NCBI RefSeq assembly: GCF_019801465.1
Contig: NZ_JAHVJA010000003.1
Location: forward strand, 1-64,000
DNA length: 64,000 bases
Direction of reading: 5' to 3'
DNA from: Leisingera daeponensis
GTDB taxonomy: Bacteria; Pseudomonadota; Alphaproteobacteria; Rhodobacterales; Rhodobacteraceae
Shown piece by piece: positions 1 to 64,000 of this stretch; positions within the stretch are counted from its first letter, which is position 1; every line of letters begins with the position of its first letter. The position numbers and the translations under genes were made by a program. The notes below the pieces were generated by a model. The model saw nothing but the letters and a program-made list of their open reading frames with translations. It was not told where the DNA came from and searched no databases.

Positions 1-42
1 AAATCCAATAATCTCTCTAAAACGATGAAACAAAACCACTGC

Positions 43-119
<77 letters not shown>

Positions 120-411
120 ACTTCCGTGAAAATCGCATCACCACGCACGGCGTTGAGAGATCTCGGCGCCGATTTGCATAGATGTTTCTATTCCTTTTCA
201 AATCTCCGGAATTTTGCAGGAGGTCCGAAAGGCGAAGTGCGGCTTAATGGCTTCAGACAGCGGAACTCAGCTCAAATCCGCTTTGCTCAGAATGCCGCAA
301 GCAAATAACGGGCTGCGGGTCGGGCCGCACGTCAGGCTATGCCGCGAGTTAATTGCAAAGGCAGTTCGAAAATGACTTAAGAACTTTTTGCAGATACGCG
401 CTGGTGAACCT

Positions 412-2115
<1,704 letters not shown>

Positions 2116-2153
2116 GGTCAGTCTCTGCTGGGGGCTCTGCGGGGGGCGCGGGG

Positions 2154-2176
2154 CGGGCCGCCGCGGCGGCGGCCCG
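2154..2176 (-). other. GC hairpin between aldehyde dehydrogenase and acyl-CoA synthetase genes
   Basis: Perfect 9-bp inverted repeat CGGGCCGCC / GGCGGCCCG with a 5-nt loop, in the 79-bp gap between two co-directional genes. No T-run follows on the minus strand, so it is not a convincing terminator. It could act as an RNA processing or stability element that sets the ratio of the two enzymes. Confidence 0.4.
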
Positions 2177-2194
2177 GCCGGAGTTTACTGCGGA

Positions 2195-3598
2195 TCAGCC
2201 GCGGGCGATGTTGATCACCTGCATCTGGGTGTATTCCGCCAGCCCCTCGACCGATTGCTCGACGCCGAGGCCGGAGCCCTTGAAGCCGGCCATCGGGATG
2301 TGCGGGCCGATGTTCAGCTGCTGGTTCACCCAGATGGTGCCGGACTCGATGCGTCCGGCGATCTCGGCCGCCTTGGCGGTATCGGCGGAATGCACCGAGC
2401 CGCCCAGCCCGTAGTCGGAGGCGTTGGCGCGGGCGATCACCTCGTCGATGCTGTCGAAGCGGATCACCGGCAGGATCGGGCCGAACTGTTCCTCGTCGAC
2501 GATCTTCTGGCCGTCGGTGACATCGCGCACGATGGTCGGGCGGACGAAATAGCCGGGTCCGTCCTTGGCGCTGCCCCCGGCAATGATCTGCCCGCAGGCG
2601 CGGGCGTCTTCTAGGAAGCCCTTGATCTTGTCGAACTGCGCCTTGTTCTGGATCGGGCCGATGGTCGTCCCCTGCTTCATGCCGTCATCGACCACGGCCT
2701 GCTCCGCGAGGGCCGCCAGCTCGGCGCAGAACGCCTCGTAGATGTCGCTGTGGACATAGGCGCGCTTCACCGCCAGGCAGACCTGGCCGGCGTTGAGAAA
2801 GGCGCCGCCATAGACCTTTTCGGCCGCCGTCTTCACGTCCACGTCCGGCAGCACGATGGCAGGGTCGTTGCCGCCCATCTCCAGCGTCACCCGCTTCATG
2901 GTGTCGGCCGCACTGGCCATGATCCGCTTGCCGGTTTCGGAGGAGCCGGTAAAGCCGATCTTGGCCACATCCGGGTGCGCCGTCAGCTTGGGTCCGAGGT
3001 CGTTGGCATCGGTGATGATGTTGACGAGGCCGGCCGGGAAGATGCGGGCGCAGATCTCGCCCAGCTTCAGGGCGGAGACCGGGGTGGTCGGGGCCGGTTT
3101 CAGCACGATGGCGTTGCCGGCCATCAGCGCCGGACCGATCTTCCAGCAGCACAGGAGCAGCGGGAAGTTCCAGGCGATGATGCCCGCCACCACGCCCAGG
3201 GGCTTGTGCCGCGTCTCGATGCGGAACTCGGCGTCATCCTGGATGACGCGGTCCGGCAGCTCCAGCGTCGCGGTATGGGCGAGATAGCCCTGCGACCACG
3301 CGACCTCTCCCTGCGCTTCGGGCAGCGGCTTGCCCTGCTCCAGGGTGATCAGCCGCGCCAGTTCGTCCGCCTCTTCGCCGATGGCGGCGGCCAGCGCCTC
3401 GACCTTGGCGCGGCGTTCTTCCATTGGCGTTTCCGCCCAGGCTTTCTGCGCGGCCTTGGCGGCGGCCACCGCCTGGTTCAGATGCGCCTCAGAGGCATGC
3501 GGCACGCGGGCAAACACCTCCTCCGTCGCCGGGTTGATCACCTCGATCATGCGCTCCGCCGAAACCTGTTCGCCGTTGATCAGCATGCCATAGTCCAT
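2195..3598 (-). CDS. NAD(P)-dependent aldehyde dehydrogenase
   Basis: A 467-residue ALDH-superfamily enzyme that oxidises an aldehyde to the acid. Visible motifs are the WNFPLL Rossmann segment at about 143-148, the coenzyme loop FTGSSETGK at 216-224, the general-base glutamate E240 in LEMGG, and the catalytic cysteine C274 in NAGQVCLA. Length is normal for the family. It begins 15 bp after the stop of the AraC-type gene, which places it in the amine dehydrogenase transcription unit. The inferred substrate is the aldehyde released by the periplasmic dehydrogenase. Specific substrates (butyraldehyde, phenylacetaldehyde or others) cannot be assigned from sequence. Confidence 0.9.
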   Translation of the reverse strand: MDYGMLINGEQVSAERMIEVINPATEEVFARVPHASEAHLNQAVAAAKAAQKAWAETPMEERRAKVEALAAAIGEEADELARLITLEQGKPLPEAQGEVAWSQGYLAHTATLELPDRVIQDDAEFRIETRHKPLGVVAGIIAWNFPLLLCCWKIGPALMAGNAIVLKPAPTTPVSALKLGEICARIFPAGLVNIITDANDLGPKLTAHPDVAKIGFTGSSETGKRIMASAADTMKRVTLEMGGNDPAIVLPDVDVKTAAEKVYGGAFLNAGQVCLAVKRAYVHSDIYEAFCAELAALAEQAVVDDGMKQGTTIGPIQNKAQFDKIKGFLEDARACGQIIAGGSAKDGPGYFVRPTIVRDVTDGQKIVDEEQFGPILPVIRFDSIDEVIARANASDYGLGGSVHSADTAKAAEIAGRIESGTIWVNQQLNIGPHIPMAGFKGSGLGVEQSVEGLAEYTQMQVINIARG

Positions 3599-3613
3599 TG
3601 CCGTTCTCCCTGT

Positions 3614-4609
3614 TTATCCGTCAGCCGGGTTTGATTGGGAAAGACAAGCACGGTCCGGCGGCGGGGTCTTGGGGGCGGGTGCCAAAGAGTTTGCGTCCTG
3701 CGCCAAAGATCCGCCGGGATCGCAGGTGCCGAGGAAGCCGCGCGGCGAGCAGCCGAACTGCTGGCGGAAGGTGCGGTTGAAGTGGGAGATATCGCCGAAT
3801 CCCGCGCCGTAGGCGAGCTGGGCAATCGGCACACGGGCCTTCTGCCGCGCCGCGTGGCGCAGCTTGCCCGCCACCGCGGCCAGCCGGGTGCGGGTCAGGC
3901 AACCGGTGAAGGTGGTTCCGTTCTCTTGGAATTCCCGCTGCAGCTGGCGCCGCGACAGCCCGGTGCGGGCGGCCAGCGTGTCCACCGTCAGCCGCGGATC
4001 GGCGCTGAGCAGCTCCAGCGTTTCGCGGATCAGCCGGAACCGGCTGCTGCGGCTGCCAAGACTGCCGGCCCCCGGGCGCGGGCCGGCACCGGCAAAGGCC
4101 AGCGGCACCAGGTCAAAGATATAGCCGGCGGTGTCCTCTGCGCCGCCGGCATCCAGCAGCCCGCACAGGCTGGCGTGCAGCGGATGCGCTCGGGTGATCT
4201 TGCGGCCCGCCGCGGGCATCTCCCGGCGGGTTTCCAGCACCAGCGCCCGCGGCAGATGCGCCGACAGGAAGGCCGCGGGCCCGCCGCCGATGCTCAGCTC
4301 CGCGGCGCGGGTGGAATCCAGCAGCAGGAACTCCCCCGGTTTCAGCAGCGTCTCGCGGCCCGCGTGAAGGATGCCGGTCTCGCCTTCCAGCTGGCGCAGC
4401 AGGAAGAAATGCTCCTGATCGTCGCGCAGAATGCCCTTGCGGGTGCGCTCGATGCGGGCGGACGGGCAGCGGATCTCGGCCACATCGACGCCGCTGCGCC
4501 ACCGCAGGTCAAAGGTCCCTGTCCACTCGCCGACGGCCCGGTCCGGGACCGCATAATAGTGGCCGCAGCTGGCGCGCAGGGTGCTGTTCCATGGTTCAAA
4601 TCCGATCAT
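3614..4609 (-). CDS. qhpR: AraC-family regulator of the qhp operon (QhpR candidate, FeaR-like)
   Basis: A 331-residue protein with an N-terminal sensor region of the AraC_binding_2 type, as in FeaR, and a C-terminal double helix-turn-helix. HTH1 is near 208-228 (TLAARTGLSRRQLQREF) and HTH2 near 260-290 (AYGAGFGDISHFNRTFRQQFG). The ATG at 4609 was chosen because it overlaps the qhpE stop by 4 bp (ATGA) and starts the FeaR-like domain; longer in-frame readings upstream run through qhpE in the wrong frame. Its place inside the operon suggests it activates that operon in response to amine. A second AraC-family gene at 12871-13881 is a rival candidate, so the name is tentative. Confidence 0.8.
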   Translation of the reverse strand: MIGFEPWNSTLRASCGHYYAVPDRAVGEWTGTFDLRWRSGVDVAEIRCPSARIERTRKGILRDDQEHFFLLRQLEGETGILHAGRETLLKPGEFLLLDSTRAAELSIGGGPAAFLSAHLPRALVLETRREMPAAGRKITRAHPLHASLCGLLDAGGAEDTAGYIFDLVPLAFAGAGPRPGAGSLGSRSSRFRLIRETLELLSADPRLTVDTLAARTGLSRRQLQREFQENGTTFTGCLTRTRLAAVAGKLRHAARQKARVPIAQLAYGAGFGDISHFNRTFRQQFGCSPRGFLGTCDPGGSLAQDANSLAPAPKTPPPDRACLSQSNPADG

Positions 4610-5262
4610 GCGGCGTGCGGGCCTCCTGTCCCTATGCGCTCGCGTCCGGTGAAGGACGGGGTTTGCAGCATCTCCCCGACCCCGCCTTCCGCGTTGGCCC
4701 GGGCCAGCAGACCGGTGAAATGCGCAGCCGCCAGGCTGGCGCCCCGGACCGGCGAGCCGGGGCCGCCGGGGCAGGCGCCGAAGCGTGCGGCCGGGAGGTT
4801 CAGCAGCGACCACTGGCCGGCGCCGCAGCGGGCATCGCCCTGCACCGAGAACACGCCATCGCAGCCGGCCGGGCAGACCGGCGTGCCGCGGGCCGGGGCC
4901 GAGGCCACCAGCAGCTTGCCCGACCGCAGCACTGCGGCCGCGGCCGCCGCCAGCAGCGGGCTGGCACCGGCATGGCCGAACGAGCAGTGCACGATTGCCG
5001 CCTCCGTCTCCGCGGCGCGGTGCAGCGCCTTTGCCGCGGTTGCGGGCGTGGTGGACAGGCGGCCCGGAAAGATGCTGATCCCGAGGATCTGCGCATCCGG
5101 TGCATTGGCGCGGATGGCTGCGGCCATGCAGCTGGCGTGCAGCGCGGCCGGGCTTCCGGCAGCGCGGGGATGCACATCGCAAATTTCCGCCCGGCCGGCG
5201 AGGCCCGGGGTGTCCGCGGCCAGCGGACCGTCGATCAGCGCGATCAGCGGCGCAGGGGTCAT
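4606..5262 (-). CDS. qhpE: Subtilisin-like serine protease QhpE, processing the QhpC leader
   Basis: A 218-residue, very short S8-type protease. The triad is readable as Asp11 (ALIDGP), His42 (LHASCMA) and Ser176 (GASLAAA, matching the family GTSMAAP). There is no signal peptide, so it should act in the cytoplasm. In characterised qhp systems an unusual subtilisin-like protease removes the leader of the crosslinked gamma subunit before or during export, and the position between qhpF and the regulator matches. The ASGN segment carrying the oxyanion Asn of classical subtilisins is not obvious (VASAPARGTP instead). It overlaps qhpF by 4 bp and qhpR by 4 bp, implying coupled translation. Confidence 0.87.
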   Translation of the reverse strand: MTPAPLIALIDGPLAADTPGLAGRAEICDVHPRAAGSPAALHASCMAAAIRANAPDAQILGISIFPGRLSTTPATAAKALHRAAETEAAIVHCSFGHAGASPLLAAAAAAVLRSGKLLVASAPARGTPVCPAGCDGVFSVQGDARCGAGQWSLLNLPAARFGACPGGPGSPVRGASLAAAHFTGLLARANAEGGVGEMLQTPSFTGRERIGTGGPHAA

Positions 5263-7001
5263 GCCACGGCCTCCGTCAGGTTGATTTCCATGCCGAACTC
5301 CCCGCCCGCCGCCGCGCCGCCGTGGGCGGTCAGGATGCGGGTGGCATGGGGAAAACGGGCGTCGATATAGGCCAGGATGCGGGCGGCAGCGGCGGGGTCC
5401 ACCTCCGACAGTGCCTCATCCAGGATCAGGATGTCGAACGGGGCCAGCAGCGCGCGCAGTAGGCACAGCCGCTGGCGCTCGCCGCCGGACAGGGTCAGCC
5501 CGCTTTCGCCCAGCAGGGTGGCGAGACCGCCGGCGCTGCGGAACCTGTCCGCCAGGCCGAACAGCTCCAGCAGCGCCCAGACCTCCGCTTCATTATCCGG
5601 ATCAGCCCAGAACGCGCGGCTCTGGAACAGGTTGTCGCGCAGGCTGGCGCGCAGGGTAAACGGCCGCTGCCCGGCAAAGGCCACGCGCGGCGGCAGGGCG
5701 GCGCCGTCCAGCAGGGCCAGGTCCGCACCGCCCAGGCTGGCACGCCCGGCTAGAGGCTGCGCCCGCCCGCAGAGCACCGCCAGCAACGAGGTCTTGCCCG
5801 CGCCGCTGGCCCCCCTGAGCGCCACCCGGGTGCCCTCGGGGATGGTCAGGGACAGCGGGCCGAGCGGCGGAGCAGCCCCGCGGGAGACGGTCACGCCGTC
5901 CAGCCGCAAGGCATAGCCGGACGGTGAAAAAGCGGCGGTGCGGGCGGGGGCATCCGCCTGCATCACCGCATTCAGCCGGGCCGCCGCGACCTTGACCCGC
6001 GCCTGCGCGTGCCACAGGCCCAGCAGCGATTGCATCGGACCGGTCATGAATCCCATGTAGGCGATGAAGGCGATCAGCGACCCCAGCGGCCACTCGCCGC
6101 GGATCACCATCAGCCCGCCCGCCAGAAAGATCGCCGAGCGGGTCAGGGCCGACAGCAGTACCGGCACGGCGCGGGTGAACTCGCGCCAGAGGTTCTGGGC
6201 GATCAGCTTCCGGCTCAGGCTGTCGTGGTCGCGCAGGCTGCGCCGCTCGGCCCAGAGGGTGCCGCGGGCGGCCTGCAGGGCGGGCAGTCCGAACAGGGTT
6301 TCCGACAGACCGGCTGCGTAGCGTCCCTGCATCTCGCGCACCGCGGCGGCGTGGCGCTCGGTCCGGGGCCGCGCCCAGGCCAGAAAGGCAAGCTCGACCG
6401 GGGCCAGCAGAGCGGTCAGCAGGCCGAGCCGCCAGTCCAGCACCATCAGCATCGCCGAGCCGCCGATCAGCCGGATCAAGGCCGAGGAGCCGCCCAGCAC
6501 CGCGTTGAAGGCGAATTTCTGCACTTCGGCGGCGTCGCCGTCGATGCGGGACAGCAGCTCGCCCGCGCGCTGCGCGGCAAACCAGCCGGCGGGTTTGGCG
6601 GCCAGCCGGGACAGCAGCCGCCGCCGCAGCCGCGCCAGCATCCTGACGGACGCGCGCATATGGAGGATGCTGCTGAGCGCGCCGGTGCCGGTGGCCAGCA
6701 GGCCAACCGCAAACAGCGCGAGCGACCAGACCACCAGCTGCGCGGCATCGCCCGCGATCAGCCCGCGGTCGATGACCAGCTTGCTGATATAGGGCGGCAG
6801 CAGGCCGAGGCCGGCGGCAAGGAAACTGATCAGCAGCAGCAGCGCCAGCCGGCGCCGGTGCGGGCGCAACAGCGGCAGCAGCCAGCCTGCGGCGGCGGGT
6901 GTAAAAAGCGCCGCACCTGCCCGGGCAGGCAGATGCGGCCAGGCGCGGGCCACGGCGGGGCGGCCCGGCTGGGGAGAAAACTTTCCGGCGCTGCCGGTCA
7001 T
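5259..7001 (-). CDS. qhpF: ABC transporter (fused membrane and ATPase domains) QhpF
   Basis: A 580-residue half-transporter. The N-terminal membrane domain has about six hydrophobic segments between residues 50 and 330. The C-terminal ATPase has Walker A GASGAGKTS (397-405), signature LSGGERQR (504-511), Walker B DILILDE (523-529) and the H-loop histidine H560. It resembles CydC/MsbA-type exporters. In the qhp system this protein is thought to move the processed gamma subunit across the inner membrane, because QhpC has no Sec or Tat signal. It overlaps qhpB upstream and qhpE downstream by 4 bp each (ATGA). Confidence 0.88.
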   Translation of the reverse strand: MTGSAGKFSPQPGRPAVARAWPHLPARAGAALFTPAAAGWLLPLLRPHRRRLALLLLISFLAAGLGLLPPYISKLVIDRGLIAGDAAQLVVWSLALFAVGLLATGTGALSSILHMRASVRMLARLRRRLLSRLAAKPAGWFAAQRAGELLSRIDGDAAEVQKFAFNAVLGGSSALIRLIGGSAMLMVLDWRLGLLTALLAPVELAFLAWARPRTERHAAAVREMQGRYAAGLSETLFGLPALQAARGTLWAERRSLRDHDSLSRKLIAQNLWREFTRAVPVLLSALTRSAIFLAGGLMVIRGEWPLGSLIAFIAYMGFMTGPMQSLLGLWHAQARVKVAAARLNAVMQADAPARTAAFSPSGYALRLDGVTVSRGAAPPLGPLSLTIPEGTRVALRGASGAGKTSLLAVLCGRAQPLAGRASLGGADLALLDGAALPPRVAFAGQRPFTLRASLRDNLFQSRAFWADPDNEAEVWALLELFGLADRFRSAGGLATLLGESGLTLSGGERQRLCLLRALLAPFDILILDEALSEVDPAAAARILAYIDARFPHATRILTAHGGAAAGGEFGMEINLTEAVA

Positions 7002-8077
7002 CCCTGCGGCACGACTTGCAGGGTGGAGACGGACATGTCGCCGCCGGAAGGCATCCGGATTTCGCCAATGCGCTCCAGCGTTTCGCTGTCATAGATGCCG
7101 ATGTCGTCATTGGTGCCGGCGACATAGATCTCCTTGCCGTCGCTGGACACGTTGATGACGTAATAGGTGTGCGGCAGGTCGACCCGTTTCACCAGTTCGC
7201 GGGTTTCCAGATCGTGCTTGGAGAGTTGGGTGTAGACCCCGTAGAGATACTTGGGGTCCACGGCGCTGCGCACACCGGAGAACATAAGCACCTCGAAGGA
7301 GGCGAAATCGGCAATCTCGGTCTCGCCGGTCGTGAGGTCGACGGACTGGTAGCCCCAGACAAAATCCGCCATTTCCTGCTGGCTCTCGTCGGTGAAGACC
7401 GCAGCTGTATACATCAGCATGAACTCGTCGTTCTGGCTGCCGGTGGGCCAGAAGGCGAGAACGTCCGGCGGGCTGTACGTCGGGCGGTCCCAGCTGGCGT
7501 TGGCGATGGCCACCTCGGTGCCGCCGGTTGCAGGATCAATCCGGTAGACCTCGTGGCCGGCCAGGTAAACGCTGCCGTTGCGGTCGGTGGCCATCAGCGT
7601 CGCCCGCCGCGGGGCGTCGAACAGCGCTGCCGGCTCGGCCTCCAGCCCGGCGCTGGCATCGTAGACCGCGAACTCGGGCTGAAGCACCTCGTAGCGGTCG
7701 ATCTTTTTCCGTACCGGGTTGCGCACCGTGTAGATCTGGCTGCCGTCCTTGGAGACTGCGAGCGAGGCCAGCGAGCGGCGGGTCACATCGCCGTCCGACT
7801 GGGCGGCATGAAATACGGTTTCGCAGGTTTCGATATTGACGCCGACCACATCCTGCCAGTGGTTCAGCAGCACATAGGCGATGCCGTTGTCCGGCGACAT
7901 GGCGATCACCCCGGGCGTCACGTTGGTGCCGAGGTCGCAGTCCTGCTTCAGCGCGCGGGTATCGGCATCGAACACGTAAAGGTTGGAGGGGCGGGCCACC
8001 GTTACCAGCAGATCGCCCGCTGCCAGCGGCAGGGCGGAGGCGCACAGCGCCGCAGCAGCAAAAAGCGCGGATTTCAT
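6998..8077 (-). CDS. qhpB: Quinohemoprotein amine dehydrogenase beta subunit (beta-propeller)
   Basis: A 359-residue periplasmic protein starting with a clear signal peptide (MKSALFAAAALCASALPLAAG). Repeated YVFD, AYVL, IYTVR, VYLAG and EIYVAGT strands show a YVTN-type beta-propeller, as in the QHNDH beta subunit. The start at 8077 has AGGAGA 8 nt upstream and leaves a 13-bp gap to the qhpC stop; an in-frame extension to 8149 would overlap qhpC and push the signal peptide inside, so it was rejected. In the enzyme this subunit packs with the diheme alpha subunit and the small CTQ-bearing gamma subunit. Confidence 0.9.
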   Translation of the reverse strand: MKSALFAAAALCASALPLAAGDLLVTVARPSNLYVFDADTRALKQDCDLGTNVTPGVIAMSPDNGIAYVLLNHWQDVVGVNIETCETVFHAAQSDGDVTRRSLASLAVSKDGSQIYTVRNPVRKKIDRYEVLQPEFAVYDASAGLEAEPAALFDAPRRATLMATDRNGSVYLAGHEVYRIDPATGGTEVAIANASWDRPTYSPPDVLAFWPTGSQNDEFMLMYTAAVFTDESQQEMADFVWGYQSVDLTTGETEIADFASFEVLMFSGVRSAVDPKYLYGVYTQLSKHDLETRELVKRVDLPHTYYVINVSSDGKEIYVAGTNDDIGIYDSETLERIGEIRMPSGGDMSVSTLQVVPQG

Positions 8078-8090
8078 GATACGGGTCTCC

Positions 8091-8414
8091 TCAGGTCTCG
8101 GCATCGGTGGGGTAGGTGGCGCCAAGCGCGCGCCAGTCCTTGGCGGCATTGGGAGCGTTTTCGTCCCAGTTCTGGTGATTGACCATGATGTCGGGCACCT
8201 GGGCGGGCCACCAGCAGGGGTCGGAGCAGCCGTAGAGATCCGCCTCCATCGGCTGACAGAGGGCCGCGAGGCCGCCGAAGGGATCGACTTCCCAGCCCGG
8301 GTCGAATGTGGTGGCGCAGCCCGCGGTCACGGTTTGCATCGCGCGGACCTCTTCCATCTGGCCTTCGGCGGCGGCCTGCTGGACGCGTTCGGCTTTCTGA
8401 TTGAGCGGTTTCAT
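8091..8414 (-). CDS. qhpC: Quinohemoprotein amine dehydrogenase gamma subunit (CTQ precursor peptide)
   Basis: A 107-residue precursor. The first ~26-28 residues are a charged leader (no Sec signal), and the rest is the crosslinked core. Numbered so that C33 equals mature Cys7, every residue known to be modified in Paracoccus QHNDH is present: Cys7-Glu16, Cys27-Asp33 and Cys41-Asp49 thioether pairs, and Cys37-Trp43, which forms cysteine tryptophylquinone. The core reads [13 protein letters not shown] followed by [13 protein letters not shown]. The start at 8414 overlaps the qhpD stop by 4 bp, coupling the substrate to its radical SAM modifier. It is easily missed because a longer frame runs through it from 8597. 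Confidence 0.95.
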
Positions 8415-9835
8415 TTTCCAAACGCCCTCCTCGGCGCAACATGCTGGTGAAAGTACTGCGGCGCCTTGGCGATCAGTTCGGCATAGGCGGCGACTCCGAA
8501 ATCGATCCAGTCGCGCATCAGGTCGCAGTAGTGATAGGTCGGCATCATCGGGTCGCTGAAATGGGCATAGCTCTCGTGGTAGCAGCCGCCCGCGCACAGG
8601 TTGCGGATCCGGCAGGTGGCGCAGCCCTTCTCGGTGCGGTCGGAGCGCGCCTTGATGAACCCCGACAGCTCCTTGCGCTTGATGCCCTCATCGACGGTGC
8701 CGAACTGGTCCATCTCCGAGCCGGTGAACCGGTGGCAAAGGTTCAATGCGCCATCATGGTTGACCGCCAGCATCCCCACACCGGCCCCGCAGGGCAGAGC
8801 CTTGGAGCGCCCCTCGTAGAGGTCGTTCATCATCTGATGCATGTTGGAAAAGCCGATGTTGCGGCCCTCGAGCGCCTCCTCGACATAGCGGCGGCCGAGG
8901 GATTTCATGCCCTCGAACACCTCCAGCAACTCGGCGCCGTTGAGGTTGAAGGCATCCATCTCGCCCGAGGTCACCGGCGAGAAGCCGACCTCGGCAAAGC
9001 CGATATCGTTGATCAAGTGGTCCCAGATCTCGACAATGTTGGTGATGCCGGCGGTCAGGGTGACGCGGGCGCCCACCGGTTTGGATTTGTAGCGCGACAA
9101 CAGCAGCCGCGCCTTGGCGGCGACCGCATCATAGGTGCCCTTGCCGCCCACCGTCTTGCGGTTGAGGTCGTGCTGCGCCTTGGGGCCGTCAATGGAGACC
9201 GTCAGGCCGAACCTGTGCTGGTCGAGCCAATCGATCAGCGGCTCGGTCAGCAGGGTCGCGTTGGTGGTGAGGCTGAAGTTCACCGCCTTGCCGAGGGAGG
9301 CGAAATGCGGCTCGGCCCAGTCCACCACCTGCCGGATCAGCGGCAGGTTCGACAGCGGCTCGCCGCCGAAGAACACCACGTTGTAGCTGTCCCGGTCCGG
9401 ATTTTCCGCCAGCAGCATCTCCACCGACTTCTGCGCGGTTTCAAAGGCCATCTTCTGGCCCTTGGACGGGATCGCCAGATCTTCCTTGTAGCAGTAGGAA
9501 CAGGCCAGGTTGCAGCCGGTGTTGACGTTCAGGACGATGGTGGTCAGCGGGAAATTCTCGATCTCGATGGGCGGCCGTTCCGGCTGCAGCGGGCGGCCGT
9601 CGTTGACGATGTCGAGCCGCACCAGCCCGTCGAGCCGTGCCACCGCATCCGATGCCGCAAACCGCGCCTCGAACTCCTCCATCGAGAAGGCCTGCGCCTG
9701 CGCCGCATAGTCGAGGATATCCCTGTCCACCCCGTCCATCTCGAAGATCGAGGTGGTGGGGACGTGGAACAGAACCTCGCGCCCCTCGACCGCGACCCGG
9801 TGCGCATTGGCCGGCTGATAGTGAAAGTCTTTCAT
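8411..9835 (-). CDS. qhpD: Radical SAM/SPASM maturase QhpD (thioether crosslinking of gamma subunit)
   Basis: A 474-residue radical SAM protein. The CxxxCxxC cluster motif is C108-NLA-C112-SY-C115, followed by the SPASM-type region with many cysteines near residues 370-455 ([23 protein letters not shown]) for auxiliary Fe-S clusters. In characterised systems QhpD makes the three intrapeptide Cys-to-Asp/Glu thioether bonds in QhpC in the cytoplasm. The overlap with qhpC and the 17-bp gap from qhpA fit the standard A-D-C-B order. Confidence 0.95.
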
Positions 9836-9852
9836 GGTCTCTCTCCCCTGTC

Positions 9853-11376
9853 TCAGCGGATCGGCGGGTCGATGAAGCGCTGCACGGTGACGATCAGCAT
9901 CGCCTCCGCCTGCTGGCCCATCGCCTCGGCCTGCACCTTCAGCTCACCCGCGTTGTTGGCGCTGAAAGGGCGCTCCGGGTTGGGGCCGGCAATGGCGGGC
10001 ATGAAGATGCCGTTGGCCTGCATGTCCCCGGCGTATTCGGTGTCCTTCATGTGGGCGGCGTGTTCATGCGCGTTGGCCACGGTCCATTGCGCCTCAACCC
10101 GGCCGATGCGGACGTCGTCGTCGGTGCCGGCCTGGCCGTCGGGGCCGTTCCACATGCCGACCGCGTTGAAGTAGGCGGGCACCGCGGCCGGGCCTTCCTC
10201 GCTGCCGCCGCCGACGCGGGCGATGGTGAACTCCGGCTCGACCCGGATGCTGTCCACCGAGGTGTAATGAGCGATCTGCCCCTCGGCCCCGCCTGCGCTG
10301 AAGGTGACCACGCCGTTGCCCTCTGCCGCCAGCGACAGCGCCGCGCCAAAGCTGTTCGCCGTTGCATCGCCGCTGGAGGCGTCAAGACCGTCAAGCCCGG
10401 TGCCAACCACCTGCACCAGTGCCTCCCCTGCCGGCACGGCAGAGGGAACGGTGCCCAGGATGACGCTGCCAGCCCCGTCCCGCACACCGCTCAGCGGCGC
10501 GCCCAGGGCGTCGTTGCTGCGGTCGAACTGGCGGCCCTGCAGGCTGTTGCCATCCTCGGACAGCGCCAGCACCTGGCGGTAGGCGGTGCCGCCAATGTCC
10601 AGATTGGCGCGCCATTCATAGCCGGTATAAAGGTTCATCTGCCCCGACGCCGGATGCGCAGTGCCGTCCGCCGTCATGAACGCGCCGCTGACCTGATAGG
10701 GCGAGGCATCGCCCGTCACCGTCAGCTTGCCGTAGGCCTCACCGATGCCGGGCAGGTCGGTCATCACCACCCAGTCGCCCGCCACCGGCTGTTTGTCCGC
10801 TGCCTGCCAGTCCGTCCAGGCGGCCGTCTCCAGCGGGTTCTGCTCCGCCAAATAGCCGGCGATTTCGGTCCGGGCGATCTTGTACCACTCCCGGTCGCGG
10901 CCAAGCGCCTGGTATTCGATGGTGGGGAAATGGCCGACATGGAAATCCATATGCAGCTCCCATTCCTCGGCGGTGCGGTTCTGCAGAAGCCCGCGCGCGC
11001 CGGTATGGCAGCGTGAGCACATCGAGGCGAAGGGCTCGTCAAAGCTCTCCTGCGCGTTCGGGTCCTTCTCCAGCGCATAGCGGAACGGGGCAGCCTCGGA
11101 CGGGGCCAGACCCTGGGTGTCCGCCAGGTGCTGCACGATGGCCCGGCGGTTCCCGGCGCTGACGTCCAGCCCATGCGCCTGCTGCATCCGGACAATGGTC
11201 ATCATCCAGCCTTCCGGCGTCTTGCGCTGGCCGGTAATCCGGGTCAGCCCGCCGTCCTCGGCGGTGTGGCAGCCGCCGCAGGTGTCCTGCAGCAGCTCTT
11301 CGCTGGCGAGGGCGGCCGTGGCGCCGGTTATCGAAAAGAGCAATGCGGCCGTCAGACGGCCTGATCGTGGTGCCAT
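9853..11376 (-). CDS. qhpA: Quinohemoprotein amine dehydrogenase alpha subunit (diheme cytochrome c)
   Basis: A 507-residue periplasmic protein with an N-terminal signal peptide (about 25 residues ending ALASEE). Two c-type heme motifs are CGGCH near residue 33 and CSRCH near 122; beta-rich domains follow, as in the four-domain alpha subunit. It takes electrons from the CTQ cofactor of the gamma subunit and passes them to periplasmic carriers. The ATG at 11376 has GGGAGA about 8 nt upstream and overlaps the end of qhpG by 25 bp. Heme attachment needs the Ccm system, which is not in this window. Confidence 0.95.
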   Translation of the reverse strand: MAPRSGRLTAALLFSITGATAALASEELLQDTCGGCHTAEDGGLTRITGQRKTPEGWMMTIVRMQQAHGLDVSAGNRRAIVQHLADTQGLAPSEAAPFRYALEKDPNAQESFDEPFASMCSRCHTGARGLLQNRTAEEWELHMDFHVGHFPTIEYQALGRDREWYKIARTEIAGYLAEQNPLETAAWTDWQAADKQPVAGDWVVMTDLPGIGEAYGKLTVTGDASPYQVSGAFMTADGTAHPASGQMNLYTGYEWRANLDIGGTAYRQVLALSEDGNSLQGRQFDRSNDALGAPLSGVRDGAGSVILGTVPSAVPAGEALVQVVGTGLDGLDASSGDATANSFGAALSLAAEGNGVVTFSAGGAEGQIAHYTSVDSIRVEPEFTIARVGGGSEEGPAAVPAYFNAVGMWNGPDGQAGTDDDVRIGRVEAQWTVANAHEHAAHMKDTEYAGDMQANGIFMPAIAGPNPERPFSANNAGELKVQAEAMGQQAEAMLIVTVQRFIDPPIR

Positions 11377-12710
11377 TGAAATGTCTCCCTGTTGTTGGTG
11401 TCCAGGGGGAGCGCGGCCCCCCCGGTGAAACCCTGCGCTGCAAGCCAGCGGTGGATGGCCTGTGCCGCCTGCGGCGGGGCTTCGGGTATAAACTCGGCGT
11501 GAAACCGGGCCGGGTCCGGCAAGGGGCGCCCGTTCAGACGGCGCAGGAGCGGAACGATCTCCTGGCCGCCGACAAAGGCAGCGCCGCCGGGCGCATCGCT
11601 GGTGATCAGCACCTCGCGGCGCGCCAGCCGGCCGTTCTGGACGACAACCCGCGTGCCGGTATGAGGGCGGATGTCCGTATTATGGGCGGGCGCATCGTCC
11701 GGCCAGGCCGCGCGCTGTTGCCAGAATGTGCTCCGAAACCCCGCCTCGCGGTAGAAATCCCGGCCCACCCGCGCCTGCCGCCAGAAGGTCTCTGCCACCC
11801 GGTTGCGGTAGAACTCGCGGGCCAAATCAGCCTTTCCCGCCAGCAGCGCCCGCGCGATGGGCACCGCCATCAGTGCCGAGGATACGGCCCAGAACATCCC
11901 GTGCCCCGACAGGGGATCCAGCGCCACCGCCGCATCACCTAGCCGGGGGCAGCGCGGATCCAGATCCGGTGCCGTCAGCCGTGGCGCAATTGCGTGTACG
12001 ACGGGACGGGCGGGCAGGGGAGGGACTCCTGCTACAGTCCCCCACAAAGCTGCCACAGCGTCTTTGCCGCCCGTCTGGCCCAGCGAAGCCGCAGCCCCCA
12101 CCGCCTGCAGCCAAAGCCGGTCCCGTTTCACTGGAACCGACCAGATCCAGCCCTCGGGCCGCGCTTCGAGCCACGGCGTTTCCATATATCCCTTCTGTGC
12201 TGGCACAATCCCGGCAACGGAGATCGTGTCCGGCCCCACCTGCTCAGCTCGGCTCGAATCCGAACTTTGGCGCGGCGCCCGGCGGCCTCGGGCTTCGAAA
12301 AGCAACCCGGCAGACAGGCATTGGCCATCGCTCAGCCGGATTTCCCCGGCCTCCGGCCGCACGCTGGAGACCGCCGCCAAAACAACACTGACGCCCTCGG
12401 CCCGCGCCGCTTCCAGCAGCCCGCTGTCAAAGGCGCTCCGGTCGGCCGGATGCTCGCTATTCTGCCCGCCCTGGAACGCGCCCCAGCTGACATGGCGCTG
12501 TGCCGCCGGGCTGATCCCGGCCAGCGGCAGCCGGTGCCGCGCCAGGATGGCAGCGACGCGGCCGGACATGCCCTCGAAGCGGGTTCCGCGCGGCGGCAGG
12601 GTGGCCAGCGCCACGCGGAACCCGGCGCGCGCCAGCAGAACTGCCGCCACTGACCCGGCCGGGCCGCCGCCTGCAATCGCAATATCAAAGGTGTCTGTTT
12701 GAGGTGCCAT
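11352..12710 (-). CDS. qhpG: FAD-dependent monooxygenase QhpG (Trp hydroxylation in CTQ formation)
   Basis: A 452-residue flavoprotein of the PHBH/halogenase class. The dinucleotide fold GGGPAG is at residues 14-19, and a second FAD motif (GDAAVALDPLSGHG) appears in the middle. In the studied qhp systems this enzyme hydroxylates the future quinone tryptophan of the crosslinked QhpC. Here it is the first gene of the operon, ahead of qhpA. No strong ribosome-binding site precedes the ATG; the direct repeats at 12748-12782 lie 38 bp upstream, which suggests a short leader. Confidence 0.88.
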   Translation of the reverse strand: MAPQTDTFDIAIAGGGPAGSVAAVLLARAGFRVALATLPPRGTRFEGMSGRVAAILARHRLPLAGISPAAQRHVSWGAFQGGQNSEHPADRSAFDSGLLEAARAEGVSVVLAAVSSVRPEAGEIRLSDGQCLSAGLLFEARGRRAPRQSSDSSRAEQVGPDTISVAGIVPAQKGYMETPWLEARPEGWIWSVPVKRDRLWLQAVGAAASLGQTGGKDAVAALWGTVAGVPPLPARPVVHAIAPRLTAPDLDPRCPRLGDAAVALDPLSGHGMFWAVSSALMAVPIARALLAGKADLAREFYRNRVAETFWRQARVGRDFYREAGFRSTFWQQRAAWPDDAPAHNTDIRPHTGTRVVVQNGRLARREVLITSDAPGGAAFVGGQEIVPLLRRLNGRPLPDPARFHAEFIPEAPPQAAQAIHRWLAAQGFTGGAALPLDTNNRETFQWHHDQAV

Positions 12711-12747
12711 TCAGCCAAAATGCCTCGGCAGGCCGCCTCTTGTGGCG

Positions 12748-12782
12748 GACACTTCCGGACAACAAGACGACATTTCCGGACA
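12748..12782. promoter_or_regulatory. Paired direct repeats, probable AraC-family activator site
   Basis: GACACTTCCGGACA at 12748-12761 and GACATTTCCGGACA at 12769-12782 are direct repeats with one difference, exactly 21 bp apart, so they face the same side of the helix. Direct repeats two turns apart are how AraC-family proteins usually bind. The pair lies in the 160-bp gap between qhpG (minus strand) and the divergent AraC-family gene, 38 bp above the qhpG start. The regulator that binds is not known. Confidence 0.7.
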
Positions 12783-12870
12783 GAATCGGCGGCTCTGGCC
12801 CCGCCTGCCGTGATTTTTCTGGAATGGCGATTTTTTGCGGTATTCTGGCGCAATCCTGAGGAAGCGCACG

Positions 12871-13881
12871 ATGCCACACAATTATCAGCCGCGGATTTCC
12901 GCCACTACATTGAACGACCCGGTGCGGGCCGTCGAATTCATGAATGGCGATGCAAACACGATTTTCCGCAGTGCCAGGATCAGACCGTCTGACCTGAACG
13001 GGGAGATCGGCCTGAAGAAGTTCGTGGATTTCTGCGAGCATGCTTCCGCGGCACTCGGGCTGCCGGACTTCGGCTGGCGGGTCGGTTCAGTCTTCGATCT
13101 GCAAAACCTTGGAACACTTGGGGAATTCATAAAGCAGGCCCCAACGCTCGGCGCCGCGTTCTCGTTGTTCCGGAATGCCTTCCCGGTGGTGCAAAGCGAC
13201 TCTGAAATGCGGCTGAGCGTCGAGGGCGACAAGGCGCTTCTGACATACAGGATTCTGGACAACAGCATCTGGCCGCGTCAGCAGGATGCCGAGCTGACTC
13301 TTTCGGTTTTCAACAGTCTCGTTAAATCCGCAACCGGGCCCGACTGGCGGCCTGAAAAGCTGTTGCTTGAGCACGAATCAAGTGCGCTGCGATGCGAAAA
13401 CAAGGCGGGTCCCCGCTGTCCCGTGCAGTTCGGAGCTCCATCTAACACGCTGGTGTTTTCCGCCTGCCTGCTGGACTTGCCTTTGCCGGGCAGCGAAAAC
13501 TCAGCATTCAAGGAAGCCTCGCAGTCCATTGTTCTTTCTGCCCGGCAGAGTGAACGCCAGGCGCCTGTGTCCGTGCGGGTGCGGCGCGAGTTGCTGATGC
13601 GCATCGGCCGGGAAAGTTTCGAGCAAACCACTGTCGCGGCCGCGCTGGGCATGTCACGCCGCACCTTGCGCCGCAAGCTGGAGGATGAGGGCGAGAAATT
13701 CTCCCGGCTGCTGGCGAGTTGCCGGATGGAAATCGCCAAGCGCATGCTGCGGGCGCCGGGAACGCAGCTGCACGATATTTCCGAGAGACTGGGCTATTCC
13801 GAGGTGTCCGCCTTCGAACGCGCTTTCCGGCAGCAGGAGGGGGCCACCCCCAGCCAGTACAGGAAGCAGACATCTGCCTGA
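12871..13881 (+). CDS. AraC-family regulator (Arabinose_bd/OruR type)
   Basis: A 336-residue protein. The N-terminal half resembles the Arabinose_bd (PF12625) sensor domain of OruR- and ArgR-type regulators (about residues 30-210). The C-terminal AraC DNA-binding region is near 240-332, with AAALGMSRRTLRRKLEDEG as the first helix-turn-helix and ISERLGYSEVSAFERAFRQQEG as the second. The ATG at 12871 has GAGGAAG about 7 nt upstream; a TTG at 12835 in the same frame was rejected. It is divergent from the qhp operon with a shared 160-bp control region, so it may control qhp together with, or instead of, the regulator at 3614-4609. Confidence 0.85.
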   Translation: MPHNYQPRISATTLNDPVRAVEFMNGDANTIFRSARIRPSDLNGEIGLKKFVDFCEHASAALGLPDFGWRVGSVFDLQNLGTLGEFIKQAPTLGAAFSLFRNAFPVVQSDSEMRLSVEGDKALLTYRILDNSIWPRQQDAELTLSVFNSLVKSATGPDWRPEKLLLEHESSALRCENKAGPRCPVQFGAPSNTLVFSACLLDLPLPGSENSAFKEASQSIVLSARQSERQAPVSVRVRRELLMRIGRESFEQTTVAAALGMSRRTLRRKLEDEGEKFSRLLASCRMEIAKRMLRAPGTQLHDISERLGYSEVSAFERAFRQQEGATPSQYRKQTSA

Positions 13882-14085
13882 ACACCCGGAAAAGTGCTGC
13901 AGCAATGAAACCGGCACCAAAGCCGGGCCAGCAACCTGTCCGAACAGAGCGTGGAGGTCTTGGTCCGGGAGCGCGAGGCGGCATTCATCGAGGAACCGCG
14001 CCGCATGATGCCCCTAGCGTGACGCCCGGCCCTGCTGCCGGAACACGCCCGAAACGCTGCCGCCTGAAGAATTCTGACCGTAACT

Positions 14086-14120
14086 AAATACACTGGCCGC
14101 CAGGGGCGGCCAGTGTATTT
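14086..14120. terminator. Bidirectional terminator between convergent genes
   Basis: A perfect 16-bp inverted repeat (arms 14086-14101 and 14105-14120, loop AGG). The outer part of each arm is A/T-rich, so each strand gives a GC stem followed by a U-rich 3-prime arm. It sits between the AraC gene ending at 13881 and the transporter permease ending at 14151, so it can stop transcription from both sides. Confidence 0.8.
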
Positions 14121-14150
14121 GCATATCGCGCACAGCGCAGTGTGCTATCC

Positions 14151-15668
14151 TCAACGCTTCCCGGCGACGATCCGGTCGAGGATCAGCGCGCAGAACAGGA
14201 TCGCCAGCCCTGCCAGAATGCCCTGCCCGGCGGCCGCATACTGCAGCGCCTCCAGCACGTCCTCGCCCAGCCCCTTGGCGCCGATCAGCGAGGCCACGAC
14301 AACCATTGCCAGCGACAAGAGGATGGTCTGGTTGACGCCGGCCATGATCGTCTTGCGCGCCAGCGGCAGATCCACCCGCCACAGGAGGTAACGCGGGGTG
14401 GCGCCGAAGGCGAGCGCCGCTTCGCGCACGGTTTCAGGCACCTGCTGCAGGCCGAGCACGGTGAAGCGGATCACCGGCGGGCTGCCGAAGATCATTGTTG
14501 CCACGACCCCCGCGGGCTTGCCCGAGCCGATAAAGGCCACCACCGGGATCAGATAGACAAATGACGGCATCGACTGCATGAAATCCAGCACCGGGCGCAC
14601 AACTGAAAACACCTTGGGGCGGCGCGCGCAGTAGATGCCGAGCGGAATGCCCAGGGTGATCGAGATCAGTGCCGCAGCACCCAGCAGGGCGATTGTGGTC
14701 ATCGCCTTCTCCCAGAAGTCCAGCAGCCCCAGGTAGGCCAGCGCTGCACCCGTGAAAATCGCCACCCGGGCTCCTGCCGACAAGTAGGCGAGCATCACGA
14801 TGACCAGTGCTACCACCGGCCAGGGGGTATCGACCAGCACCACTTCGATCCAGTCCAGAAGCGTACGCATGCCCGCAGTCAGCCCGTCAAAGAAGCCCCT
14901 GCCGGACGTCTTGGTCCAGTCAAACACTGCTTGGACCCCGTCACCCACATTCAGCCGCCAGTCCCGGTTGGTCGGAAAGGCATTCAGCAGGGAGAACGCA
15001 TCGGGCAACGCAAATTTCAGCGCCGACAGCACAACAACCGCCGCCGCAAGCACAGTGGAAACCGCCAGCCGCGGCACCGACCAGCCGCTCGCCACGTTCC
15101 GGTCGGAGCGCCAGCGGGCAAACTGCCCTTCCAGCGTCCAGTTCGCCAAGGAGGCCGCCAGTAACTTGACCGCCAGCAGCAGCGCACCGCCGACCATCAA
15201 ATAGATGACCCCGCTGGCGTTCGCCGCCGCTGCAGCCTCTTGCGTGCTGGCCAACGCTCCCTCTAGCGACTCGGCAGCGCGTTTCAGCGACTCCAGCGAG
15301 GAAGCGCCTGACGCCTCTGCCGCCGCAATCTGCTGATGCCGCAATTCCAGCGTCTGGGCGATCTGCTCGGCCCGGATGCGCAAGTCGCGGCCCAGATCGC
15401 CGAACAGCCCCATGGCGATCTGGATATAGGCCAGGGTTTCCAGCACCAGAAATCCCAGGAACCAGGACCACAATCCCCTTGCCCCGAACCAGACCGGACC
15501 GAGAAAGCCTGCCGCCCGGTTCAAGGTGAACCGGTAGCCCGGCGCCTCCATCATGTAGCTGAAAACGTTCCGGTAATAGCTTTGCGACTGGCCAGTGAAC
15601 TCGTCCACGAGCGAATTCAGGCGCCCGGCGGTTTCCGGCTTGATCTGCGATTGGTCGATGTGTTTCAT
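14151..15668 (-). CDS. tmoV: TMAO ABC transporter permease (TmoV-like, ProW family)
   Basis: A 505-residue inner-membrane permease. The C-terminal half (about 285-505) is a standard glycine betaine/proline-type permease with the EAA loop EAALAFGATPRYLLWRVDLP near 430. The N-terminal half adds a long region with extra hydrophobic segments and a coiled-coil-like stretch (about 95-140, rich in A, E, Q and L), making it much longer than ProW or OpuAB. Its stop is followed by the bidirectional terminator. It is last in the tdm-tmoX-tmoW-tmoV unit, 10 bp after the ATPase gene. Substrate assignment to TMAO rests on tdm and tmoX; the V/W letters follow my recollection of Ruegeria naming. Confidence 0.8.
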   Translation of the reverse strand: MKHIDQSQIKPETAGRLNSLVDEFTGQSQSYYRNVFSYMMEAPGYRFTLNRAAGFLGPVWFGARGLWSWFLGFLVLETLAYIQIAMGLFGDLGRDLRIRAEQIAQTLELRHQQIAAAEASGASSLESLKRAAESLEGALASTQEAAAAANASGVIYLMVGGALLLAVKLLAASLANWTLEGQFARWRSDRNVASGWSVPRLAVSTVLAAAVVVLSALKFALPDAFSLLNAFPTNRDWRLNVGDGVQAVFDWTKTSGRGFFDGLTAGMRTLLDWIEVVLVDTPWPVVALVIVMLAYLSAGARVAIFTGAALAYLGLLDFWEKAMTTIALLGAAALISITLGIPLGIYCARRPKVFSVVRPVLDFMQSMPSFVYLIPVVAFIGSGKPAGVVATMIFGSPPVIRFTVLGLQQVPETVREAALAFGATPRYLLWRVDLPLARKTIMAGVNQTILLSLAMVVVASLIGAKGLGEDVLEALQYAAAGQGILAGLAILFCALILDRIVAGKR

Positions 15669-15678
15669 AACCGTCTCC

Positions 15679-16728
15679 TTAGGCCTGGCTGTCCTGAATG
15701 GCGCGGATCAGACCCGCGCGGTTGATCACCCCAACAGTGGCCCCGGCGTCCGCCACCTTCACGATGCCGTGGCCGTCCACCGCCAGCTCCATCAGGTCGC
15801 TCAGGTCCATGTCGGGCCGTGCCACCTTGGCATCCGCAGGAAGCGCCCCGTGCGTTGCTTCGAATTCGGCCACCGGTTTCATCACCGAATGGGCAAAGAT
15901 CATGTTCAGCTTGGAGATTCCGGCCACGAAGTCCGCCACATAATCATCCGCCGGATTGAGTATGATCTCCTCCGGGGTGCCAATCTGTACGATGCGCCCG
16001 TCCTTCATGATGGCGATGCGGTGGCCTATGCGGATCGCCTCATCGAGATCATGGGTGATGAACATTGTGGTCTTGCCGAGCTTGCGGGAGAGCTGCATGA
16101 ACTGGTCCTGCAGCTGCTTGCGAATCAGCGGATCAAGCGCCGAAAACGGCTCATCCATCAAAAGGATCTCGGGGTCCGAAGCAATTGCCCGCGCCAAGCC
16201 AACCCGCTGCTGCATGCCGCCGGACAGCTCATGGGCGTATTTGTCCTCCCAGCCCGAAAGCTCCACCAGATCCAGCACCCGGTCGGCCTCTTCCCAGCGG
16301 CGGGCCTTGCCGGTGCCGCGGATTTCAAGCGGCATCGCCACGTTGTCGCGCACCGTGCGGTGCGGCATCAGGCCGAAGTTCTGGAACACCATGGCAACCC
16401 GGCGGTTGCGCAGGTCGCGCAGGCCTTCGGCGTTCAGACCCATCACATCATCACCGTTGATGTAGATATGCCCGTCGGTGGGCTCCAGCAGCCGGTTCAC
16501 ATGGCGCACCAGTGTTGATTTTCCGGAGCCCGACAATCCCATCACGCAGAACAGTTCGCCGCGTTCGATCTGGAAGCTGGCATCTGCCACCCCGACCACG
16601 CAGTTGAACCGCTCCAGAACCTGCGGCTTGGTCAGCCCTTCCGCGTGAATGGCCTGCAGCGCCTCATCTGCGCGTGCCCCGAAAATTTTCCAGACGCCGC
16701 GTGCGTCAATTGCGATATCACCCGCCAT
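15679..16728 (-). CDS. tmoW: TMAO ABC transporter ATP-binding protein (TmoW-like, ProV family)
   Basis: A 349-residue ATPase of the ProV/OpuAA family. It has Walker A GLSGSGKST (64-72), the signature LSGGMQQR near 175, Walker B ILLMDEP just after, and the family-typical long insertion between the first strand and Walker A. A C-terminal CBS-like stretch (about 285-345) may sense ionic strength or nucleotide, as in osmoprotectant importers. The ATG at 16728 follows AGGGGAAGG; an upstream in-frame start would add 21 low-complexity residues and was rejected. It lies 72 bp after tmoX. Confidence 0.85.
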   Translation of the reverse strand: MAGDIAIDARGVWKIFGARADEALQAIHAEGLTKPQVLERFNCVVGVADASFQIERGELFCVMGLSGSGKSTLVRHVNRLLEPTDGHIYINGDDVMGLNAEGLRDLRNRRVAMVFQNFGLMPHRTVRDNVAMPLEIRGTGKARRWEEADRVLDLVELSGWEDKYAHELSGGMQQRVGLARAIASDPEILLMDEPFSALDPLIRKQLQDQFMQLSRKLGKTTMFITHDLDEAIRIGHRIAIMKDGRIVQIGTPEEIILNPADDYVADFVAGISKLNMIFAHSVMKPVAEFEATHGALPADAKVARPDMDLSDLMELAVDGHGIVKVADAGATVGVINRAGLIRAIQDSQA

Positions 16729-16800
16729 GGCCTTCCCCTGTCTTTGAAGTCTCGTGCCGGCACCTGCAGCCGCGCGGGCGGCAGGTGCCAATGGATGGGA

Positions 16801-17766
16801 TCAGTTCAGGCCAAGCCAGCCGTCAACAGTCTCGCCGTTGGCGGCCAGCCAGTCCGACACCGCAGCGTCGATCTCCTGGCCCTGGATCACCACTTGATAG
16901 GTGAGTTTGGACAGCTCGCCGGAGTCCATGTCGATCCGGCTCAGGAAGGCGGCCGCCGCCGGGTTCCGCTGTTCCAGCGATTTGGAATAGGCCACGGTCA
17001 CCGTCTTGACCGGGTCGCCTGATGTAATCGAGGATTTGTTGTACCAGTCGGAATCCTGATCCGGCTGCAGCATGGTATAGGTGTCCGGATTGTGCTCCGG
17101 TTCCTCAATCATGGTTACGTCGTAGAGCGCATGCACGTAATGCGGCTCATAGCAGTAAAAGACCACGCCCTGTTCCTGATCGATGGCGTCCTTCAGGCGG
17201 GCGTAGAACACTGTTTCGTCCTCGGTCGAGGGCTCGAGAAAGGTTTCGATACCGTAGTCGCGCACCTTCACTTTATGCACATTGGTCGAGGCCCAGCCGG
17301 TCGCGCCGAGCCAGATCTCGCCCTTGCCGTCGCCATTGGTGTCATACAACTCCTGCGCCATCGGCGTGGCCAGGTCGAAAACGGACGAAATGCCATGCTT
17401 CTCGACCATGTAGGTGGGCGTGCAGAAGCCGGTGCGGCCCTGGTAGCTGCCCGAGGACAGGCCGACGGTGCCTTTCTGATCAACATATTCCTCGGTAAAG
17501 GACAGGTGGTTGGGCAGCCAGACGTCCGGATGCACGTCGATATCGCCGCGGCCGCCGTCCATGGCGGCAAAGATCACCGCATTGGCGCCGGGGGCATAGC
17601 CGGCTTCGCCGCCTAGGCGGGTCTCGATCACCTGGCCGATCACCCGGCTCATCACCTTGGCGCCGGGCCAGCTCGGCTCGCCCACCATAACCTTCTCCTG
17701 TGCCATGGCACCCGCGGCGCTCAAGCTCAGGGCCGTCGCGGCAGTCAATCCAGTCAGCATCTTCAT
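16801..17766 (-). CDS. tmoX: TMAO-binding periplasmic protein (TmoX-like, OpuAC/ProX family)
   Basis: A 321-residue solute-binding protein with a cleavable signal peptide (about 22 residues, ending AMAQE). It belongs to the OpuAC family that grips quaternary ammonium groups with aromatic residues (EPSWPG, DVWLPNH and WLGATGW segments). A DTNGDGKGE loop in the middle looks like an EF-hand-type calcium loop, which fits the calcium ion reported in the TmoX structure. The neighbouring TMAO demethylase gene makes TMAO the likeliest ligand; choline or glycine betaine cannot be excluded by sequence alone. Confidence 0.84.
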   Translation of the reverse strand: MKMLTGLTAATALSLSAAGAMAQEKVMVGEPSWPGAKVMSRVIGQVIETRLGGEAGYAPGANAVIFAAMDGGRGDIDVHPDVWLPNHLSFTEEYVDQKGTVGLSSGSYQGRTGFCTPTYMVEKHGISSVFDLATPMAQELYDTNGDGKGEIWLGATGWASTNVHKVKVRDYGIETFLEPSTEDETVFYARLKDAIDQEQGVVFYCYEPHYVHALYDVTMIEEPEHNPDTYTMLQPDQDSDWYNKSSITSGDPVKTVTVAYSKSLEQRNPAAAAFLSRIDMDSGELSKLTYQVVIQGQEIDAAVSDWLAANGETVDGWLGLN

Positions 17767-17803
17767 TGGTCTTGTCTCTCCTGTTGGGGTTGAGGTTGCG
17801 CGC

Positions 17804-20131
17804 TCAGGCGCGGGCCCGCTTTCGCTGCGGGTCTATGAAGGGAATATCGGTGACAGTAGCGCCGAGGCGCTTCATCCGCCCGTCCAGCTGGCCGATTTCC
17901 AGCCGGGCGCCATTCCCGGCGTGTTCGACGCCCAGCCGGGCGATGGCGATGGCGTGTTCCAGCGAGGGTGACCGGGTGGCGGAGGTCACCACCCCCACCT
18001 GCCGCTCGCCCTGATATACGGGGCTGCCGTGCAGCGGCACGTCGTAGCAGCCAAGGAGCAGGCCTTTCAGCACCCGGCGCGGTTCGCGGGCATTGCGCTC
18101 CAGCGCCGCCTTGCCAGTGAAGGAGGGCTTGCTCAGGTCAACCGCGAAGCCCAGCCCGGCCTCGAATGCATCCACGCCCGGCGCAAATTCCGCATTGGCG
18201 GCAGCCAGACCGGCCTCGATCCGGATAATGTTCAATGCGGCGGAGCCCATCGGGGTGATCCCGAATTCCTCTCCCGCCGCCATCACCGCATCCCAGATCG
18301 CCAGGGCATCTGCCTTGGAGCAGAAGATCTCGTAACCCAGTTCACCTGTGTAGCCGGAGCGGGACAGCATGAAGGGCGCTCCCTCCCGGTCGTTTAGGCG
18401 GGCGACCGTGACGCCGAACCATTTCAGCTGATCCAGCTGGGGCACATGCGGCTGGGTAAATGTGATCTTGCGCAGCAGATCCCGCGATTTGGGGCCTTGG
18501 ATCGCCAGATTGGGCATCGCCCCGCGCATGTCATGAATACGGACCTGCAGTCCCATTTCCTGCGCCAACGTTTCCAGCACCCGGCCGCTTTCCTCCGAGC
18601 CGCAGCACCAGCGGAACAGGTCGGGGGCCAGGCGGAACAGGGTGCCGTCGTCGATCACCGTGCCGGCCTCGTCGCACATCAGTGTGTAGGAGCCGCGCCA
18701 GACCGCCAGCTTGGCCACGTTGCGGGTGGTCGCCCGCTGCAGCAGCACCTCGGCATCGGGGCCGGCGATGTCGTATTTCCGCAGCCCGCTCATATCCTGA
18801 ACCGTGACCGCATTGCGGCAGGCCCAGTATTCGCCGGTGGTTCCATGCGACGGGAAACTCACCGGCGCCCAGAGATCACGCGCGGGGGCAAAATGCTGGG
18901 TCAACGGTTCAAGCCGTTCATGGAATGCGGAGTTCTGGCTGATCGACATCGGGGCGTCTTCCTTTTCGCGGTAGGCAACAGCGCGGCGCAGGGGTGTTTC
19001 GGGACGGTAGATGCGCACATGGACATCGGTCGGGTTCCAGCCGTTGATCGGATCTATGTCGTCCGGGCAGGCGGTGGAGACACAGACCAGGTCCTCCAGC
19101 GCCCGCATCGCCACATAGTCGCCGGGCCGGGAGTGGGACTCCTCGGTCATGATGTGATGCGAATGGGGGTCGACCCAGGTGTTCCAGAAGAAGTTGATGG
19201 CGGGCCAGGCGGATCGCCGGGCGATGCCGAAACGGGACAGTGATTCCGAGATGTTATCGGAACAGTTCACGTGACCGGGAAAGCCGCGCTCCTCGTAGCC
19301 GCGCGCGGTGCAGGCAAGGCCAAAGGTGTCATGCCGCCCGCAGGTGTCCTGCACGACGTTCAGCAGCGGCCGCATGTCCCGGTCAAAGAACTTGTCCAGC
19401 AGTCCAGGCCCCGGATAGGCGCGGCGCACCATCGAACGGGTCGCGGTGCCGTCGATCATCTTTTCCTCTCCGCGCTGCAGTTCCGCAGCGTTGAAAGCGG
19501 TGAAATCCGAGCATTGCTGCCCCTGCACGTCGATGATCTGGATGATTTCGCCTTTTTTGACCTCGTAAGACATGGCCGTGGCGCGGCTGACGGTGAATTC
19601 GTCGCGGGTATCCCCCAGCAGCGGCGGCAGCAGCGGCGTGTTACTTGCCGCGGGCTGCCAGGTTACCGTGGCATTGCCTGCTGACCCGCCAAATGCCAGC
19701 TGCTCCCGGTTGGCCGGGCAACAGATCCATGCGGTGACCTCCGCTGCCGCTTTCAGAAGCAGCGGCTCTCCGGTCAGCTTGGCCGTGCAAGCCGGAATCC
19801 CCGCGGCGCTATCGCCGCCATTGACGCTGATCCAGCCCAGCAGCTCCGCAATATCGCAGGTCTCCTGCGCCAGTTCCGCATCAGGCTGCAGCCCTAGCGC
19901 CGCCAGCGCCGGGCGCCCGGCGGCATCAAAAACGGCGATCTGCAGCGCGGCGCCTTGCCCTGGCCCTTCGAGCGACAGCAGGTCGCCGGCCCGCAGCTCC
20001 TGTTTCAGAAGCTCTCGCGGCGCCAGCACGCGGGCCACTCCCTCGCGCGCCTTCCGGAAGCCGGGAAACGCTCTCACTGGGGTCTGAAACCCCATGTTGT
20101 CAAAGTCGTGCAGCACGCCATAGCAGGTCAT
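17804..20131 (-). CDS. tdm: TMAO demethylase (DUF1989-GcvT fusion)
   Basis: A 775-residue two-part protein. Residues about 195-385 form a DUF1989 domain with conserved cysteines (GQQCSDF, LACTARGYEE, GHVNCSDN) that bind zinc in characterised Tdm. Residues about 405-775 form a GcvT-type tetrahydrofolate-binding domain (SGYTGELGYEIF, GSAALNIIRIEAG). The first ~190 residues look like a diverged extra copy of the DUF1989 fold. Known Tdm splits TMAO to dimethylamine and formaldehyde, with the GcvT domain capturing the formaldehyde on folate. It leads the operon, 22 bp from the LacI-type palindromes; tmoX follows after 37 bp. The upstream enzyme Tmm is not in this window. Confidence 0.85.
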   Translation of the reverse strand: MTCYGVLHDFDNMGFQTPVRAFPGFRKAREGVARVLAPRELLKQELRAGDLLSLEGPGQGAALQIAVFDAAGRPALAALGLQPDAELAQETCDIAELLGWISVNGGDSAAGIPACTAKLTGEPLLLKAAAEVTAWICCPANREQLAFGGSAGNATVTWQPAASNTPLLPPLLGDTRDEFTVSRATAMSYEVKKGEIIQIIDVQGQQCSDFTAFNAAELQRGEEKMIDGTATRSMVRRAYPGPGLLDKFFDRDMRPLLNVVQDTCGRHDTFGLACTARGYEERGFPGHVNCSDNISESLSRFGIARRSAWPAINFFWNTWVDPHSHHIMTEESHSRPGDYVAMRALEDLVCVSTACPDDIDPINGWNPTDVHVRIYRPETPLRRAVAYREKEDAPMSISQNSAFHERLEPLTQHFAPARDLWAPVSFPSHGTTGEYWACRNAVTVQDMSGLRKYDIAGPDAEVLLQRATTRNVAKLAVWRGSYTLMCDEAGTVIDDGTLFRLAPDLFRWCCGSEESGRVLETLAQEMGLQVRIHDMRGAMPNLAIQGPKSRDLLRKITFTQPHVPQLDQLKWFGVTVARLNDREGAPFMLSRSGYTGELGYEIFCSKADALAIWDAVMAAGEEFGITPMGSAALNIIRIEAGLAAANAEFAPGVDAFEAGLGFAVDLSKPSFTGKAALERNAREPRRVLKGLLLGCYDVPLHGSPVYQGERQVGVVTSATRSPSLEHAIAIARLGVEHAGNGARLEIGQLDGRMKRLGATVTDIPFIDPQRKRARA

Positions 20132-20152
20132 TGCAGTGTCCGAATCTCAGTT

Positions 20153-20189
20153 ATGTAACCGGTTACATGGTTGATGAAACCGGTTACAT
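20153..20189. promoter_or_regulatory. Two LacI-family operators in the tdm/lacI divergent gap
   Basis: ATGTAACCGGTTACAT (20153-20168) is a perfect 16-bp palindrome with the central CG typical of LacI-family sites. ATGAAACCGGTTACAT (20174-20189) is a second copy with one change. Their centres are 21 bp apart, two helical turns. The pair starts 22 bp upstream of the tdm start codon, consistent with repression of tdm-tmoXWV and of the regulator itself. It also overlaps a possible upstream ATG of the regulator (20171), arguing for the later start. Confidence 0.85.
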
Positions 20190-20242
20190 GTGTCAAGAAT
20201 TTCCTCACAGCCGAGAAAACGGACAACAGAAAGCAGGCGGGC

Positions 20243-21253
20243 ATGACCGGAAAAGCGACCAGAAAGAAAGCTAACCTTCGGGATGTTGCCGCCGCCGCAG
20301 GCGTTTCGGTGGCAACCGTTTCCAGGGTGATGAATTCACCTGAAGCGGTTTCGCAGGCGACCCGCAAAAAGGTGCAGGGCGCGATGGACAGCCTGCGCTT
20401 CATGCCCAGTGCTGCCGCCCGCGCGATCAGTACCGGCCGTACCCGTTTCGTCGGCGCGCTGGTGCCGACTCTCGACAACGCGATCTTCGCCCGCTACCTG
20501 TCGCGGCTCGAAAGTCAGCTGGGCAAGCACCGTCTGTCGCTGATCGTCTCCACCACCGACGGCGTTCCGGAGACCGAAGTGGAAAAGGCCCGGACTCTGG
20601 TCGACATCGGCGCCGAGGCGCTGATCGTGTCCGGGGTCACGCACGATGCCGCGCTTTACGAACTGATCGACCGCGGCGAGATCCCGGCAATGGCCACCTC
20701 CTGCTTCGATCCCGGATTTGCTTTGCCCACCATCGGCTATGACAACGCCGCCGCTGCACTCAGCGCGCTGACGCATCTGTCCTCCCTGGGCCACAGCCGC
20801 ATCTCGGTGATTCACGGGCCGACCGAAACCAACGACAGGACCGGCACCCGCGTCGAGGCTCTGCGCCGCCAGCCAGGCGGCGCAGAGCTGATGTTCCATC
20901 TCGAACCGCTGTCGATCGAGGGCGGCTGCAATGGCGTGCAGCGCGTGATGGAGGCACGGCCGGACACCACCGCAATTCTCTGCATGTCCGACGTGCAAGC
21001 GACCGGCGCGCTGTATGAGCTGCAGCGCCGCGGCATCGCTGTGCCCGCGCAAGTGTCGCTGATGGGGATTGATGACCTGCCTGGCTCCGCCCATACCTCG
21101 CCTGGGCTCACAACCGTCCATCTGCCGGTCAGCCAGATGGGGATCGTGGCGGCCGATGCTCTGTCCTCCTGGCTGGAGGCGCAGACCTTGCCTGAACCCG
21201 TTCTGCTTGAATCCCGGCTGGTTGTCCGGGATTCGACGGGCCGGCCTGCCTGA
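20243..21253 (+). CDS. LacI-family transcriptional regulator of the TMAO operon
   Basis: A 336-residue regulator. The LacI helix-turn-helix NLRDVAAAAGVSVATVSRVMN is at about residues 11-31, followed by a hinge (MPSAAARAIS) and a periplasmic-binding-protein-like ligand domain (about 65-336). The ATG at 20243 was chosen over 20171 because the upstream stretch overlaps both operators. Its divergent placement and the double operator suggest autoregulation and control of tdm-tmoXWV. The effector is unknown; TMAO or a breakdown product is a reasonable guess. Confidence 0.88.
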   Translation: MTGKATRKKANLRDVAAAAGVSVATVSRVMNSPEAVSQATRKKVQGAMDSLRFMPSAAARAISTGRTRFVGALVPTLDNAIFARYLSRLESQLGKHRLSLIVSTTDGVPETEVEKARTLVDIGAEALIVSGVTHDAALYELIDRGEIPAMATSCFDPGFALPTIGYDNAAAALSALTHLSSLGHSRISVIHGPTETNDRTGTRVEALRRQPGGAELMFHLEPLSIEGGCNGVQRVMEARPDTTAILCMSDVQATGALYELQRRGIAVPAQVSLMGIDDLPGSAHTSPGLTTVHLPVSQMGIVAADALSSWLEAQTLPEPVLLESRLVVRDSTGRPA

Positions 21254-21259
21254 GGCCCG

Positions 21260-21287
21260 GCCCTGCCGGCGTACAAGGCGGCAGGGC
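21260..21287. terminator. Hairpin between convergent lacI and dnaJ-like genes
   Basis: A perfect 9-bp inverted repeat GCCCTGCCG / CGGCAGGGC with a 10-nt loop lies 6 bp after the regulator stop codon. No T-run follows, so termination is only a possibility. Confidence 0.4.
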
Positions 21288-21331
21288 ACCTGCAGCAGGC
21301 GCCGGGAAGAAAGCCGGCGGGTCACAGGGGG

Positions 21332-22282
21332 TCAGCGGCTTCGCGTGCCCCCGGACCCTCTATGCCGCCCCAATCCTTCCCGCGGGTTGTGCCGGGCCGT
21401 CTCGCGCCATCGCTTCGCCAGCTCTTCCATGTCGCCGGTAATCTGGTCCGGCATCACAATCCTCAGCCGCACAAACTGATCACCCGGCCGGGCCTTGGCG
21501 GCGGTTATCCCCTTTCCCTTGAGCCGCAGGCGGCGGCCGGAAGAGGAGCCTTTTGGCAGCGCCAGCGTAACAGGGCCGGATATGGTCGGCACCTCGACCC
21601 GCGCGCCTAGAACCGCCTCGTCAAACGTGACCGGAAGCTCAATTTCGATATCGTTTCCGATCCGGGTGAACAGCGGGTGCGGGCGCACTCCGATTTCCAC
21701 ATAGGCATCGCCTGCCGGGATGTTGCCGCCTCCAGGCCGCCCCTTGCCGCGCAAACGCAGGGTCTGGCCGTCCCGCACCCCCGGCGGGATCGTCAGCTCG
21801 ATCGTCTGGCCATCCGGCAGCGGCACCGTGCGTTTGGCGCCGCGCGCGGCATCCAGAAAATCGACCTCGAGGTGGTAACGCAGGTCCGCTCCGCGGGGGG
21901 CAAAGCCGCGGGTGCCGCCGCTGGTGTGCCTGCGCCCAAAGATGCCTCCGAAAAGGTCTGAGATATCTTCGTAGTCGCCAAAGCCGCCTGCCGGGCGGCC
22001 GCGGTCTTCGCGGTCTGTCCCTGTGTAGCTGCGGTAGTACTGCCGTTGCGGCCGTTCCTGGCCGCTGGCATCGATTTCGCCGGCATCGAACCGGCGCCGC
22101 ATTCCGGGGTCGCCGATAATGTCATAGGCGGCCCCCACGCGCTGGAACTCGGCTGCCTTGGCCTTGTCGCCGGGCGACAGGTCGGGGTGAAGCGACTTGG
22201 CAAGCTTTCTGTAGGCCTTCTTGATTTCAGCCTGTGTCGCGTCCCGCGAAACCCCAAGCACCTTGTACGGATCGTCTGTCAT
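21332..22282 (-). CDS. DnaJ-type co-chaperone (CbpA-like)
   Basis: A 316-residue J-domain protein. The J domain covers about residues 4-68 with the HPD motif at 32-34. A Gly/Phe-rich linker follows (FGDYEDISDLFGGIFG), then two C-terminal substrate-binding domains. The zinc-finger CxxCxGxG repeats of DnaJ proper are absent, so it is a CbpA-like class B co-chaperone of DnaK. The ATG at 22282 has AGGAA 7 nt upstream; an upstream ATG at 22300 was rejected. It is the last gene of the minus-strand proteostasis locus, 77 bp after htpX. Confidence 0.9.
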   Translation of the reverse strand: MTDDPYKVLGVSRDATQAEIKKAYRKLAKSLHPDLSPGDKAKAAEFQRVGAAYDIIGDPGMRRRFDAGEIDASGQERPQRQYYRSYTGTDREDRGRPAGGFGDYEDISDLFGGIFGRRHTSGGTRGFAPRGADLRYHLEVDFLDAARGAKRTVPLPDGQTIELTIPPGVRDGQTLRLRGKGRPGGGNIPAGDAYVEIGVRPHPLFTRIGNDIEIELPVTFDEAVLGARVEVPTISGPVTLALPKGSSSGRRLRLKGKGITAAKARPGDQFVRLRIVMPDQITGDMEELAKRWRETARHNPREGLGRHRGSGGTRSR

Positions 22283-22359
22283 GTTCAGGTTCCTCTGCAT
22301 TGGGCGCTCGCTGCCGGACGCCCCGCTGCTGCCTCAAAGGTAGGATGCCGCATGGAATT

Positions 22360-23262
22360 TCACTCCCGCGCCGGCGCGCCCGCGGTGCTGCCAGCGGCTT
22401 TCAGCGCCATGATCCGGCGTTCAAGCGGCGGATGGCTGGCAAAAAGGGCCTGCACCCGGCCGGCGTCAAACGCGAGTGTCCGCATTTCGTCCGGCAGCGG
22501 CCGGCTGTTCTGCAGCGTCCGCAGCCGCTCCAGCGCGGCAATCATACTGGCCCGCCCGGCCAGCGCCGCCCCGCCTGCGTCGGCGCGGAATTCGCGCCAG
22601 CGCGAGAACCACATGACAATCGCCATGGCAGCGACACCCAGCACAAGCTCGGCCACAAGCGAGACGATCCAGAACGCCGGGCCGTGGCCGCGCTCGACCC
22701 GCAGGACAAGCCGGTCAACCAGAAAGCCCGCGAGGCGCGACAGGAAGATCACAAAGGTGTTCACCACGCCCTGAATCAGCGCCAGTGTGACCATGTCGCC
22801 ATTGGCGGCATGGCTCACCTCATGGCCCAGAACGGCTTCGATCTCGTCCGGCCGCATCTGATTCAGCAGCCCGGTGCTGACCGCGATCAGCGCCGCGTCG
22901 CGGTTCCAGCCGGTGGCAAAAGCATTGGGCGAGGGGTAGTCGAATATGCCGACTTCCGGTTGCCGGATGCCCGCCCGCCGCGCCTGGTCCTGCACGGTTT
23001 GCAGCAGCCAGTGCTCAGTCCGGTTGCGCGGCCGGGTGATGATCCGGACCCCCATCGCCGACTTTGCCATTGATTTTGACAGGAAAAGCGAGATCAATGA
23101 GCCGGAAAAGCCGATCACAGCCGAGAACACCAGCAGGGCTTGCAGGTCGAGGTCAACGCCATTGGCCTGAAGCAGACCTTCAAATCCCAGCAGCCGGAAT
23201 GTAACGGACAACACGGCAAGAATGCCCAGGTTGGTTCCCAGGAACAGGGCAATTCGCAGCAT
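22360..23262 (-). CDS. htpX: Membrane zinc metalloprotease HtpX
   Basis: A 300-residue M48 protease. Two N-terminal membrane segments (about 3-22 and 40-60) precede the zinc motif HEVSH (147-151). Two more hydrophobic segments follow (about 158-178 and 195-217), and EFRAD near 227 supplies the third zinc ligand. It degrades misfolded inner-membrane proteins together with FtsH in studied bacteria. GGAGG overlaps the end of grpE, and the start lies 3 bp after the grpE stop, implying translational coupling. Confidence 0.92.
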   Translation of the reverse strand: MLRIALFLGTNLGILAVLSVTFRLLGFEGLLQANGVDLDLQALLVFSAVIGFSGSLISLFLSKSMAKSAMGVRIITRPRNRTEHWLLQTVQDQARRAGIRQPEVGIFDYPSPNAFATGWNRDAALIAVSTGLLNQMRPDEIEAVLGHEVSHAANGDMVTLALIQGVVNTFVIFLSRLAGFLVDRLVLRVERGHGPAFWIVSLVAELVLGVAAMAIVMWFSRWREFRADAGGAALAGRASMIAALERLRTLQNSRPLPDEMRTLAFDAGRVQALFASHPPLERRIMALKAAGSTAGAPARE

Positions 23263-23265
23263 TGC

Positions 23266-23826
23266 TCAAACCTCCTTGCCGCCGCCGCTGACTGTGACTT
23301 GGGCCGGGCGGATCAGCCGCTGCTTCAGGGCAAAGCCGGGGCGGTGCAGTTCTATGACCTGACCGGCAGGGATGCCGGGGCGGGCCGCCGTCGCCAGCGC
23401 CTCGTGGCATGCGGGATTAAAGCTGCAGTTCTCCGGCGCGACCACATCGATGCCAAGTACGTTCAGCGCCGCCTCGAAAGTGGCGCGGATGTTGCGCAAC
23501 CCCTCCAGGTGGTGGCGCACGCGCGGATCTTCCGCATCCGGCGAATCCTGTGCTGCCGCGATTCCCAGCGCAAGCGCGTCCAGCGCGGGGGCAAAAGCGC
23601 GAACGGCTTGCACCACGCCCTGATCAAACCCTTCGAGACGGGCGGCTTCGGCCCTCTTGCGGTTGTTCTCGGCGTCCGCAAGCGCCTGCTTGAGGCGCTC
23701 GGTCAGACGTGCGACTTCATCAGCATCCCCTCCGACCGGCGGGGCAGCGGACGTGTCCGCAGCTGCTTGCACAGGTACTGTATCCGGCAGCGGCTTTTTC
23801 TCCTTAGGGGATCGTTCGTTTGTCAT
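23266..23826 (-). CDS. grpE: GrpE-family nucleotide exchange factor
   Basis: A 186-residue GrpE-like protein: an N-terminal coiled coil (about 40-80, ERLKQALADAENNRKRAEAARLEG) and a C-terminal beta domain (about 125-186) with the NPACHEAL and PGF motifs typical of GrpE. It releases ADP from DnaK. The ATG at 23826 sits 8 nt after a perfect AGGAGG; a GTG at 23835 falls within the ribosome-binding site and was rejected. Because it sits in an accessory-type stress locus rather than beside dnaK or hrcA, it may be a second copy; that cannot be checked inside this window. Confidence 0.88.
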   Translation of the reverse strand: MTNERSPKEKKPLPDTVPVQAAADTSAAPPVGGDADEVARLTERLKQALADAENNRKRAEAARLEGFDQGVVQAVRAFAPALDALALGIAAAQDSPDAEDPRVRHHLEGLRNIRATFEAALNVLGIDVVAPENCSFNPACHEALATAARPGIPAGQVIELHRPGFALKQRLIRPAQVTVSGGGKEV

Positions 23827-23848
23827 CAGCATCACCTCCTCGGCAATC

Positions 23849-25246
23849 TCATCGCATCACCAGGAAAATACGGGCGCCGCCCCTTTGAACGGTCAGCGCA
23901 AGGGCGCCATCAGCCCGGGACAGCTCGCGGCGCAGTTCGGTGACCGAGCTGACCGGGTTGCGGTTCACAGCCAGGATGATGTCGCCGGCCTCCAGCCCGG
24001 AGCTTTCGGCGCGGCTGCCGGGATCCATGCGGGTGACCAGAATGCCTTCCAGTTCGCCGAAGTCCGGGTCGCCCGGCTGCAGGTTGCGCAGTTCGGCGCC
24101 GGCCAGCCGGTCAAACCTGCGGTCGCCTGCCGCAGCAATCGCCCCGCCTTCGCGCAGCGTGGCGCTAAGCGTCATTGCGGTGCCGTCGCGGATGACGTCC
24201 AGTTCAACTTCCGTGCCAACCCGCTTCAGCCCGATCTGACTGCGCAAATCCGCCGAGCCGGCCACTGCCCGCCCGTCAACCGAGACGATCAGATCTCCAG
24301 GCTGCAGCCCGGCTTCCCCGGCCGCGCTGCCGGGTTCCACTTGGGTGATCACTGCGCCTGAGGCGGTATCAATATCCAGCGCCTCGGCAAGGTCTGGGGT
24401 GAAATCCTGGATGATCACGCCTAGCAGGCCGCGCCGCACCTCGCCGAACTCGATGAGTTGATCCATCACCGCCCGCGCCATATTAGCCGGCACGGCAAAG
24501 CCGATCCCCACATTGCCGCCCGAGGGGGCAATGATGGCGGTGTTGATACCCACCAGGCGCCCGTCGAAGCTGGTCAGGGCACCGCCGGAGTTGCCGGGAT
24601 TGATCGAGGCGTCGGTCTGAATGAAATCCTCGTATCCATCAACGCTAAGACCGCTGCGGCCCAAGGCGCTGACAATGCCCGAGGTCACGGTTTGCCCGAG
24701 GCCGAAGGGGTTGCCGATGGCCAGCACGTAGTCCCCGACCCTGAGCCGGTCGCTGTCGCCAAGCTCGAGCGCTTTCAGGTTCTCGGCTTCGATCTGCAAC
24801 AGCGCGATGTCGGTGCCGGGGTCACTGCCCACGAGCTCGGCATCAAAGCGCCGCCGGTCCTTCAGCGTGATCACGATCCGGTCGCCGTTGTCGATCACGT
24901 GATGATTGGTCAGCACGTACCCCTTCTCCGCATCAACGATTACCCCGGAACCTGCGCTCATCTGCCTGGGCGGGGTAGGGGTCTGGGGGGGCGGCATGTC
25001 GAAGAAGCGCCGGAAGAACGGATCGTTGAACAGCGGGTTCATTTCAGCTTTCTGGCGGCTTTCAACGGAAATGTTGACCACCGCAGGGGTGATTTGCTCC
25101 AGCAGCGGCGCCAGTGTCGGCAGGCCGTCTTCATTCAGGAACACGGGCCGGTCTGCCGGCTGCGCGGGGGCCGGAGCGGTGCCGAGTGCCAGTGCAACGC
25201 AAAGCAGCGCAATGGCCCGGCCGGTTTGAAAAACGATCGAACGCAT
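23849..25246 (-). CDS. Periplasmic Do-family serine protease/chaperone (DegP/DegQ-like)
   Basis: A 465-residue HtrA protein with a signal peptide (about 29 residues). The trypsin-like triad is His116 (NHHVID), Asp146 (TDIALL) and Ser220 (GNSGGAL). Two PDZ domains follow (about 265-355 and 375-465). It should degrade or hold misfolded periplasmic proteins. TAAGGAGA lies 5-10 nt before the ATG. A second Do-family gene lies at 56334-57740, and the two differ clearly in sequence. It is 22 bp upstream of grpE and 66 bp after the third hsp20. Confidence 0.92.
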   Translation of the reverse strand: MRSIVFQTGRAIALLCVALALGTAPAPAQPADRPVFLNEDGLPTLAPLLEQITPAVVNISVESRQKAEMNPLFNDPFFRRFFDMPPPQTPTPPRQMSAGSGVIVDAEKGYVLTNHHVIDNGDRIVITLKDRRRFDAELVGSDPGTDIALLQIEAENLKALELGDSDRLRVGDYVLAIGNPFGLGQTVTSGIVSALGRSGLSVDGYEDFIQTDASINPGNSGGALTSFDGRLVGINTAIIAPSGGNVGIGFAVPANMARAVMDQLIEFGEVRRGLLGVIIQDFTPDLAEALDIDTASGAVITQVEPGSAAGEAGLQPGDLIVSVDGRAVAGSADLRSQIGLKRVGTEVELDVIRDGTAMTLSATLREGGAIAAAGDRRFDRLAGAELRNLQPGDPDFGELEGILVTRMDPGSRAESSGLEAGDIILAVNRNPVSSVTELRRELSRADGALALTVQRGGARIFLVMR

Positions 25247-25312
25247 ATGAACTCTCCTTACGCGGAAAGATGGCGGCCGGCGGGCCGGCCGCCGCGGGCG
25301 GCTTGCGCGGGG

Positions 25313-25822
25313 TCAGGTTGCCTTGACCGGGATGCGCTTGACCTTGGCCTGGGCATCTGCAGTTTTGGGCAGTGCAACAGTCAAGACACCGTTTTTGAAG
25401 GTCGCCTCGGCCTTGTCCGTATCGACTCCCGGCGGCAGCGGAATGGTCCTGTAGAAGGCCCCGTAGGAGCGTTCGGACATATAGACGCCACGGCGCTTCT
25501 CCTCGTGTTCGACCTTCTTCTCGCCGCGGATGGTGATGGCGTCGCCCGACATGGAAATGTCGATGTCCTTTTCCGACATGCCGGGCAGTTCTACCGTCAC
25601 CTCGATGCTGTCATCCGCTTCCGAGACATCGGTGCTGGGGCCGAACATGCCAATCGCGCTGCTGCGGCCATTCCAGCCGCTTTCGACCTTGTGCCAGAAG
25701 TCCTCGAACACGTTGTTGATGTCGCGCTGCAGAACGGCCAGCGGGTTCGACGGGCGGCCGGTTTCTGATGCAGGGGTCTTTTCCTTGTCACGACCCCACG
25801 GGATGAGATCGCTGATCTGCAT
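25313..25822 (-). CDS. Small heat-shock protein Hsp20 (third copy)
   Basis: A 169-residue alpha-crystallin protein. The alpha-crystallin domain is at about residues 62-155 (VTVELPGMSEKDIDI, ITIRGEKK, GAFYRTIPLP, FKNGVLTVALPK), and a C-terminal IPV motif (KRIPVKAT) should drive oligomer assembly. It holds unfolding proteins for DnaK. GGAGGAA precedes the ATG. It is the most canonical of the three tandem paralogues. Confidence 0.93.
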   Translation of the reverse strand: MQISDLIPWGRDKEKTPASETGRPSNPLAVLQRDINNVFEDFWHKVESGWNGRSSAIGMFGPSTDVSEADDSIEVTVELPGMSEKDIDISMSGDAITIRGEKKVEHEEKRRGVYMSERSYGAFYRTIPLPPGVDTDKAEATFKNGVLTVALPKTADAQAKVKRIPVKAT

Positions 25823-25858
25823 GATGAGTTCCTCCTTTGCTCTTTCGGTGAGGCAACC

Positions 25859-26260
25859 TTACGCGGCTTTTACCGGGATTTTCTTGGGTTTGGCCTCGGC
25901 TGCGCGCGGCAGCTCCAACCGCAGCACGCCATGCTTGAAATCGGCCTTGATCTTGTCCTGATCGACCTCGTCGGACAGGGTGAAAGCACGTTCGTAGTCG
26001 CCTTCGCGGTATTCCGCGGCGATCCGCCGGTAACCCTCGGGAGCATGCGGCCGGACATGGCCGCGCAGGGTCAGCACCTGCCGCTCCAGCGTCACATCCA
26101 TGTCATCGGGTGCAACGCCCGGCATATCGGCCATGATCACCGTCACTTCGCCCTGTTCGAAGATGTCCACGGCGGGCATGAACGTCATCGCCGTGCGGCT
26201 GCTGCCTGTCTCTCCGCGGGTGACTTCACGGCCGCCTTGGGCAGTCAGTTCCTGTGCCAT
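25859..26260 (-). CDS. Small heat-shock protein Hsp20 (second copy)
   Basis: A 133-residue alpha-crystallin protein (PAVDIFEQGEVTVIMADMPGV, LTLRGHV, FKHGVLRLELPRA) ending KKIPVKAA with the same C-terminal IPV motif as the third copy. The ATG at 26260 has a perfect AGGAGG 5 nt upstream. An in-frame ATG at 26290 would overlap the previous stop by 4 bp and add ten charged residues, and remains possible. It has a shorter N-terminal arm than its neighbours, which would change oligomer size. Confidence 0.9.
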   Translation of the reverse strand: MAQELTAQGGREVTRGETGSSRTAMTFMPAVDIFEQGEVTVIMADMPGVAPDDMDVTLERQVLTLRGHVRPHAPEGYRRIAAEYREGDYERAFTLSDEVDQDKIKADFKHGVLRLELPRAAEAKPKKIPVKAA

Positions 26261-26286
26261 TTTTTCCTCCTTTCGTTTTGCGGATT

Positions 26287-26730
26287 TCATGACGCTTTAA
26301 TCTTAATGCGTTTGGGCTTGTCCTCTTCCGGGCGCTGCATCTCAACGGTCAGCACTCCGTTCCTGAACCGCGCGTCGACCCGGTCCGGATCAACCCGGAA
26401 GGGCAGTTCGACGGTCCGCGAGAACGATCCTGACGGCCGTTCGCGGCGGCGCCAGGCCACATCTTCGCCGGACGCCCGCTCCGGATAGCTGCCGCGCAGC
26501 ACGGCGGTGGTATCCTTTACCGTCAGTTCGATGTCGTCTTCGGAGAGGCCCGGCAGTTCTGCGGTCAGTACGATGCTGTCCTGTCCGGCCCAGAAATTCA
26601 CCGCAGGATAGACCTGAGGCCGCTGGGCCAGACCATAGCCATTGAACAGTTCGTTCATGTCGCTTTGCATCCGGCGCATGTCGGCGAAGGGGTCGAGTGC
26701 CCTGAACGGTGCTAAGGTTGACTGAAGCAT
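26287..26730 (-). CDS. Small heat-shock protein Hsp20 (first copy)
   Basis: A 147-residue alpha-crystallin protein with FADMRRMQSDMNELFNGY at the N-terminus, a core from VNFWAGQDSIVLTAELPGL to FRNGVLTVEMQR, and the C-terminal tail KRIKIKAS in place of IPV. The ATG at 26730 lies 7 nt after AGGAGG. It is the first gene of the proteostasis locus; an RpoH-like promoter is visible about 260 bp upstream. The hsp20-hsp20-hsp20-degP-grpE-htpX-cbpA order on one strand suggests one heat-induced unit. Confidence 0.92.
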   Translation of the reverse strand: MLQSTLAPFRALDPFADMRRMQSDMNELFNGYGLAQRPQVYPAVNFWAGQDSIVLTAELPGLSEDDIELTVKDTTAVLRGSYPERASGEDVAWRRRERPSGSFSRTVELPFRVDPDRVDARFRNGVLTVEMQRPEEDKPKRIKIKAS

Positions 26731-26996
26731 TTCGGTTCCTCCTTTCCCATTCCAGTTCAGAAACTTCCGGCCCGATCCAGGTGTCCGGCACGGCAACAGG
26801 GCCGGCGGGACCGGGCAGGCAATCGAATTTTCGGGGAGACGAGGCGGCAGGCCGCAGGAGGGAACACTGCACAGGAAACCAGCCCGGCTATCTGTAGCGC
26901 CGGCAGCCGGTGTGGCAGCAATTCGGAGAGCCGCTTGGCAGCCAGCCGTCCGGTGTCCACTACCTGGGGACCCGCCTTCGGCATCCCCAAAATTTC

Positions 26997-27024
26997 AGAT
27001 GGGAGGCAAAAAGGAGATGTCAAC
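26997..27024 (-). promoter_or_regulatory. Candidate RpoH-type promoter of the hsp20 locus
   Basis: Read on the minus strand, GTTG (27024-27021), 17 bp, then CCCATCT (27003-26997). This is close to the alphaproteobacterial heat-shock sigma pattern CTTG-N17/18-CYTATNT. It would give a leader of about 260 nt before the first hsp20. The same GTTG arrangement with near-equal spacing occurs before both DUF1127 genes at 44464 and 44939. It was assigned by eye only. Confidence 0.5.
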
Positions 27025-27558
27025 CCGGCTATGTTGCACAAATCGGGCTCTGAATGCCGAAACCTTTCACCGGGCGGACTTTTGCCACATTTCAAGCCGC
27101 AGTTATGCCAAACCGGATCCCAAGCTTGAGCCCTGCAAAGCTGTTTGAAGCCTGCCGGCCGAAGTCTCTATTCATGAGGCATTGAACCAGAAGCTTCACA
27201 AAATGCTTCTTTTGGCATGGAGCTTCCTGCTTGTATCCGCTCCACAGCTTCCACAAGACTCGTCCAAGGTTCAGCGGGCCGGTGACGCTGCGATGAGGGC
27301 CGGTTCCGCACTCTCAGACCGAAGCTCGGAATAGTGAGCTTCGGCACTTTCAAGCTCAGCCAGGCAAGTTGAAAAACGGCGACTCTCCAGTTCGCAAGGT
27401 ACCAATTTCCCGGGGCCCGCTCCCGTCCGGTTTCCTGGGCCGGCAGCGGAGAAACAAGGCCGTCCTTGGTTTGACTGCGGCAACGTTCTCCTTGCAGGCC
27501 AAGCGGCGTCAATTGCTTCAGGCGGCGGTGGCGTCCGTGAGACACCCGCTCTCGAATA

Positions 27559-27586
27559 TTGACAAAACCGGTTTTTTGGTTATTTT
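27559..27586 (+). promoter_or_regulatory. Promoter with embedded operator before the arsR-type gene
   Basis: TTGACA (27559-27564), a 16-bp spacer and TATTTT (27581-27586) form a good sigma-70 promoter. A 12-bp palindrome AAAACCGGTTTT (27564-27575) fills the spacer, the usual place for ArsR-family repression. Predicted transcription starts at about 27592-27594, which is the start codon itself, so the mRNA may be leaderless. The half-site CAAAACCGGT recurs at 27948-27957 before the permease gene. Confidence 0.68.
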
Positions 27587-27593
27587 TTGCCTC

Positions 27594-27911
27594 ATGACAA
27601 TATCAAGTTCCAACGCCCGCGCCCTTGCCGCCCTGGGTCACGACGCCCGCCTGGCCATCTTCCGGTTGCTAGTAAAAGCCGGGGAGGACGGATTGAGGGT
27701 CGGCGACATTGCTGAGCATCTGGGCTTGGCCGCCTCCACCTTGGCGCATCACCTGTCTACACTCGTGGATGCCAGGCTGGTGGTGCAAGAAAAGCGCGGG
27801 CGCGAAGTGTTCAACCGGGTCGATTACCCCGTCATGCTGTCCGTCGTGAACTTTCTGACGTCGGAATGCTGCGCGGGCGTGACCCCGTCTGAAAAGGAGG
27901 GGACCGCTTGA
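27594..27911 (+). CDS. ArsR-family metalloid/metal-responsive repressor
   Basis: A 105-residue winged-helix protein. The DNA-binding part is VGDIAEHLGLAASTLAHHLSTLVDARLV (about 35-62), and a wing follows (EKRGREVFNRV). The classical ELCVCDL metal site is absent. An adjacent Cys pair near the C-terminus (SECCAGV) could bind As(III) or a similar soft ligand, as in C-terminal-cysteine ArsR proteins. The ATG at 27594 was chosen by domain boundary and promoter position; a much longer frame from 27369 crosses the promoter. It precedes the permease gene by 55 bp. Confidence 0.85.
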   Translation: MTISSSNARALAALGHDARLAIFRLLVKAGEDGLRVGDIAEHLGLAASTLAHHLSTLVDARLVVQEKRGREVFNRVDYPVMLSVVNFLTSECCAGVTPSEKEGTA

Positions 27912-27966
27912 GCAACAGGCGGCCTTTTCTTTGCCCAAAAGAAACTACAAAACCGGTGATTTAGAA

Positions 27967-29016
27967 ATGACTACCGCAACAGAAAACACACTGAGGCCCG
28001 GCGCTGCCGTCTGGCAACTTCTCAAGGTCCAGCGGGTCTGGGCGGCCTCCGCGGCCATCCTGCTGCTGCTGGCCCTGTTCGACCCGGCGCAATCCGCGGA
28101 CAGTGCGGTCTTTGCAGGCGCGGCTCTGGCCCATACCGCGCCTTACCTGCTGTTCTCGATCGCGGTCGCAGCCTGGGCCGGAGCAACCGGGGCGGACAAC
28201 CTGGTGGCAAAAGCCTTTACCGGCTCGCCGCTTCTGATGATTGTGCTGGGGGCATTGGCCGGCGGTCTGTCGCCGTTCTGCTCCTGCGGGGTGATCCCGC
28301 TGATTGCGGCGCTGTTGTCGATGGGGGTGCCGCTGTCCGCCGTCATGGCGTTCTGGCTGGCCTCGCCGATCATGGACCCCTCCATGTTCTTCCTGACCGC
28401 GGGCGTGCTGGGAGCCGAGGTCGCCGTGGCCAAAACCCTTGCGGCCATTGGCCTCGGCCTGTTCGGCGGCCTCACAGTCCATCTGCTGAGCCGCGGCGGC
28501 GCACTGACCGACCCGCTGCGCGCTGGCGTCGGCAACGGCGGCTGCGGCGGCTCGAAAATGCGTGCGCCCAAGCCAGTGGTCTGGAAGTTCTGGCATGAGG
28601 CGGAGCGCCGGGCGAAATTTGCCACGACCGCCTGGACCACGACCCTGTTTCTGGCCAAGTGGCTGCTGCTGGCCTTCATTCTGGAAAGCCTGATGCTGGC
28701 CTGGATCCCGGCAGAGACCGTGACCTCCGCCCTTGGCGGCGAGGGCTTGCTGCCGATCGTCACCGCGACACTGGTGGGGGTGCCTGCCTATCTGAACGGC
28801 TATGCCGCGCTGCCGCTGGTCGGCGGGCTGATTGAGCAGGGGATGGCACCGGGTGCCGGTCTTGCCTTCCTGGTGGCCGGCGGCGTCACCTCGATCCCGG
28901 CGGCCATGGCCGTTTGGGCGCTGGCAAAACCCAAGGTCTTCGCCCTCTACCTCGGGCTGTCGCTCTCCGGCGCCGTTGCCGCGGGGCTGCTCTACCAGCT
29001 CTGGCACGCAGTCTGA
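27967..29016 (+). CDS. ArsP/UPF0718 (DUF318)-like efflux permease
   Basis: A 349-residue membrane protein with eight or more hydrophobic segments. The signature SPFCSCGVIP (C105, C107) near residue 103 is conserved in UPF0718 permeases, and a Gly-rich loop carries C193 (GNGGCGGSK). Relatives include ArsP, which exports trivalent organoarsenicals, and permeases called Cu/Zn exporters. The ArsR-type neighbour supports metal or metalloid export, but the ion cannot be set from sequence. The ATG at 27967 begins the family-like region; a TTG at 27931 would add 12 residues. Confidence 0.8.
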   Translation: MTTATENTLRPGAAVWQLLKVQRVWAASAAILLLLALFDPAQSADSAVFAGAALAHTAPYLLFSIAVAAWAGATGADNLVAKAFTGSPLLMIVLGALAGGLSPFCSCGVIPLIAALLSMGVPLSAVMAFWLASPIMDPSMFFLTAGVLGAEVAVAKTLAAIGLGLFGGLTVHLLSRGGALTDPLRAGVGNGGCGGSKMRAPKPVVWKFWHEAERRAKFATTAWTTTLFLAKWLLLAFILESLMLAWIPAETVTSALGGEGLLPIVTATLVGVPAYLNGYAALPLVGGLIEQGMAPGAGLAFLVAGGVTSIPAAMAVWALAKPKVFALYLGLSLSGAVAAGLLYQLWHAV

Positions 29017-29079
29017 GGGGAAGCCATCCCGGCCAGAACCGCTGACGGTCAGCGGTTTTGGAGCCGGTCTGCCTGAACC

Positions 29080-29114
29080 GGCAGGGCCCGAACCCGGCCG
29101 GTTCAGGCCCTGCC
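29080..29114. terminator. Bidirectional terminator-like hairpin between convergent genes
   Basis: A two-part stem: GGCAGGGCC pairs with GGCCCTGCC, and inside it GAACC pairs with GGTTC around a 5-nt loop. It lies between the permease stop (29016) and the solute-binding protein stop (29122). A T-run is lacking, but position and strength fit a terminator for both. Confidence 0.55.
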
Positions 29115-29121
29115 AGGTCAG

Positions 29122-30774
29122 TTAAGCCTCAAGCGCCAGCTTATGGACATGGATCTCGTTGATCGGGTGGCTCTCGGCGCCGGCAACTCCGGGCCGCGCG
29201 TGCCGGTAGAGAGACCGCCAGTACGGCTGGATGATCGTCCCGTCCTCGCGCATGAACTGTTCGATCTTCTCCATGTGGGCGCGGCGGGTGTCCGCGTCGG
29301 CAATGGCCGAGGCCGCTTCCAGCATGCTGTCGAACTCGGCGCTGGCGAGACCGGTTTCGTTCCAGGCGACGCCGGTCTTGTAGGCCAGCGTCAGCACCTG
29401 CACCCCCAGCGGCCGGTGGCCCCAGTCGGTGGAGCTGAACGGGTATTTGTTCCAGTCGTTCCAGAAGGTGTTGCCGGGCAGCACCGTGCGGTTGACCTTC
29501 AGGCCTGCGTCCCGCATCTGGGCGGCCAGCGCATCCGTGGTGTTGCGCCGCCAGTCGTCGTCGATCGAGATCAGTTCGTGCTCGAAATCGAGCATCCCGG
29601 CTTCTTCCATCAGCTGGCGGGCGGCCTCTGCATCGCGCTCCGGCGCGCCGATGTCGGCATATTCCGGGTGGATCGGGCAGACATGGTGGTTCTCGCCCAA
29701 TGTGCCGCGGCCGTCATAGCCGAGTTCCAGCAGCACCGCGTTGTCGCAGGCCAGCGCCAGAGCGCGGCGCACGCGGGCGTCGGCGTAGGGCTGGGTTCCG
29801 TTCACCTCCGCATCACGGTTGGTGCGCAGCACAAGGGTATTGGCGGAGACCGACTCGCTCACATTCCAGCCGATGGAGGTGAAGATGTCGACGTATTCCC
29901 CCACGGTCTCGTAGACCATATCGATTTCTTCGGCCTCGGCGGCGGACAGATGCGTGGCGCCGTCAGTGCCGTAGTCGATGAATTCGATCCGGTCCAGATG
30001 GGCGCCTTCGCCCCACCATTGATGATCGGTGTTCTTTTCCAGCACAACTTTCACGCCGACTTCGTATTCGGCCAGCTTGTAGGGGCCGGTGCCGACCGGA
30101 TCGGTGCCCGGGTCGCCCGACCAGCCGTCCGGCACGATGGCGGCGGGATACTCGGTCACCGCCGGAATGATGGTGATGTCGGGGCGGGTCAGGTTCAGCC
30201 TGAGCGTCAGGTCATCGACGATCTCCAGCGCCCCCTCCGCCGGGCCGTCGCCTGCCTCGTTCTGCAGCGAGCCCATACGGGCGGCCATCGAATTGCCTTC
30301 CCATTTGCCGTTGCACCAGCGGGCAAAGTTATAGGCGACGTCCTTGGCGGTCAGGGTGCCGCGGCCGTCGTTCCAATTCACCCCGGGGCGGATGTGCAGC
30401 AGGTATTCGGTGGCGTCCTCGTTGACCTCCCAGCTTTCCAGCAGCCGCGGTTCAAAGGTGCCGTCGGCGTTATACTGCACCAGGTATTCAAGATAGCCGC
30501 GGACCAGGTTGCCCAGCTGCGGCCAGTTGAACAGCGGCGGGTCGAGCAGCGCGCGAACCACCTGCTGAATGCGGATGGTGCCGCCCTCCTGCACGCTGGC
30601 CGCGGCCTGCACCGGCTGGCTGAGGCCGATGAGCCCGTAAGCGGTAGAGGCGGTTACCCCCAGTGCGGTCGCGCGGCTCAGGAACTCGCGGCGGTCCAGC
30701 TTGTGCCGGGCGACTTCTTCCGCATGCATCCGGATCGCGGGGTGAAGGGTTTCCCTGTTGAAGAATTCGGTCAT
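29122..30774 (-). CDS. Family 5 (peptide/nickel-type) ABC solute-binding protein, Tat-exported
   Basis: A 550-residue SBP_bac_5 protein. A twin-arginine signal is present after a 27-residue lead (KLDRREFLSRATALGV, cleavage near PVQAAA), pointing to export of a folded protein. Family features are FEPRLLESWEVNEDATEYLLHIRPGV near residue 105, GTGPYKL near 225 and the C-terminal PYWRSLYRH. No permease or ATPase genes adjoin it, so it is an orphan receptor that must share a transporter encoded elsewhere. It is divergent from a LysR-type gene across a 278-bp gap, which suggests that LysR protein controls it. Substrate unknown. Confidence 0.85.
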   Translation of the reverse strand: MTEFFNRETLHPAIRMHAEEVARHKLDRREFLSRATALGVTASTAYGLIGLSQPVQAAASVQEGGTIRIQQVVRALLDPPLFNWPQLGNLVRGYLEYLVQYNADGTFEPRLLESWEVNEDATEYLLHIRPGVNWNDGRGTLTAKDVAYNFARWCNGKWEGNSMAARMGSLQNEAGDGPAEGALEIVDDLTLRLNLTRPDITIIPAVTEYPAAIVPDGWSGDPGTDPVGTGPYKLAEYEVGVKVVLEKNTDHQWWGEGAHLDRIEFIDYGTDGATHLSAAEAEEIDMVYETVGEYVDIFTSIGWNVSESVSANTLVLRTNRDAEVNGTQPYADARVRRALALACDNAVLLELGYDGRGTLGENHHVCPIHPEYADIGAPERDAEAARQLMEEAGMLDFEHELISIDDDWRRNTTDALAAQMRDAGLKVNRTVLPGNTFWNDWNKYPFSSTDWGHRPLGVQVLTLAYKTGVAWNETGLASAEFDSMLEAASAIADADTRRAHMEKIEQFMREDGTIIQPYWRSLYRHARPGVAGAESHPINEIHVHKLALEA

Positions 30775-31031
30775 TTCCAGGTCCTTGTTGTGGTTGCGCG
30801 CAGCTGCTGCCGGGGTTGGCTCCGTCTGAAGTAGGTGAGGGGGAGAATAGCGGCCGCCATCTGGGGACCGGGTACGGGGGCTTGCCCGGCGGTTGTCCTG
30901 GCGGCAAATGCGCCAAAAGGCTGGAACGGCATCGAATCTCCCTGCGGTCCTAGATCTGCTGCGGTGATCCGGCCGCGCCAGCGGTCTTAGCAGAGCTTAC
31001 GCAAGGAAATTTCTGGTACAAAAGCTGCGTC

Positions 31032-31048
31032 TTTTGCAGTAGGCAAAA
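31032..31048. promoter_or_regulatory. Inverted repeat before the LysR-type gene
   Basis: TTTTGC and GCAAAA flank a 5-nt spacer directly upstream of the ATG at 31053. It is a small dyad of the kind LysR-type regulators bind for autorepression. The sequence itself is simple, so confidence is low. Confidence 0.35.
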
Positions 31049-31052
31049 ATTA

Positions 31053-31979
31053 ATGAGAGACCTTAGCGGCATTAATAGGAAGCTGAGCTACAACCTGGTT
31101 GCGCTGCACACGTTCGACCTGGTGGCCCGGCATGGGAATTTCACCGGCGCCGCCGAGGCTCTGGGGCTGACGCAGTCGGCGGTGTCGCAGAAGATCAAGG
31201 GCCTGGAGACCGAATTGGGCGTTGCCCTGTTCCGGCGCGAGCACCGCGGCGTGTCACTGACAAACGAGGGCGCGCGGCTGTTGAATGTGGTCCGCCCGGC
31301 CATGGCGCAAATGGGAAATTCGGTGGCCTCGCTGCTGGAGCGGAAGTCGCGGCCGAAGGTGCGGATATCTTCGGATTTTGCCTTTGCCAGTTTCTGGCTG
31401 CTGCCGCGCTTGTCGCACCTGCGGGCAGAGCTGGGAGATGAGATCGAACTGCAGATCCTTGCCTCGCAGGTGCCGCCGGATGACAGCAGCGAGGATTGCG
31501 ACATCAAGATCCACGTCGGCCCGAAAAGCCCTATGGGCGATGGCGATGTGATGCTGCTGCAGGAGCGGGTGGCTGCGGTGTGCAGCCCCTCCTATCTGGC
31601 GGCGCATGGCAAGGTGGCCGGTTCTGCGGACCTGCTGGGTTGCCAGCTCCTGAGCCTGTCCAAGCCGGCGTCGGCAGAGTGGCAGACTTGGCAAGGCTGG
31701 TTCGACAGCCTTGGCATTGCCGGGGAGCGGTCAAGGAATTACATCAGCTTCAACAATTACGACATGGTGGTGCAGTCCGCATTGTCCGGGGACGGTATCG
31801 CACTGGGCTGGCTGGGGCTGATCGACAACCTGCTGCAAGATGGCAGGCTGGTGCAGGTGACAGAGGACATTGTGACCAGCAACGCAGGCTATGTCATGTC
31901 GCGCGACCACTCCAGCCGGTTGCGCGGCCCGAGCCTGGTGTTCGACTGGATTGCGGAACATTCTGCGGGCTTGCATTGA
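31053..31979 (+). CDS. LysR-family transcriptional regulator (GcvA-like)
   Basis: A 308-residue protein with an N-terminal winged helix (FDLVARHGNFTGAAEALGLTQSAVSQKIKGLE, about residues 21-52) and a C-terminal PBP2-type effector domain (about 98-300). The overall style matches the GcvA subgroup, which often controls amino-acid or transport genes. It is divergent from the orphan solute-binding protein, its likeliest target. The 343 bp after it lead into the ribosomal protein cluster. Confidence 0.87.
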   Translation: MRDLSGINRKLSYNLVALHTFDLVARHGNFTGAAEALGLTQSAVSQKIKGLETELGVALFRREHRGVSLTNEGARLLNVVRPAMAQMGNSVASLLERKSRPKVRISSDFAFASFWLLPRLSHLRAELGDEIELQILASQVPPDDSSEDCDIKIHVGPKSPMGDGDVMLLQERVAAVCSPSYLAAHGKVAGSADLLGCQLLSLSKPASAEWQTWQGWFDSLGIAGERSRNYISFNNYDMVVQSALSGDGIALGWLGLIDNLLQDGRLVQVTEDIVTSNAGYVMSRDHSSRLRGPSLVFDWIAEHSAGLH

Positions 31980-32322
31980 GCGGGCCTGATCCGCGTGTTG
32001 GGCGCGGGGCCGGCGGCTCGTCTCGGCCTGCTGCGGCGGCCAAGAAGCTGTCGGGAAAATGATACCCGGCGCAGCATTCCGGCGGCTCCCGGATCATTTG
32101 CCGGGCAGCCGGAACTCTGTCATTGCCACCCCCCGGCGAGTCTGTTAAACGCCATCCATCCTGAAGACCCCGGATTCGTTTCCGGGGTCGTTATGTTTGT
32201 CAGGATGTTCGAACTCGGGGACCTTCGGGGCCCTATAACTTGGCCACCTTCGGGGGGCTTCAACATAGCTGGGCCAAAGACAAGAACCTAAGGCCTGGCA
32301 CGCTAAACGGAAGACAGAAAGC
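31980..32322 (+). other. Leader region upstream of rplB
   Basis: This 343-bp stretch lacks any supported gene. It contains a perfect 9-bp hairpin, GACCCCGGA / TCCGGGGTC (32166-32189, loop of 6) followed by GTTATGTTT, a plausible terminator for the lysR-type gene. It also has two copies of ACCTTCGGGG (32221-32230 and 32246-32255) on either side of a CCCTATAACTTGG segment. rplB must be transcribed from here, since no ribosomal protein gene lies upstream; TATAAC at 32234-32239 is a possible -10 box without a clear -35. Confidence 0.5.
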
Positions 32323-33165
32323 ATGGCACTCAAGTCGTATAAACCGACGACGCCGGGCCAGCGTGGGCTGGTTCTGATCGACCGTTCGGAGCTTTGGAAA
32401 GGGCGTCCGGTCAAATCTCTCACTGAGGGTCTGACCAAATCGGGCGGCCGGAACAACACCGGACGGATCACTGCACGCCGCCGTGGCGGCGGCGCAAAGC
32501 GCCTCTACCGGATCGTTGACTTCAAACGGAACAAATTTGATGTAGCGGCCACCGTTGAGCGGATCGAATACGACCCGAACCGGACCGCATTCATCGCGCT
32601 GATCAAATACGAAGACGGCGAGCAAGCCTACATCCTGGCGCCGCAGCGTCTGGCTGTCGGCGACAAGGTCGTCGCGTCTGCAAAAGCCGACATCAAGCCG
32701 GGCAACGCAATGCCGTTCTCGGGCATGCCGATCGGTACCATCGTTCACAACATCGAAATGAAGCCCGGCAAAGGCGGCCAGATCGCCCGTGCAGCCGGTA
32801 CCTACGCTCAGTTCGTTGGCCGTGACGGCGGTTACGCTCAGATCCGCCTGTCCTCGGGCGAACTGCGCCTGGTCCGCCAGGAATGCATGGCCACCGTCGG
32901 TGCCGTGTCGAACCCGGACAACTCGAACCAGAACTTCGGTAAAGCCGGCCGTATGCGCCACAAGGGCAAGCGTCCTTCCGTGCGTGGTGTCGTCATGAAC
33001 CCGATCGACCACCCCCACGGCGGTGGTGAAGGCCGGACCTCCGGTGGCCGCCACCCGGTGACCCCCTGGGGCAAACCGACCAAGGGCAAACGGACCCGCA
33101 ACAAAAACAAGGCGTCGCAGAAGCTCATCGTTCGCTCGCGCCACGCCAAGAAGAAAGGCCGCTAA
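32323..33165 (+). CDS. rplB: 50S ribosomal protein L2
   Basis: A 280-residue protein with L2 hallmarks: [17 protein letters not shown] at the start, [19 protein letters not shown], and the conserved [14 protein letters not shown] near residue 225 that contacts the peptidyl-transferase centre. It is normally fourth or fifth in the S10 operon behind rplW (L23); here the gene upstream is a LysR regulator, so the cluster begins at rplB in this window. Confidence 0.98.
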
Positions 33166-33168
33166 TCC

Positions 33169-33447
33169 ATGGCACGTTCCGTATGGAAGGGCCCCTTCGT
33201 TGATGCTTACGTCCTGAAAAAGGCCGAAGCAGCGCGTGAATCGGGCCGCAATGAAGTGATCAAGATCTGGTCGCGCCGTTCCACCATCCTGCCGCAATTC
33301 GTCGGCCTGACCTTTGGTGTGTACAACGGCCAGAAGCATATCCCCGTCAACGTCTCGGAAGACATGATCGGTCAGAAGTTCGGTGAATACTCGCCGACCC
33401 GCACCTATTATGGCCACGCCGCAGACAAAAAAGCGAAGCGGAAGTAA
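33169..33447 (+). CDS. rpsS: 30S ribosomal protein S19
   Basis: A 92-residue S19 ([64 protein letters not shown]). It binds 16S rRNA in the small-subunit head. It starts 3 bp after rplB. Confidence 0.98.
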
Positions 33448-33450
33448 GTC

Positions 33451-33831
33451 ATGGGCAAGGAAAAGAACCCCCGCCGCGTGGCAGACAACGAAGCAATGGC
33501 AAAACTGCGCATGCTCCGTACCTCCCCGCAGAAACTGAACCTGGTGGCTCAGATGATCCGCGGCAAGAAAGTTGAGAAGGCCCTGACCGACCTGACTTTC
33601 TCCAACAAGCGGATCGCCCAGGACGTGAAGAAATGCCTTCAGTCCGCCATCGCGAATGCTGAAAACAACCACAACCTGGACGTCGATGAGCTGATCGTCG
33701 CCGAGGCATGGGTTGGCAAGAACCTGACCATGAAGCGCGGCCGTCCGCGTGCCCGCGGCCGGTTCGGCAAAATCCTGAAGCCGTTCGCGGAGATCACCAT
33801 CAAGGTGCGTCAAGTTGAGGAGCAAGCCTAA
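33451..33831 (+). CDS. rplV: 50S ribosomal protein L22
   Basis: A 126-residue L22 ([25 protein letters not shown]-terminal hairpin [16 protein letters not shown]) that lines the exit tunnel. It begins 3 bp after rpsS and its stop overlaps the rpsC start by one base (TAATG). Confidence 0.98.
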
Positions 33832-34541
33832 TGGGTCAGAAAGTCAATCCGATCGGCATGCGCCTTCAGGTCAACCGCACCTGGGACAGCCGCTGGTACG
33901 CCGACACCAAAGACTACGGTGATCTGCTGCTCGAGGACCTGAAAATCCGCGAGTTCATCAAGGAAGAATGCAAGCAGGCTGGCATCGCGCGCGTCATCAT
34001 CGAGCGCCCGCACAAGAAATGCCGCGTGACCATTCACACTGCCCGTCCGGGCGTCATCATCGGCAAGAAAGGCGCGGACATCGAAGTCCTGCGCAAGAAA
34101 ATTGCCAAGATGACCGACTCCGAGCTGCACCTCAACATCGTTGAAGTGCGCAAGCCGGAACTGGACGCTCAGCTGGTCGGCGAGTCCATCGCTCAGCAGC
34201 TGGAGCGCCGTGTGTCCTTCCGCCGTGCCATGAAACGGGCCGTGCAGAACGCCATGCGCATGGGCGCCCTGGGTATCCGGGTGAACGTCGCTGGCCGTCT
34301 GGGCGGTGCGGAAATCGCGCGTACCGAATGGTACCGTGAGGGCCGCGTGCCGCTGCACACCCTGCGTGCCGACATCGATTACGCACATTCCGAAGCGATG
34401 ACCCCCTACGGGATCATCGGGATCAAGGTCTGGATCTTCAAAGGCGAGATCATGGAGCACGATCCTTCGGCGCGTGACCGTAAAGCACAAGAAATCCAGG
34501 ACGGCCCTGCACCCCGTGGTGCTGGTGGCGGCCGTCGCTAA
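33831..34541 (+). CDS. rpsC: 30S ribosomal protein S3
   Basis: A 236-residue S3 ([14 protein letters not shown] domain [21 protein letters not shown]-terminal domain [16 protein letters not shown]). It forms part of the mRNA entry channel. The C-terminal tail is rich in Gly and Arg ([10 protein letters not shown]). Confidence 0.98.
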
Positions 34542-34553
34542 GGAGGATTTGAG

Positions 34554-34967
34554 ATGCTTCAGCCAAAGCGCACTAAATTCCGCAAGATGCACAAGGGCCG
34601 GATCCACGGCCTGGCAAAAGGCGGTTCCGACCTGAACTTCGGCACATATGGCCTGAAGGCGACCCAGCCTGAGCGTGTGACTGCACGCCAGATCGAAGCT
34701 GCCCGCCGTGCCATGACCCGCCACATGAAGCGCCAGGGCCGTGTTTGGATCCGTATCTTCCCGGACACTCCGGTGACCTCGAAGCCGACCGAAGTCCGTA
34801 TGGGTAAAGGTAAAGGCTCCGTGGACTACTGGGCAGCCAAGGTTAAGCCTGGCCGTGTGATGTTCGAGATCGACGGCGTCAGCGATGAAATCGCCCGCGA
34901 GGCCCTGCGCCTGGCGGCGATGAAGCTGCCGGTCAAGACCCGCGTCGTGGTCCGCGAAGACTGGTAA
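34554..34967 (+). CDS. rplP: 50S ribosomal protein L16
   Basis: A 137-residue L16 ([44 protein letters not shown]). AGGAGG lies 7 nt upstream. It is the last gene before the first interruption: rpmC, which normally follows within a few bases, is 3.9 kb away, and an intrinsic terminator lies 24 bp after the stop. Confidence 0.98.
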
Positions 34968-34990
34968 TCACTGCCGGATCTGAAAGTCAG

Positions 34991-35024
34991 AAGCCCCCGC
35001 CGGGAAACCGGCGGGGGCTTTTTC
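34991..35024 (+). terminator. Intrinsic terminator after rplP
   Basis: A perfect 13-bp stem AAGCCCCCGCCGG / CCGGCGGGGGCTT with a GAAA loop, followed by TTTTCG. A textbook Rho-independent terminator that ends the rplB-rplP unit and separates it from the rest of the ribosomal protein cluster. Confidence 0.93.
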
Positions 35025-35045
35025 GTGCTGACGGGGTGGCGCGGG

Positions 35046-35843
35046 TCAAGCCGGGAGTGCAGCGGCTCCATTGCCGGTCGGGGTCAGGGCGGCGGCCGGG
35101 GGGAGTTGCACCGCCTCCCCGCCGGGGCTCAGCCGCTGGGTATCTTGCGGGAAGGCTAAGCCGGTATCCCCGGCGAAACAGCTTTGAATGCAGCGGTCCA
35201 GTTCGCCCTGTTCTTTGAGGGCCGCTGCCAGGCCGTGCCCCGCGCCGGGGAAAACCCAGTGGTGAATGTTGGGGGCCTTCGGAAACAATTGCGCATGCTT
35301 GCCATCCATCCCCTTCCCGCTGGAGAAAATGAAATACTCGGTCTCCGGCACGAAATAGTATGAGGCCGGTTTCATCGGAAAGCCTTTGATCGTCTTGGAG
35401 TACATCCGCCAGCGCCTGTCATGCGGCTCGGCATCCGGATCGACGGTGAATTGCGGCACGAAGGAAATTGACCGGGTGATGGGCAGGTAGGCGCTTGCGG
35501 CGATAGCCAGATACCCGCCCATGCTGTTGCCAATTGAATACAGCGTGCAGCCGCCAGCCGCCTTCCTGACAGCGCTGGTCAGCACGTCCCAATCCAGCCG
35601 GTTTCCCCAGGAGCGGGTCTTGTCATAGCAAAAGACGGCATTGGCGAAGCCGCGCCCGGTGCCGGCAAACTCGGGCTTCTGCGCTTCAACCAGCTCCGTC
35701 TTCTGGCCGATGCCTGGAAAGGATAGCAGCGCAGTGCCGCCTTCGGGCGCCGGCTGCGGTTTCAGGGCTTCAACCCGCAGGAGCTCGTCTTCGTAGATGG
35801 TATGCAATGTTCCAACGCCTTCTGAAGTGCGGTCCGGAGGCAT
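35046..35843 (-). CDS. Alpha/beta-hydrolase-like protein, function unknown
   Basis: A 265-residue protein. IGNSMGGYLA matches the nucleophile elbow (GxSxG type, Ser in NSMGG) of alpha/beta hydrolases, and GAGHGL near the C-terminus could supply the catalytic His. No signal peptide. The start is uncertain: the ATG at 35843 lacks a good ribosome-binding site, and a TTG at 35852 is in frame. It runs against the ribosomal protein genes inside the rplP-rpmC island, and its stop faces the rplP terminator. Confidence 0.72.
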   Translation of the reverse strand: MPPDRTSEGVGTLHTIYEDELLRVEALKPQPAPEGGTALLSFPGIGQKTELVEAQKPEFAGTGRGFANAVFCYDKTRSWGNRLDWDVLTSAVRKAAGGCTLYSIGNSMGGYLAIAASAYLPITRSISFVPQFTVDPDAEPHDRRWRMYSKTIKGFPMKPASYYFVPETEYFIFSSGKGMDGKHAQLFPKAPNIHHWVFPGAGHGLAAALKEQGELDRCIQSCFAGDTGLAFPQDTQRLSPGGEAVQLPPAAALTPTGNGAAALPA

Positions 35844-36116
35844 TCTGCACAACGGGTGTTAACTTGCGGTAAGCCGGGGCAGGAGCGCGGCGGCCTTTAC
35901 CGCAAGGTTGCCCGCCCGGCGAGTGCTGTGTCTCAGGGCCGGTGGGGGCAGCGAATTGCTTCGCTTTTTAGGCGATTTCCTGACGTTAATATGATGTACA
36001 GCATTTGTTCCCACTCTAATCTTCAGGTTGCTCGGGCCTGGATCGCTCCTCTCATGGTGGAGGTGCTGCTGACGCTGGCCGGGGCGGTTTGTGTGAAGCG
36101 AGTACGAGGACTGCCG

Positions 36117-36449
36117 ATGAAACGGATGATTGTTCCCGCAACCCTGTGCCTGGGCCTCTCAGCCTGCGGAGCGATGGAATTTGACCGCAACGACCTGTCG
36201 CAAATGTTCGGCCCTGCCACGAATTACCGGAACCCTGTGGCGAAACGGGAAATGGTGAACAGTTTTATTTCGCAGGAGAGCGTGTCCCGCGACGGCAGGG
36301 CCGCGCATTGGACGTCGCCGGACGGCTGCACCTATTCGCGCACCCAGGCGCCCGGGTATGCGCCGGTCTGGTATCTGGTTCAGAACCCGCATCACGTGGG
36401 TATGCCCAATGCGCACCGCGATTGCCCGATTTCCGTGGTCGAGGGCTGA
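36117..36449 (+). CDS. Small putative lipoprotein
   Basis: A 110-residue protein with a lipoprotein signal (MKRMIVPATLCLGLSACGAM; lipobox LSAC with the lipidated Cys near residue 17). The mature part has two further cysteines (DGCTYSR, RDCPISV) that could form a disulfide. GAGGA lies 6 nt before the ATG. Not recognised beyond that; similar short lipoproteins are widespread in Rhodobacterales. It lies in the rplP-rpmC island. Confidence 0.75.
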   Translation: MKRMIVPATLCLGLSACGAMEFDRNDLSQMFGPATNYRNPVAKREMVNSFISQESVSRDGRAAHWTSPDGCTYSRTQAPGYAPVWYLVQNPHHVGMPNAHRDCPISVVEG

Positions 36450-36580
36450 CAGGGCAGGGGGGGGGGTATTGGCCGGGGCCCGGGCGGCGGCTTCCCGGCA
36501 GCCTGTGGGGCTGACAGGAAGCCTTCTGCTGCGGCCGGATGCATCTCGCCAATGCCGGCGGGCTGCGCTATCACGGCGCC

Positions 36581-37201
36581 ATGGCCCAGATTGAATCGCT
36601 CTTCGTGACCCGCCTCTACCGCGCGCAGCTGTCCGAATTCGGACCCAAGGTTGACGCGCAGGAACTGGAAAACTCCTGCCTTGTCATCGCCGGCGACGAC
36701 GATGCCGGCCAGGACTGGTGCGAGGAGAACGGTTATCCCGGCTACACCTCCTACGCGTCGCTCACCGATCTGCCCTGGCGGTTCCCGATCTTCGCCGATC
36801 TGGTGAAATCGCTGGACCGGCACGTCGCGGCCTTTGCCGGGGATCTGGAGCTGGACCTGGACGGCCGCGCGCTGGTGCTGGAGGATCTGTGGATCAACAT
36901 CCTGCCCGAGGGCGGCACCCATGCCAGCCACATCCACCCGCATTCGGTGATTTCCGGCACCACCTATGTGTCGATGCCTCAAGGCGCCTCGGCGCTCAAG
37001 CTGGAGGACCCGCGCCACGCGATGATGATGGCGCACCCGCCGCGCGTGAAGGACTGCCGCCAGGAGCTGAAGACCTTTGTTTACCAGTCGCCCAGCGTGG
37101 GCGACGTGCTGCTGTGGGAAAGCTTCATCCGCCACGAGGTGCCGATGAACATGGCCGAGGAGGAGCGGATCTCGGTCAGCTTCAACTACAAGTGGGGCTG
37201 A
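36581..37201 (+). CDS. Putative 2OG-Fe(II) oxygenase (TIGR02466-like)
   Basis: A 206-residue protein with the family pattern ILPEGGTHASHIHPHSVISG followed by TYVSMP, a LEDPR segment, and a C-terminal FIRHEVPMN...RISVSFNY block. These fit a double-stranded beta-helix oxygenase with His ligands near residues 110-116 and 185 and an Arg for 2-oxoglutarate. The substrate is unknown. It is encoded in the island just after rplP, whose product L16 is a hydroxylation target of a different oxygenase family (YcfD) in E. coli; any link here is speculation. Confidence 0.72.
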   Translation: MAQIESLFVTRLYRAQLSEFGPKVDAQELENSCLVIAGDDDAGQDWCEENGYPGYTSYASLTDLPWRFPIFADLVKSLDRHVAAFAGDLELDLDGRALVLEDLWINILPEGGTHASHIHPHSVISGTTYVSMPQGASALKLEDPRHAMMMAHPPRVKDCRQELKTFVYQSPSVGDVLLWESFIRHEVPMNMAEEERISVSFNYKWG

Positions 37202-37288
37202 TCAGCGTTTCTATGTCGCCTGCCATCCCAGGGTGCTTCGCCTCAGTACGATCATGCGCCGGCCAAACTCTGTGAGGATGAGCAGCTT

Positions 37289-37537
37289 GTGCAGTCTGTA
37301 CACGCGCTCACCGAAGTTGTGATTATTGCTTTTTGTGCACCGGTTGCTTCGGTGATCTGGCTGTGTATTCACAGGGCCTTCCGCTTATCCGCCTATGTGA
37401 TACCCACCCGGCGGTTTCTGGCAGTGGATAAGCGGGGGACTTGCGGCGAAGTTGCCATTGGAGACATCCAGCGTTTCAGAACATTCCGCGGTGCTATGAT
37501 GATAGAACGCGGTGAGACACGCCTACGGCTCCCCTAG
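37289..37537 (+). CDS. Possible small membrane protein with PH-like tail
   Basis: An 82-codon frame from a GTG start: one hydrophobic segment (about residues 9-28) and then YVIPTRRFLAVDKRG...IGDIQRFRTFRG...RLRLP, which has the look of a bacterial PH (bPH) domain. GAGGA lies 10 nt upstream of the GTG, a loose fit. It may be a short real gene or a decayed fragment. It is the only coding signal in the 467 bp between the oxygenase and the M14-type gene. Confidence 0.4.
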   Translation: MQSVHALTEVVIIAFCAPVASVIWLCIHRAFRLSAYVIPTRRFLAVDKRGTCGEVAIGDIQRFRTFRGAMMIERGETRLRLP

Positions 37538-37668
37538 CTTCCGGACGGATGGCATTTGGAAACCATCCTGACAAGGTGCGGCAATTGAGCTAGCGGTTTG
37601 ACTTCGACGCAATTGTAAAAACTCGAAAAGCTGCTTAGCCTCCGGGAACAGCTCTGCGGGAGGTTTTC

Positions 37669-38712
37669 ATGACGCGGCGTCCTTCTTTCGAAATCGGCGG
37701 CTTCCTCATTCCGCCCGGCACCCGCCGCACGGTGGATCTGCCGGTCAGCGTGCTGTCGGACCACACGCCGGTCACCATGTCCGCCCATGTCATCCACGGC
37801 GCGGAGGACGGCCCGGCGCTGTTTGTCTCCGCCGCCATCCACGGTGACGAGGTGATCGGGGTGGAAATCGCCCGCCGCCTGCTCCGCAGCCGCCAGTTCT
37901 CGCGGCTCAAGGGCACGCTGATCGTGGTGCCGATCGTCAACACCTTCGGCTTCCTCAACCACTCCCGCTACCTGCCGGACCGGCGCGACCTGAACCGCTC
38001 CTTCCCCGGCAGCGAGGGCGGCTCGCTCGCCAGCCGCCTGGCGCATCTGTTCATGACGGAGGTGGTGGCGCGCTGCGATCTGGGCATCGACCTGCATTCT
38101 GCCGCCATCCACCGCACCAACATGCCGCAGATCCGGGTGTCGCCAAAGGCCAAGGACACGCTGGCCTATGCCGATGCCTTCGGCGCGCCGGTGGTAATCC
38201 GCTCGGGCCTGCGCGACGGCTCCCTGCGCAAGGAGGCGCAGAAGGCCGGCGTCGATATCCTGCTCTATGAGGCGGGGGAGGGGCTGCGGTTCGACGAGCA
38301 GTCCGCCCGCGTCGGCGTGGCCGGCATCCTGCGGGTGATGCATGCGCTCGGCATGATCCCAGAAGACGGCGTGCCGCTGGCCGAGGCGGTGCCGGTCAAG
38401 GCCAGCGACAGCAGCTGGGAGCGCGCCCCCGCCGGCGGGCTGCTGCGCGCCTACAAAAGCACCGGCGAGATGGTGGAGGAAGGCGATGTGCTCGGCTTTG
38501 TCTCCGACCCCTTCGGCGAGAAGGAGGAAGAGCTGCGCGCCAGCATGGCGGGCCTGATCATCGGCCGTGCCAACATGCCGATCGTCAACGAGGGCGACGC
38601 GCTGTTCCACATCGCCAAAGTGGCGACGCCGGAGGAAGCCGAAAGCCGCATCGAAAGCCTGAACGCCCAGCTGGACGGCGCCGCGATGTTCGACGAGGAT
38701 GAGATCATCTGA
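37669..38712 (+). CDS. Succinylglutamate desuccinylase/aspartoacylase-family (M14) hydrolase
   Basis: A 347-residue zinc-dependent hydrolase. Zinc ligands are visible as HGDE (about residues 64-67) and the DLHS histidine near 143; the catalytic Glu lies in LLYEAGEG near 202. A C-terminal beta domain (about 260-325) resembles a biotinyl-lipoyl-like fold (GLLRAYKSTGEMVEEGDVLGFV). This subfamily acts on amide-linked acyl or glutamyl groups; the substrate is unknown. It is the last gene of the island before rpmC. Confidence 0.85.
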   Translation: MTRRPSFEIGGFLIPPGTRRTVDLPVSVLSDHTPVTMSAHVIHGAEDGPALFVSAAIHGDEVIGVEIARRLLRSRQFSRLKGTLIVVPIVNTFGFLNHSRYLPDRRDLNRSFPGSEGGSLASRLAHLFMTEVVARCDLGIDLHSAAIHRTNMPQIRVSPKAKDTLAYADAFGAPVVIRSGLRDGSLRKEAQKAGVDILLYEAGEGLRFDEQSARVGVAGILRVMHALGMIPEDGVPLAEAVPVKASDSSWERAPAGGLLRAYKSTGEMVEEGDVLGFVSDPFGEKEEELRASMAGLIIGRANMPIVNEGDALFHIAKVATPEEAESRIESLNAQLDGAAMFDEDEII

Positions 38713-38913
38713 CCGCCTGCGGCGGGCGGCCCAATCTTTCCCTTGCCCCTGAACTCCTTGTCCTCTATAGGGACCCATCGCTTGCGCCCGGTCCGGCATG
38801 GATCAGGGGCAGGTGATTCTTTTTTGCTGCCCGATCCGGGCGGTTGACATAACCCACCAGGTAACAAGGTGACCCTCGGGGCCTTCTGGTGCTTTGGACA
38901 AGGAACAAAGGCG

Positions 38914-39114
38914 ATGAACGCCAATGATCTGCGCGAGAAGACCGTGGATGAACTCCGCGACATGCTCGCATCCCTGAAAAAAGAGAGCTTCAACCTGCGC
39001 TTTCAGCAGGCAACCGGTCAGTTGGAATCGACCTCCGGCATCAAAGCGGCCCGCCGCAACGCTGCCCGCGTCAAGACCATCCTGAACGAAAAAGCTGCAG
39101 CAGCAGCCGAATAA
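38914..39114 (+). CDS. rpmC: 50S ribosomal protein L29
   Basis: A 66-residue L29 ([54 protein letters not shown]). The ATG at 38914 follows AAGGAACAAAGG. It restarts the ribosomal protein run after the 3.9-kb island; TTGACA at 38844-38849 may be the -35 of its own promoter, but no clear -10 follows. Confidence 0.96.
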
Positions 39115-39125
39115 GGAGCGACACA

Positions 39126-39356
39126 ATGCCCAAACGTATCCTGCAAGGCGTTGTGACCAGCGACGCAAACGCCCAGACCGTCACCGTCTCGGTTGAACGC
39201 CGCTTCACGCACCCGGTTCTGAAGAAAACCATCCGTAAGTCCAAGAAATACCGGGCTCACGATGAAAAGAACGCTTTCAAGGTCGGCGATTCCGTACGCA
39301 TCATCGAGTGCGCGCCGAAATCGAAAACGAAACGCTGGGAAGTTCTGGAAGCCTAA
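39126..39356 (+). CDS. rpsQ: 30S ribosomal protein S17
   Basis: A 76-residue S17 ([62 protein letters not shown]). It starts 11 bp after rpmC with AAGGAG upstream. Confidence 0.97.
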
Positions 39357-39374
39357 GAGTCTCATCCGAGACTC
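39357..39374 (+). other. Hairpin between rpsQ and rplN
   Basis: GAGTCTC / GAGACTC with an ATCC loop starts right after the rpsQ stop, in a 99-bp gap that is unusually long for this cluster. No T-run follows; it may be an RNA processing or stability element. Confidence 0.45.
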
Positions 39375-39455
39375 CTGGCGGCTAGACTTAACAGTCAGTC
39401 GAAACCCTGGGGGATACCAGCACGCATCGCTGCCCCATAGGTCGGGAGAAACCAC

Positions 39456-39824
39456 ATGATCCAGATGCAAACAAATCTGGATGTTGCTGACAACTCCGGC
39501 GCCCGCCGAGTTCAGTGCATCAAGGTTCTGGGTGGCTCCAAGCGTAAATACGCTTCCGTTGGCGACATCATCGTCGTCTCGGTTAAAGAAGCCATCCCGC
39601 GCGGCCGCGTGAAAAAAGGCGACGTCCGTAAGGCCGTTGTCGTGCGCACCGCCAAAGAAGTCCGCCGCGAAGACGGCACCGCGATCCGTTTTGACCGGAA
39701 CGCAGCTGTCATCCTGAACAACAACAACGAGCCGGTCGGTACCCGTATCTTTGGCCCGGTTGTTCGTGAACTGCGCGCGAAGAACTTCATGAAGATCATC
39801 TCGCTGGCTCCGGAGGTGCTGTAA
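39456..39824 (+). CDS. rplN: 50S ribosomal protein L14
   Basis: A 122-residue L14 ([41 protein letters not shown]...[11 protein letters not shown]). CGGGAGAAACC precedes the ATG. Confidence 0.98.
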
Positions 39825-39826
39825 TT

Positions 39827-40132
39827 ATGGCTGCGAAACTCCGTAAAGGCGACAAGGTCGTCGTGCTGGCAGGCCGCGATAAGGGCAAGGAAGGCACCAT
39901 TGCTTCCGTTGACCCGAAAGCCGGCAAAGCCGTCGTCGAAGGCGTGAACATGGCAATCCGCCACACCCGCCAGACTCAAAACAGCCAGGGCGGCCGTCTG
40001 CCCAAGGCACTGCCGATCGACCTGTCGAACCTGGCACTGCTGGACAGCAACGGCAAAGCAACCCGCGTCGGCTTCCGCGAGGAAGACGGCAAGAAGGTGC
40101 GCTTCGCCAAGACCACCGGGGAGACTGTCTGA
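39827..40132 (+). CDS. rplX: 50S ribosomal protein L24
   Basis: A 101-residue L24 with the KOW motif ([22 protein letters not shown]). It begins 2 bp after rplN; its stop shares one base with the rplE start (TGATG). Confidence 0.98.
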
Positions 40133-40695
40133 TGCTTGACGCTGCAACCTACACCCCGCGCCTGAAAACTCTCTACAAGGACACCATCCGTGGCGCCCTG
40201 AAAGAAGAGTTCGGCTACAAGAACGACATGATGCTCCCCAAGCTGGAGAAAATCGTTCTGAATATCGGCTGCGGCCGTGCTGCTGTCAAAGACAGCAAGA
40301 AAGCCAAATCCGCCCAGGCCGACCTGACCGCGATTGCGGGCCAGAAGGCTCTGACCACCGTGGCAAAGAACTCCATCGCCGGCTTCCGCGTTCGCGAAGG
40401 CATGCCGATGGGCGCCAAGGTGACCCTGCGCGGTGACCGGATGTACGAATTCCTCGACCGTCTGATCACCATTGCGATGCCCCGTATCCGCGACTTCCGC
40501 GGCGTTTCGGGCACCTCCTTCGACGGCCGCGGCAACTATGCCATGGGCCTGAAAGAGCACATCGTGTTCCCGGAAATCGATTTCGACAAGATCGACGAAG
40601 CCTGGGGCATGGACATCGTGATCGCCACCACCGCGAAAACCGACGCGGAAGCAAAGGCGCTGTTGAAAGCTTTCAACATGCCCTTCAACAGCTAA
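40132..40695 (+). CDS. rplE: 50S ribosomal protein L5
   Basis: A 187-residue L5 ([58 protein letters not shown]). It binds 5S rRNA. It overlaps rplX by one base. Confidence 0.98.
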
Positions 40696-40715
40696 GCGCG
40701 GGAAGGATAGAGACC

Positions 40716-41021
40716 ATGGCTAAGAAAAGCATGATCGAACGCGAGAAGAAGCGCGAGCGCCTGGTGGCAAAATACGCCGCAAAGCGTGCCGAGCTGAAAG
40801 AAATCGCAAACGACGAATCCCGCCCGATGGAAGAGCGCTTCAAGGCGCGTCTGAAACTGGCGAAACTGCCGCGTAACTCGTCGGCAACCCGTCTTCACAA
40901 CCGTTGCCAGCTCACCGGCCGTCCGCACGCTTACTACCGTAAGTTGAAGGTCAGCCGTATTGCGCTGCGCGAGCTGGGTTCTGCTGGTCAGATCCCCGGC
41001 CTGGTGAAATCGAGCTGGTAA
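40716..41021 (+). CDS. rpsN: 30S ribosomal protein S14 (zinc-free form)
   Basis: A 101-residue S14 of the long, C-minus type: [40 protein letters not shown], without the CxxC...CxxC zinc site. AAGGA lies upstream. Confidence 0.98.
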
Positions 41022-41034
41022 GGGAGAGACTGAT

Positions 41035-41427
41035 ATGAACGATCCTATCGGCGATATGCTCACCCGTATCCGTAACTCTCAGATGCGCGGCAAATCCACC
41101 GTCATGACCCCGGCCTCCAAGCTGCGGGCATGGGTGCTGGACGTGCTGGCAGACGAGGGCTACATCCGCGGTTATGAGAAGATGACTGGTGAAAATGGCC
41201 ACCCGGCCATCGAAATCAGCCTCAAGTACTTCGACGGCGAACCTGTCATTCGCGAGCTCAAGCGGGTCTCCAAGCCCGGCCGCCGCGTTTACATGGGCGT
41301 CAATGACATCCCGTCGGTCCGTCAGGGCCTGGGCGTGTCGATTGTCTCCACCCCCAAGGGTGTGATGTCGGACGCAAACGCACGCGCAGCCAACGTTGGC
41401 GGCGAAGTGCTTTGCACCGTCTTCTAA
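41035..41427 (+). CDS. rpsH: 30S ribosomal protein S8
   Basis: A 130-residue S8 ([56 protein letters not shown]). In E. coli S8 represses the spc operon by binding its mRNA; whether that holds here is not visible. Confidence 0.98.
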
Positions 41428-41439
41428 GGAGGCCTCGCA

Positions 41440-41973
41440 ATGTCCCGTATTGGTAAGAAACCGGTCGAACTGCCCAGCGGCGTCTCCGCCTCTGTGTCCG
41501 GCCAGACCATCGAAGTGAAAGGCCCGAAAGGCGCCCGCACCTTCACCGCAACCGACGACGTCACCCTCTCCGTGAACGACAACGTTGTCACCATCGAGCC
41601 GCGCGGCAAGTCCAAGCGTGCCCGTCAGCAGTGGGGCATGTCCCGCACTCAGGTGGCCAACCTCGTGACCGGCGTGACCCAGGGCTTCAAGAAAGAGCTG
41701 GAGATCCAGGGTGTGGGTTACCGGGCTCAGATGCAGGGCAACACCCTGAAGCTGAACCTGGGCTACAGCCACGACGTCGACTTCGTTGCACCCGATGGCA
41801 TCACCATCACCGCACCGAAGCAGACTGAAATCGTTGTGGAAGGTATCGACCAGCAGCAGGTGGGCGAAGTGGCGGCGAAAATCCGCGACTGGCGCCGTCC
41901 CGAGCCGTACAAAGGCAAGGGCATCCGCTACAAGGGCGAGTTCATCTTCCGCAAGGAAGGCAAGAAGAAGTAA
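41440..41973 (+). CDS. rplF: 50S ribosomal protein L6
   Basis: A 177-residue L6 ([57 protein letters not shown]). AGGAGG lies upstream of the ATG. Confidence 0.98.
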
Positions 41974-41984
41974 GGACCAGCAAA

Positions 41985-42344
41985 ATGGCAAACAGCAAAC
42001 GTACCCTGTTTCTGAAGCGCCGGCTGCGCGTCCGGAACAAGCTTCGCAAAGTGAACGCAGGCCGTCCGCGTCTGTCCGTGCACCGTTCGAACAAGAACAT
42101 CTCTGTTCAGCTGATCGACGACCTGCGCGGCGTGACCCTGGCAGCGGCGTCGACCCTGGAAAAAGATCTCGGTGTTGTCGGCAAGAACAACATCGACGCA
42201 GCGTCCAAAGTTGGTGCAGCGATCGCCGAGCGCGCAAAAGCGGCTGGCGTGACCGAAGCCTACTTCGACCGCGGCGGCTTCCTGTTCCACGGCAAGGTGA
42301 AGGCTCTGGCCGACGCTGCGCGTGAAGGCGGCCTGAAGATCTAA
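41985..42344 (+). CDS. rplR: 50S ribosomal protein L18
   Basis: A 119-residue L18 ([62 protein letters not shown]). It binds 5S rRNA with L5. It starts 11 bp after rplF. Confidence 0.98.
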
Positions 42345-42352
42345 TCCCATGC

Positions 42353-42408
42353 GGGCGGCCTCTTGGGGCCGCCCCGATGATCCGGGAACCCGGACCCGTT
42401 CCGGGTTC
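42353..42408 (+). other. Two hairpins between rplR and rpsE
   Basis: The 114-bp gap holds GGGCGGCC / GGCCGCCC (42353-42374) and a perfect 9-bp GAACCCGGA / TCCGGGTTC (42386-42408). Neither has a T-run. Two stable stems inside an otherwise tight operon suggest an attenuation or RNA processing point between L18 and S5. Confidence 0.5.
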
Positions 42409-42458
42409 ACCAAGGATTGATAGAACAGGCGCCTGGCGCCCTATGAAAGGAATGCCTG

Positions 42459-43028
42459 ATGGCAGAACGTGAAAACCGCCGCGGCCCCCGCCGCGAGCGT
42501 GAAGAGGCACCGGAATTTGCAGATCGCCTGGTCGCGATCAACCGCGTGTCGAAAACCGTAAAAGGCGGTAAGCGCTTTGGCTTCGCAGCCCTGGTTGTCG
42601 TTGGCGACCAGAAAGGCCGCGTCGGCTTTGGCAAGGGCAAGGCGAAAGAAGTGCCCGAGGCGATCCGCAAGGCGACCGAGCAGGCGAAACGCCAGATGAT
42701 CCGCGTGCCGCTGAAAGAAGGCCGCACCCTGCACCACGACATGTCCGGCCGCCACGGCGCAGGCAAAGTTGTGATGCGGACCGCACCGGAAGGTACCGGT
42801 ATCATCGCGGGCGGCCCGATGCGTGCCGTGTTCGAGATGCTGGGCATCAAGGACGTGGTCTCCAAGTCGATCGGTTCGCAGAACCCCTACAACATGATCC
42901 GCGCCACCCTGAACGGCCTGCAGAAAGAGCAGAGCCCGCGTTCGGTGGCTCAGCGCCGCGGCAAAAAGGTCGCCGACATCCTGCCCAAGCGGGACGACGC
43001 ACCGGCAGCTGCCGAAGCTGAAGCGTAA
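42459..43028 (+). CDS. rpsE: 30S ribosomal protein S5
   Basis: A 189-residue S5 ([51 protein letters not shown]). The N-terminal extension is rich in Arg and Glu. GAAAGGAATGCCTG precedes the ATG. Confidence 0.98.
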
Positions 43029-43041
43029 GGAGTAGAGAGAC

Positions 43042-43230
43042 ATGGCAAAAACCATCGTCGTCAAGCAGATCGGCTCGCCGATCCGCCGCCCCGCCAAACA
43101 GCGCGCAACCCTGGTTGGCCTGGGCCTGAACAAGATGCACAAGACCCGTGAGCTGGAGGACACTCCTTCGGTCCGCGGCATGGTCAACTCGATCCCGCAC
43201 CTGGTTCAGATCATCGAAGAGCGCGGCTAA
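43042..43230 (+). CDS. rpmD: 50S ribosomal protein L30
   Basis: A 62-residue L30 ([45 protein letters not shown]). It is the last gene before the second interruption of the cluster; rplO, which normally follows at once, is 3.2 kb further on. Confidence 0.97.
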
Positions 43231-43257
43231 GCCCCTTTTCGAGCACTGACATTGGAA

Positions 43258-43289
43258 AACGCCTCCGGGAAGCCGGGGGCGTTTTTCGT
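43258..43289 (+). terminator. Intrinsic terminator after rpmD
   Basis: An 11-bp stem AACGCCTCCGG / CCGGGGGCGTT (one T-G wobble), GAAG loop, then TTTTTCG. It ends the rpmC-rpmD unit, so rplO-secY-adk must use a separate promoter. Confidence 0.9.
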
Positions 43290-43366
43290 TGTGCGGAAGA
43301 AACCGCAATCAGGGCCGGGTGGCTTCCGGAAGGCGCAGAAGTGTTGTGCCGCAGCCATAGCGTGGT

Positions 43367-44329
43367 ATGCGTGTGCACGACCTTCCAGCCAGCAGCAGTG
43401 AAACAGAAATGACCCATCCGGCCCGCGATCCCGTGAGAACAGGAGCCAAATCGGCGCTCTGGGCCATTACCGGCCTCGTTCTTCTTTGCGCCGGGGTCTT
43501 CGGTCTCTTCGGGCGCAGCGAGTGGAACCCCCTTGTTTCTGCGGCGGAGCGGACTGCCGAAGATATCGCAACGTCCTCTGTGGCCGTTTACGTCTCGCTG
43601 CGGGCGATCAATGCCGCGCTGTCCACCGCACAGGAGATCGAGGTGGGCGCGTCGGTCGTCGGGCAGGCCAGCCTCCAGCCGCTGAAGATACTGGAACCTG
43701 TCGACGACACGGTGGAACGCGTGGCCGATGCTGTCTTCATCGTCGCGGCAGGGGCCGCACTCGCCACGGTGGGATTGTCGCCTGTGGTTTCCATCGGGCT
43801 CATTATTCTAGGAGCCGGCATGTTGGGCCGGACTTCCGCTGGCCTTCATCCCTTTTTCGCCGGACCGGTAGAACAGCTCTGCAACAGGGGGATCGCCTTC
43901 GGCTTTGCAGTCGGTCTTGCCATGCCTCTGGTCTTCGCCCTCGGCGTTTGGGCCGGAGAGCGCGCCACCGAAGCCCGGATGAGCACAGCGATGGCTGAGC
44001 TTGAGGGCGTTGCGCAGCAGGCGAAAATTCTCATCGGGGCAGAGGAGGAAGACACGGCGGAGGCGGCCCGGAGCGAGGAAGGCGAGGCCGGGGTATTGGA
44101 ATGGCTGAGCGGCCAGATCACCGGCGTCAGCGATGGCATAAGCGGCGTCTTTGAGCAAAGCGGCCGGTACCTGGAGGCGGCGCAGGTCTTTGTGGAGGAG
44201 GCGGACGCAATTTTGCGCGCATCTCTGACACTCATCGGCATCCTCACGCTCCGCATGCTGGTCTTGCCGGTCTTCCTGCTTTGGGGGGCCATGTCGCTGC
44301 TCAGAGCGGTCCAGCGTCCCGCGGCCTGA
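43367..44329 (+). CDS. Membrane protein of unknown function
   Basis: A 320-residue protein with about four hydrophobic segments (near residues 30-48, 118-152, 172-195 and 287-315). Between the third and fourth lies a soluble acidic stretch (EEEDTAEAARSEEGE). The pattern (tail-anchored helices around a central coiled region) is not one I recognise. The start could also be the ATG at 43409; neither has a good ribosome-binding site. It is the first gene of the rpmD-rplO island. Confidence 0.68.
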   Translation: MRVHDLPASSSETEMTHPARDPVRTGAKSALWAITGLVLLCAGVFGLFGRSEWNPLVSAAERTAEDIATSSVAVYVSLRAINAALSTAQEIEVGASVVGQASLQPLKILEPVDDTVERVADAVFIVAAGAALATVGLSPVVSIGLIILGAGMLGRTSAGLHPFFAGPVEQLCNRGIAFGFAVGLAMPLVFALGVWAGERATEARMSTAMAELEGVAQQAKILIGAEEEDTAEAARSEEGEAGVLEWLSGQITGVSDGISGVFEQSGRYLEAAQVFVEEADAILRASLTLIGILTLRMLVLPVFLLWGAMSLLRAVQRPAA

Positions 44330-44463
44330 AAGGGAAGCCGTGAAGTGGTCGTGCGCGGAATGCGGCCACGCCCAACGATTGCGAAGGAATGAGCCGGAAA
44401 GGGCGGGTGGGCAAGCGTCAACACCCCTTGCAACGCGCGCATATCGGCTTGCCGGTTGCGTCA

Positions 44464-44492
44464 GTTGTTGGAATCGCCTCCCGGTCCTATCT
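44464..44492 (+). promoter_or_regulatory. RpoH-type promoter of the first DUF1127 gene
   Basis: GTTG (44464-44467), 18 bp, CCTATCT (44486-44492). This fits the alphaproteobacterial RpoH pattern CTTG-N17/18-CYTATNT. The unit at 44939-44967 has the same boxes with identical 18-bp spacing, which makes chance less likely. The predicted leader is about 67 nt. Confidence 0.62.
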
Positions 44493-44565
44493 CGGTGCCA
44501 CAGCAAGCGACCAAACACCAAGCACCGGGAATAGGCCCGGACCGCCGCAGACAAGGATCTTAACC

Positions 44566-44778
44566 ATGGCACATGTTATCTCCACCGCCCAGTCCAGCCA
44601 CAGCCTGACCGCGCGCATCCGCGCAACCGTTGACGGGCTGATCGACTCCTGGGCAAAAGCCCGTGAATTCCAGCGCACCTACAACGAGCTGGACGCGCTG
44701 AGCGACCACGAGCTGTCCGACATCGGCGTCCGCCGCAGCGATATCGCCGACATCGCGCGCCAGCACGTCTACGGCTAA
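44566..44778 (+). CDS. DUF1127-family small protein (first copy)
   Basis: A 70-residue protein with an Arg/Lys-containing middle and the DUF1127 signature TYNELDALSDHELSDIGVRRSDI, ending in RQHVYG. In Rhodobacter sphaeroides a DUF1127 protein of this size (CcaF1) is an RNA-binding stress protein whose 3-prime region is processed into CcsR small RNAs. AAGGA lies upstream of the ATG. The downstream CU-loop stem and terminator match that arrangement. Confidence 0.9.
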   Translation: MAHVISTAQSSHSLTARIRATVDGLIDSWAKAREFQRTYNELDALSDHELSDIGVRRSDIADIARQHVYG

Positions 44779-44790
44779 AAAATTCCTTTT

Positions 44791-44868
44791 CCCGGGCGCT
44801 CCTCTCCTCCTCCTCTCCATGCCCGGGCCAAAGCGCCTCTGCCCCTCCGGGGCGGGGGCGTTTTCTTT
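44791..44868 (+). ncRNA. CcsR/cuckoo-like CU-rich-loop small RNA after DUF1127 (first copy)
   Basis: A stem CCCGGGC (44791-44797) / GCCCGGG (44821-44827) exposes a 23-nt loop of almost pure C and U (TCCTCTCCTCCTCCTCTCC core). It is followed directly by a terminator stem (about 44832-44860, GCCCC / GGGGC centre) and TTTTCTTTT. A 3-prime-UTR hairpin with a CCUCC-rich loop behind a DUF1127 gene is the defining layout of CcsR/cuckoo RNAs in Rhodobacterales. The motif CCTCCTCC is present, but the full CCUCCUCCC is not. Confidence 0.7.
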
Positions 44869-44938
44869 TGCCGGCTTTCAAGATCCCTCACGCGTTTGTG
44901 CTATGCGTGCCCGGCATAGCCGCCAGACCAAAGCGCCC

Positions 44939-44967
44939 GTTGCACCTCCGCCGGGCCATCCTTATCT
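44939..44967 (+). promoter_or_regulatory. RpoH-type promoter of the second DUF1127 gene
   Basis: GTTG (44939-44942), 18 bp, CTTATCT (44961-44967), matching the box pattern and spacing found before the first DUF1127 gene. The predicted transcript would have a leader of about 70 nt. Confidence 0.62.
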
Positions 44968-45043
44968 CCCGTTCACCTCAGACGAACAGATCAAGCGACG
45001 CGCCGGAAGCACGTTCCGGCAGCGCAGCGAAGGAACAAGAACA

Positions 45044-45259
45044 ATGGCTTATTCAACTCTTTCCGCACCGGTCTCCGCCGGTCTTTTCACCCGTTTCCTG
45101 AGCGTGGCCTCCGGCCTGTACCGGAACTGGCAGCGGCGCCGCGAATACCGGCAGACCGTGCACGCTCTGCGCGCCCTCTCGGCCCGCGATCTGGCCGACA
45201 TCGGCCTCAGCCGCTGCGCCATCCCCGGCGCCGCCCGCGAGCACGTCTACGGCAAGTGA
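45044..45259 (+). CDS. DUF1127-family small protein (second copy)
   Basis: A 71-residue paralogue with the signature TVHALRALSARDLADIGLSRCAIPGAAREHVYGK and a basic middle (YRNWQRRREYRQ). It shares the C-terminal HVYG with the first copy but is otherwise diverged, so the duplication is old. GAAGGAACAAGAAC precedes the ATG. It has its own RpoH-like promoter and its own CU-loop RNA. Confidence 0.9.
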   Translation: MAYSTLSAPVSAGLFTRFLSVASGLYRNWQRRREYRQTVHALRALSARDLADIGLSRCAIPGAAREHVYGK

Positions 45260-45266
45260 TCTCCCC

Positions 45267-45345
45267 GGCCGGCTGACGGATCCTCCTCCCTCTCCAACAG
45301 CCCGGCCCCAAAGCGCCCCCGCCACTCCGGCGGGGGCGTTTTTGT
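45267..45345 (+). ncRNA. CcsR/cuckoo-like CU-rich-loop small RNA after DUF1127 (second copy)
   Basis: A stem GGCCGGCTG (45267-45275) / CAGCCCGGCC (45298-45307, one bulged C) displays a loop containing CCTCCTCCC (45282-45290) exactly, the motif that names CcsR RNAs. A strong terminator follows at about 45312-45340 (GCGCCCCCGCC / GGCGGGGGCGT, then TTTTTGTTTT). The layout copies that of the first DUF1127 unit. Confidence 0.76.
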
Positions 45346-45379
45346 TTTCAGGTTCAGCGCCCCGCCCGGCCGGCAGGCC

Positions 45380-45473
45380 GGGCAGCGCCCGAACCGCCCG
45401 TGTCAAACCGAAGGTTTGCCTCCGGCAAAACGGGCGGGCGCTCCTCGCCCACCCCTCGGTTCGGGCACTGCCC
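45380..45473. repeat. 94-bp palindromic intergenic element
   Basis: Long inverted repeat: 17-bp arms at 45380-45396 and 45457-45473 match at 16 positions (one C-to-T change). Between them is a nested set of short inverted repeats, including CAAACC / GGTTTG and a GCCCGCCCG-type arm. No frame through it looks coding. It resembles a repetitive extragenic palindrome or a folded RNA; only one copy is seen in this window. The rest of the 577-bp gap 45260-45836 shows nothing else except the small RNA above. Confidence 0.5.
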
Positions 45474-45836
45474 TCCGTGATCTTCAAAACCGGGGTCGCC
45501 AGCCCGTTGCGCACCCACCGTACGCACCGCCTACGGCGTTTTAACCGGTCTGTTGCAGGATCATTCCCGGTCATGATCACCCGCCGGGCCTGACACCCCC
45601 GGCACCTGGAACAGGGCTCCGGTCTGGCACCCGGAGCGCGCAAGACGCGTTTTCGCATGGGCTATGCTCATCCCATCTCCACCCCGGCGGCGCCGCCACC
45701 CTTTAACGGACGGTCAGCAGCGGAACGGAAACAGAGAGGCAGTGGGTACAGAGAGCAACCGGCAGGGCAGGGGCCTTGGCGGGGCGCATTCAGTGTGCGA
45801 GTTTCCCGGTCAAGTATTTGAGTAGCGGTGTGATTG

Positions 45837-46268
45837 ATGAGCAAGGACAAAGCTATTGCAGATTTGAAAGCCCTTGTACGCTCGGCCTCCCATGAAGCGC
45901 TTTGGGAAATTGCCCGCCATGATAGCTATGTTGACGCTAAGGGGCACCAGAAGCATTTCGATGCAATGTTGGAATTAATCAATCTGTATGATTGTGAATT
46001 CAAGGCGCGAGTAAACATGAGTTGGTACCCGCAGGAAGCCATTGAACTATGCTCGCACTGCTATGAGGAACACAACCCTGAACCCTTTGCCGTCTCGACT
46101 GCGATCTTGCTGATTGATGACCTAGTTTATGAGTTCATGGACTACATGGATTTTCGCTTGGAGAACCTTGGCGAAAAGACATATGCAGCCCTTCCAAAAA
46201 TTTACTGTGAACCGATTTTGGCCGGTATTCAGGCATTGGATTTGCCCCCTTACATCAGAGATGTTTAA
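45837..46268 (+). CDS. Hypothetical protein, AT-rich orphan gene
   Basis: A 143-residue acidic soluble protein (YDCEFKARVNMSWYPQEAIELCSHCYEEHNPEP; helix-rich, CSHC in the middle). The DNA is visibly poorer in GC and uses codons such as TTG, GAT and ATT far more than its neighbours, a sign of recent arrival. The size, acidity and solitary position resemble orphan immunity proteins of polymorphic toxin systems, but no toxin gene adjoins. It sits just before rplO. Confidence 0.72.
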   Translation: MSKDKAIADLKALVRSASHEALWEIARHDSYVDAKGHQKHFDAMLELINLYDCEFKARVNMSWYPQEAIELCSHCYEEHNPEPFAVSTAILLIDDLVYEFMDYMDFRLENLGEKTYAALPKIYCEPILAGIQALDLPPYIRDV

Positions 46269-46423
46269 GGTCGGCCGCGTCCCGGCGATGAAGAGACCTT
46301 GATCCCACTCCCCATCCCGTCTATAGGCACCCGGTGGCGTTCTGCGCCACGGAATCACCAATCAAGAAACGCCGTGTTCGGGCCATCACGCTTCGGGGCC
46401 CGCATCCGGCAAGGAGAAGCGAC

Positions 46424-46894
46424 ATGAAACTTCACGAACTGCGCGACAATGCAGGCGCCGCCAAGAAACGCACCCGTGTGGCCCGTGGCCCGGGTTCCGG
46501 CAAAGGCAAAATGGGCGGCCGCGGCATCAAAGGCCAGAAATCCCGTTCGGGTGTCTCGATCAACGGCTACGAAGGCGGCCAGATGCCCTTGTACCAGCGT
46601 CTGCCCAAGCGCGGCTTCAACAAGCCGAACCGCAAGGCATACGCCGTTGTGAACCTGGGCCTGATCCAGAAGTTCATCGACGCAGGCAAGCTGGATGCAG
46701 CTTCCATCACCGAGGATTCGCTGGTTGCCTCCGGCCTGGTCCGCCGCAAACTGGACGGCGTCCGCATCCTGGCCAAAGGCGAAATCACCGCCAAAGCAAC
46801 CATCGCAGTCACCGGCGCATCCGCTGCTGCTGTTGACGCCGTGGCAAAAGCTGGCGGCACTCTGACTGTGGCAGCCCCCGCCGCCGCAGAGTAA
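46424..46894 (+). CDS. rplO: 50S ribosomal protein L15
   Basis: A 156-residue L15 ([43 protein letters not shown]). AAGGAG precedes the ATG at 46424. An in-frame upstream extension to 46334 was rejected. It resumes the spc operon after the second island. Confidence 0.97.
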
Positions 46895-46945
46895 CGGCTT
46901 GTGAGCGGCGCCAATGCCGCTTACATAGTCTCCGAGTTTTCCTAG

Positions 46946-46983
46946 AACGCCGCCCGAGCCGGAAAACGGTTCCGGGCGGCGTT
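46946..46983 (+). terminator. Strong hairpin between rplO and secY
   Basis: An 11-bp stem AACGCCGCCCG / CGGGCGGCGTT with an inner CCG / CGG pair, followed by TTCGC. It looks like a partial terminator that would lower secY-adk relative to rplO. It lies 23 bp before the secY start. Confidence 0.65.
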
Positions 46984-47005
46984 TCGCTAAAGAAGAGACC
47001 TTTTC

Positions 47006-48366
<1,361 letters not shown>

Positions 48367-48370
<4 letters not shown>

Positions 48371-49014
48371 CCAACATTATTCTCCTTGGCCCGCCTGGTG
48401 CGGGCAAAGGTACGCAAGCGCGTTACCTGGTTGAATCCCGCGGCATGGTGCAGCTCAGCACCGGCGACATGCTGCGGGAAGCCCAGACCTCGGGCACCGA
48501 AATGGGCAAAAAGGTTGCCGCCATCATGGCCGAGGGCAAGCTGGTCACCGACCAGATCGTGATCGGCCTGATCCGCGAAAAGCTGCAGGGCGGCGCCGAG
48601 GGCGGCTTCATCTTCGACGGCTTCCCGCGCACCTTGGCCCAGGCCGACGCGCTGGCTAAGCTGCTCGACGAGATGGACCTCAAGCTCGACGCCGTGATCG
48701 AGATGCAGGTCGACGACGAGGCGCTGGTCGCCCGCATCACCGGCCGCTCCACCTGCGGCGGCTGCGGCGAGGTCTACCACGACCAGACCAAGCCCTGGCC
48801 GGCCGACGGCAAATGCGCCAACTGCGGCAGCACCGATGTGCAGCGCCGGGCGGACGACAATGAGGACAGCCTCAAGACCCGCCTGATGGAATACTACAAG
48901 AAGACCTCGCCGCTGATCGGCTACTATTATGCCAAGGGCAACCTGCAGCGCGTCGACGGTCTTGCCTCGATCGAGGAAGTGCGCAAGAGCATGGCCTGGA
49001 TCATGGGCGAATAA
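48367..49014 (+). CDS. adk: Adenylate kinase
   Basis: A 215-residue long-form Adk: P-loop [10 protein letters not shown] (7-16), DGFPRT near 84, and a zinc-type LID with two CxxC pairs (CGGC and CANC). It interconverts ATP+AMP and 2 ADP. It is translationally coupled to secY. Confidence 0.98.
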
Positions 49015-49085
49015 GCCGCCCGTTTACCGGTTTGAAGTGCCCTGTGCTGCAGAAGCGTGGGGCATTTTCTTTTTGCGGGGACCCC

Positions 49086-49481
49086 ATGATCACTCAATTT
49101 CTGAAAACTCCAGCCGCCCTGGCCGCGGCGGCTGCCCTGGCCGGCCCGCTGGCCGCGGAGCAGCTCTACCTGGACGACGCCACTGCCTGCGACCGGGTGC
49201 TGATCAGCCAGGACGGGATCGCGGACTACACCGGAGAGGGCGGGCTGATCCTGCATGAAAACGGCTTCAGCTCGATGGAGTATTTCTGCGACTTCCAGCC
49301 GGCGCTGCACCTCGATTGGAGCAGCTACCGGGTGAGCGACCACACCGGCCGCTGCGAGCTGCCGGGGCCGCAGTATTTCCCGCAGCTGTTCACCGTTGCC
49401 CTGGACCCGGAGGACCCCGGGATTGTATCCATCTGGATGGGCGATCCCGAGCCGCTGCGGTTCTTCGCCTGCAGCAGCTGA
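49086..49481 (+). CDS. Small exported protein of unknown function
   Basis: A 131-residue protein with a signal peptide (about 23 residues: ITQFLKTPAALAAAAALAGPLAAEQ). The mature part has five cysteines and the look of a small beta-rich periplasmic protein (EYFCDFQPALHLDW). It lies between adk and rpsM, a third interruption of the ribosomal protein cluster. The start at 49086 begins the signal peptide; the frame is open upstream to 49032. Not recognised. Confidence 0.72.
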   Translation: MITQFLKTPAALAAAAALAGPLAAEQLYLDDATACDRVLISQDGIADYTGEGGLILHENGFSSMEYFCDFQPALHLDWSSYRVSDHTGRCELPGPQYFPQLFTVALDPEDPGIVSIWMGDPEPLRFFACSS

Positions 49482-49664
49482 CGGGGCAGGGGAGCAGGCC
49501 GCGGCGTTTTCGCAGATCACGGGTTGACCACCGCGGCAATTCCACATAGGCAACCCCATCCCTTCTGGGAATGATTCCCGGCGGATGGATTCGTCTGTCT
49601 GCCTTACCACCTCGAAATGCTGGACCCTCTGGCCACACTGCCACGGTCAAGTGTTGTGAAAAAA

Positions 49665-49684
49665 GGTTCCGGCGTTACGGAACC
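49665..49684 (+). promoter_or_regulatory. Hairpin in the rpsM leader
   Basis: GGTTCCG / CGGAACC around a 6-nt loop, ending 22 bp before the GTG start of rpsM and preceded by an A-run. It could be part of autogenous control of the alpha operon; the known regulator S4 is not encoded in this operon. Confidence 0.45.
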
Positions 49685-49706
49685 GCAACGAAAAGGAAAG
49701 TGACAC

Positions 49707-50075
49707 GTGGCACGTATTGCCGGCGTTAACATCCCGACTGCAAAGCGGGTTCCCATCGCCCTCACCTACATCACCGGTATCGGCAACACCTCGGCCAAAG
49801 CGATCTGCGAAGCCGTGGGCATCGACGCAACCCGTCGTGTGAACGAACTGTCCGACGCTGAAGTTCTGGCCGTGCGCGAGCACATCGACGCCAACTACAC
49901 CGTCGAAGGCGACCTGCGCCGTGAAGTGACCATGAACATCAAACGCCTGATGGACCTGGGCTGCTACCGTGGCCTGCGCCACCGCCGCAACCTGCCGGTC
50001 CGCGGTCAGCGTACCCACACCAACGCCCGCACCCGCAAGGGCCCGGCCAAGCCGATCGCCGGCAAGAAGAAGTAA
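49707..50075 (+). CDS. rpsM: 30S ribosomal protein S13
   Basis: A 122-residue S13 ([57 protein letters not shown]). It starts with GTG, with AAGGAAAG upstream. Confidence 0.98.
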
Positions 50076-50090
50076 GGGAGGGTTTGATCA

Positions 50091-50480
50091 ATGGCACGTG
50101 ATAAGACTCGCGTTAAGCGTAAAGAGCGCAAGAACATCGCCACCGGCGTTGCTCATGTGAACTCCTCGTTCAACAACACCAAGATCCTGATCTCCGATGT
50201 GCAGGGCAACGCGATCTCCTGGTCGTCCGCCGGCACCATGGGCTTCAAAGGCTCCCGGAAATCCACTCCTTACGCGGCTCAGATGGCTGCTGAGGACGCG
50301 GGCAAGAAAGCCCAGGAACACGGTGTGAAGACCCTGGAAGTCGAAGTTCAGGGCCCCGGCTCTGGCCGTGAATCGGCTCTGCGCGCACTGGCCGCTGTCG
50401 GCTTCAACATCACTTCGATCCGTGATGTGACCCCGATCGCGCACAACGGCTGCCGCCCGCCGAAGCGCCGCCGCGTCTAA
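50091..50480 (+). CDS. rpsK: 30S ribosomal protein S11
   Basis: A 129-residue S11 ([48 protein letters not shown]). rpsD, which follows in enterobacteria, is absent, as is usual in alphaproteobacteria. Confidence 0.98.
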
Positions 50481-50493
50481 TTCGAATTTTTTG

Positions 50494-50524
50494 CTGGGGC
50501 CCCGCTTGATTCGCAGGGCCCCAG
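50494..50524 (+). other. Inverted repeat between rpsK and rpoA
   Basis: CTGGGGCCC / GGGCCCCAG with a 13-nt loop, 14 bp after the rpsK stop. No T-run follows. It is in the position where rpsD would lie in other groups and may control read-through into rpoA. Confidence 0.45.
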
Positions 50525-50593
50525 TGCGTCATTTAAACCTCGGGCGTCCTTGGCCTTCCGGACATGGGGCAGGGACAGGAATGGAGGGAACGC

Positions 50594-51610
50594 ATGATCC
50601 ATAAGAACTGGGCAGAGCTGATCAAGCCGGCACAGCTGGAAGTGAAGCCGGGCAACGATCCTGCACGCCAGGCAACTGTCGTCGCAGAACCGCTGGAACG
50701 CGGTTTCGGCCTGACCCTGGGCAACGCGCTGCGCCGCGTCCTGATGAGCTCGCTGCAAGGCGCGGCCATCACCAGCGTGCAGATCGACAACGTCCTGCAC
50801 GAGTTTTCGTCCGTGGCCGGTGTCCGTGAAGACGTCACCGACATCATCCTGAACCTCAAGGGCGTGTCCCTGCGCATGGAAGTCGAAGGCCCCAAGCGCC
50901 TGTCGATCAATGCCAAGGGCCCGGCTGTCGTCACCGCTGGCGACATTGCCGAAACCGCCGGCATCGAGGTTCTGAACCGCGACCACGTGATCTGCCACCT
51001 GGACGACGGCGCCGACCTGTTCATGGAACTGACCGTGAACACCGGCAAGGGCTATGTTTCGGCAGACAAGAACAAGCCGGAAGACGCACCGATCGGCCTG
51101 ATCCCGATCGACGCGATCTACTCGCCGGTCAAGAAGGTCTCCTATGACGTTCAGCCGACCCGTGAGGGCCAGGTGCTGGACTATGACAAGCTGACCATGA
51201 AGGTGGAAACCGACGGCTCCATCTCCCCTGACGATGCCGTGGCCTATGCCGCCCGCATCCTGCAGGACCAGCTGTCGATCTTCGTCAACTTCGACGAGCC
51301 GGAATCGGCTGGCCGCCAGGACGAGGACGATGGTCTGGAGTTCAACCCGCTTCTGCTGAAGAAAGTGGACGAGCTGGAACTGTCTGTCCGTTCGGCAAAC
51401 TGCCTGAAGAACGACAACATCGTCTATATCGGCGACCTGATCCAGAAGACCGAAGCGGAGATGCTGCGCACCCCGAACTTCGGCCGCAAGTCGCTGAACG
51501 AGATCAAAGAGGTTCTGTCGGGCATGGGCCTGCACCTTGGCATGGACGTCGAGGACTGGCCGCCGGACAACATCGAAGATCTGGCTAAGAAGTTCGAAGA
51601 CAGCTTCTAA
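50594..51610 (+). CDS. rpoA: RNA polymerase alpha subunit
   Basis: A 338-residue alpha subunit: the N-terminal assembly domain ([25 protein letters not shown]) and the C-terminal domain ([40 protein letters not shown]) that binds UP elements and activators. The ATG at 50594 follows GGAGGGA; the frame is open upstream to 50564. Confidence 0.98.
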
Positions 51611-51745
51611 GGGTTTCGAGGAGGGCTCCGGCCCTCCTCTTCAATGCCCGGACTGCCGGGGACAACATGGGCACCCGCCCCAAGGTGAGCGGCTGACACG
51701 CATCAGCCGCCTGACAAAGCAAAACGCAAGATAAGGAATTGAAAA

Positions 51746-52174
51746 ATGCGTCACGCACGTGGTTACCGCCGCCTGAACCGTACTCATGAGCACCGCAAGG
51801 CCCTGTTCTCCAACATGGCCGGCTCGCTGATCGAGCACGAGCAGATCAAGACCACCCTGCCCAAAGCAAAAGAACTGCGCCCGATCATTGAAAAACTGAT
51901 CACTCTGGCGAAACGCGGCGACCTGCACGCCCGCCGCCAGGCAGCTTCCAAGCTGAAAGAGGACAAGGACGTCGCGAAACTGTTCGAGGTTCTGGGCCCG
52001 CGCTACAAGGACCGTCAGGGCGGCTATGTCCGTGTTCTGAAGGCCGGCTTCCGTTACGGCGACATGGCTCCGATGGCCATCATCGAGTTCGTCGACCGCG
52101 ACGTTTCCGCCAAAGGCGCAGCCGACAAGGCCCGCCTGGAAGCAGAAGAAGCAGTTGCTGAAGCAGACGAATAA
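51746..52174 (+). CDS. rplQ: 50S ribosomal protein L17
   Basis: A 142-residue L17 ([52 protein letters not shown]). It has an Ala/Glu-rich tail. It is the last gene of the cluster and is followed by a terminator. Confidence 0.98.
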
Positions 52175-52206
52175 GACGCGCTGAACCAGTCCGGTTCACC
52201 TGTCTG

Positions 52207-52238
52207 ACCCCCGCTCCGACCCGAGCGGGGGTTTTTCG
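52207..52238 (+). terminator. Intrinsic terminator after rplQ
   Basis: A perfect 10-bp stem ACCCCCGCTC / GAGCGGGGGT, 6-nt loop, then TTTTCGTTT. It ends the alpha operon. Confidence 0.92.
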
Positions 52239-52345
52239 TTTCGCGGCGGCAGTTCCGGGCGGACCGGATTCACTTTCCATGCGAAAGGGAATCGTAATTT
52301 TCTTCTGACTTAACTTTGCCATCCGAAATTTCCGGGACAGATGTG

Positions 52346-54772
52346 ATGGCAAAGAAGAAGACGTCCGCAGCCAGGCGGTTCTCACTGGCAAATCTCAGCA
52401 CCAAGGTGAAGATCGTGTCGGTTGCGGTGCTGCCGCTGCTGCTGGTGCTTGGGGTCGGGGTGCTGGCGGTCTTCAACCTGGGCCGGATGGAGCAATCGGC
52501 CAGGGCGGTGGATCACACGCAGGAGATCCTCACCGGCTCGCAAACCCTGTCAGAGGCTGCCTCGGGCATGGAAGCGGGCCTGCGCGGCTATCTTCTGGCG
52601 GGGCGCGAGGAATACCTGGTCCCGTTCGAGGAGGGCAAGACCCGGGTCGCCGAAACGCTTGCCAGCCTGCGCAGCCTTGCGCAAGGCGATGCGGAGATGC
52701 TTGCCACCCTGGACGAAGCGGAGCAGATCCTGACCGGCTGGCAGGAAAACGTGGCCGCGGGCGCCATCGCGCTGCGCCGGGAAATCGGCGATGCGCTGAC
52801 CATGAACGACATGGCGGCCGAGGTGAAACAGTCCAAGGGCCGGGTCTACTTCGAAGAGTTCCGCGCCGAAATGGTCAATGTCATCGAGGAGGAGGAAGTC
52901 GAGCTCAACAACCGGCGCAACACCTTCATGTCGCTGGTGAACGCCGGGATTGCCGACCCGGACTACCTGAACACCTCGCTGCAGGCGGTGGAGCAGACCC
53001 ACAAGATCATCAGCCGGGCAAAGGACCTGCTGGCCGCAGCGGTGGATATGGAAACCGGCATGCGTGGCTTTCTTCTGGCGGGCGACCGGGCGTTTCTCGA
53101 TCCCTACATGGAGGGCAACGGGCGCTTCAACGAAGTGCTGGCGGACCTCCGCCTGGCGCTGGCCGACAACCTGATGCAGACGAACCGGCTGAACAGCGTC
53201 GCCAAGATCATCGACAACTGGCGCAATGATGTGGTCGTGCCGATGCTGCAGCTGCGCCGGGTGATCGGCAGCGCTGCCACCATGGATGACATGGCCGACC
53301 TGGTCGCCCAGGGGCAGGGCAAGGAGTATTTCGACCGCTTCCGCACCACCATGGCCGCCCTGCAGGCCGCCGGAGCAGAGGCGATGGCCGAACGCCGCGC
53401 CGCCAACGAGGAAATCGCGGCCCGGACCCGCATGATGATTCCGGCGGCGATCGGGGCCGCGATCCTGATCGGCGCAGGGATGGCGCTGCTGATCGCCTCC
53501 GGCATCGCCTCGGGAATCCGCCGCATCGTGGCATCGATGCGGGGGCTGGCCGAAGGCAACAACGCGGTGGAGATTCGCGGCCAGAACCGCGGCGATGAAG
53601 TGGGCGACATGGCCCGCGCGCTGGAGAAGTTCCGCGACGAGCTGGTGCGGATGCAGGAGGCCGAACAGAAGAAGGCCGAGAGCAAGGACGCGGAACTGGC
53701 CGGCGTGGTGCGGCAGCTGAGCGAGCGCCTGTCGCGCCTGGCCCATGGCGATCTGACCGTCCGCATTGCCGAGGAATTCCCCGAGGAATACGAACAGCTG
53801 CGCGCCGATTTCAACGGCTCGATCGACAATCTGAACGCCACCGTGCAGCAAGTGATCGAGGCCTCCACCAGCATCCGCAGCGGTGCCGCCGAGATCAGCC
53901 AGGCCTCTGACGACCTGTCGCACCGTACCGAAAGCCAGGCGGCAACGCTGGAGGAAACCGCCGCCGCAATTGATGAGCTGACAGCATCGGTGAAATCGGC
54001 AGCCGAGGGCGCCCGCAACGTGGAAAACACCGTGCGCGAAGCCCGCCAGGAAGCCGAAACCAGCGGCGAGGTGGTGCAGGATGCGGTCGCCGCGATGGGC
54101 GGGATCGAGCAAAGCTCCAACAAGATTTCCCAGATCATCAGCGTCATCGACGACATTGCCTTCCAGACCAACCTGCTGGCGCTGAACGCGGGCGTCGAGG
54201 CGGCGCGGGCGGGCGAGGCGGGCCGCGGCTTTGCGGTGGTGGCCTCCGAGGTGCGGGCGCTGGCGCAGCGCTCCTCCGACGCGGCGATGGAGATCAAGAC
54301 GCTGATTTCCGACAGCTCCCGTCAGGTGGATCAAGGCGTTGATCTGGTGGGCCGGGCCGGCCAGGCGCTGCAGTCCATCGTGGGCCGGGTCAGCCATATC
54401 TCGCAGCTGGTGTCGGAGATCGCCGAAGGCGCGGAGGAGCAGTCCACCGGCCTGCATGAGATCAACACTGGCGTCACCCAGCTGGATCAGGTGACCCAGC
54501 AGAACGCGGCGATGGTGGAGGAAGCCACCGCGGCGGGCCATATGCTGAACACAGATGCCGTGAAACTCGCCGAACTGGTGGCGCGCTTCCAGGTGGACGG
54601 CAGCAGCGCCGCACCTGCGGCGCTGACAGACAACGCGGCGGCGGCACAGCCCTCCGCCCACGGCGATGAAAGCTGGGACGGCGATGACTGGGAGGCTGAG
54701 GCCGGCCCGGTGCCGGTTGCGGTGCCTGCCGCCGAAGGCAATGCCGCCCGGGATCAGTGGCAGGATTTCTGA
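52346..54772 (+). CDS. Methyl-accepting chemotaxis protein with tandem CHASE3-like sensors
   Basis: An 808-residue chemoreceptor. TM1 is near residues 25-48. Two related all-helical sensor units follow at about 50-190 and 200-360; each contains the blocks MEAGLRGYLLAG / METGMRGFLLAG and MNDMAAEV / MDDMADLV followed by an F-R motif. TM2 is near 370-393, HAMP near 394-450 with a second HAMP-like segment near 470-525, and then the signalling tip DIAFQTNLLALNAGVEAARAGE. It ends WQDF, resembling the WxxF tether for CheR/CheB. The ATG at 52346 was chosen over a TTG at 52316. Confidence 0.9.
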   Translation: MAKKKTSAARRFSLANLSTKVKIVSVAVLPLLLVLGVGVLAVFNLGRMEQSARAVDHTQEILTGSQTLSEAASGMEAGLRGYLLAGREEYLVPFEEGKTRVAETLASLRSLAQGDAEMLATLDEAEQILTGWQENVAAGAIALRREIGDALTMNDMAAEVKQSKGRVYFEEFRAEMVNVIEEEEVELNNRRNTFMSLVNAGIADPDYLNTSLQAVEQTHKIISRAKDLLAAAVDMETGMRGFLLAGDRAFLDPYMEGNGRFNEVLADLRLALADNLMQTNRLNSVAKIIDNWRNDVVVPMLQLRRVIGSAATMDDMADLVAQGQGKEYFDRFRTTMAALQAAGAEAMAERRAANEEIAARTRMMIPAAIGAAILIGAGMALLIASGIASGIRRIVASMRGLAEGNNAVEIRGQNRGDEVGDMARALEKFRDELVRMQEAEQKKAESKDAELAGVVRQLSERLSRLAHGDLTVRIAEEFPEEYEQLRADFNGSIDNLNATVQQVIEASTSIRSGAAEISQASDDLSHRTESQAATLEETAAAIDELTASVKSAAEGARNVENTVREARQEAETSGEVVQDAVAAMGGIEQSSNKISQIISVIDDIAFQTNLLALNAGVEAARAGEAGRGFAVVASEVRALAQRSSDAAMEIKTLISDSSRQVDQGVDLVGRAGQALQSIVGRVSHISQLVSEIAEGAEEQSTGLHEINTGVTQLDQVTQQNAAMVEEATAAGHMLNTDAVKLAELVARFQVDGSSAAPAALTDNAAAAQPSAHGDESWDGDDWEAEAGPVPVAVPAAEGNAARDQWQDF

Positions 54773-54792
54773 CCCTAGCCCGCAGGACAAAG

Positions 54793-54824
54793 CAAAAGGC
54801 CCTCCCGCGCGGGTGGGCCTTTTG
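54793..54824 (+). terminator. Intrinsic terminator after the chemoreceptor gene
   Basis: CAAAAGGCCC / GGGCCTTTTG with an inner GC-rich loop, so the T-rich arm closes the stem. It ends the chemoreceptor transcript and isolates the aromatic leader that follows. Confidence 0.8.
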
Positions 54825-54848
54825 CCGTTTCGCCGGTCAATTTACGGG

Positions 54849-54877
54849 GTGACAGCCCTGCGAATCTCCGCTAGCGT
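54849..54877 (+). promoter_or_regulatory. Candidate promoter of the DAHP synthase leader
   Basis: GTGACA (54849-54854), 17 bp, TAGCGT (54872-54877). Transcription would begin at about 54884, next to the leader ATG at 54885, giving a leaderless or nearly leaderless mRNA. The trpL leader of Sinorhizobium starts the same way. Confidence 0.5.
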
Positions 54878-54884
54878 CCGGCCC

Positions 54885-54962
54885 ATGACCCGTAGCTATG
54901 CCGCATTCTGGTATTTCTTTTATCCGCGCCACATGGCGGACGGAGGGGTCAGCGCGTTCTGA
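54885..54962 (+). CDS. Aromatic-rich attenuator leader peptide
   Basis: A 25-residue frame MTRSYAAFWYFFYPRHMADG followed by GVSAF. Six aromatic residues in a row (F8 W9 Y10 F11 F12 Y13), plus Y5, are far above chance and include all three aromatic amino acids. It sits between a terminator and an attenuator hairpin, 106 bp ahead of the DAHP synthase gene. Ribosome stalling on these codons when charged Phe, Tyr or Trp tRNA is scarce would favour read-through. It has no ribosome-binding site, consistent with the near-leaderless start predicted. Confidence 0.82.
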   Translation: MTRSYAAFWYFFYPRHMADGGVSAF

Positions 54963-54993
54963 AGACAGACAGGAAACGCACCAGGATACCACC

Positions 54994-55022
54994 AACCGCC
55001 CGCAGCCCGCTGGCGGTTTTTT
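54994..55022 (+). terminator. Attenuator terminator before DAHP synthase
   Basis: AACCGCC (54994-55000) pairs with GGCGGTT (55012-55018), 11-nt loop, followed by TTTT to 55022. The 5-prime arm CCGCC can instead pair with GGCGG at 54935-54939 inside the leader peptide frame, giving a simple antiterminator switch. A further stem (GCGTTCTG with CAGGAAACGC, 54953-54980) could act as pause or protector. Confidence 0.8.
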
Positions 55023-55068
55023 CGTATCCGCCGCAGCGCCAAGGGCCTCCCGCCAAGGAAGCTGAAAC

Positions 55069-56148
55069 ATGACACCCCAGACCGAAAACCTCCGCATCAC
55101 CGGCATGCAGGAACTGATCTCTCCCGAGGACCTTGCTGCGCAGCTGCCCTCGACGGCGGCGGCCACCGATACCGTGCTGGCCAGCCGCACCGCCATTCAG
55201 GACGTGCTGCACGGCCGTGACGGCCGGGTGATCGCAGTGGTCGGCCCCTGTTCGATCCACGACCCCAAGGCGGCGATGGAATACGCCGAGCGCCTGGTGC
55301 CGCTGCGCGCGCGGCTGGCAGGCGAGCTGGAGATCGTGATGCGGGTCTATTTCGAAAAACCCCGCACCATCAGCGGCTGGAAGGGGCTGATCAACGATCC
55401 CGGCCTCGACGGCTCCTTCCGCATCAACGAGGGCCTGGGTCTGGCCCGCCGCCTGTGCCTGGACATCAACGCCCTGGGACTGCCGGTCGGCACCGAGTTC
55501 CTCGATACCGCGGTGCCGCAGTACATCTCCGACCTGGTCGCCTGGGCCGCCATCGGCGCCCGCACCACCGAAAGCCAGATCCACCGCGAGATGGCCTCCG
55601 GCCTCAGCTGCCCGGTCGGGTTCAAGAACGGCACCCGCGGCAACGTGCAGATCGCGGTGGACGCGGTGCGCTCGGCCGCCCATCCGCATCATTTCATGGC
55701 GCTGGCCAAGTCGGGGCGCGCGGCAATTGCGGCGACCAGCGGCAACCCGGACTGCCATCTGATCCTGCGCGGCGGCGGCGGCACCAACTATGACGCGGCC
55801 TCGGTCGATGCGGCTTGCAAATTGGCGGAAAAGGACGGCATCCGCGGCCATGTGATGATCGACGCCAGCCATGCCAACAGCGGCAAGGACCCGATGAAGC
55901 AGCCCGCGGTGCTGCGCGATGTGGCTGGCCAGATCGCAGGCGGCGATACCCGCATCACCGGTGTGATGATCGAAAGCCATCTGGTGGCGGGCCGCCAGGA
56001 CCTGGGCAAGGGGGAGCTCACCTACGGCCAATCCGTCACCGACGGCTGCCTGGGCTGGGAGGACACGGTGGCGGAGCTGGAGCATCTGGCCGCATCGGTT
56101 GCCAAACGCCGCACGGCTGCGGCGCAGCCGGGCCTAACAGAGGCCTGA
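55069..56148 (+). CDS. aroG: 3-deoxy-7-phosphoheptulonate (DAHP) synthase, class I AroG/AroF type
   Basis: A 359-residue enzyme that condenses phosphoenolpyruvate and erythrose-4-phosphate, the first step of the shikimate pathway. Motifs include VVGPCSIHDPKAAMEYAERL (metal-binding Cys near residue 60), YFEKPRTISGWKG, GTEFLDTAVPQYISDL, SGLSCPVGFKNGT, DASHANSGKDP and GVMIESHLVAG. Length fits the AroFGH group. It is under apparent leader-peptide attenuation sensing aromatic amino acids. Which feedback inhibitor it responds to cannot be read with confidence. Confidence 0.93.
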   Translation: MTPQTENLRITGMQELISPEDLAAQLPSTAAATDTVLASRTAIQDVLHGRDGRVIAVVGPCSIHDPKAAMEYAERLVPLRARLAGELEIVMRVYFEKPRTISGWKGLINDPGLDGSFRINEGLGLARRLCLDINALGLPVGTEFLDTAVPQYISDLVAWAAIGARTTESQIHREMASGLSCPVGFKNGTRGNVQIAVDAVRSAAHPHHFMALAKSGRAAIAATSGNPDCHLILRGGGGTNYDAASVDAACKLAEKDGIRGHVMIDASHANSGKDPMKQPAVLRDVAGQIAGGDTRITGVMIESHLVAGRQDLGKGELTYGQSVTDGCLGWEDTVAELEHLAASVAKRRTAAAQPGLTEA

Positions 56149-56333
56149 GGTTTGCGCAGGGAGCGTCCTGCCGGCGCTCCCTTTGCTTCTTTCCGCACCG
56201 GAATGCCTTGAGGGGACCGGCCGCACGGCCAGGGGGGGGGCGGCGACCCTCCGCCTGCCGCTGCGGCCACAGCCATCTTGCAATCCGGCGGCGCTCTCCG
56301 CATATCCTTCGGGCAGCAACAAACGGAGCCCCC

Positions 56334-57740
56334 ATGATCCGCCCAGCCCTGACCGCCCTTGCAATTGGTCTTGCCCTGCCGTCCCTGACCCTGCCTGCCG
56401 CCGCCGAAACCAAGGTGCCGCAGAGCCAGGCGGAGATTGCGCTGGGATTTGCGCCTCTGGTCAAAGAGGCCTCGCCGGCGGTGGTCAACATCTATGCCAA
56501 GGTGGTGCGCCAGGTGCGGCAGCGCCGCCGCTCGCCGTTCATGGACGATCCGTTCTTCGACGATTTCTTCCGCGGATTCGCCGAGCCGCAGCCCCGGCTG
56601 GAGAACTCGCTGGGCTCCGGTGTGATCCTGTCGGCCGACGGCATCGTGGTCTCCAACTACCACGTCGTCGGCAGCGCCACCGAGATCCGTGTGGTGACCG
56701 CCGACCGGCGCGAATACAATGCGCGGGTGATCCTGGGCGACAAGGCCAGCGACCTGGCGATCCTGCAGCTGGAGGAGGCCGCGGACCTGCCGTATCTGGA
56801 CCTGCGCAACAGCGACGAGGTCGAGGTGGGCGAGCTGGCGCTGGCGATCGGCAACCCGTTCGGGGTCGGCCAGACCGTCAGCAGCGGCATCATCTCGGGC
56901 CTCGCGCGCACCGGCATGGGGGCGGGCGACGGCTTCGGCTACTACATTCAGACCGATGCGCCGATCAACCCGGGCAATTCCGGCGGCGCGCTGATCGACG
57001 TGAATGGCGACCTGATCGGCATCAACACCCGCATCCTGTCCCGCTCCGGCGGCTCCAACGGCATCGGCTTTGCCATTCCCGCCAATCTGGTCAGGGAGTT
57101 CGTGGAGCAGGCGCAAAACGGCGCCGAGGAGTTCCAGCGCCCCTGGGCGGGCATGGCCGGGCAGCCGGTGGATGCGGATCTGGCTGCTTCCATGGGCATG
57201 GCCCTGCCGGAGGGCATGGTGATCTCCGACCTGCACCGCGAAAGCCCCTTTGCCAAGGCGGGGTTCAGGGTGGGCGACGTGATCACCCACGTGGACGGCG
57301 AGGTGGTGAATTCGCCCTCCGAGATGGTGTTCCGGATGTCGGTCTCCGGTCTCGGCGGCAGTGCCGAAATCACCCGCCTGCGCGGCACCGAGCGCGAGGT
57401 GGTCGCGGTGCCGATGATCGTGGCCCCCGACCAGCCGCCCGCCAACCCGGTGCAGCTGGACGAGCGGACAGCGCTGCCGGGCCTGACGGTGGCGCAGATC
57501 AATCCGCAAGTCATCGCCCGCCTCGGCCTGCCGCTGTCGGCGGAGGGCGTGGTGGTGACCGATCCCGGGCCGTACGCCGGGCGCGGCGGGGTGCAGCCCG
57601 GCGATGCGCTGCTGGCGGTTAACGGCCAGCCCGTGACCGGCACCGGGGATGTCTATGATATCCTTGCCAGCAGCGGCCGCTGGGTTCAGCTGGACCTGAA
57701 CCGCCGCGGCCAGCATGTCACCCTGCGGTTCCGCACCTGA
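56334..57740 (+). CDS. Do-family periplasmic serine protease (second copy)
   Basis: A 468-residue HtrA protein with a 24-residue signal peptide (ending AAAE). The triad is His110 (SNYHVVG), Asp140 (SDLAIL) and Ser216 (GNSGGAL), with two PDZ domains (about 260-350 and 375-468). The acidic DDPFFDDFF loop follows the N-terminal helix, as in the DegP LA loop but short. The stop overlaps the rarA start by one base (TGATG), so the two are probably co-transcribed. Confidence 0.92.
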   Translation: MIRPALTALAIGLALPSLTLPAAAETKVPQSQAEIALGFAPLVKEASPAVVNIYAKVVRQVRQRRRSPFMDDPFFDDFFRGFAEPQPRLENSLGSGVILSADGIVVSNYHVVGSATEIRVVTADRREYNARVILGDKASDLAILQLEEAADLPYLDLRNSDEVEVGELALAIGNPFGVGQTVSSGIISGLARTGMGAGDGFGYYIQTDAPINPGNSGGALIDVNGDLIGINTRILSRSGGSNGIGFAIPANLVREFVEQAQNGAEEFQRPWAGMAGQPVDADLAASMGMALPEGMVISDLHRESPFAKAGFRVGDVITHVDGEVVNSPSEMVFRMSVSGLGGSAEITRLRGTEREVVAVPMIVAPDQPPANPVQLDERTALPGLTVAQINPQVIARLGLPLSAEGVVVTDPGPYAGRGGVQPGDALLAVNGQPVTGTGDVYDILASSGRWVQLDLNRRGQHVTLRFRT

Positions 57741-59062
57741 TGGCGGATCTGTTCGGCAGCCCGGCGCCCGCGGAAGGCGGCACGCAGCAGGCGAGCAAGA
57801 ACCGGCCGCTGGCCGACCGGCTTCGGCCGCAGTCGCTGGCGGATGTGATCGGTCAGAGCCAGGTGCTGGGGCCGGAGGCGCCCTTGGGCGTGATGCTGGC
57901 CTCAGGCTCCTTGTCCTCGCTGATCTTCTGGGGGCCGCCCGGCGTGGGCAAGACCACCATCGCCCGGCTGCTGGCGCAGGAGACCGACCTGCATTTCGTG
58001 CAGATATCGGCGATCTTCACCGGTGTGCCGGATCTGCGCAAAGTGTTCGAGGCCGCAAAGATCCGCCGCGAGAACGGGCAGGGCACGCTGCTGTTCGTGG
58101 ACGAGATCCACCGCTTTAACAAGGCTCAGCAGGACGGCTTCCTGCCGCATATGGAGGATGGCACCATCCTTCTGGTGGGGGCGACCACAGAGAACCCGTC
58201 GTTCGAACTCAATGCCGCTGTGCTCAGCCGCAGCCAGGTGCTGGTGCTGGAGCGGCTGTCGCTGGGGGATCTGGAGCGCCTGACCCAGCGCGCCGAGAAG
58301 GAGCTGGGCCGCGCCCTGCCGCTCTCGGGCGATGCCCGCGATGCACTGCACGAGATGGCCGACGGCGACGGCCGGGCGCTGCTGAACCTGATCGAGCAGG
58401 TTGCCGCCTGGAAGGTGGAGGCGCCGCTGGGACGCGAGGCGCTGTCGGCCCGGCTGATGCGCCGCGCGGCCAAGTTCGACAAGTCCGGCGATGAGCATTA
58501 CAACCTCATTTCCGCCCTGCATAAATCCATCCGCGGTTCTGACCCGGATGCAGCACTCTACTGGCTGGCGCGGATGCTGGAGGGCGGCGAGGATCCCCGC
58601 TTTCTGGCCCGCCGCCTGACGATGATGTCGACCGAGGACATCGGCATGGCGGACCCGCAGGCCAATACCGTGTGCCTGAATGCCTGGCAGACCTATGAGC
58701 GGCTTGGCAGCCCGGAGGGCGAGCTGGCGCTGGCCAATGCCGCGGTTTACCTGGCGCTGGCGCCGAAATCCAACGCCGTCTATGTCGGCATCAAGGCAGC
58801 CCGGCGGCTGGCCAAGCAGACCGGCAGCGCGCCGCCGCCCAAGCACATTCTGAACGCGCCGACCAAACTGATGTCGGAGCAGGGATATGGCGACGGCTAT
58901 GCCTATGACCACGACGCCGAAGACGGGTTTTCCGGCCAGAACTACTTCCCCGACGGGGTGAAGCGTCCGGTGCTGTACCAGCCGGTGGAGCGCGGGTTCG
59001 AGCGCGAACTGAAGCGGCGCGTGGATTACTTCGCCAACCTCAGGCTGAAGCGGAACAAGTGA
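57740..59062 (+). CDS. rarA: Replication-associated recombination protein A (RarA/MgsA AAA+ ATPase)
   Basis: A 440-residue clamp-loader-like AAA+ ATPase: PLADRLRPQSLADVIGQSQVLG at the start, Walker A GPPGVGKTT (near 70), Walker B LFVDEIHRFNKAQQD, sensor GATTENPSFELN. It acts at stalled replication forks. Its one-base overlap with the Do-protease gene is notable, as no functional link is known. Confidence 0.95.
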   Translation: MADLFGSPAPAEGGTQQASKNRPLADRLRPQSLADVIGQSQVLGPEAPLGVMLASGSLSSLIFWGPPGVGKTTIARLLAQETDLHFVQISAIFTGVPDLRKVFEAAKIRRENGQGTLLFVDEIHRFNKAQQDGFLPHMEDGTILLVGATTENPSFELNAAVLSRSQVLVLERLSLGDLERLTQRAEKELGRALPLSGDARDALHEMADGDGRALLNLIEQVAAWKVEAPLGREALSARLMRRAAKFDKSGDEHYNLISALHKSIRGSDPDAALYWLARMLEGGEDPRFLARRLTMMSTEDIGMADPQANTVCLNAWQTYERLGSPEGELALANAAVYLALAPKSNAVYVGIKAARRLAKQTGSAPPPKHILNAPTKLMSEQGYGDGYAYDHDAEDGFSGQNYFPDGVKRPVLYQPVERGFERELKRRVDYFANLRLKRNK

Positions 59063-59129
59063 AGCGGCTTTGCGGGCAAAGCCGCTGCCTGCGGCGCGAG
59101 TATTTGGGGAAAGATGAAAGGGCGGGCAA

Positions 59130-59519
59130 CTAGGCTTCTTTTGGAAAACAATCCCAATCCAGCTCTGCAGCTAAATAGGCTTTGAGCAGCTTCGAAGCGC
59201 TTTCGTCCCCCATGAAGGCTGATGCAGTCAGTAATTGCAGGAATTTGAGCTCGTCCTGTTCAACTCCATCATCGCCGTGCCGGTAGAGCCATGCCAAGTC
59301 AAAGACAGCGCGTTTGTGTTTCAGTCGGGCAAGCGCCTTCAAACCCTCTGTCCGGCGCTTGTCAAAATCCGCTCCGCTCTCTTCGAGGGAAAACATAAGA
59401 TTCAGATAGAGGGCGTCTTGATCTCCGGTTTCCACGAGTGGCTGAAGGATTTCGGAGAGTTTTTCCAGTTCGCCTTGTCTCAACAGGGCGCAGCAATGAT
59501 TGTAAGCTTTGGCATCCAT
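59130..59519 (-). CDS. Small Sel1/TPR-like hypothetical protein
   Basis: A 129-residue helical protein. KHKRAVFDLAWLYRHGDDGVEQDELKFLQLLTASAFMGDESASKLL reads as one or two Sel1-like helical pairs. Its GC content is below that of neighbouring genes and it is on the opposite strand from everything nearby, so it may be a lone insertion. Similar proteins occur as orphan immunity proteins, but no toxin is present. No clear ribosome-binding site. Confidence 0.7.
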   Translation of the reverse strand: MDAKAYNHCCALLRQGELEKLSEILQPLVETGDQDALYLNLMFSLEESGADFDKRRTEGLKALARLKHKRAVFDLAWLYRHGDDGVEQDELKFLQLLTASAFMGDESASKLLKAYLAAELDWDCFPKEA

Positions 59520-59642
59520 ATTGTGTGCTCCTAAACCTCGGTTTGCCCTGTGTGAAGCTGTAGAGACTTAATTCAGCGCCATGCTAAGAACGCATGGCGG
59601 CGAAAACTTGACAATACACCCCGCCCGCGCGACAGGACGGGG

Positions 59643-60023
59643 ATGATTTCTTCGGTTTCCATGGTGGCCCTTGGCGGCGCAATCGGGGCGGTGTGCCGCT
59701 ATCTGGCCGGGCTGGGCATCATCCGGCTGCTGGGGCATCACGATTTCCCGGTGGCAATCCTGACGGTGAATATCCTCGGATCCTTCCTGATGGGGATGTT
59801 CGTGGTGGCGGCGGCGCTGCGGGACCTGACTTGGGCAAGCCCCTTGGTGATGACCGGGCTGCTGGGAGGGTTCACCACCTTCTCGGCGTTCTCGCTGGAG
59901 ACCGCCAACCTGATCGAGCGCGGCGCCTTCGGGCAGGCCGCGCTGTATGTAGCTTTGTCCGTGGGCCTGTCGGTCAGCGGGCTGTTTCTGGGCCTGATGG
60001 CCGCAAGGGGAGTGTTCGCATGA
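59643..60023 (+). CDS. crcB: Fluoride channel Fluc/CrcB
   Basis: A 126-residue four-helix membrane protein with the conserved LTVNILGSFLMG and GLLGGFTTFSAFSLE motifs of the double-barrelled fluoride channel. It acts as a dimer to vent fluoride. I looked for a fluoride riboswitch in the 120 bp upstream and did not see one; TTGACA at 59609-59614 could be a -35 box. Its stop overlaps the rluC-like start by 4 bp. Confidence 0.93.
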   Translation: MISSVSMVALGGAIGAVCRYLAGLGIIRLLGHHDFPVAILTVNILGSFLMGMFVVAAALRDLTWASPLVMTGLLGGFTTFSAFSLETANLIERGAFGQAALYVALSVGLSVSGLFLGLMAARGVFA

Positions 60024-61066
60024 GCGGCGTTCAGATGATTACCGTCAGCGAAGACGACAGCGGTCAGCGCATCGACCGCTGGCTGCGGCGGCTGTTTCCG
60101 CATGTGAACCAGGGCCGCATCGAGAAGATGTGCCGCAAGGGCGAGCTGCGGCTGGACGGTGGCCGAGTGAAGGCCAATACCCGCGTCGAGGCGGGGCAGG
60201 TGGTGCGGGTGCCGCCGCTGGCCGACAGCGATCTGAAACCTGCCGCCCCGCGCGAGATGCGTATTTCCGACGCTGACGCCAAGATGATCCAGGCTTGTGT
60301 GATCTACCGCGACGATGATGTGATCGTGCTGAACAAGCCCGCAGGGCTGGCCGTGCAGGGCGGCTCCGGCACCACCAAACATGTGGACGGGCTGGCCGAG
60401 GCGCTGAAGTTCGGGCTGGAGGACAAGCCCAAGCTGGTGCACCGGATCGACAAGGACACCTCCGGCGTTCTGGTGCTGGCGCGCAACCGCAAGGCGGCGC
60501 AGGCGCTGACCGCCGCGTTCCGCCACAAGAACACCCGTAAGATTTATTGGGCCTTGGTGGCCGGCGTGCCGACGCCGTACCTGGGTGAGATCAAGAACGG
60601 GCTGGTGAAGGCGCCGGGGCATGGCAAATCCGGCGAGGGCGAGAAGATGATCAACGTGCATCCGCACGACATCGACGACACGCCGGGCGCCAAACGGGCG
60701 CATACGCTTTATGCCACGCTCTACCGCGTTGCCAGCCGCGCCGCCTGGGTGGCGATGGAGCCGATTACAGGCCGCACCCATCAGCTGCGGGCGCATATGT
60801 CCGGCATGGGCCATCCCATTGCAGGCGACGGCAAGTACGGCGGCTCGGGGCAGGAGAACCTGGGCGACGGCTGGGGCGCGCAGATCGGCGGGGTGATCTC
60901 GAAGAAGCTGCACCTGCACGCGCGCCGGATGGTGTTCGAGCATCCGGTCACGCGCAAGCCGGTGTCGGTGGTGGCCCCCTTGCCCGATCATATGAAGGAA
61001 AGCTGGGACACCTTCGGCTGGACCGAGGACCTGGCGGCGGACGACCCGTTCGAGGATCTGAAGTGA
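60020..61066 (+). CDS. rluC: 23S rRNA pseudouridine synthase (RluC/RluD family)
   Basis: A 348-residue protein: an N-terminal S4 domain (about 15-75) and a catalytic domain with HRIDKDTSGVLVLARN (catalytic Asp in RIDKDTSG near 140) and the C-terminal GRTHQLRAHMSGMGHPIAGDGKYG motif. It isomerises specific uridines in 23S rRNA; the exact sites are not known. The ATG at 60020 overlaps the crcB stop (ATGA), and its own stop overlaps the next start (GTGA). Confidence 0.9.
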   Translation: MSGVQMITVSEDDSGQRIDRWLRRLFPHVNQGRIEKMCRKGELRLDGGRVKANTRVEAGQVVRVPPLADSDLKPAAPREMRISDADAKMIQACVIYRDDDVIVLNKPAGLAVQGGSGTTKHVDGLAEALKFGLEDKPKLVHRIDKDTSGVLVLARNRKAAQALTAAFRHKNTRKIYWALVAGVPTPYLGEIKNGLVKAPGHGKSGEGEKMINVHPHDIDDTPGAKRAHTLYATLYRVASRAAWVAMEPITGRTHQLRAHMSGMGHPIAGDGKYGGSGQENLGDGWGAQIGGVISKKLHLHARRMVFEHPVTRKPVSVVAPLPDHMKESWDTFGWTEDLAADDPFEDLK

Positions 61067-61731
61067 GCAAACCGCTGCGGCTGATCCTGTTTGACGTCGA
61101 TGGCACCTTGGCCGACAGCCAGGGCTCGATCACCGGTGCGATGGCGGAGGCGTTTGCAGGCGCTGGCCTGGACGTGCCCCCGCGCGAGGCGATCCTGTCC
61201 ATCGTTGGACTGTCGCTGCCGCTGGCCATGGCCGAGCTGGCACCGGATCAGGACGACGCCACCATCGAGGCGCTGGTGGAGGGTTACAAGTCCTCCTATA
61301 TGCTGTCGCGTCAGGCGGCGGGGGCGGCGCATTCGCCGCTGTATCCCGGTGCGCGCGAAGCGCTGGCAGAGCTGCACGAGGTGCCGGAGTATCTGCTCGG
61401 CGTTGCCACCGGCAAGTCGCAGCGCGGGCTGGATGCCCTGATCGACGCGCATGGACTGGACTGTTTCGTGACCCGGCAGGTGGCGGACCACCATCCGTCG
61501 AAACCGCATCCGTCGATGATCCTGACCGCGATGGCGGAGACCGGGGCGGACCGGGACAGCACCGTGATGATCGGCGACACGCGGTTTGACATTGAAATGG
61601 GGCGCGCCGCGGGGGTCATCACCATCGCCGTGCCCTGGGGCTATCATCCGGCAGAGACCCTGGGCGCCGATTACCTGATCCGCGATTTCGCGGAGCTGCG
61701 CCCGCTGCTGGCAGAGATCTGGAAAGGATAA
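61063..61731 (+). CDS. HAD-superfamily phosphatase (phosphoglycolate phosphatase-like)
   Basis: A 222-residue HAD hydrolase: motif I FDVDGTLADS (near residue 8), motif II GVATGKSQRG, motif III HPSKPHPSMIL and motif IV MIGDTRFDIEMG. The helical cap is of the Gph type. The GTG start overlaps the rluC-like stop by 4 bp. The substrate is unknown. Confidence 0.88.
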   Translation: MSKPLRLILFDVDGTLADSQGSITGAMAEAFAGAGLDVPPREAILSIVGLSLPLAMAELAPDQDDATIEALVEGYKSSYMLSRQAAGAAHSPLYPGAREALAELHEVPEYLLGVATGKSQRGLDALIDAHGLDCFVTRQVADHHPSKPHPSMILTAMAETGADRDSTVMIGDTRFDIEMGRAAGVITIAVPWGYHPAETLGADYLIRDFAELRPLLAEIWKG

Positions 61732-61734
61732 GGG

Positions 61735-62439
61735 ATGAGCGGCTGGGCGCAGAAACGGTTCTGGAAAGCGGTCACTGTGGCGGAGAGCGCGGAGGGGTTC
61801 GCGGTGGAGCTGGACGGCCGCCGGGTGAAGACCCCGGCCAAGGCGCCTCTGGCGGTGCCGACCCGGGAAATGGCCGAGGCGATTGCCGCGGAATGGGATG
61901 CCCAGACCGAATCAGTTGACCCGAAAACCATGCCCTGCACCCGGTCTGCCAATGCCGCGATTGACAAGGTGACACATCAGCACAGCGAAGTTGCGGTGAT
62001 GCTGTCCGAATACGGCGACTCCGATCTGCTGTGCTACCGGGCGGAGTCTCCGGTGGAACTGGCGGCCCGGCAGGCTGCCGAATGGGACCCGGTTCTGGAC
62101 TGGGCAGAGGGGGAGTTCGGCGCCCGGCTGCAGGTGCGGACCGGGGTCCTGCACCAGCCGCAGGAGGCCGCGGCGCTGGCGGTCCTGAGCGAAAAGGTTC
62201 ATGCCATGACCCCCTTCCAACTGGCCGCATTTCACGATCTGGTAGGCATTTCAGGCTCTTTGATCCTTGGCTTTGCCGCCGCATACGGCTGGCGCAGCGC
62301 CGACGGCATCTGGCAGCTGTCGCGGCTGGATGAGCGCTGGCAGGAAGAGCAGTGGGGCGAGGACGAGGAGGCCCGGGCCGCGGCGGAAGTGAAACGGCAG
62401 GAATTCCTGCACGCCAAGCGATTCTACGATTTTTCCTGA
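61735..62439 (+). CDS. ATP12-family F1-ATPase assembly chaperone
   Basis: A 234-residue protein with the ATP12 pattern: KRFWKAVTV at the start, DGRRVKTPAKAPLAVPT, ATEW-like AAEWDAQTESVDPKTMPCTRSANAAID, and LCYRAESPVELAARQAAEWDPVLDW. In mitochondria ATP12 helps insert the alpha subunit of F1-ATPase; alphaproteobacterial relatives are presumed to do likewise. It starts 3 bp after the phosphatase gene and ends the crcB-rluC-phosphatase-ATP12 run. Confidence 0.92.
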   Translation: MSGWAQKRFWKAVTVAESAEGFAVELDGRRVKTPAKAPLAVPTREMAEAIAAEWDAQTESVDPKTMPCTRSANAAIDKVTHQHSEVAVMLSEYGDSDLLCYRAESPVELAARQAAEWDPVLDWAEGEFGARLQVRTGVLHQPQEAAALAVLSEKVHAMTPFQLAAFHDLVGISGSLILGFAAAYGWRSADGIWQLSRLDERWQEEQWGEDEEARAAAEVKRQEFLHAKRFYDFS

Positions 62440-62481
62440 GAGGACAAGAAATTACTTTTCCACAGGGGGAACCCGAAACAA

Positions 62482-62512
62482 AATTCCGCGCGCCGGCCTC
62501 GCGTGCGGAATT
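62482..62512 (+). terminator. Inverted repeat after the ATP12-family gene
   Basis: AATTCCGC / GCGGAATT with a GC-rich 15-nt interior that pairs in part. It lies 42 bp after the stop and could end the transcript. No long T-run. Confidence 0.45.
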
Positions 62513-62670
62513 CGTACATCGAATTTCCTGATAGCGCCCTTGACGTTTGCTGATGAATGCGCCCAAACTTGAGCGCGAATTAGGGGTAAACCCTTCTTCA
62601 GTCTCACATCCGGCGGGGGATCGCCGGAAATAAGAACCGCCGAATGGCGGGCTATCAGGAAGAGGTAAAT

Positions 62671-63687
62671 ATGAAAAAATCCGTTATTTTGGGCGCAATG
62701 ACCTTTGCCGGTCTTGCGGCTGGCGCAGCATCCGCCGGCACGCTGGACGATGTGAAGGCCCGCGGCAAGCTGAACTGCGGCGTCACCACAGGCCTGGTCG
62801 GCTTTGCGGCCCCGAATGCGAATGGGGAATGGGAAGGCTTTGACGTTGCCGTGTGCCGTGCTGTGGCTGCAGCCGTGCTGGGCGACTCGAACGCTGTCGA
62901 ATTCGTGCCGACCACCGGCAAGACCCGCTTCACCGCGCTGGCGTCTGGCGAAATCGACATGCTGGCCCGCAACACCACCTGGACCTTCAGCCGCGACGTC
63001 GACCTGAAGTTCGAATTCGTGGGCGTCAACTACTATGACGGCCAGGGCTTCATGGTTCCGAAAGAGCTGGGCGTGTCCTCGGCCAAGGAACTGGACGGCG
63101 CCACCGTCTGCATCCAGACCGGCACCACCACCGAGCTGAACCTGGCGGACTTCTTCCGCTCCAACAACATCTCCTACGAGCCGGTTCCGATCGAAACCAA
63201 CGCCGAAGCGCAGCAGCAGTACCTGGCAGGCGCCTGTGACGTCTACACCACCGACGCCTCCGGCCTGGCCGCAACCCGCGCCACCTTCGACGATCCGGCC
63301 GGCCACGTGATCCTGCCGGAAATCATCTCCAAGGAGCCGCTGGGCCCGCTGGTCCGCCATGGCGACCACGAGTGGGGCGATGTGGTCCGCTGGAGCCTGA
63401 ACGCGCTGATCGCGGCAGAAGAGCTGGGCATCACCTCGGCCAACCTGAACGAGATGGCGGCCGGCACCGACAACCCGGAAATCAACCGCCTGCTGGGCAC
63501 CGAAGGCACCCTGGGCGAAATGCTGGGCCTGTCGGCTGACTGGGCCAAGAACGCGATTGCCGCTCAGGGCAACTACGGCGAGATCTTTGCCAAGAACATC
63601 GGTGAAGACACTCCGGTCGGCCTGGCCCGCGGCCTGAACGCTCAGTGGACCGAAGGCGGCCTGCTGTACGCTCCGCCGTTCCGCTAA
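62671..63687 (+). CDS. aapJ: General L-amino acid ABC transporter, periplasmic binding protein AapJ
   Basis: A 338-residue solute-binding protein with a signal peptide (about 22 residues, ending AASAG). The start of the mature protein, TLDDVKARGKLNCGVTTGL, and the blocks GFDVAVCRAVAAAVLGD and IDMLARNTTWTFSRD are typical of AapJ. It binds a wide range of L-amino acids. AGGAAGAGG precedes the ATG. A terminator-like stem separates it from the permease gene, giving more binding protein than channel. Confidence 0.93.
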   Translation: MKKSVILGAMTFAGLAAGAASAGTLDDVKARGKLNCGVTTGLVGFAAPNANGEWEGFDVAVCRAVAAAVLGDSNAVEFVPTTGKTRFTALASGEIDMLARNTTWTFSRDVDLKFEFVGVNYYDGQGFMVPKELGVSSAKELDGATVCIQTGTTTELNLADFFRSNNISYEPVPIETNAEAQQQYLAGACDVYTTDASGLAATRATFDDPAGHVILPEIISKEPLGPLVRHGDHEWGDVVRWSLNALIAAEELGITSANLNEMAAGTDNPEINRLLGTEGTLGEMLGLSADWAKNAIAAQGNYGEIFAKNIGEDTPVGLARGLNAQWTEGGLLYAPPFR

Positions 63688-63702
63688 TCACACCACCGGG
63701 AG

Positions 63703-63729
63703 GGGCGCAGGAATTTCCTGCGCCCTTTT
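63703..63729 (+). terminator. Attenuating terminator between aapJ and aapQ
   Basis: GGGCGCAGG / CCTGCGCCC (9 bp, loop AATTT), then TTTTC, 15 bp after the aapJ stop. Leaky termination here is common in binding-protein/permease operons. Confidence 0.8.
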
Positions 63730-63813
63730 CCTATCTGAAAAAAGCTCCGGCCAGCTGCGGAGCGGGGACAACCCCGCCAGGATCAGGACGCCGGAGTCAG
63801 GGGATCACAATAC

Positions 63814-64000
63814 ATGTCAACGCTTACTGACCCGCCGGCCGAAGGCTTTCGGCTGTCTATGCTCATAAACGATACCCGCTATCGCTCCCTGACCTTCCAG
63901 GTGATTGCGGCGATCGTTCTGGCCCTGTGTATCTGGTATCTGGGCAACAACCTGATCCAGAACCTCCGCGCTGCGGGCCTCAATATTTCCTACACCTTCC
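63814..64000 (+). CDS. aapQ: General L-amino acid ABC transporter permease AapQ (partial)
   Basis: The first 62 codons of a membrane protein, cut by the window edge. It begins MSTLTDPPAEGFRLSMLIND and enters its first membrane helix (VIAAIVLALCIWYLGNNL). AapQ proteins begin the same way and follow aapJ. No other part can be assessed. Confidence 0.82.
   Translation, partial: MSTLTDPPAEGFRLSMLINDTRYRSLTFQVIAAIVLALCIWYLGNNLIQNLRAAGLNISYTF

Follow-up and report, generated by a model that had tools for sequence, protein, structure and literature searches.

What controls the class I DAHP synthase gene of Leisingera daeponensis, and does the short, strongly aromatic reading frame in front of it take part in that control? 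We addressed this question in a window of 64,000 nucleotides (the whole stretch of DNA that was analysed), in which a putative promoter, a leader, a terminator and the gene follow one another on the same strand. Our analysis makes it very probable that ribosome-mediated attenuation driven by aromatic codons controls the gene, and probable that Trp matters alongside Phe and Tyr, a three-way sensing to which the codons and the geometry of the leader point. The proposal draws on the ORF, its codons, the terminator, the complementary segments, their conservation and their covariation between lineages, all read from sequence, together with a switch position that was computed. The features to which we refer are as follows.

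54849-56148, plus strand: putative promoter, leader, terminator and class I DAHP synthase gene in this order.
54849-54877, plus strand: predicted promoter, with -35 GTGACA (54849-54854), a 17-nt spacer and -10 TAGCGT (54872-54877).
54885-54962, plus strand: leader ORF of 25 codons, MTRSYAAFWYFFYPRHMADGGVSAF, probably leaderless, with similar leaders in relatives.
54906-54923, plus strand: regulatory codons F-W-Y-F-F-Y (TTC TGG TAT TTC TTT TAT), the Trp codon invariant in 34 clade sequences.
54923-54944, plus strand: hairpin 1:2, UCCG CGCC (ACAU) GGCG ga CGGA, a competing state that would hold segment 2.
54935-54939, plus strand: segment 2 (GGCGG), the 5' side of the putative antiterminator, invariant in 34 of 34 clade sequences and covarying with segment 3 across lineages.
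54994-55022, plus strand: intrinsic terminator AACCGCC-N11-GGCGGTTTTTT with a T-run, read from the sequence, its helix conserved.
54996-55000, plus strand: segment 3 (CCGCC), the 3' side of the putative antiterminator, within the 5' arm of the terminator and complementary to GGCGG at 54935-54939.
55055-55059, plus strand: AAGGA, the likely Shine-Dalgarno sequence of the DAHP synthase gene, read from the sequence.
55069-56148, plus strand: class I DAHP synthase (AroF/G/H family; PF00793, TIGR00034), the proposed regulated gene.

The preliminary description of this DNA had named a 25-codon frame with six consecutive aromatic residues, a terminator with a T-run followed by the class I DAHP synthase gene, and a GGCGG within the leader able to pair with the terminator arm CCGCC. 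We located each of these elements, and the two five-base segments are indeed complementary. The description had also counted seven aromatic residues in the leader peptide; there are eight (Y5, F8, W9, Y10, F11, F12, Y13 and F25). The terminator begins 31 bases past the leader stop codon, and a generic scan of the window did not report it because its loop is 11 nt long and the scan allows 8. The leader and its gene are flanked by genes for a chemotaxis receptor and an HtrA-like protease. A separate terminator-like hairpin at 54792-54808, between the chemotaxis receptor gene and the promoter, was scored on the minus strand, and elsewhere in the window (32242-32320) lies an L2-Alphaproteobacteria ribosomal protein leader (RF03142, 64.1 bits).

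The aromatic run is not due to chance. Within the 64-kb window, the leader is the sole ATG ORF of 12-45 amino acids with at least six aromatics in seven residues, and a single such ORF turned up in 60 dinucleotide-shuffled versions of the window combined. When the bar was set at five aromatics in seven, 72 ATG ORFs (some sharing a stop) reached it in 675 kb from the best 80 named loci; all except 4 of them, as read by eye from the list, are the leader before a DAHP synthase gene. The leader is also enriched in codons for the products of the pathway, the mark of an attenuator: Phe, Trp and Tyr make up fractions of 0.132, 0.036 and 0.101 of leaders vs 0.017, 0.009 and 0.016 of DAHP synthases. 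Codon choice differs as well. TTT accounts for 60% of leader Phe vs 12% in the downstream genes and TAT for 69% of leader Tyr vs 35%, when 105 partly near-identical loci (L001-L126) are pooled. This preference could be explained by slow decoding or by avoidance of structure.

The leader is found wherever in the order we found a near-full-length class I gene. It precedes the gene in 9 of 9 positives among 150 genomes of the family (the window's included), in 21 of 21 genomes of the genus, and at 22 of 22 near-full-length class I matches in 390 genomes of the order, where 24 genomes matched and the two with weak partial matches only were left out; the three samples overlap. Outside the order we considered 80 named loci, the best 80 of at least 589 relatives, using a fixed criterion of an ORF of 12-45 amino acids with at least four aromatics in seven residues that ends 60-230 bases before the gene. 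By this criterion 61 of the 80 have a leader, a count that leaves out L043 (added by eye), L053 (leader farther upstream), L060 (degenerate by eye) and L050 (cut off). Bradyrhizobium, Mesorhizobium, Devosia, Xanthomonas and Burkholderia are among the carriers, and Methylotenera, Solimonas, Aeromonas and Enterovibrio are among the named loci without a leader by the fixed criterion. The 78 distinct leader peptides contain Phe, Trp and Tyr in 61 cases, lack Trp in 15 and lack Tyr in 2.

Within Rhodobacterales there are two leader types, FWYFFYP-like and FYWFR-like, and they separate on an enzyme tree that was made quickly and is flagged for long branches. The leader thus seems to travel with the gene. 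The class I lineages of the order comprise L008, L009 and L121-L126 on one side and L001-L007 and L111-L120 on the other, each with its own leader type.

Conservation within the leader follows two different rules. In the run it is the codons that are kept: among 34 distinct clade sequences the Trp codon is invariant, the three codons after it interchange Phe and Tyr and are non-aromatic in 2 of 102 cases, and the two outer positions of the run are aromatic in 31. Downstream of the run, bases are kept while residues vary, as with CGC, AGC, TGC and GGC at a single codon, and the Ala codon in segment 2 is GCG in 34 of 34. The preliminary description would have given up the attenuator had the aromatic run or the stems failed to recur in relatives; aligned across Rhodobacterales and beyond, both are conserved.

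The helices themselves can be followed at two depths. In the window's clade, segments 2 and 3 are both invariant, and there is no covariation between them because they never vary there; in the window, their helix (2:3) comprises just 5 bp. Hairpin 1:2 is paired in 95.2% of cells with no compensatory change, and the terminator helix in 99.2% with one compensatory change (34 clade sequences), the two taken jointly being not clearly above shuffles (40-42 of 500). Across 41 diverse sequences, the 2:3 helix is 88.7% paired vs 14-53.4% when slid; none of 500 shuffles matched its covariation score and 2 of 500 its pair types. Its count of doubly changed pairs was reached in 81 of 500 shuffles and so is not beyond them, and sliding the helix by +1 column gave 11 doubly changed cells vs the 10 observed. 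Similarly, the terminator is 90.6% paired vs 27-61% when slid and its covariation score was reached by 0 of 500 shuffles, with 70 of 500 as high in the number of doubly changed pairs. Two of 6 sequences of the FYWF clade show a double change at one pair of the 1:2 hairpin; the 2:3 helix there is 100% paired, which is not above shuffles (178 of 500).

We also shuffled codons at the 66 loci that have both an ORF and a terminator behind it. The mean 2:3 score was 20.3 vs 14.0, with p<=0.05 in only 34 of the 66, and at L007 the best helix in this test differs from 2:3. A segment 1 upstream of the run was rejected as a general rule, as 10 of 66 loci reached p<=0.05 and codon shuffles equalled it at most loci; we therefore limit the claim to the hairpin after the run in the two Rhodobacterales clades. 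A relaxed search placed a terminator behind 101 of 105 leaders and found none behind L008, L059, L082 and L122. Taken together, complementary segments and cross-lineage covariation identify a predicted antiterminator that is mutually exclusive with the terminator.

Where transcription starts bears on how the leader would be translated. The promoter candidate of the preliminary description put the start almost at the leader ATG, and spacing conserved in relatives implies the same. In the window the -10 ends 7 nt upstream of the ATG; a generic scan did not report this promoter (54849-54877) because 8 of 12 consensus positions match and the scan needs 9. In 31 of the 32 distinct Rhodobacterales upstream sequences from the window's clade, the best -35/-10 pair is spaced by 17 nt, and in 30 of the 32 the -10 ends 6-7 nt before the ATG; the remaining two have an earlier in-frame ATG 7 nt past the -10 (by eye). 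The same 6-7 nt separate -10 and ATG in 7 of 8 sequences of the FYWF clade, where the promoter pair is weak (<=6 of 12) in 3 of 8, and of 23 sequences chosen from other alphaproteobacteria and xanthomonads, 20 have a distance of 6-8 nt. In Burkholderia, a -10-like TATAAA is located farther upstream (by eye). The conserved spacing makes a leaderless start likely, with transcription probably beginning at or beside the A of the leader ATG. Within the promoter spacer lies a further element, CGAATCTC (54861-54868), which most clade sequences retain and which might serve as an operator for some regulator. Allowing at most one mismatch, CGAATCTCNGNTAGCGT has a single occurrence in the genome, as does CGAATCTC together with the -10.

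From these elements we propose the following sequence of events. RNA polymerase would begin transcription at the A of the leader ATG or right beside it, and the leader would therefore be translated without a Shine-Dalgarno sequence. When charged tRNA-Phe, tRNA-Trp and tRNA-Tyr are ample, the ribosome would clear the six aromatic codons and cover segment 2; the terminator (3:4) would then form and a transcript of about 138 nt would be released. If one or more of these charged tRNAs ran short, the ribosome would stall within the run with its front edge just short of segment 2, which would be free to pair with segment 3, blocking the terminator and allowing the class I DAHP synthase gene to be transcribed.

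We modelled this switch by placing each codon in the A site in turn and folding the RNA between the ribosome and the terminator 3' arm. For the window leader, the predicted antiterminator probability is 0.95-0.98 with the ribosome at any of the six run codons and falls to 0.30 one codon later and to 0 beyond; with no ribosome it is 0.16. Over 74 distinct leaders, the antiterminator exceeds 0.5 at 405 of 441 aromatic run codons, and in 58 of 74 the last permissive and the last aromatic codon are at most one codon apart. When all codons after the start are considered, 420 of 491 aromatic codons are permissive vs 369 of 1258 others. In part the off state after the run follows from the design of the model, since a ribosome on later codons hides segment 2; what is informative in the folding is that the run ends just where this masking begins. 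The count is stable (403-408 of 441) for a ribosome front edge from +13 to +17 and drops to 384 and 374 of 441 at +18 and +19, front edges at which just 43 and 32 of the 74 leaders remain permissive at their last aromatic codon. Without a ribosome the antiterminator is favoured in 33 of 74 leaders, so untranslated RNA is predicted not always to terminate.

A covariance model, R1, built from 41 leaders, allowed a broader survey. In its own genome this site scores 75.6 bits and the next best 24.4; the three weaker loci looked at (L132, L133 and L135) have terminators and no aromatic-run ORF. In the class, at least 107 of 387 genomes match at E<=0.01. Among the matches listed there are 18 full-length ones of at least 42 bits, the window's included. 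Seventeen precede a class I DAHP synthase gene, one of these (L153) falling below the aromatic criterion, and the eighteenth (L148) sits at a contig end with its leader visible. Many of the listed matches below 42 bits span just the terminator end of R1, and none of the 12 such loci fetched has a DAHP synthase gene. Six of these 12 loci were read and judged plain terminators; at L157 and L159 an ORF with several aromatics stands in front, which we took as a gene end and chance.

Across the phylum, 59 of 397 genomes matched R1 at E<=1e-6, and 55 of these matches precede a class I DAHP synthase gene (one, L205, under the aromatic criterion), 2 precede pheA and 2 pheS. The pheA and pheS matches (four genomes, 42.9-46.1 bits) look like classical Phe leaders and served as an unplanned positive control; the pheS match reads like E. 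coli pheM. In two genomes of one genus in the same phylum as the window (L211:267-1901 and L214:252-1970), chorismate mutase, prephenate dehydratase and DAHP synthase are fused in one frame behind a Phe leader; at least in L211, the fetched stretch ends before the frame does. The Burkholderia sRNA BcKCsr7 (RF02884) was considered and set aside, with an 11.5-bit match vs a gathering score of 59; it is below gathering in 16 DAHP synthase loci and did not appear at E<=5 in the Burkholderia locus L058.

What does the leader control? The product of 55069-56148 matches PF00793 (308 bits, 4.7e-92) and TIGR00034 aroFGH (503 bits, 3.9e-151), and among the matches listed its closest named relatives are those of L. 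aquaemixtae (94% identity) and Leisingera sp. ANG-M1 (93%). The same 4.89-Mb genome encodes a class II DAHP synthase elsewhere, and none of the ORFs within 500 bases upstream of it has an aromatic run. In samples of the family, 99 of 100 genomes have class II and 9 of 150 have class I, the window's genome counted. Class II was also present in all 14 class I-bearing Rhodobacterales genomes checked (13 from other genera and one further genome of the window's genus), and accompanies class I in 5 of 8 genomes of other lineages. Control of DAHP synthase by the leader, as the preliminary description had it, is supported, with the correction that the enzyme is an accessory class I isozyme beside class II. 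The basal first step would fall to the class II enzyme, with class I as a starvation-induced supplement.

Several other readings have to be weighed against the attenuator that senses all three aromatic amino acids. The closest of them, that mainly Phe and Tyr are sensed and the single Trp codon is read with a stall too early or too brief to matter, strikes us as rather unlikely. It could appeal to C. glutamicum AroR (Phe-Tyr-Phe), which in the available text of PMC11802643 responds to Phe limitation and not to Tyr availability, to the absence of Trp from 15 of the 78 distinct leaders, and to L003 and L004, in which the antiterminator probability at the Trp codon is 0.03 and 0.00, so that a predicted stall there would not antiterminate. 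However, Trp is invariant in all 34 clade sequences, a Trp stall in the window leader gives a probability of 0.97, and, of the 58 folded leaders that contain Phe, Trp and Tyr, 50 are permissive for at least one codon of every kind. An additional role in trans for the released leaderless RNA or its peptide, after the manner of S. meliloti rnTrpL/peTrpL, seems improbable: residues around the run vary freely and follow the RNA pairing, although the probable leaderless layout is shared with S. meliloti trpL in the available account (PMC7298713).

The two remaining alternatives do away with attenuation by translation. A metabolite-binding riboswitch or a protein-bound leader might govern the terminator, with translation incidental. 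Apart from the conserved CGAATCTC in the promoter spacer, nothing points to this directly; in the window and 16 related loci, no Rfam family reaches its gathering score over the leader region, and conservation lies in codons and short complementary segments with no aptamer-like core, so that we hold this reading to be very improbable. The fold stability of the leader region is ordinary (z -1.32, with 20 of 200 shuffles equally good), which would suit an ordinary short ORF beside a constitutive terminator, the run being chance or part of an unrelated small protein. Yet the leader is conserved before the same gene across classes, far above shuffled expectation, and this leaves that account scarcely credible. 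Returning to the three-amino-acid attenuator, it is tempting to speculate that it works as a leaderless three-input OR gate, in which the response to each amino acid is set by the distance between its codons and the antiterminator segment, while other aromatic genes are tuned in trans by the RNA or peptide that is set free; in this full form we regard the idea as a long shot.

E. coli, according to the available text of PMC11802643, serves the three aromatic products by several isozymes and the repressors TyrR and TrpR. In the L. daeponensis window, one 25-codon ORF appears to sum three aromatic shortages at a single gene of the pathway entry. Such a leader would suit study of how a ribosome integrates several charged tRNAs, could provide a biosensor part, and gives a cue to annotate class I DAHP synthase loci. 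In the literature searched we found no earlier report of a three-aromatic proteobacterial leader; subscription papers fall mostly outside that literature, and earlier reports may therefore exist.

Ribosome-mediated attenuators are a known kind of regulation, and the study cited for the C. glutamicum aroR attenuator is reportedly that of Neshat et al. 2014. The aroR leader ahead of aroF is described as a ribosome-mediated attenuator with consecutive Phe-Tyr-Phe codons (PMC11802643, PMC4046766). Similar to our leader, it places consecutive aromatic codons before a DAHP synthase gene; it differs in belonging to an actinobacterium, in having no Trp codon and in its response to Phe rather than Tyr, as given in the available text. 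In proteobacteria, putative attenuators are listed for aroAI-alpha-Y > tyrA in Vibrio (PMC1173090) and for aroF in E. coli and Shewanella, where a Shewanella table that cites E. coli work has the entry 'sensing tyr-tRNA' (PMC2659441); the sources are a prediction website, this table entry and an older hypothesis. Attenuation is thus proposed there too before a proteobacterial class I DAHP synthase gene, and the available text of these sources describes no three-aromatic leader.

Another related system is S. meliloti trpL, for which a leaderless leader ORF, an alternative terminator and antiterminator, and functions in trans are reported (PMC7298713). It shares with our leader an alphaproteobacterial origin, alternative structures and the leaderless start, which is likely in our case; as far as that account goes, it has Trp codons only and its target is trpE(G). 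Two predicted motifs are also related (PMC8632094, as available). uORFC-13-1 similarly comprises a uORF and terminator ahead of a DAHP synthase gene, Acholeplasma aroF, whereas it is given for Acholeplasma and environmental sequences only, has a U-run encoding at least one Phe, and has a ribosome binding site. uORFC-8-2, a uORF attenuator before cysS in Rhodobacterales predicted by comparison, has the same order as our locus (both are in Rhodobacterales) but Cys codons and a tRNA synthetase gene.

The Phe leaders of pheA and pheS (RF01859, Phe_leader) share the aromatic run, the terminator and the antiterminator with our leader, and differ in having chiefly Phe codons and in preceding other genes. 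RF01859 has no match at gathering in the window and none at E<=10 in 54800-55200, and in the Burkholderia locus L058 it reaches 18.6 bits, below its gathering score of 55. In reading three amino acids made by the pathway under its control, the leader proposed here resembles that of E. coli ilvGMEDA, which differs in sensing the branched-chain amino acids and in being longer.
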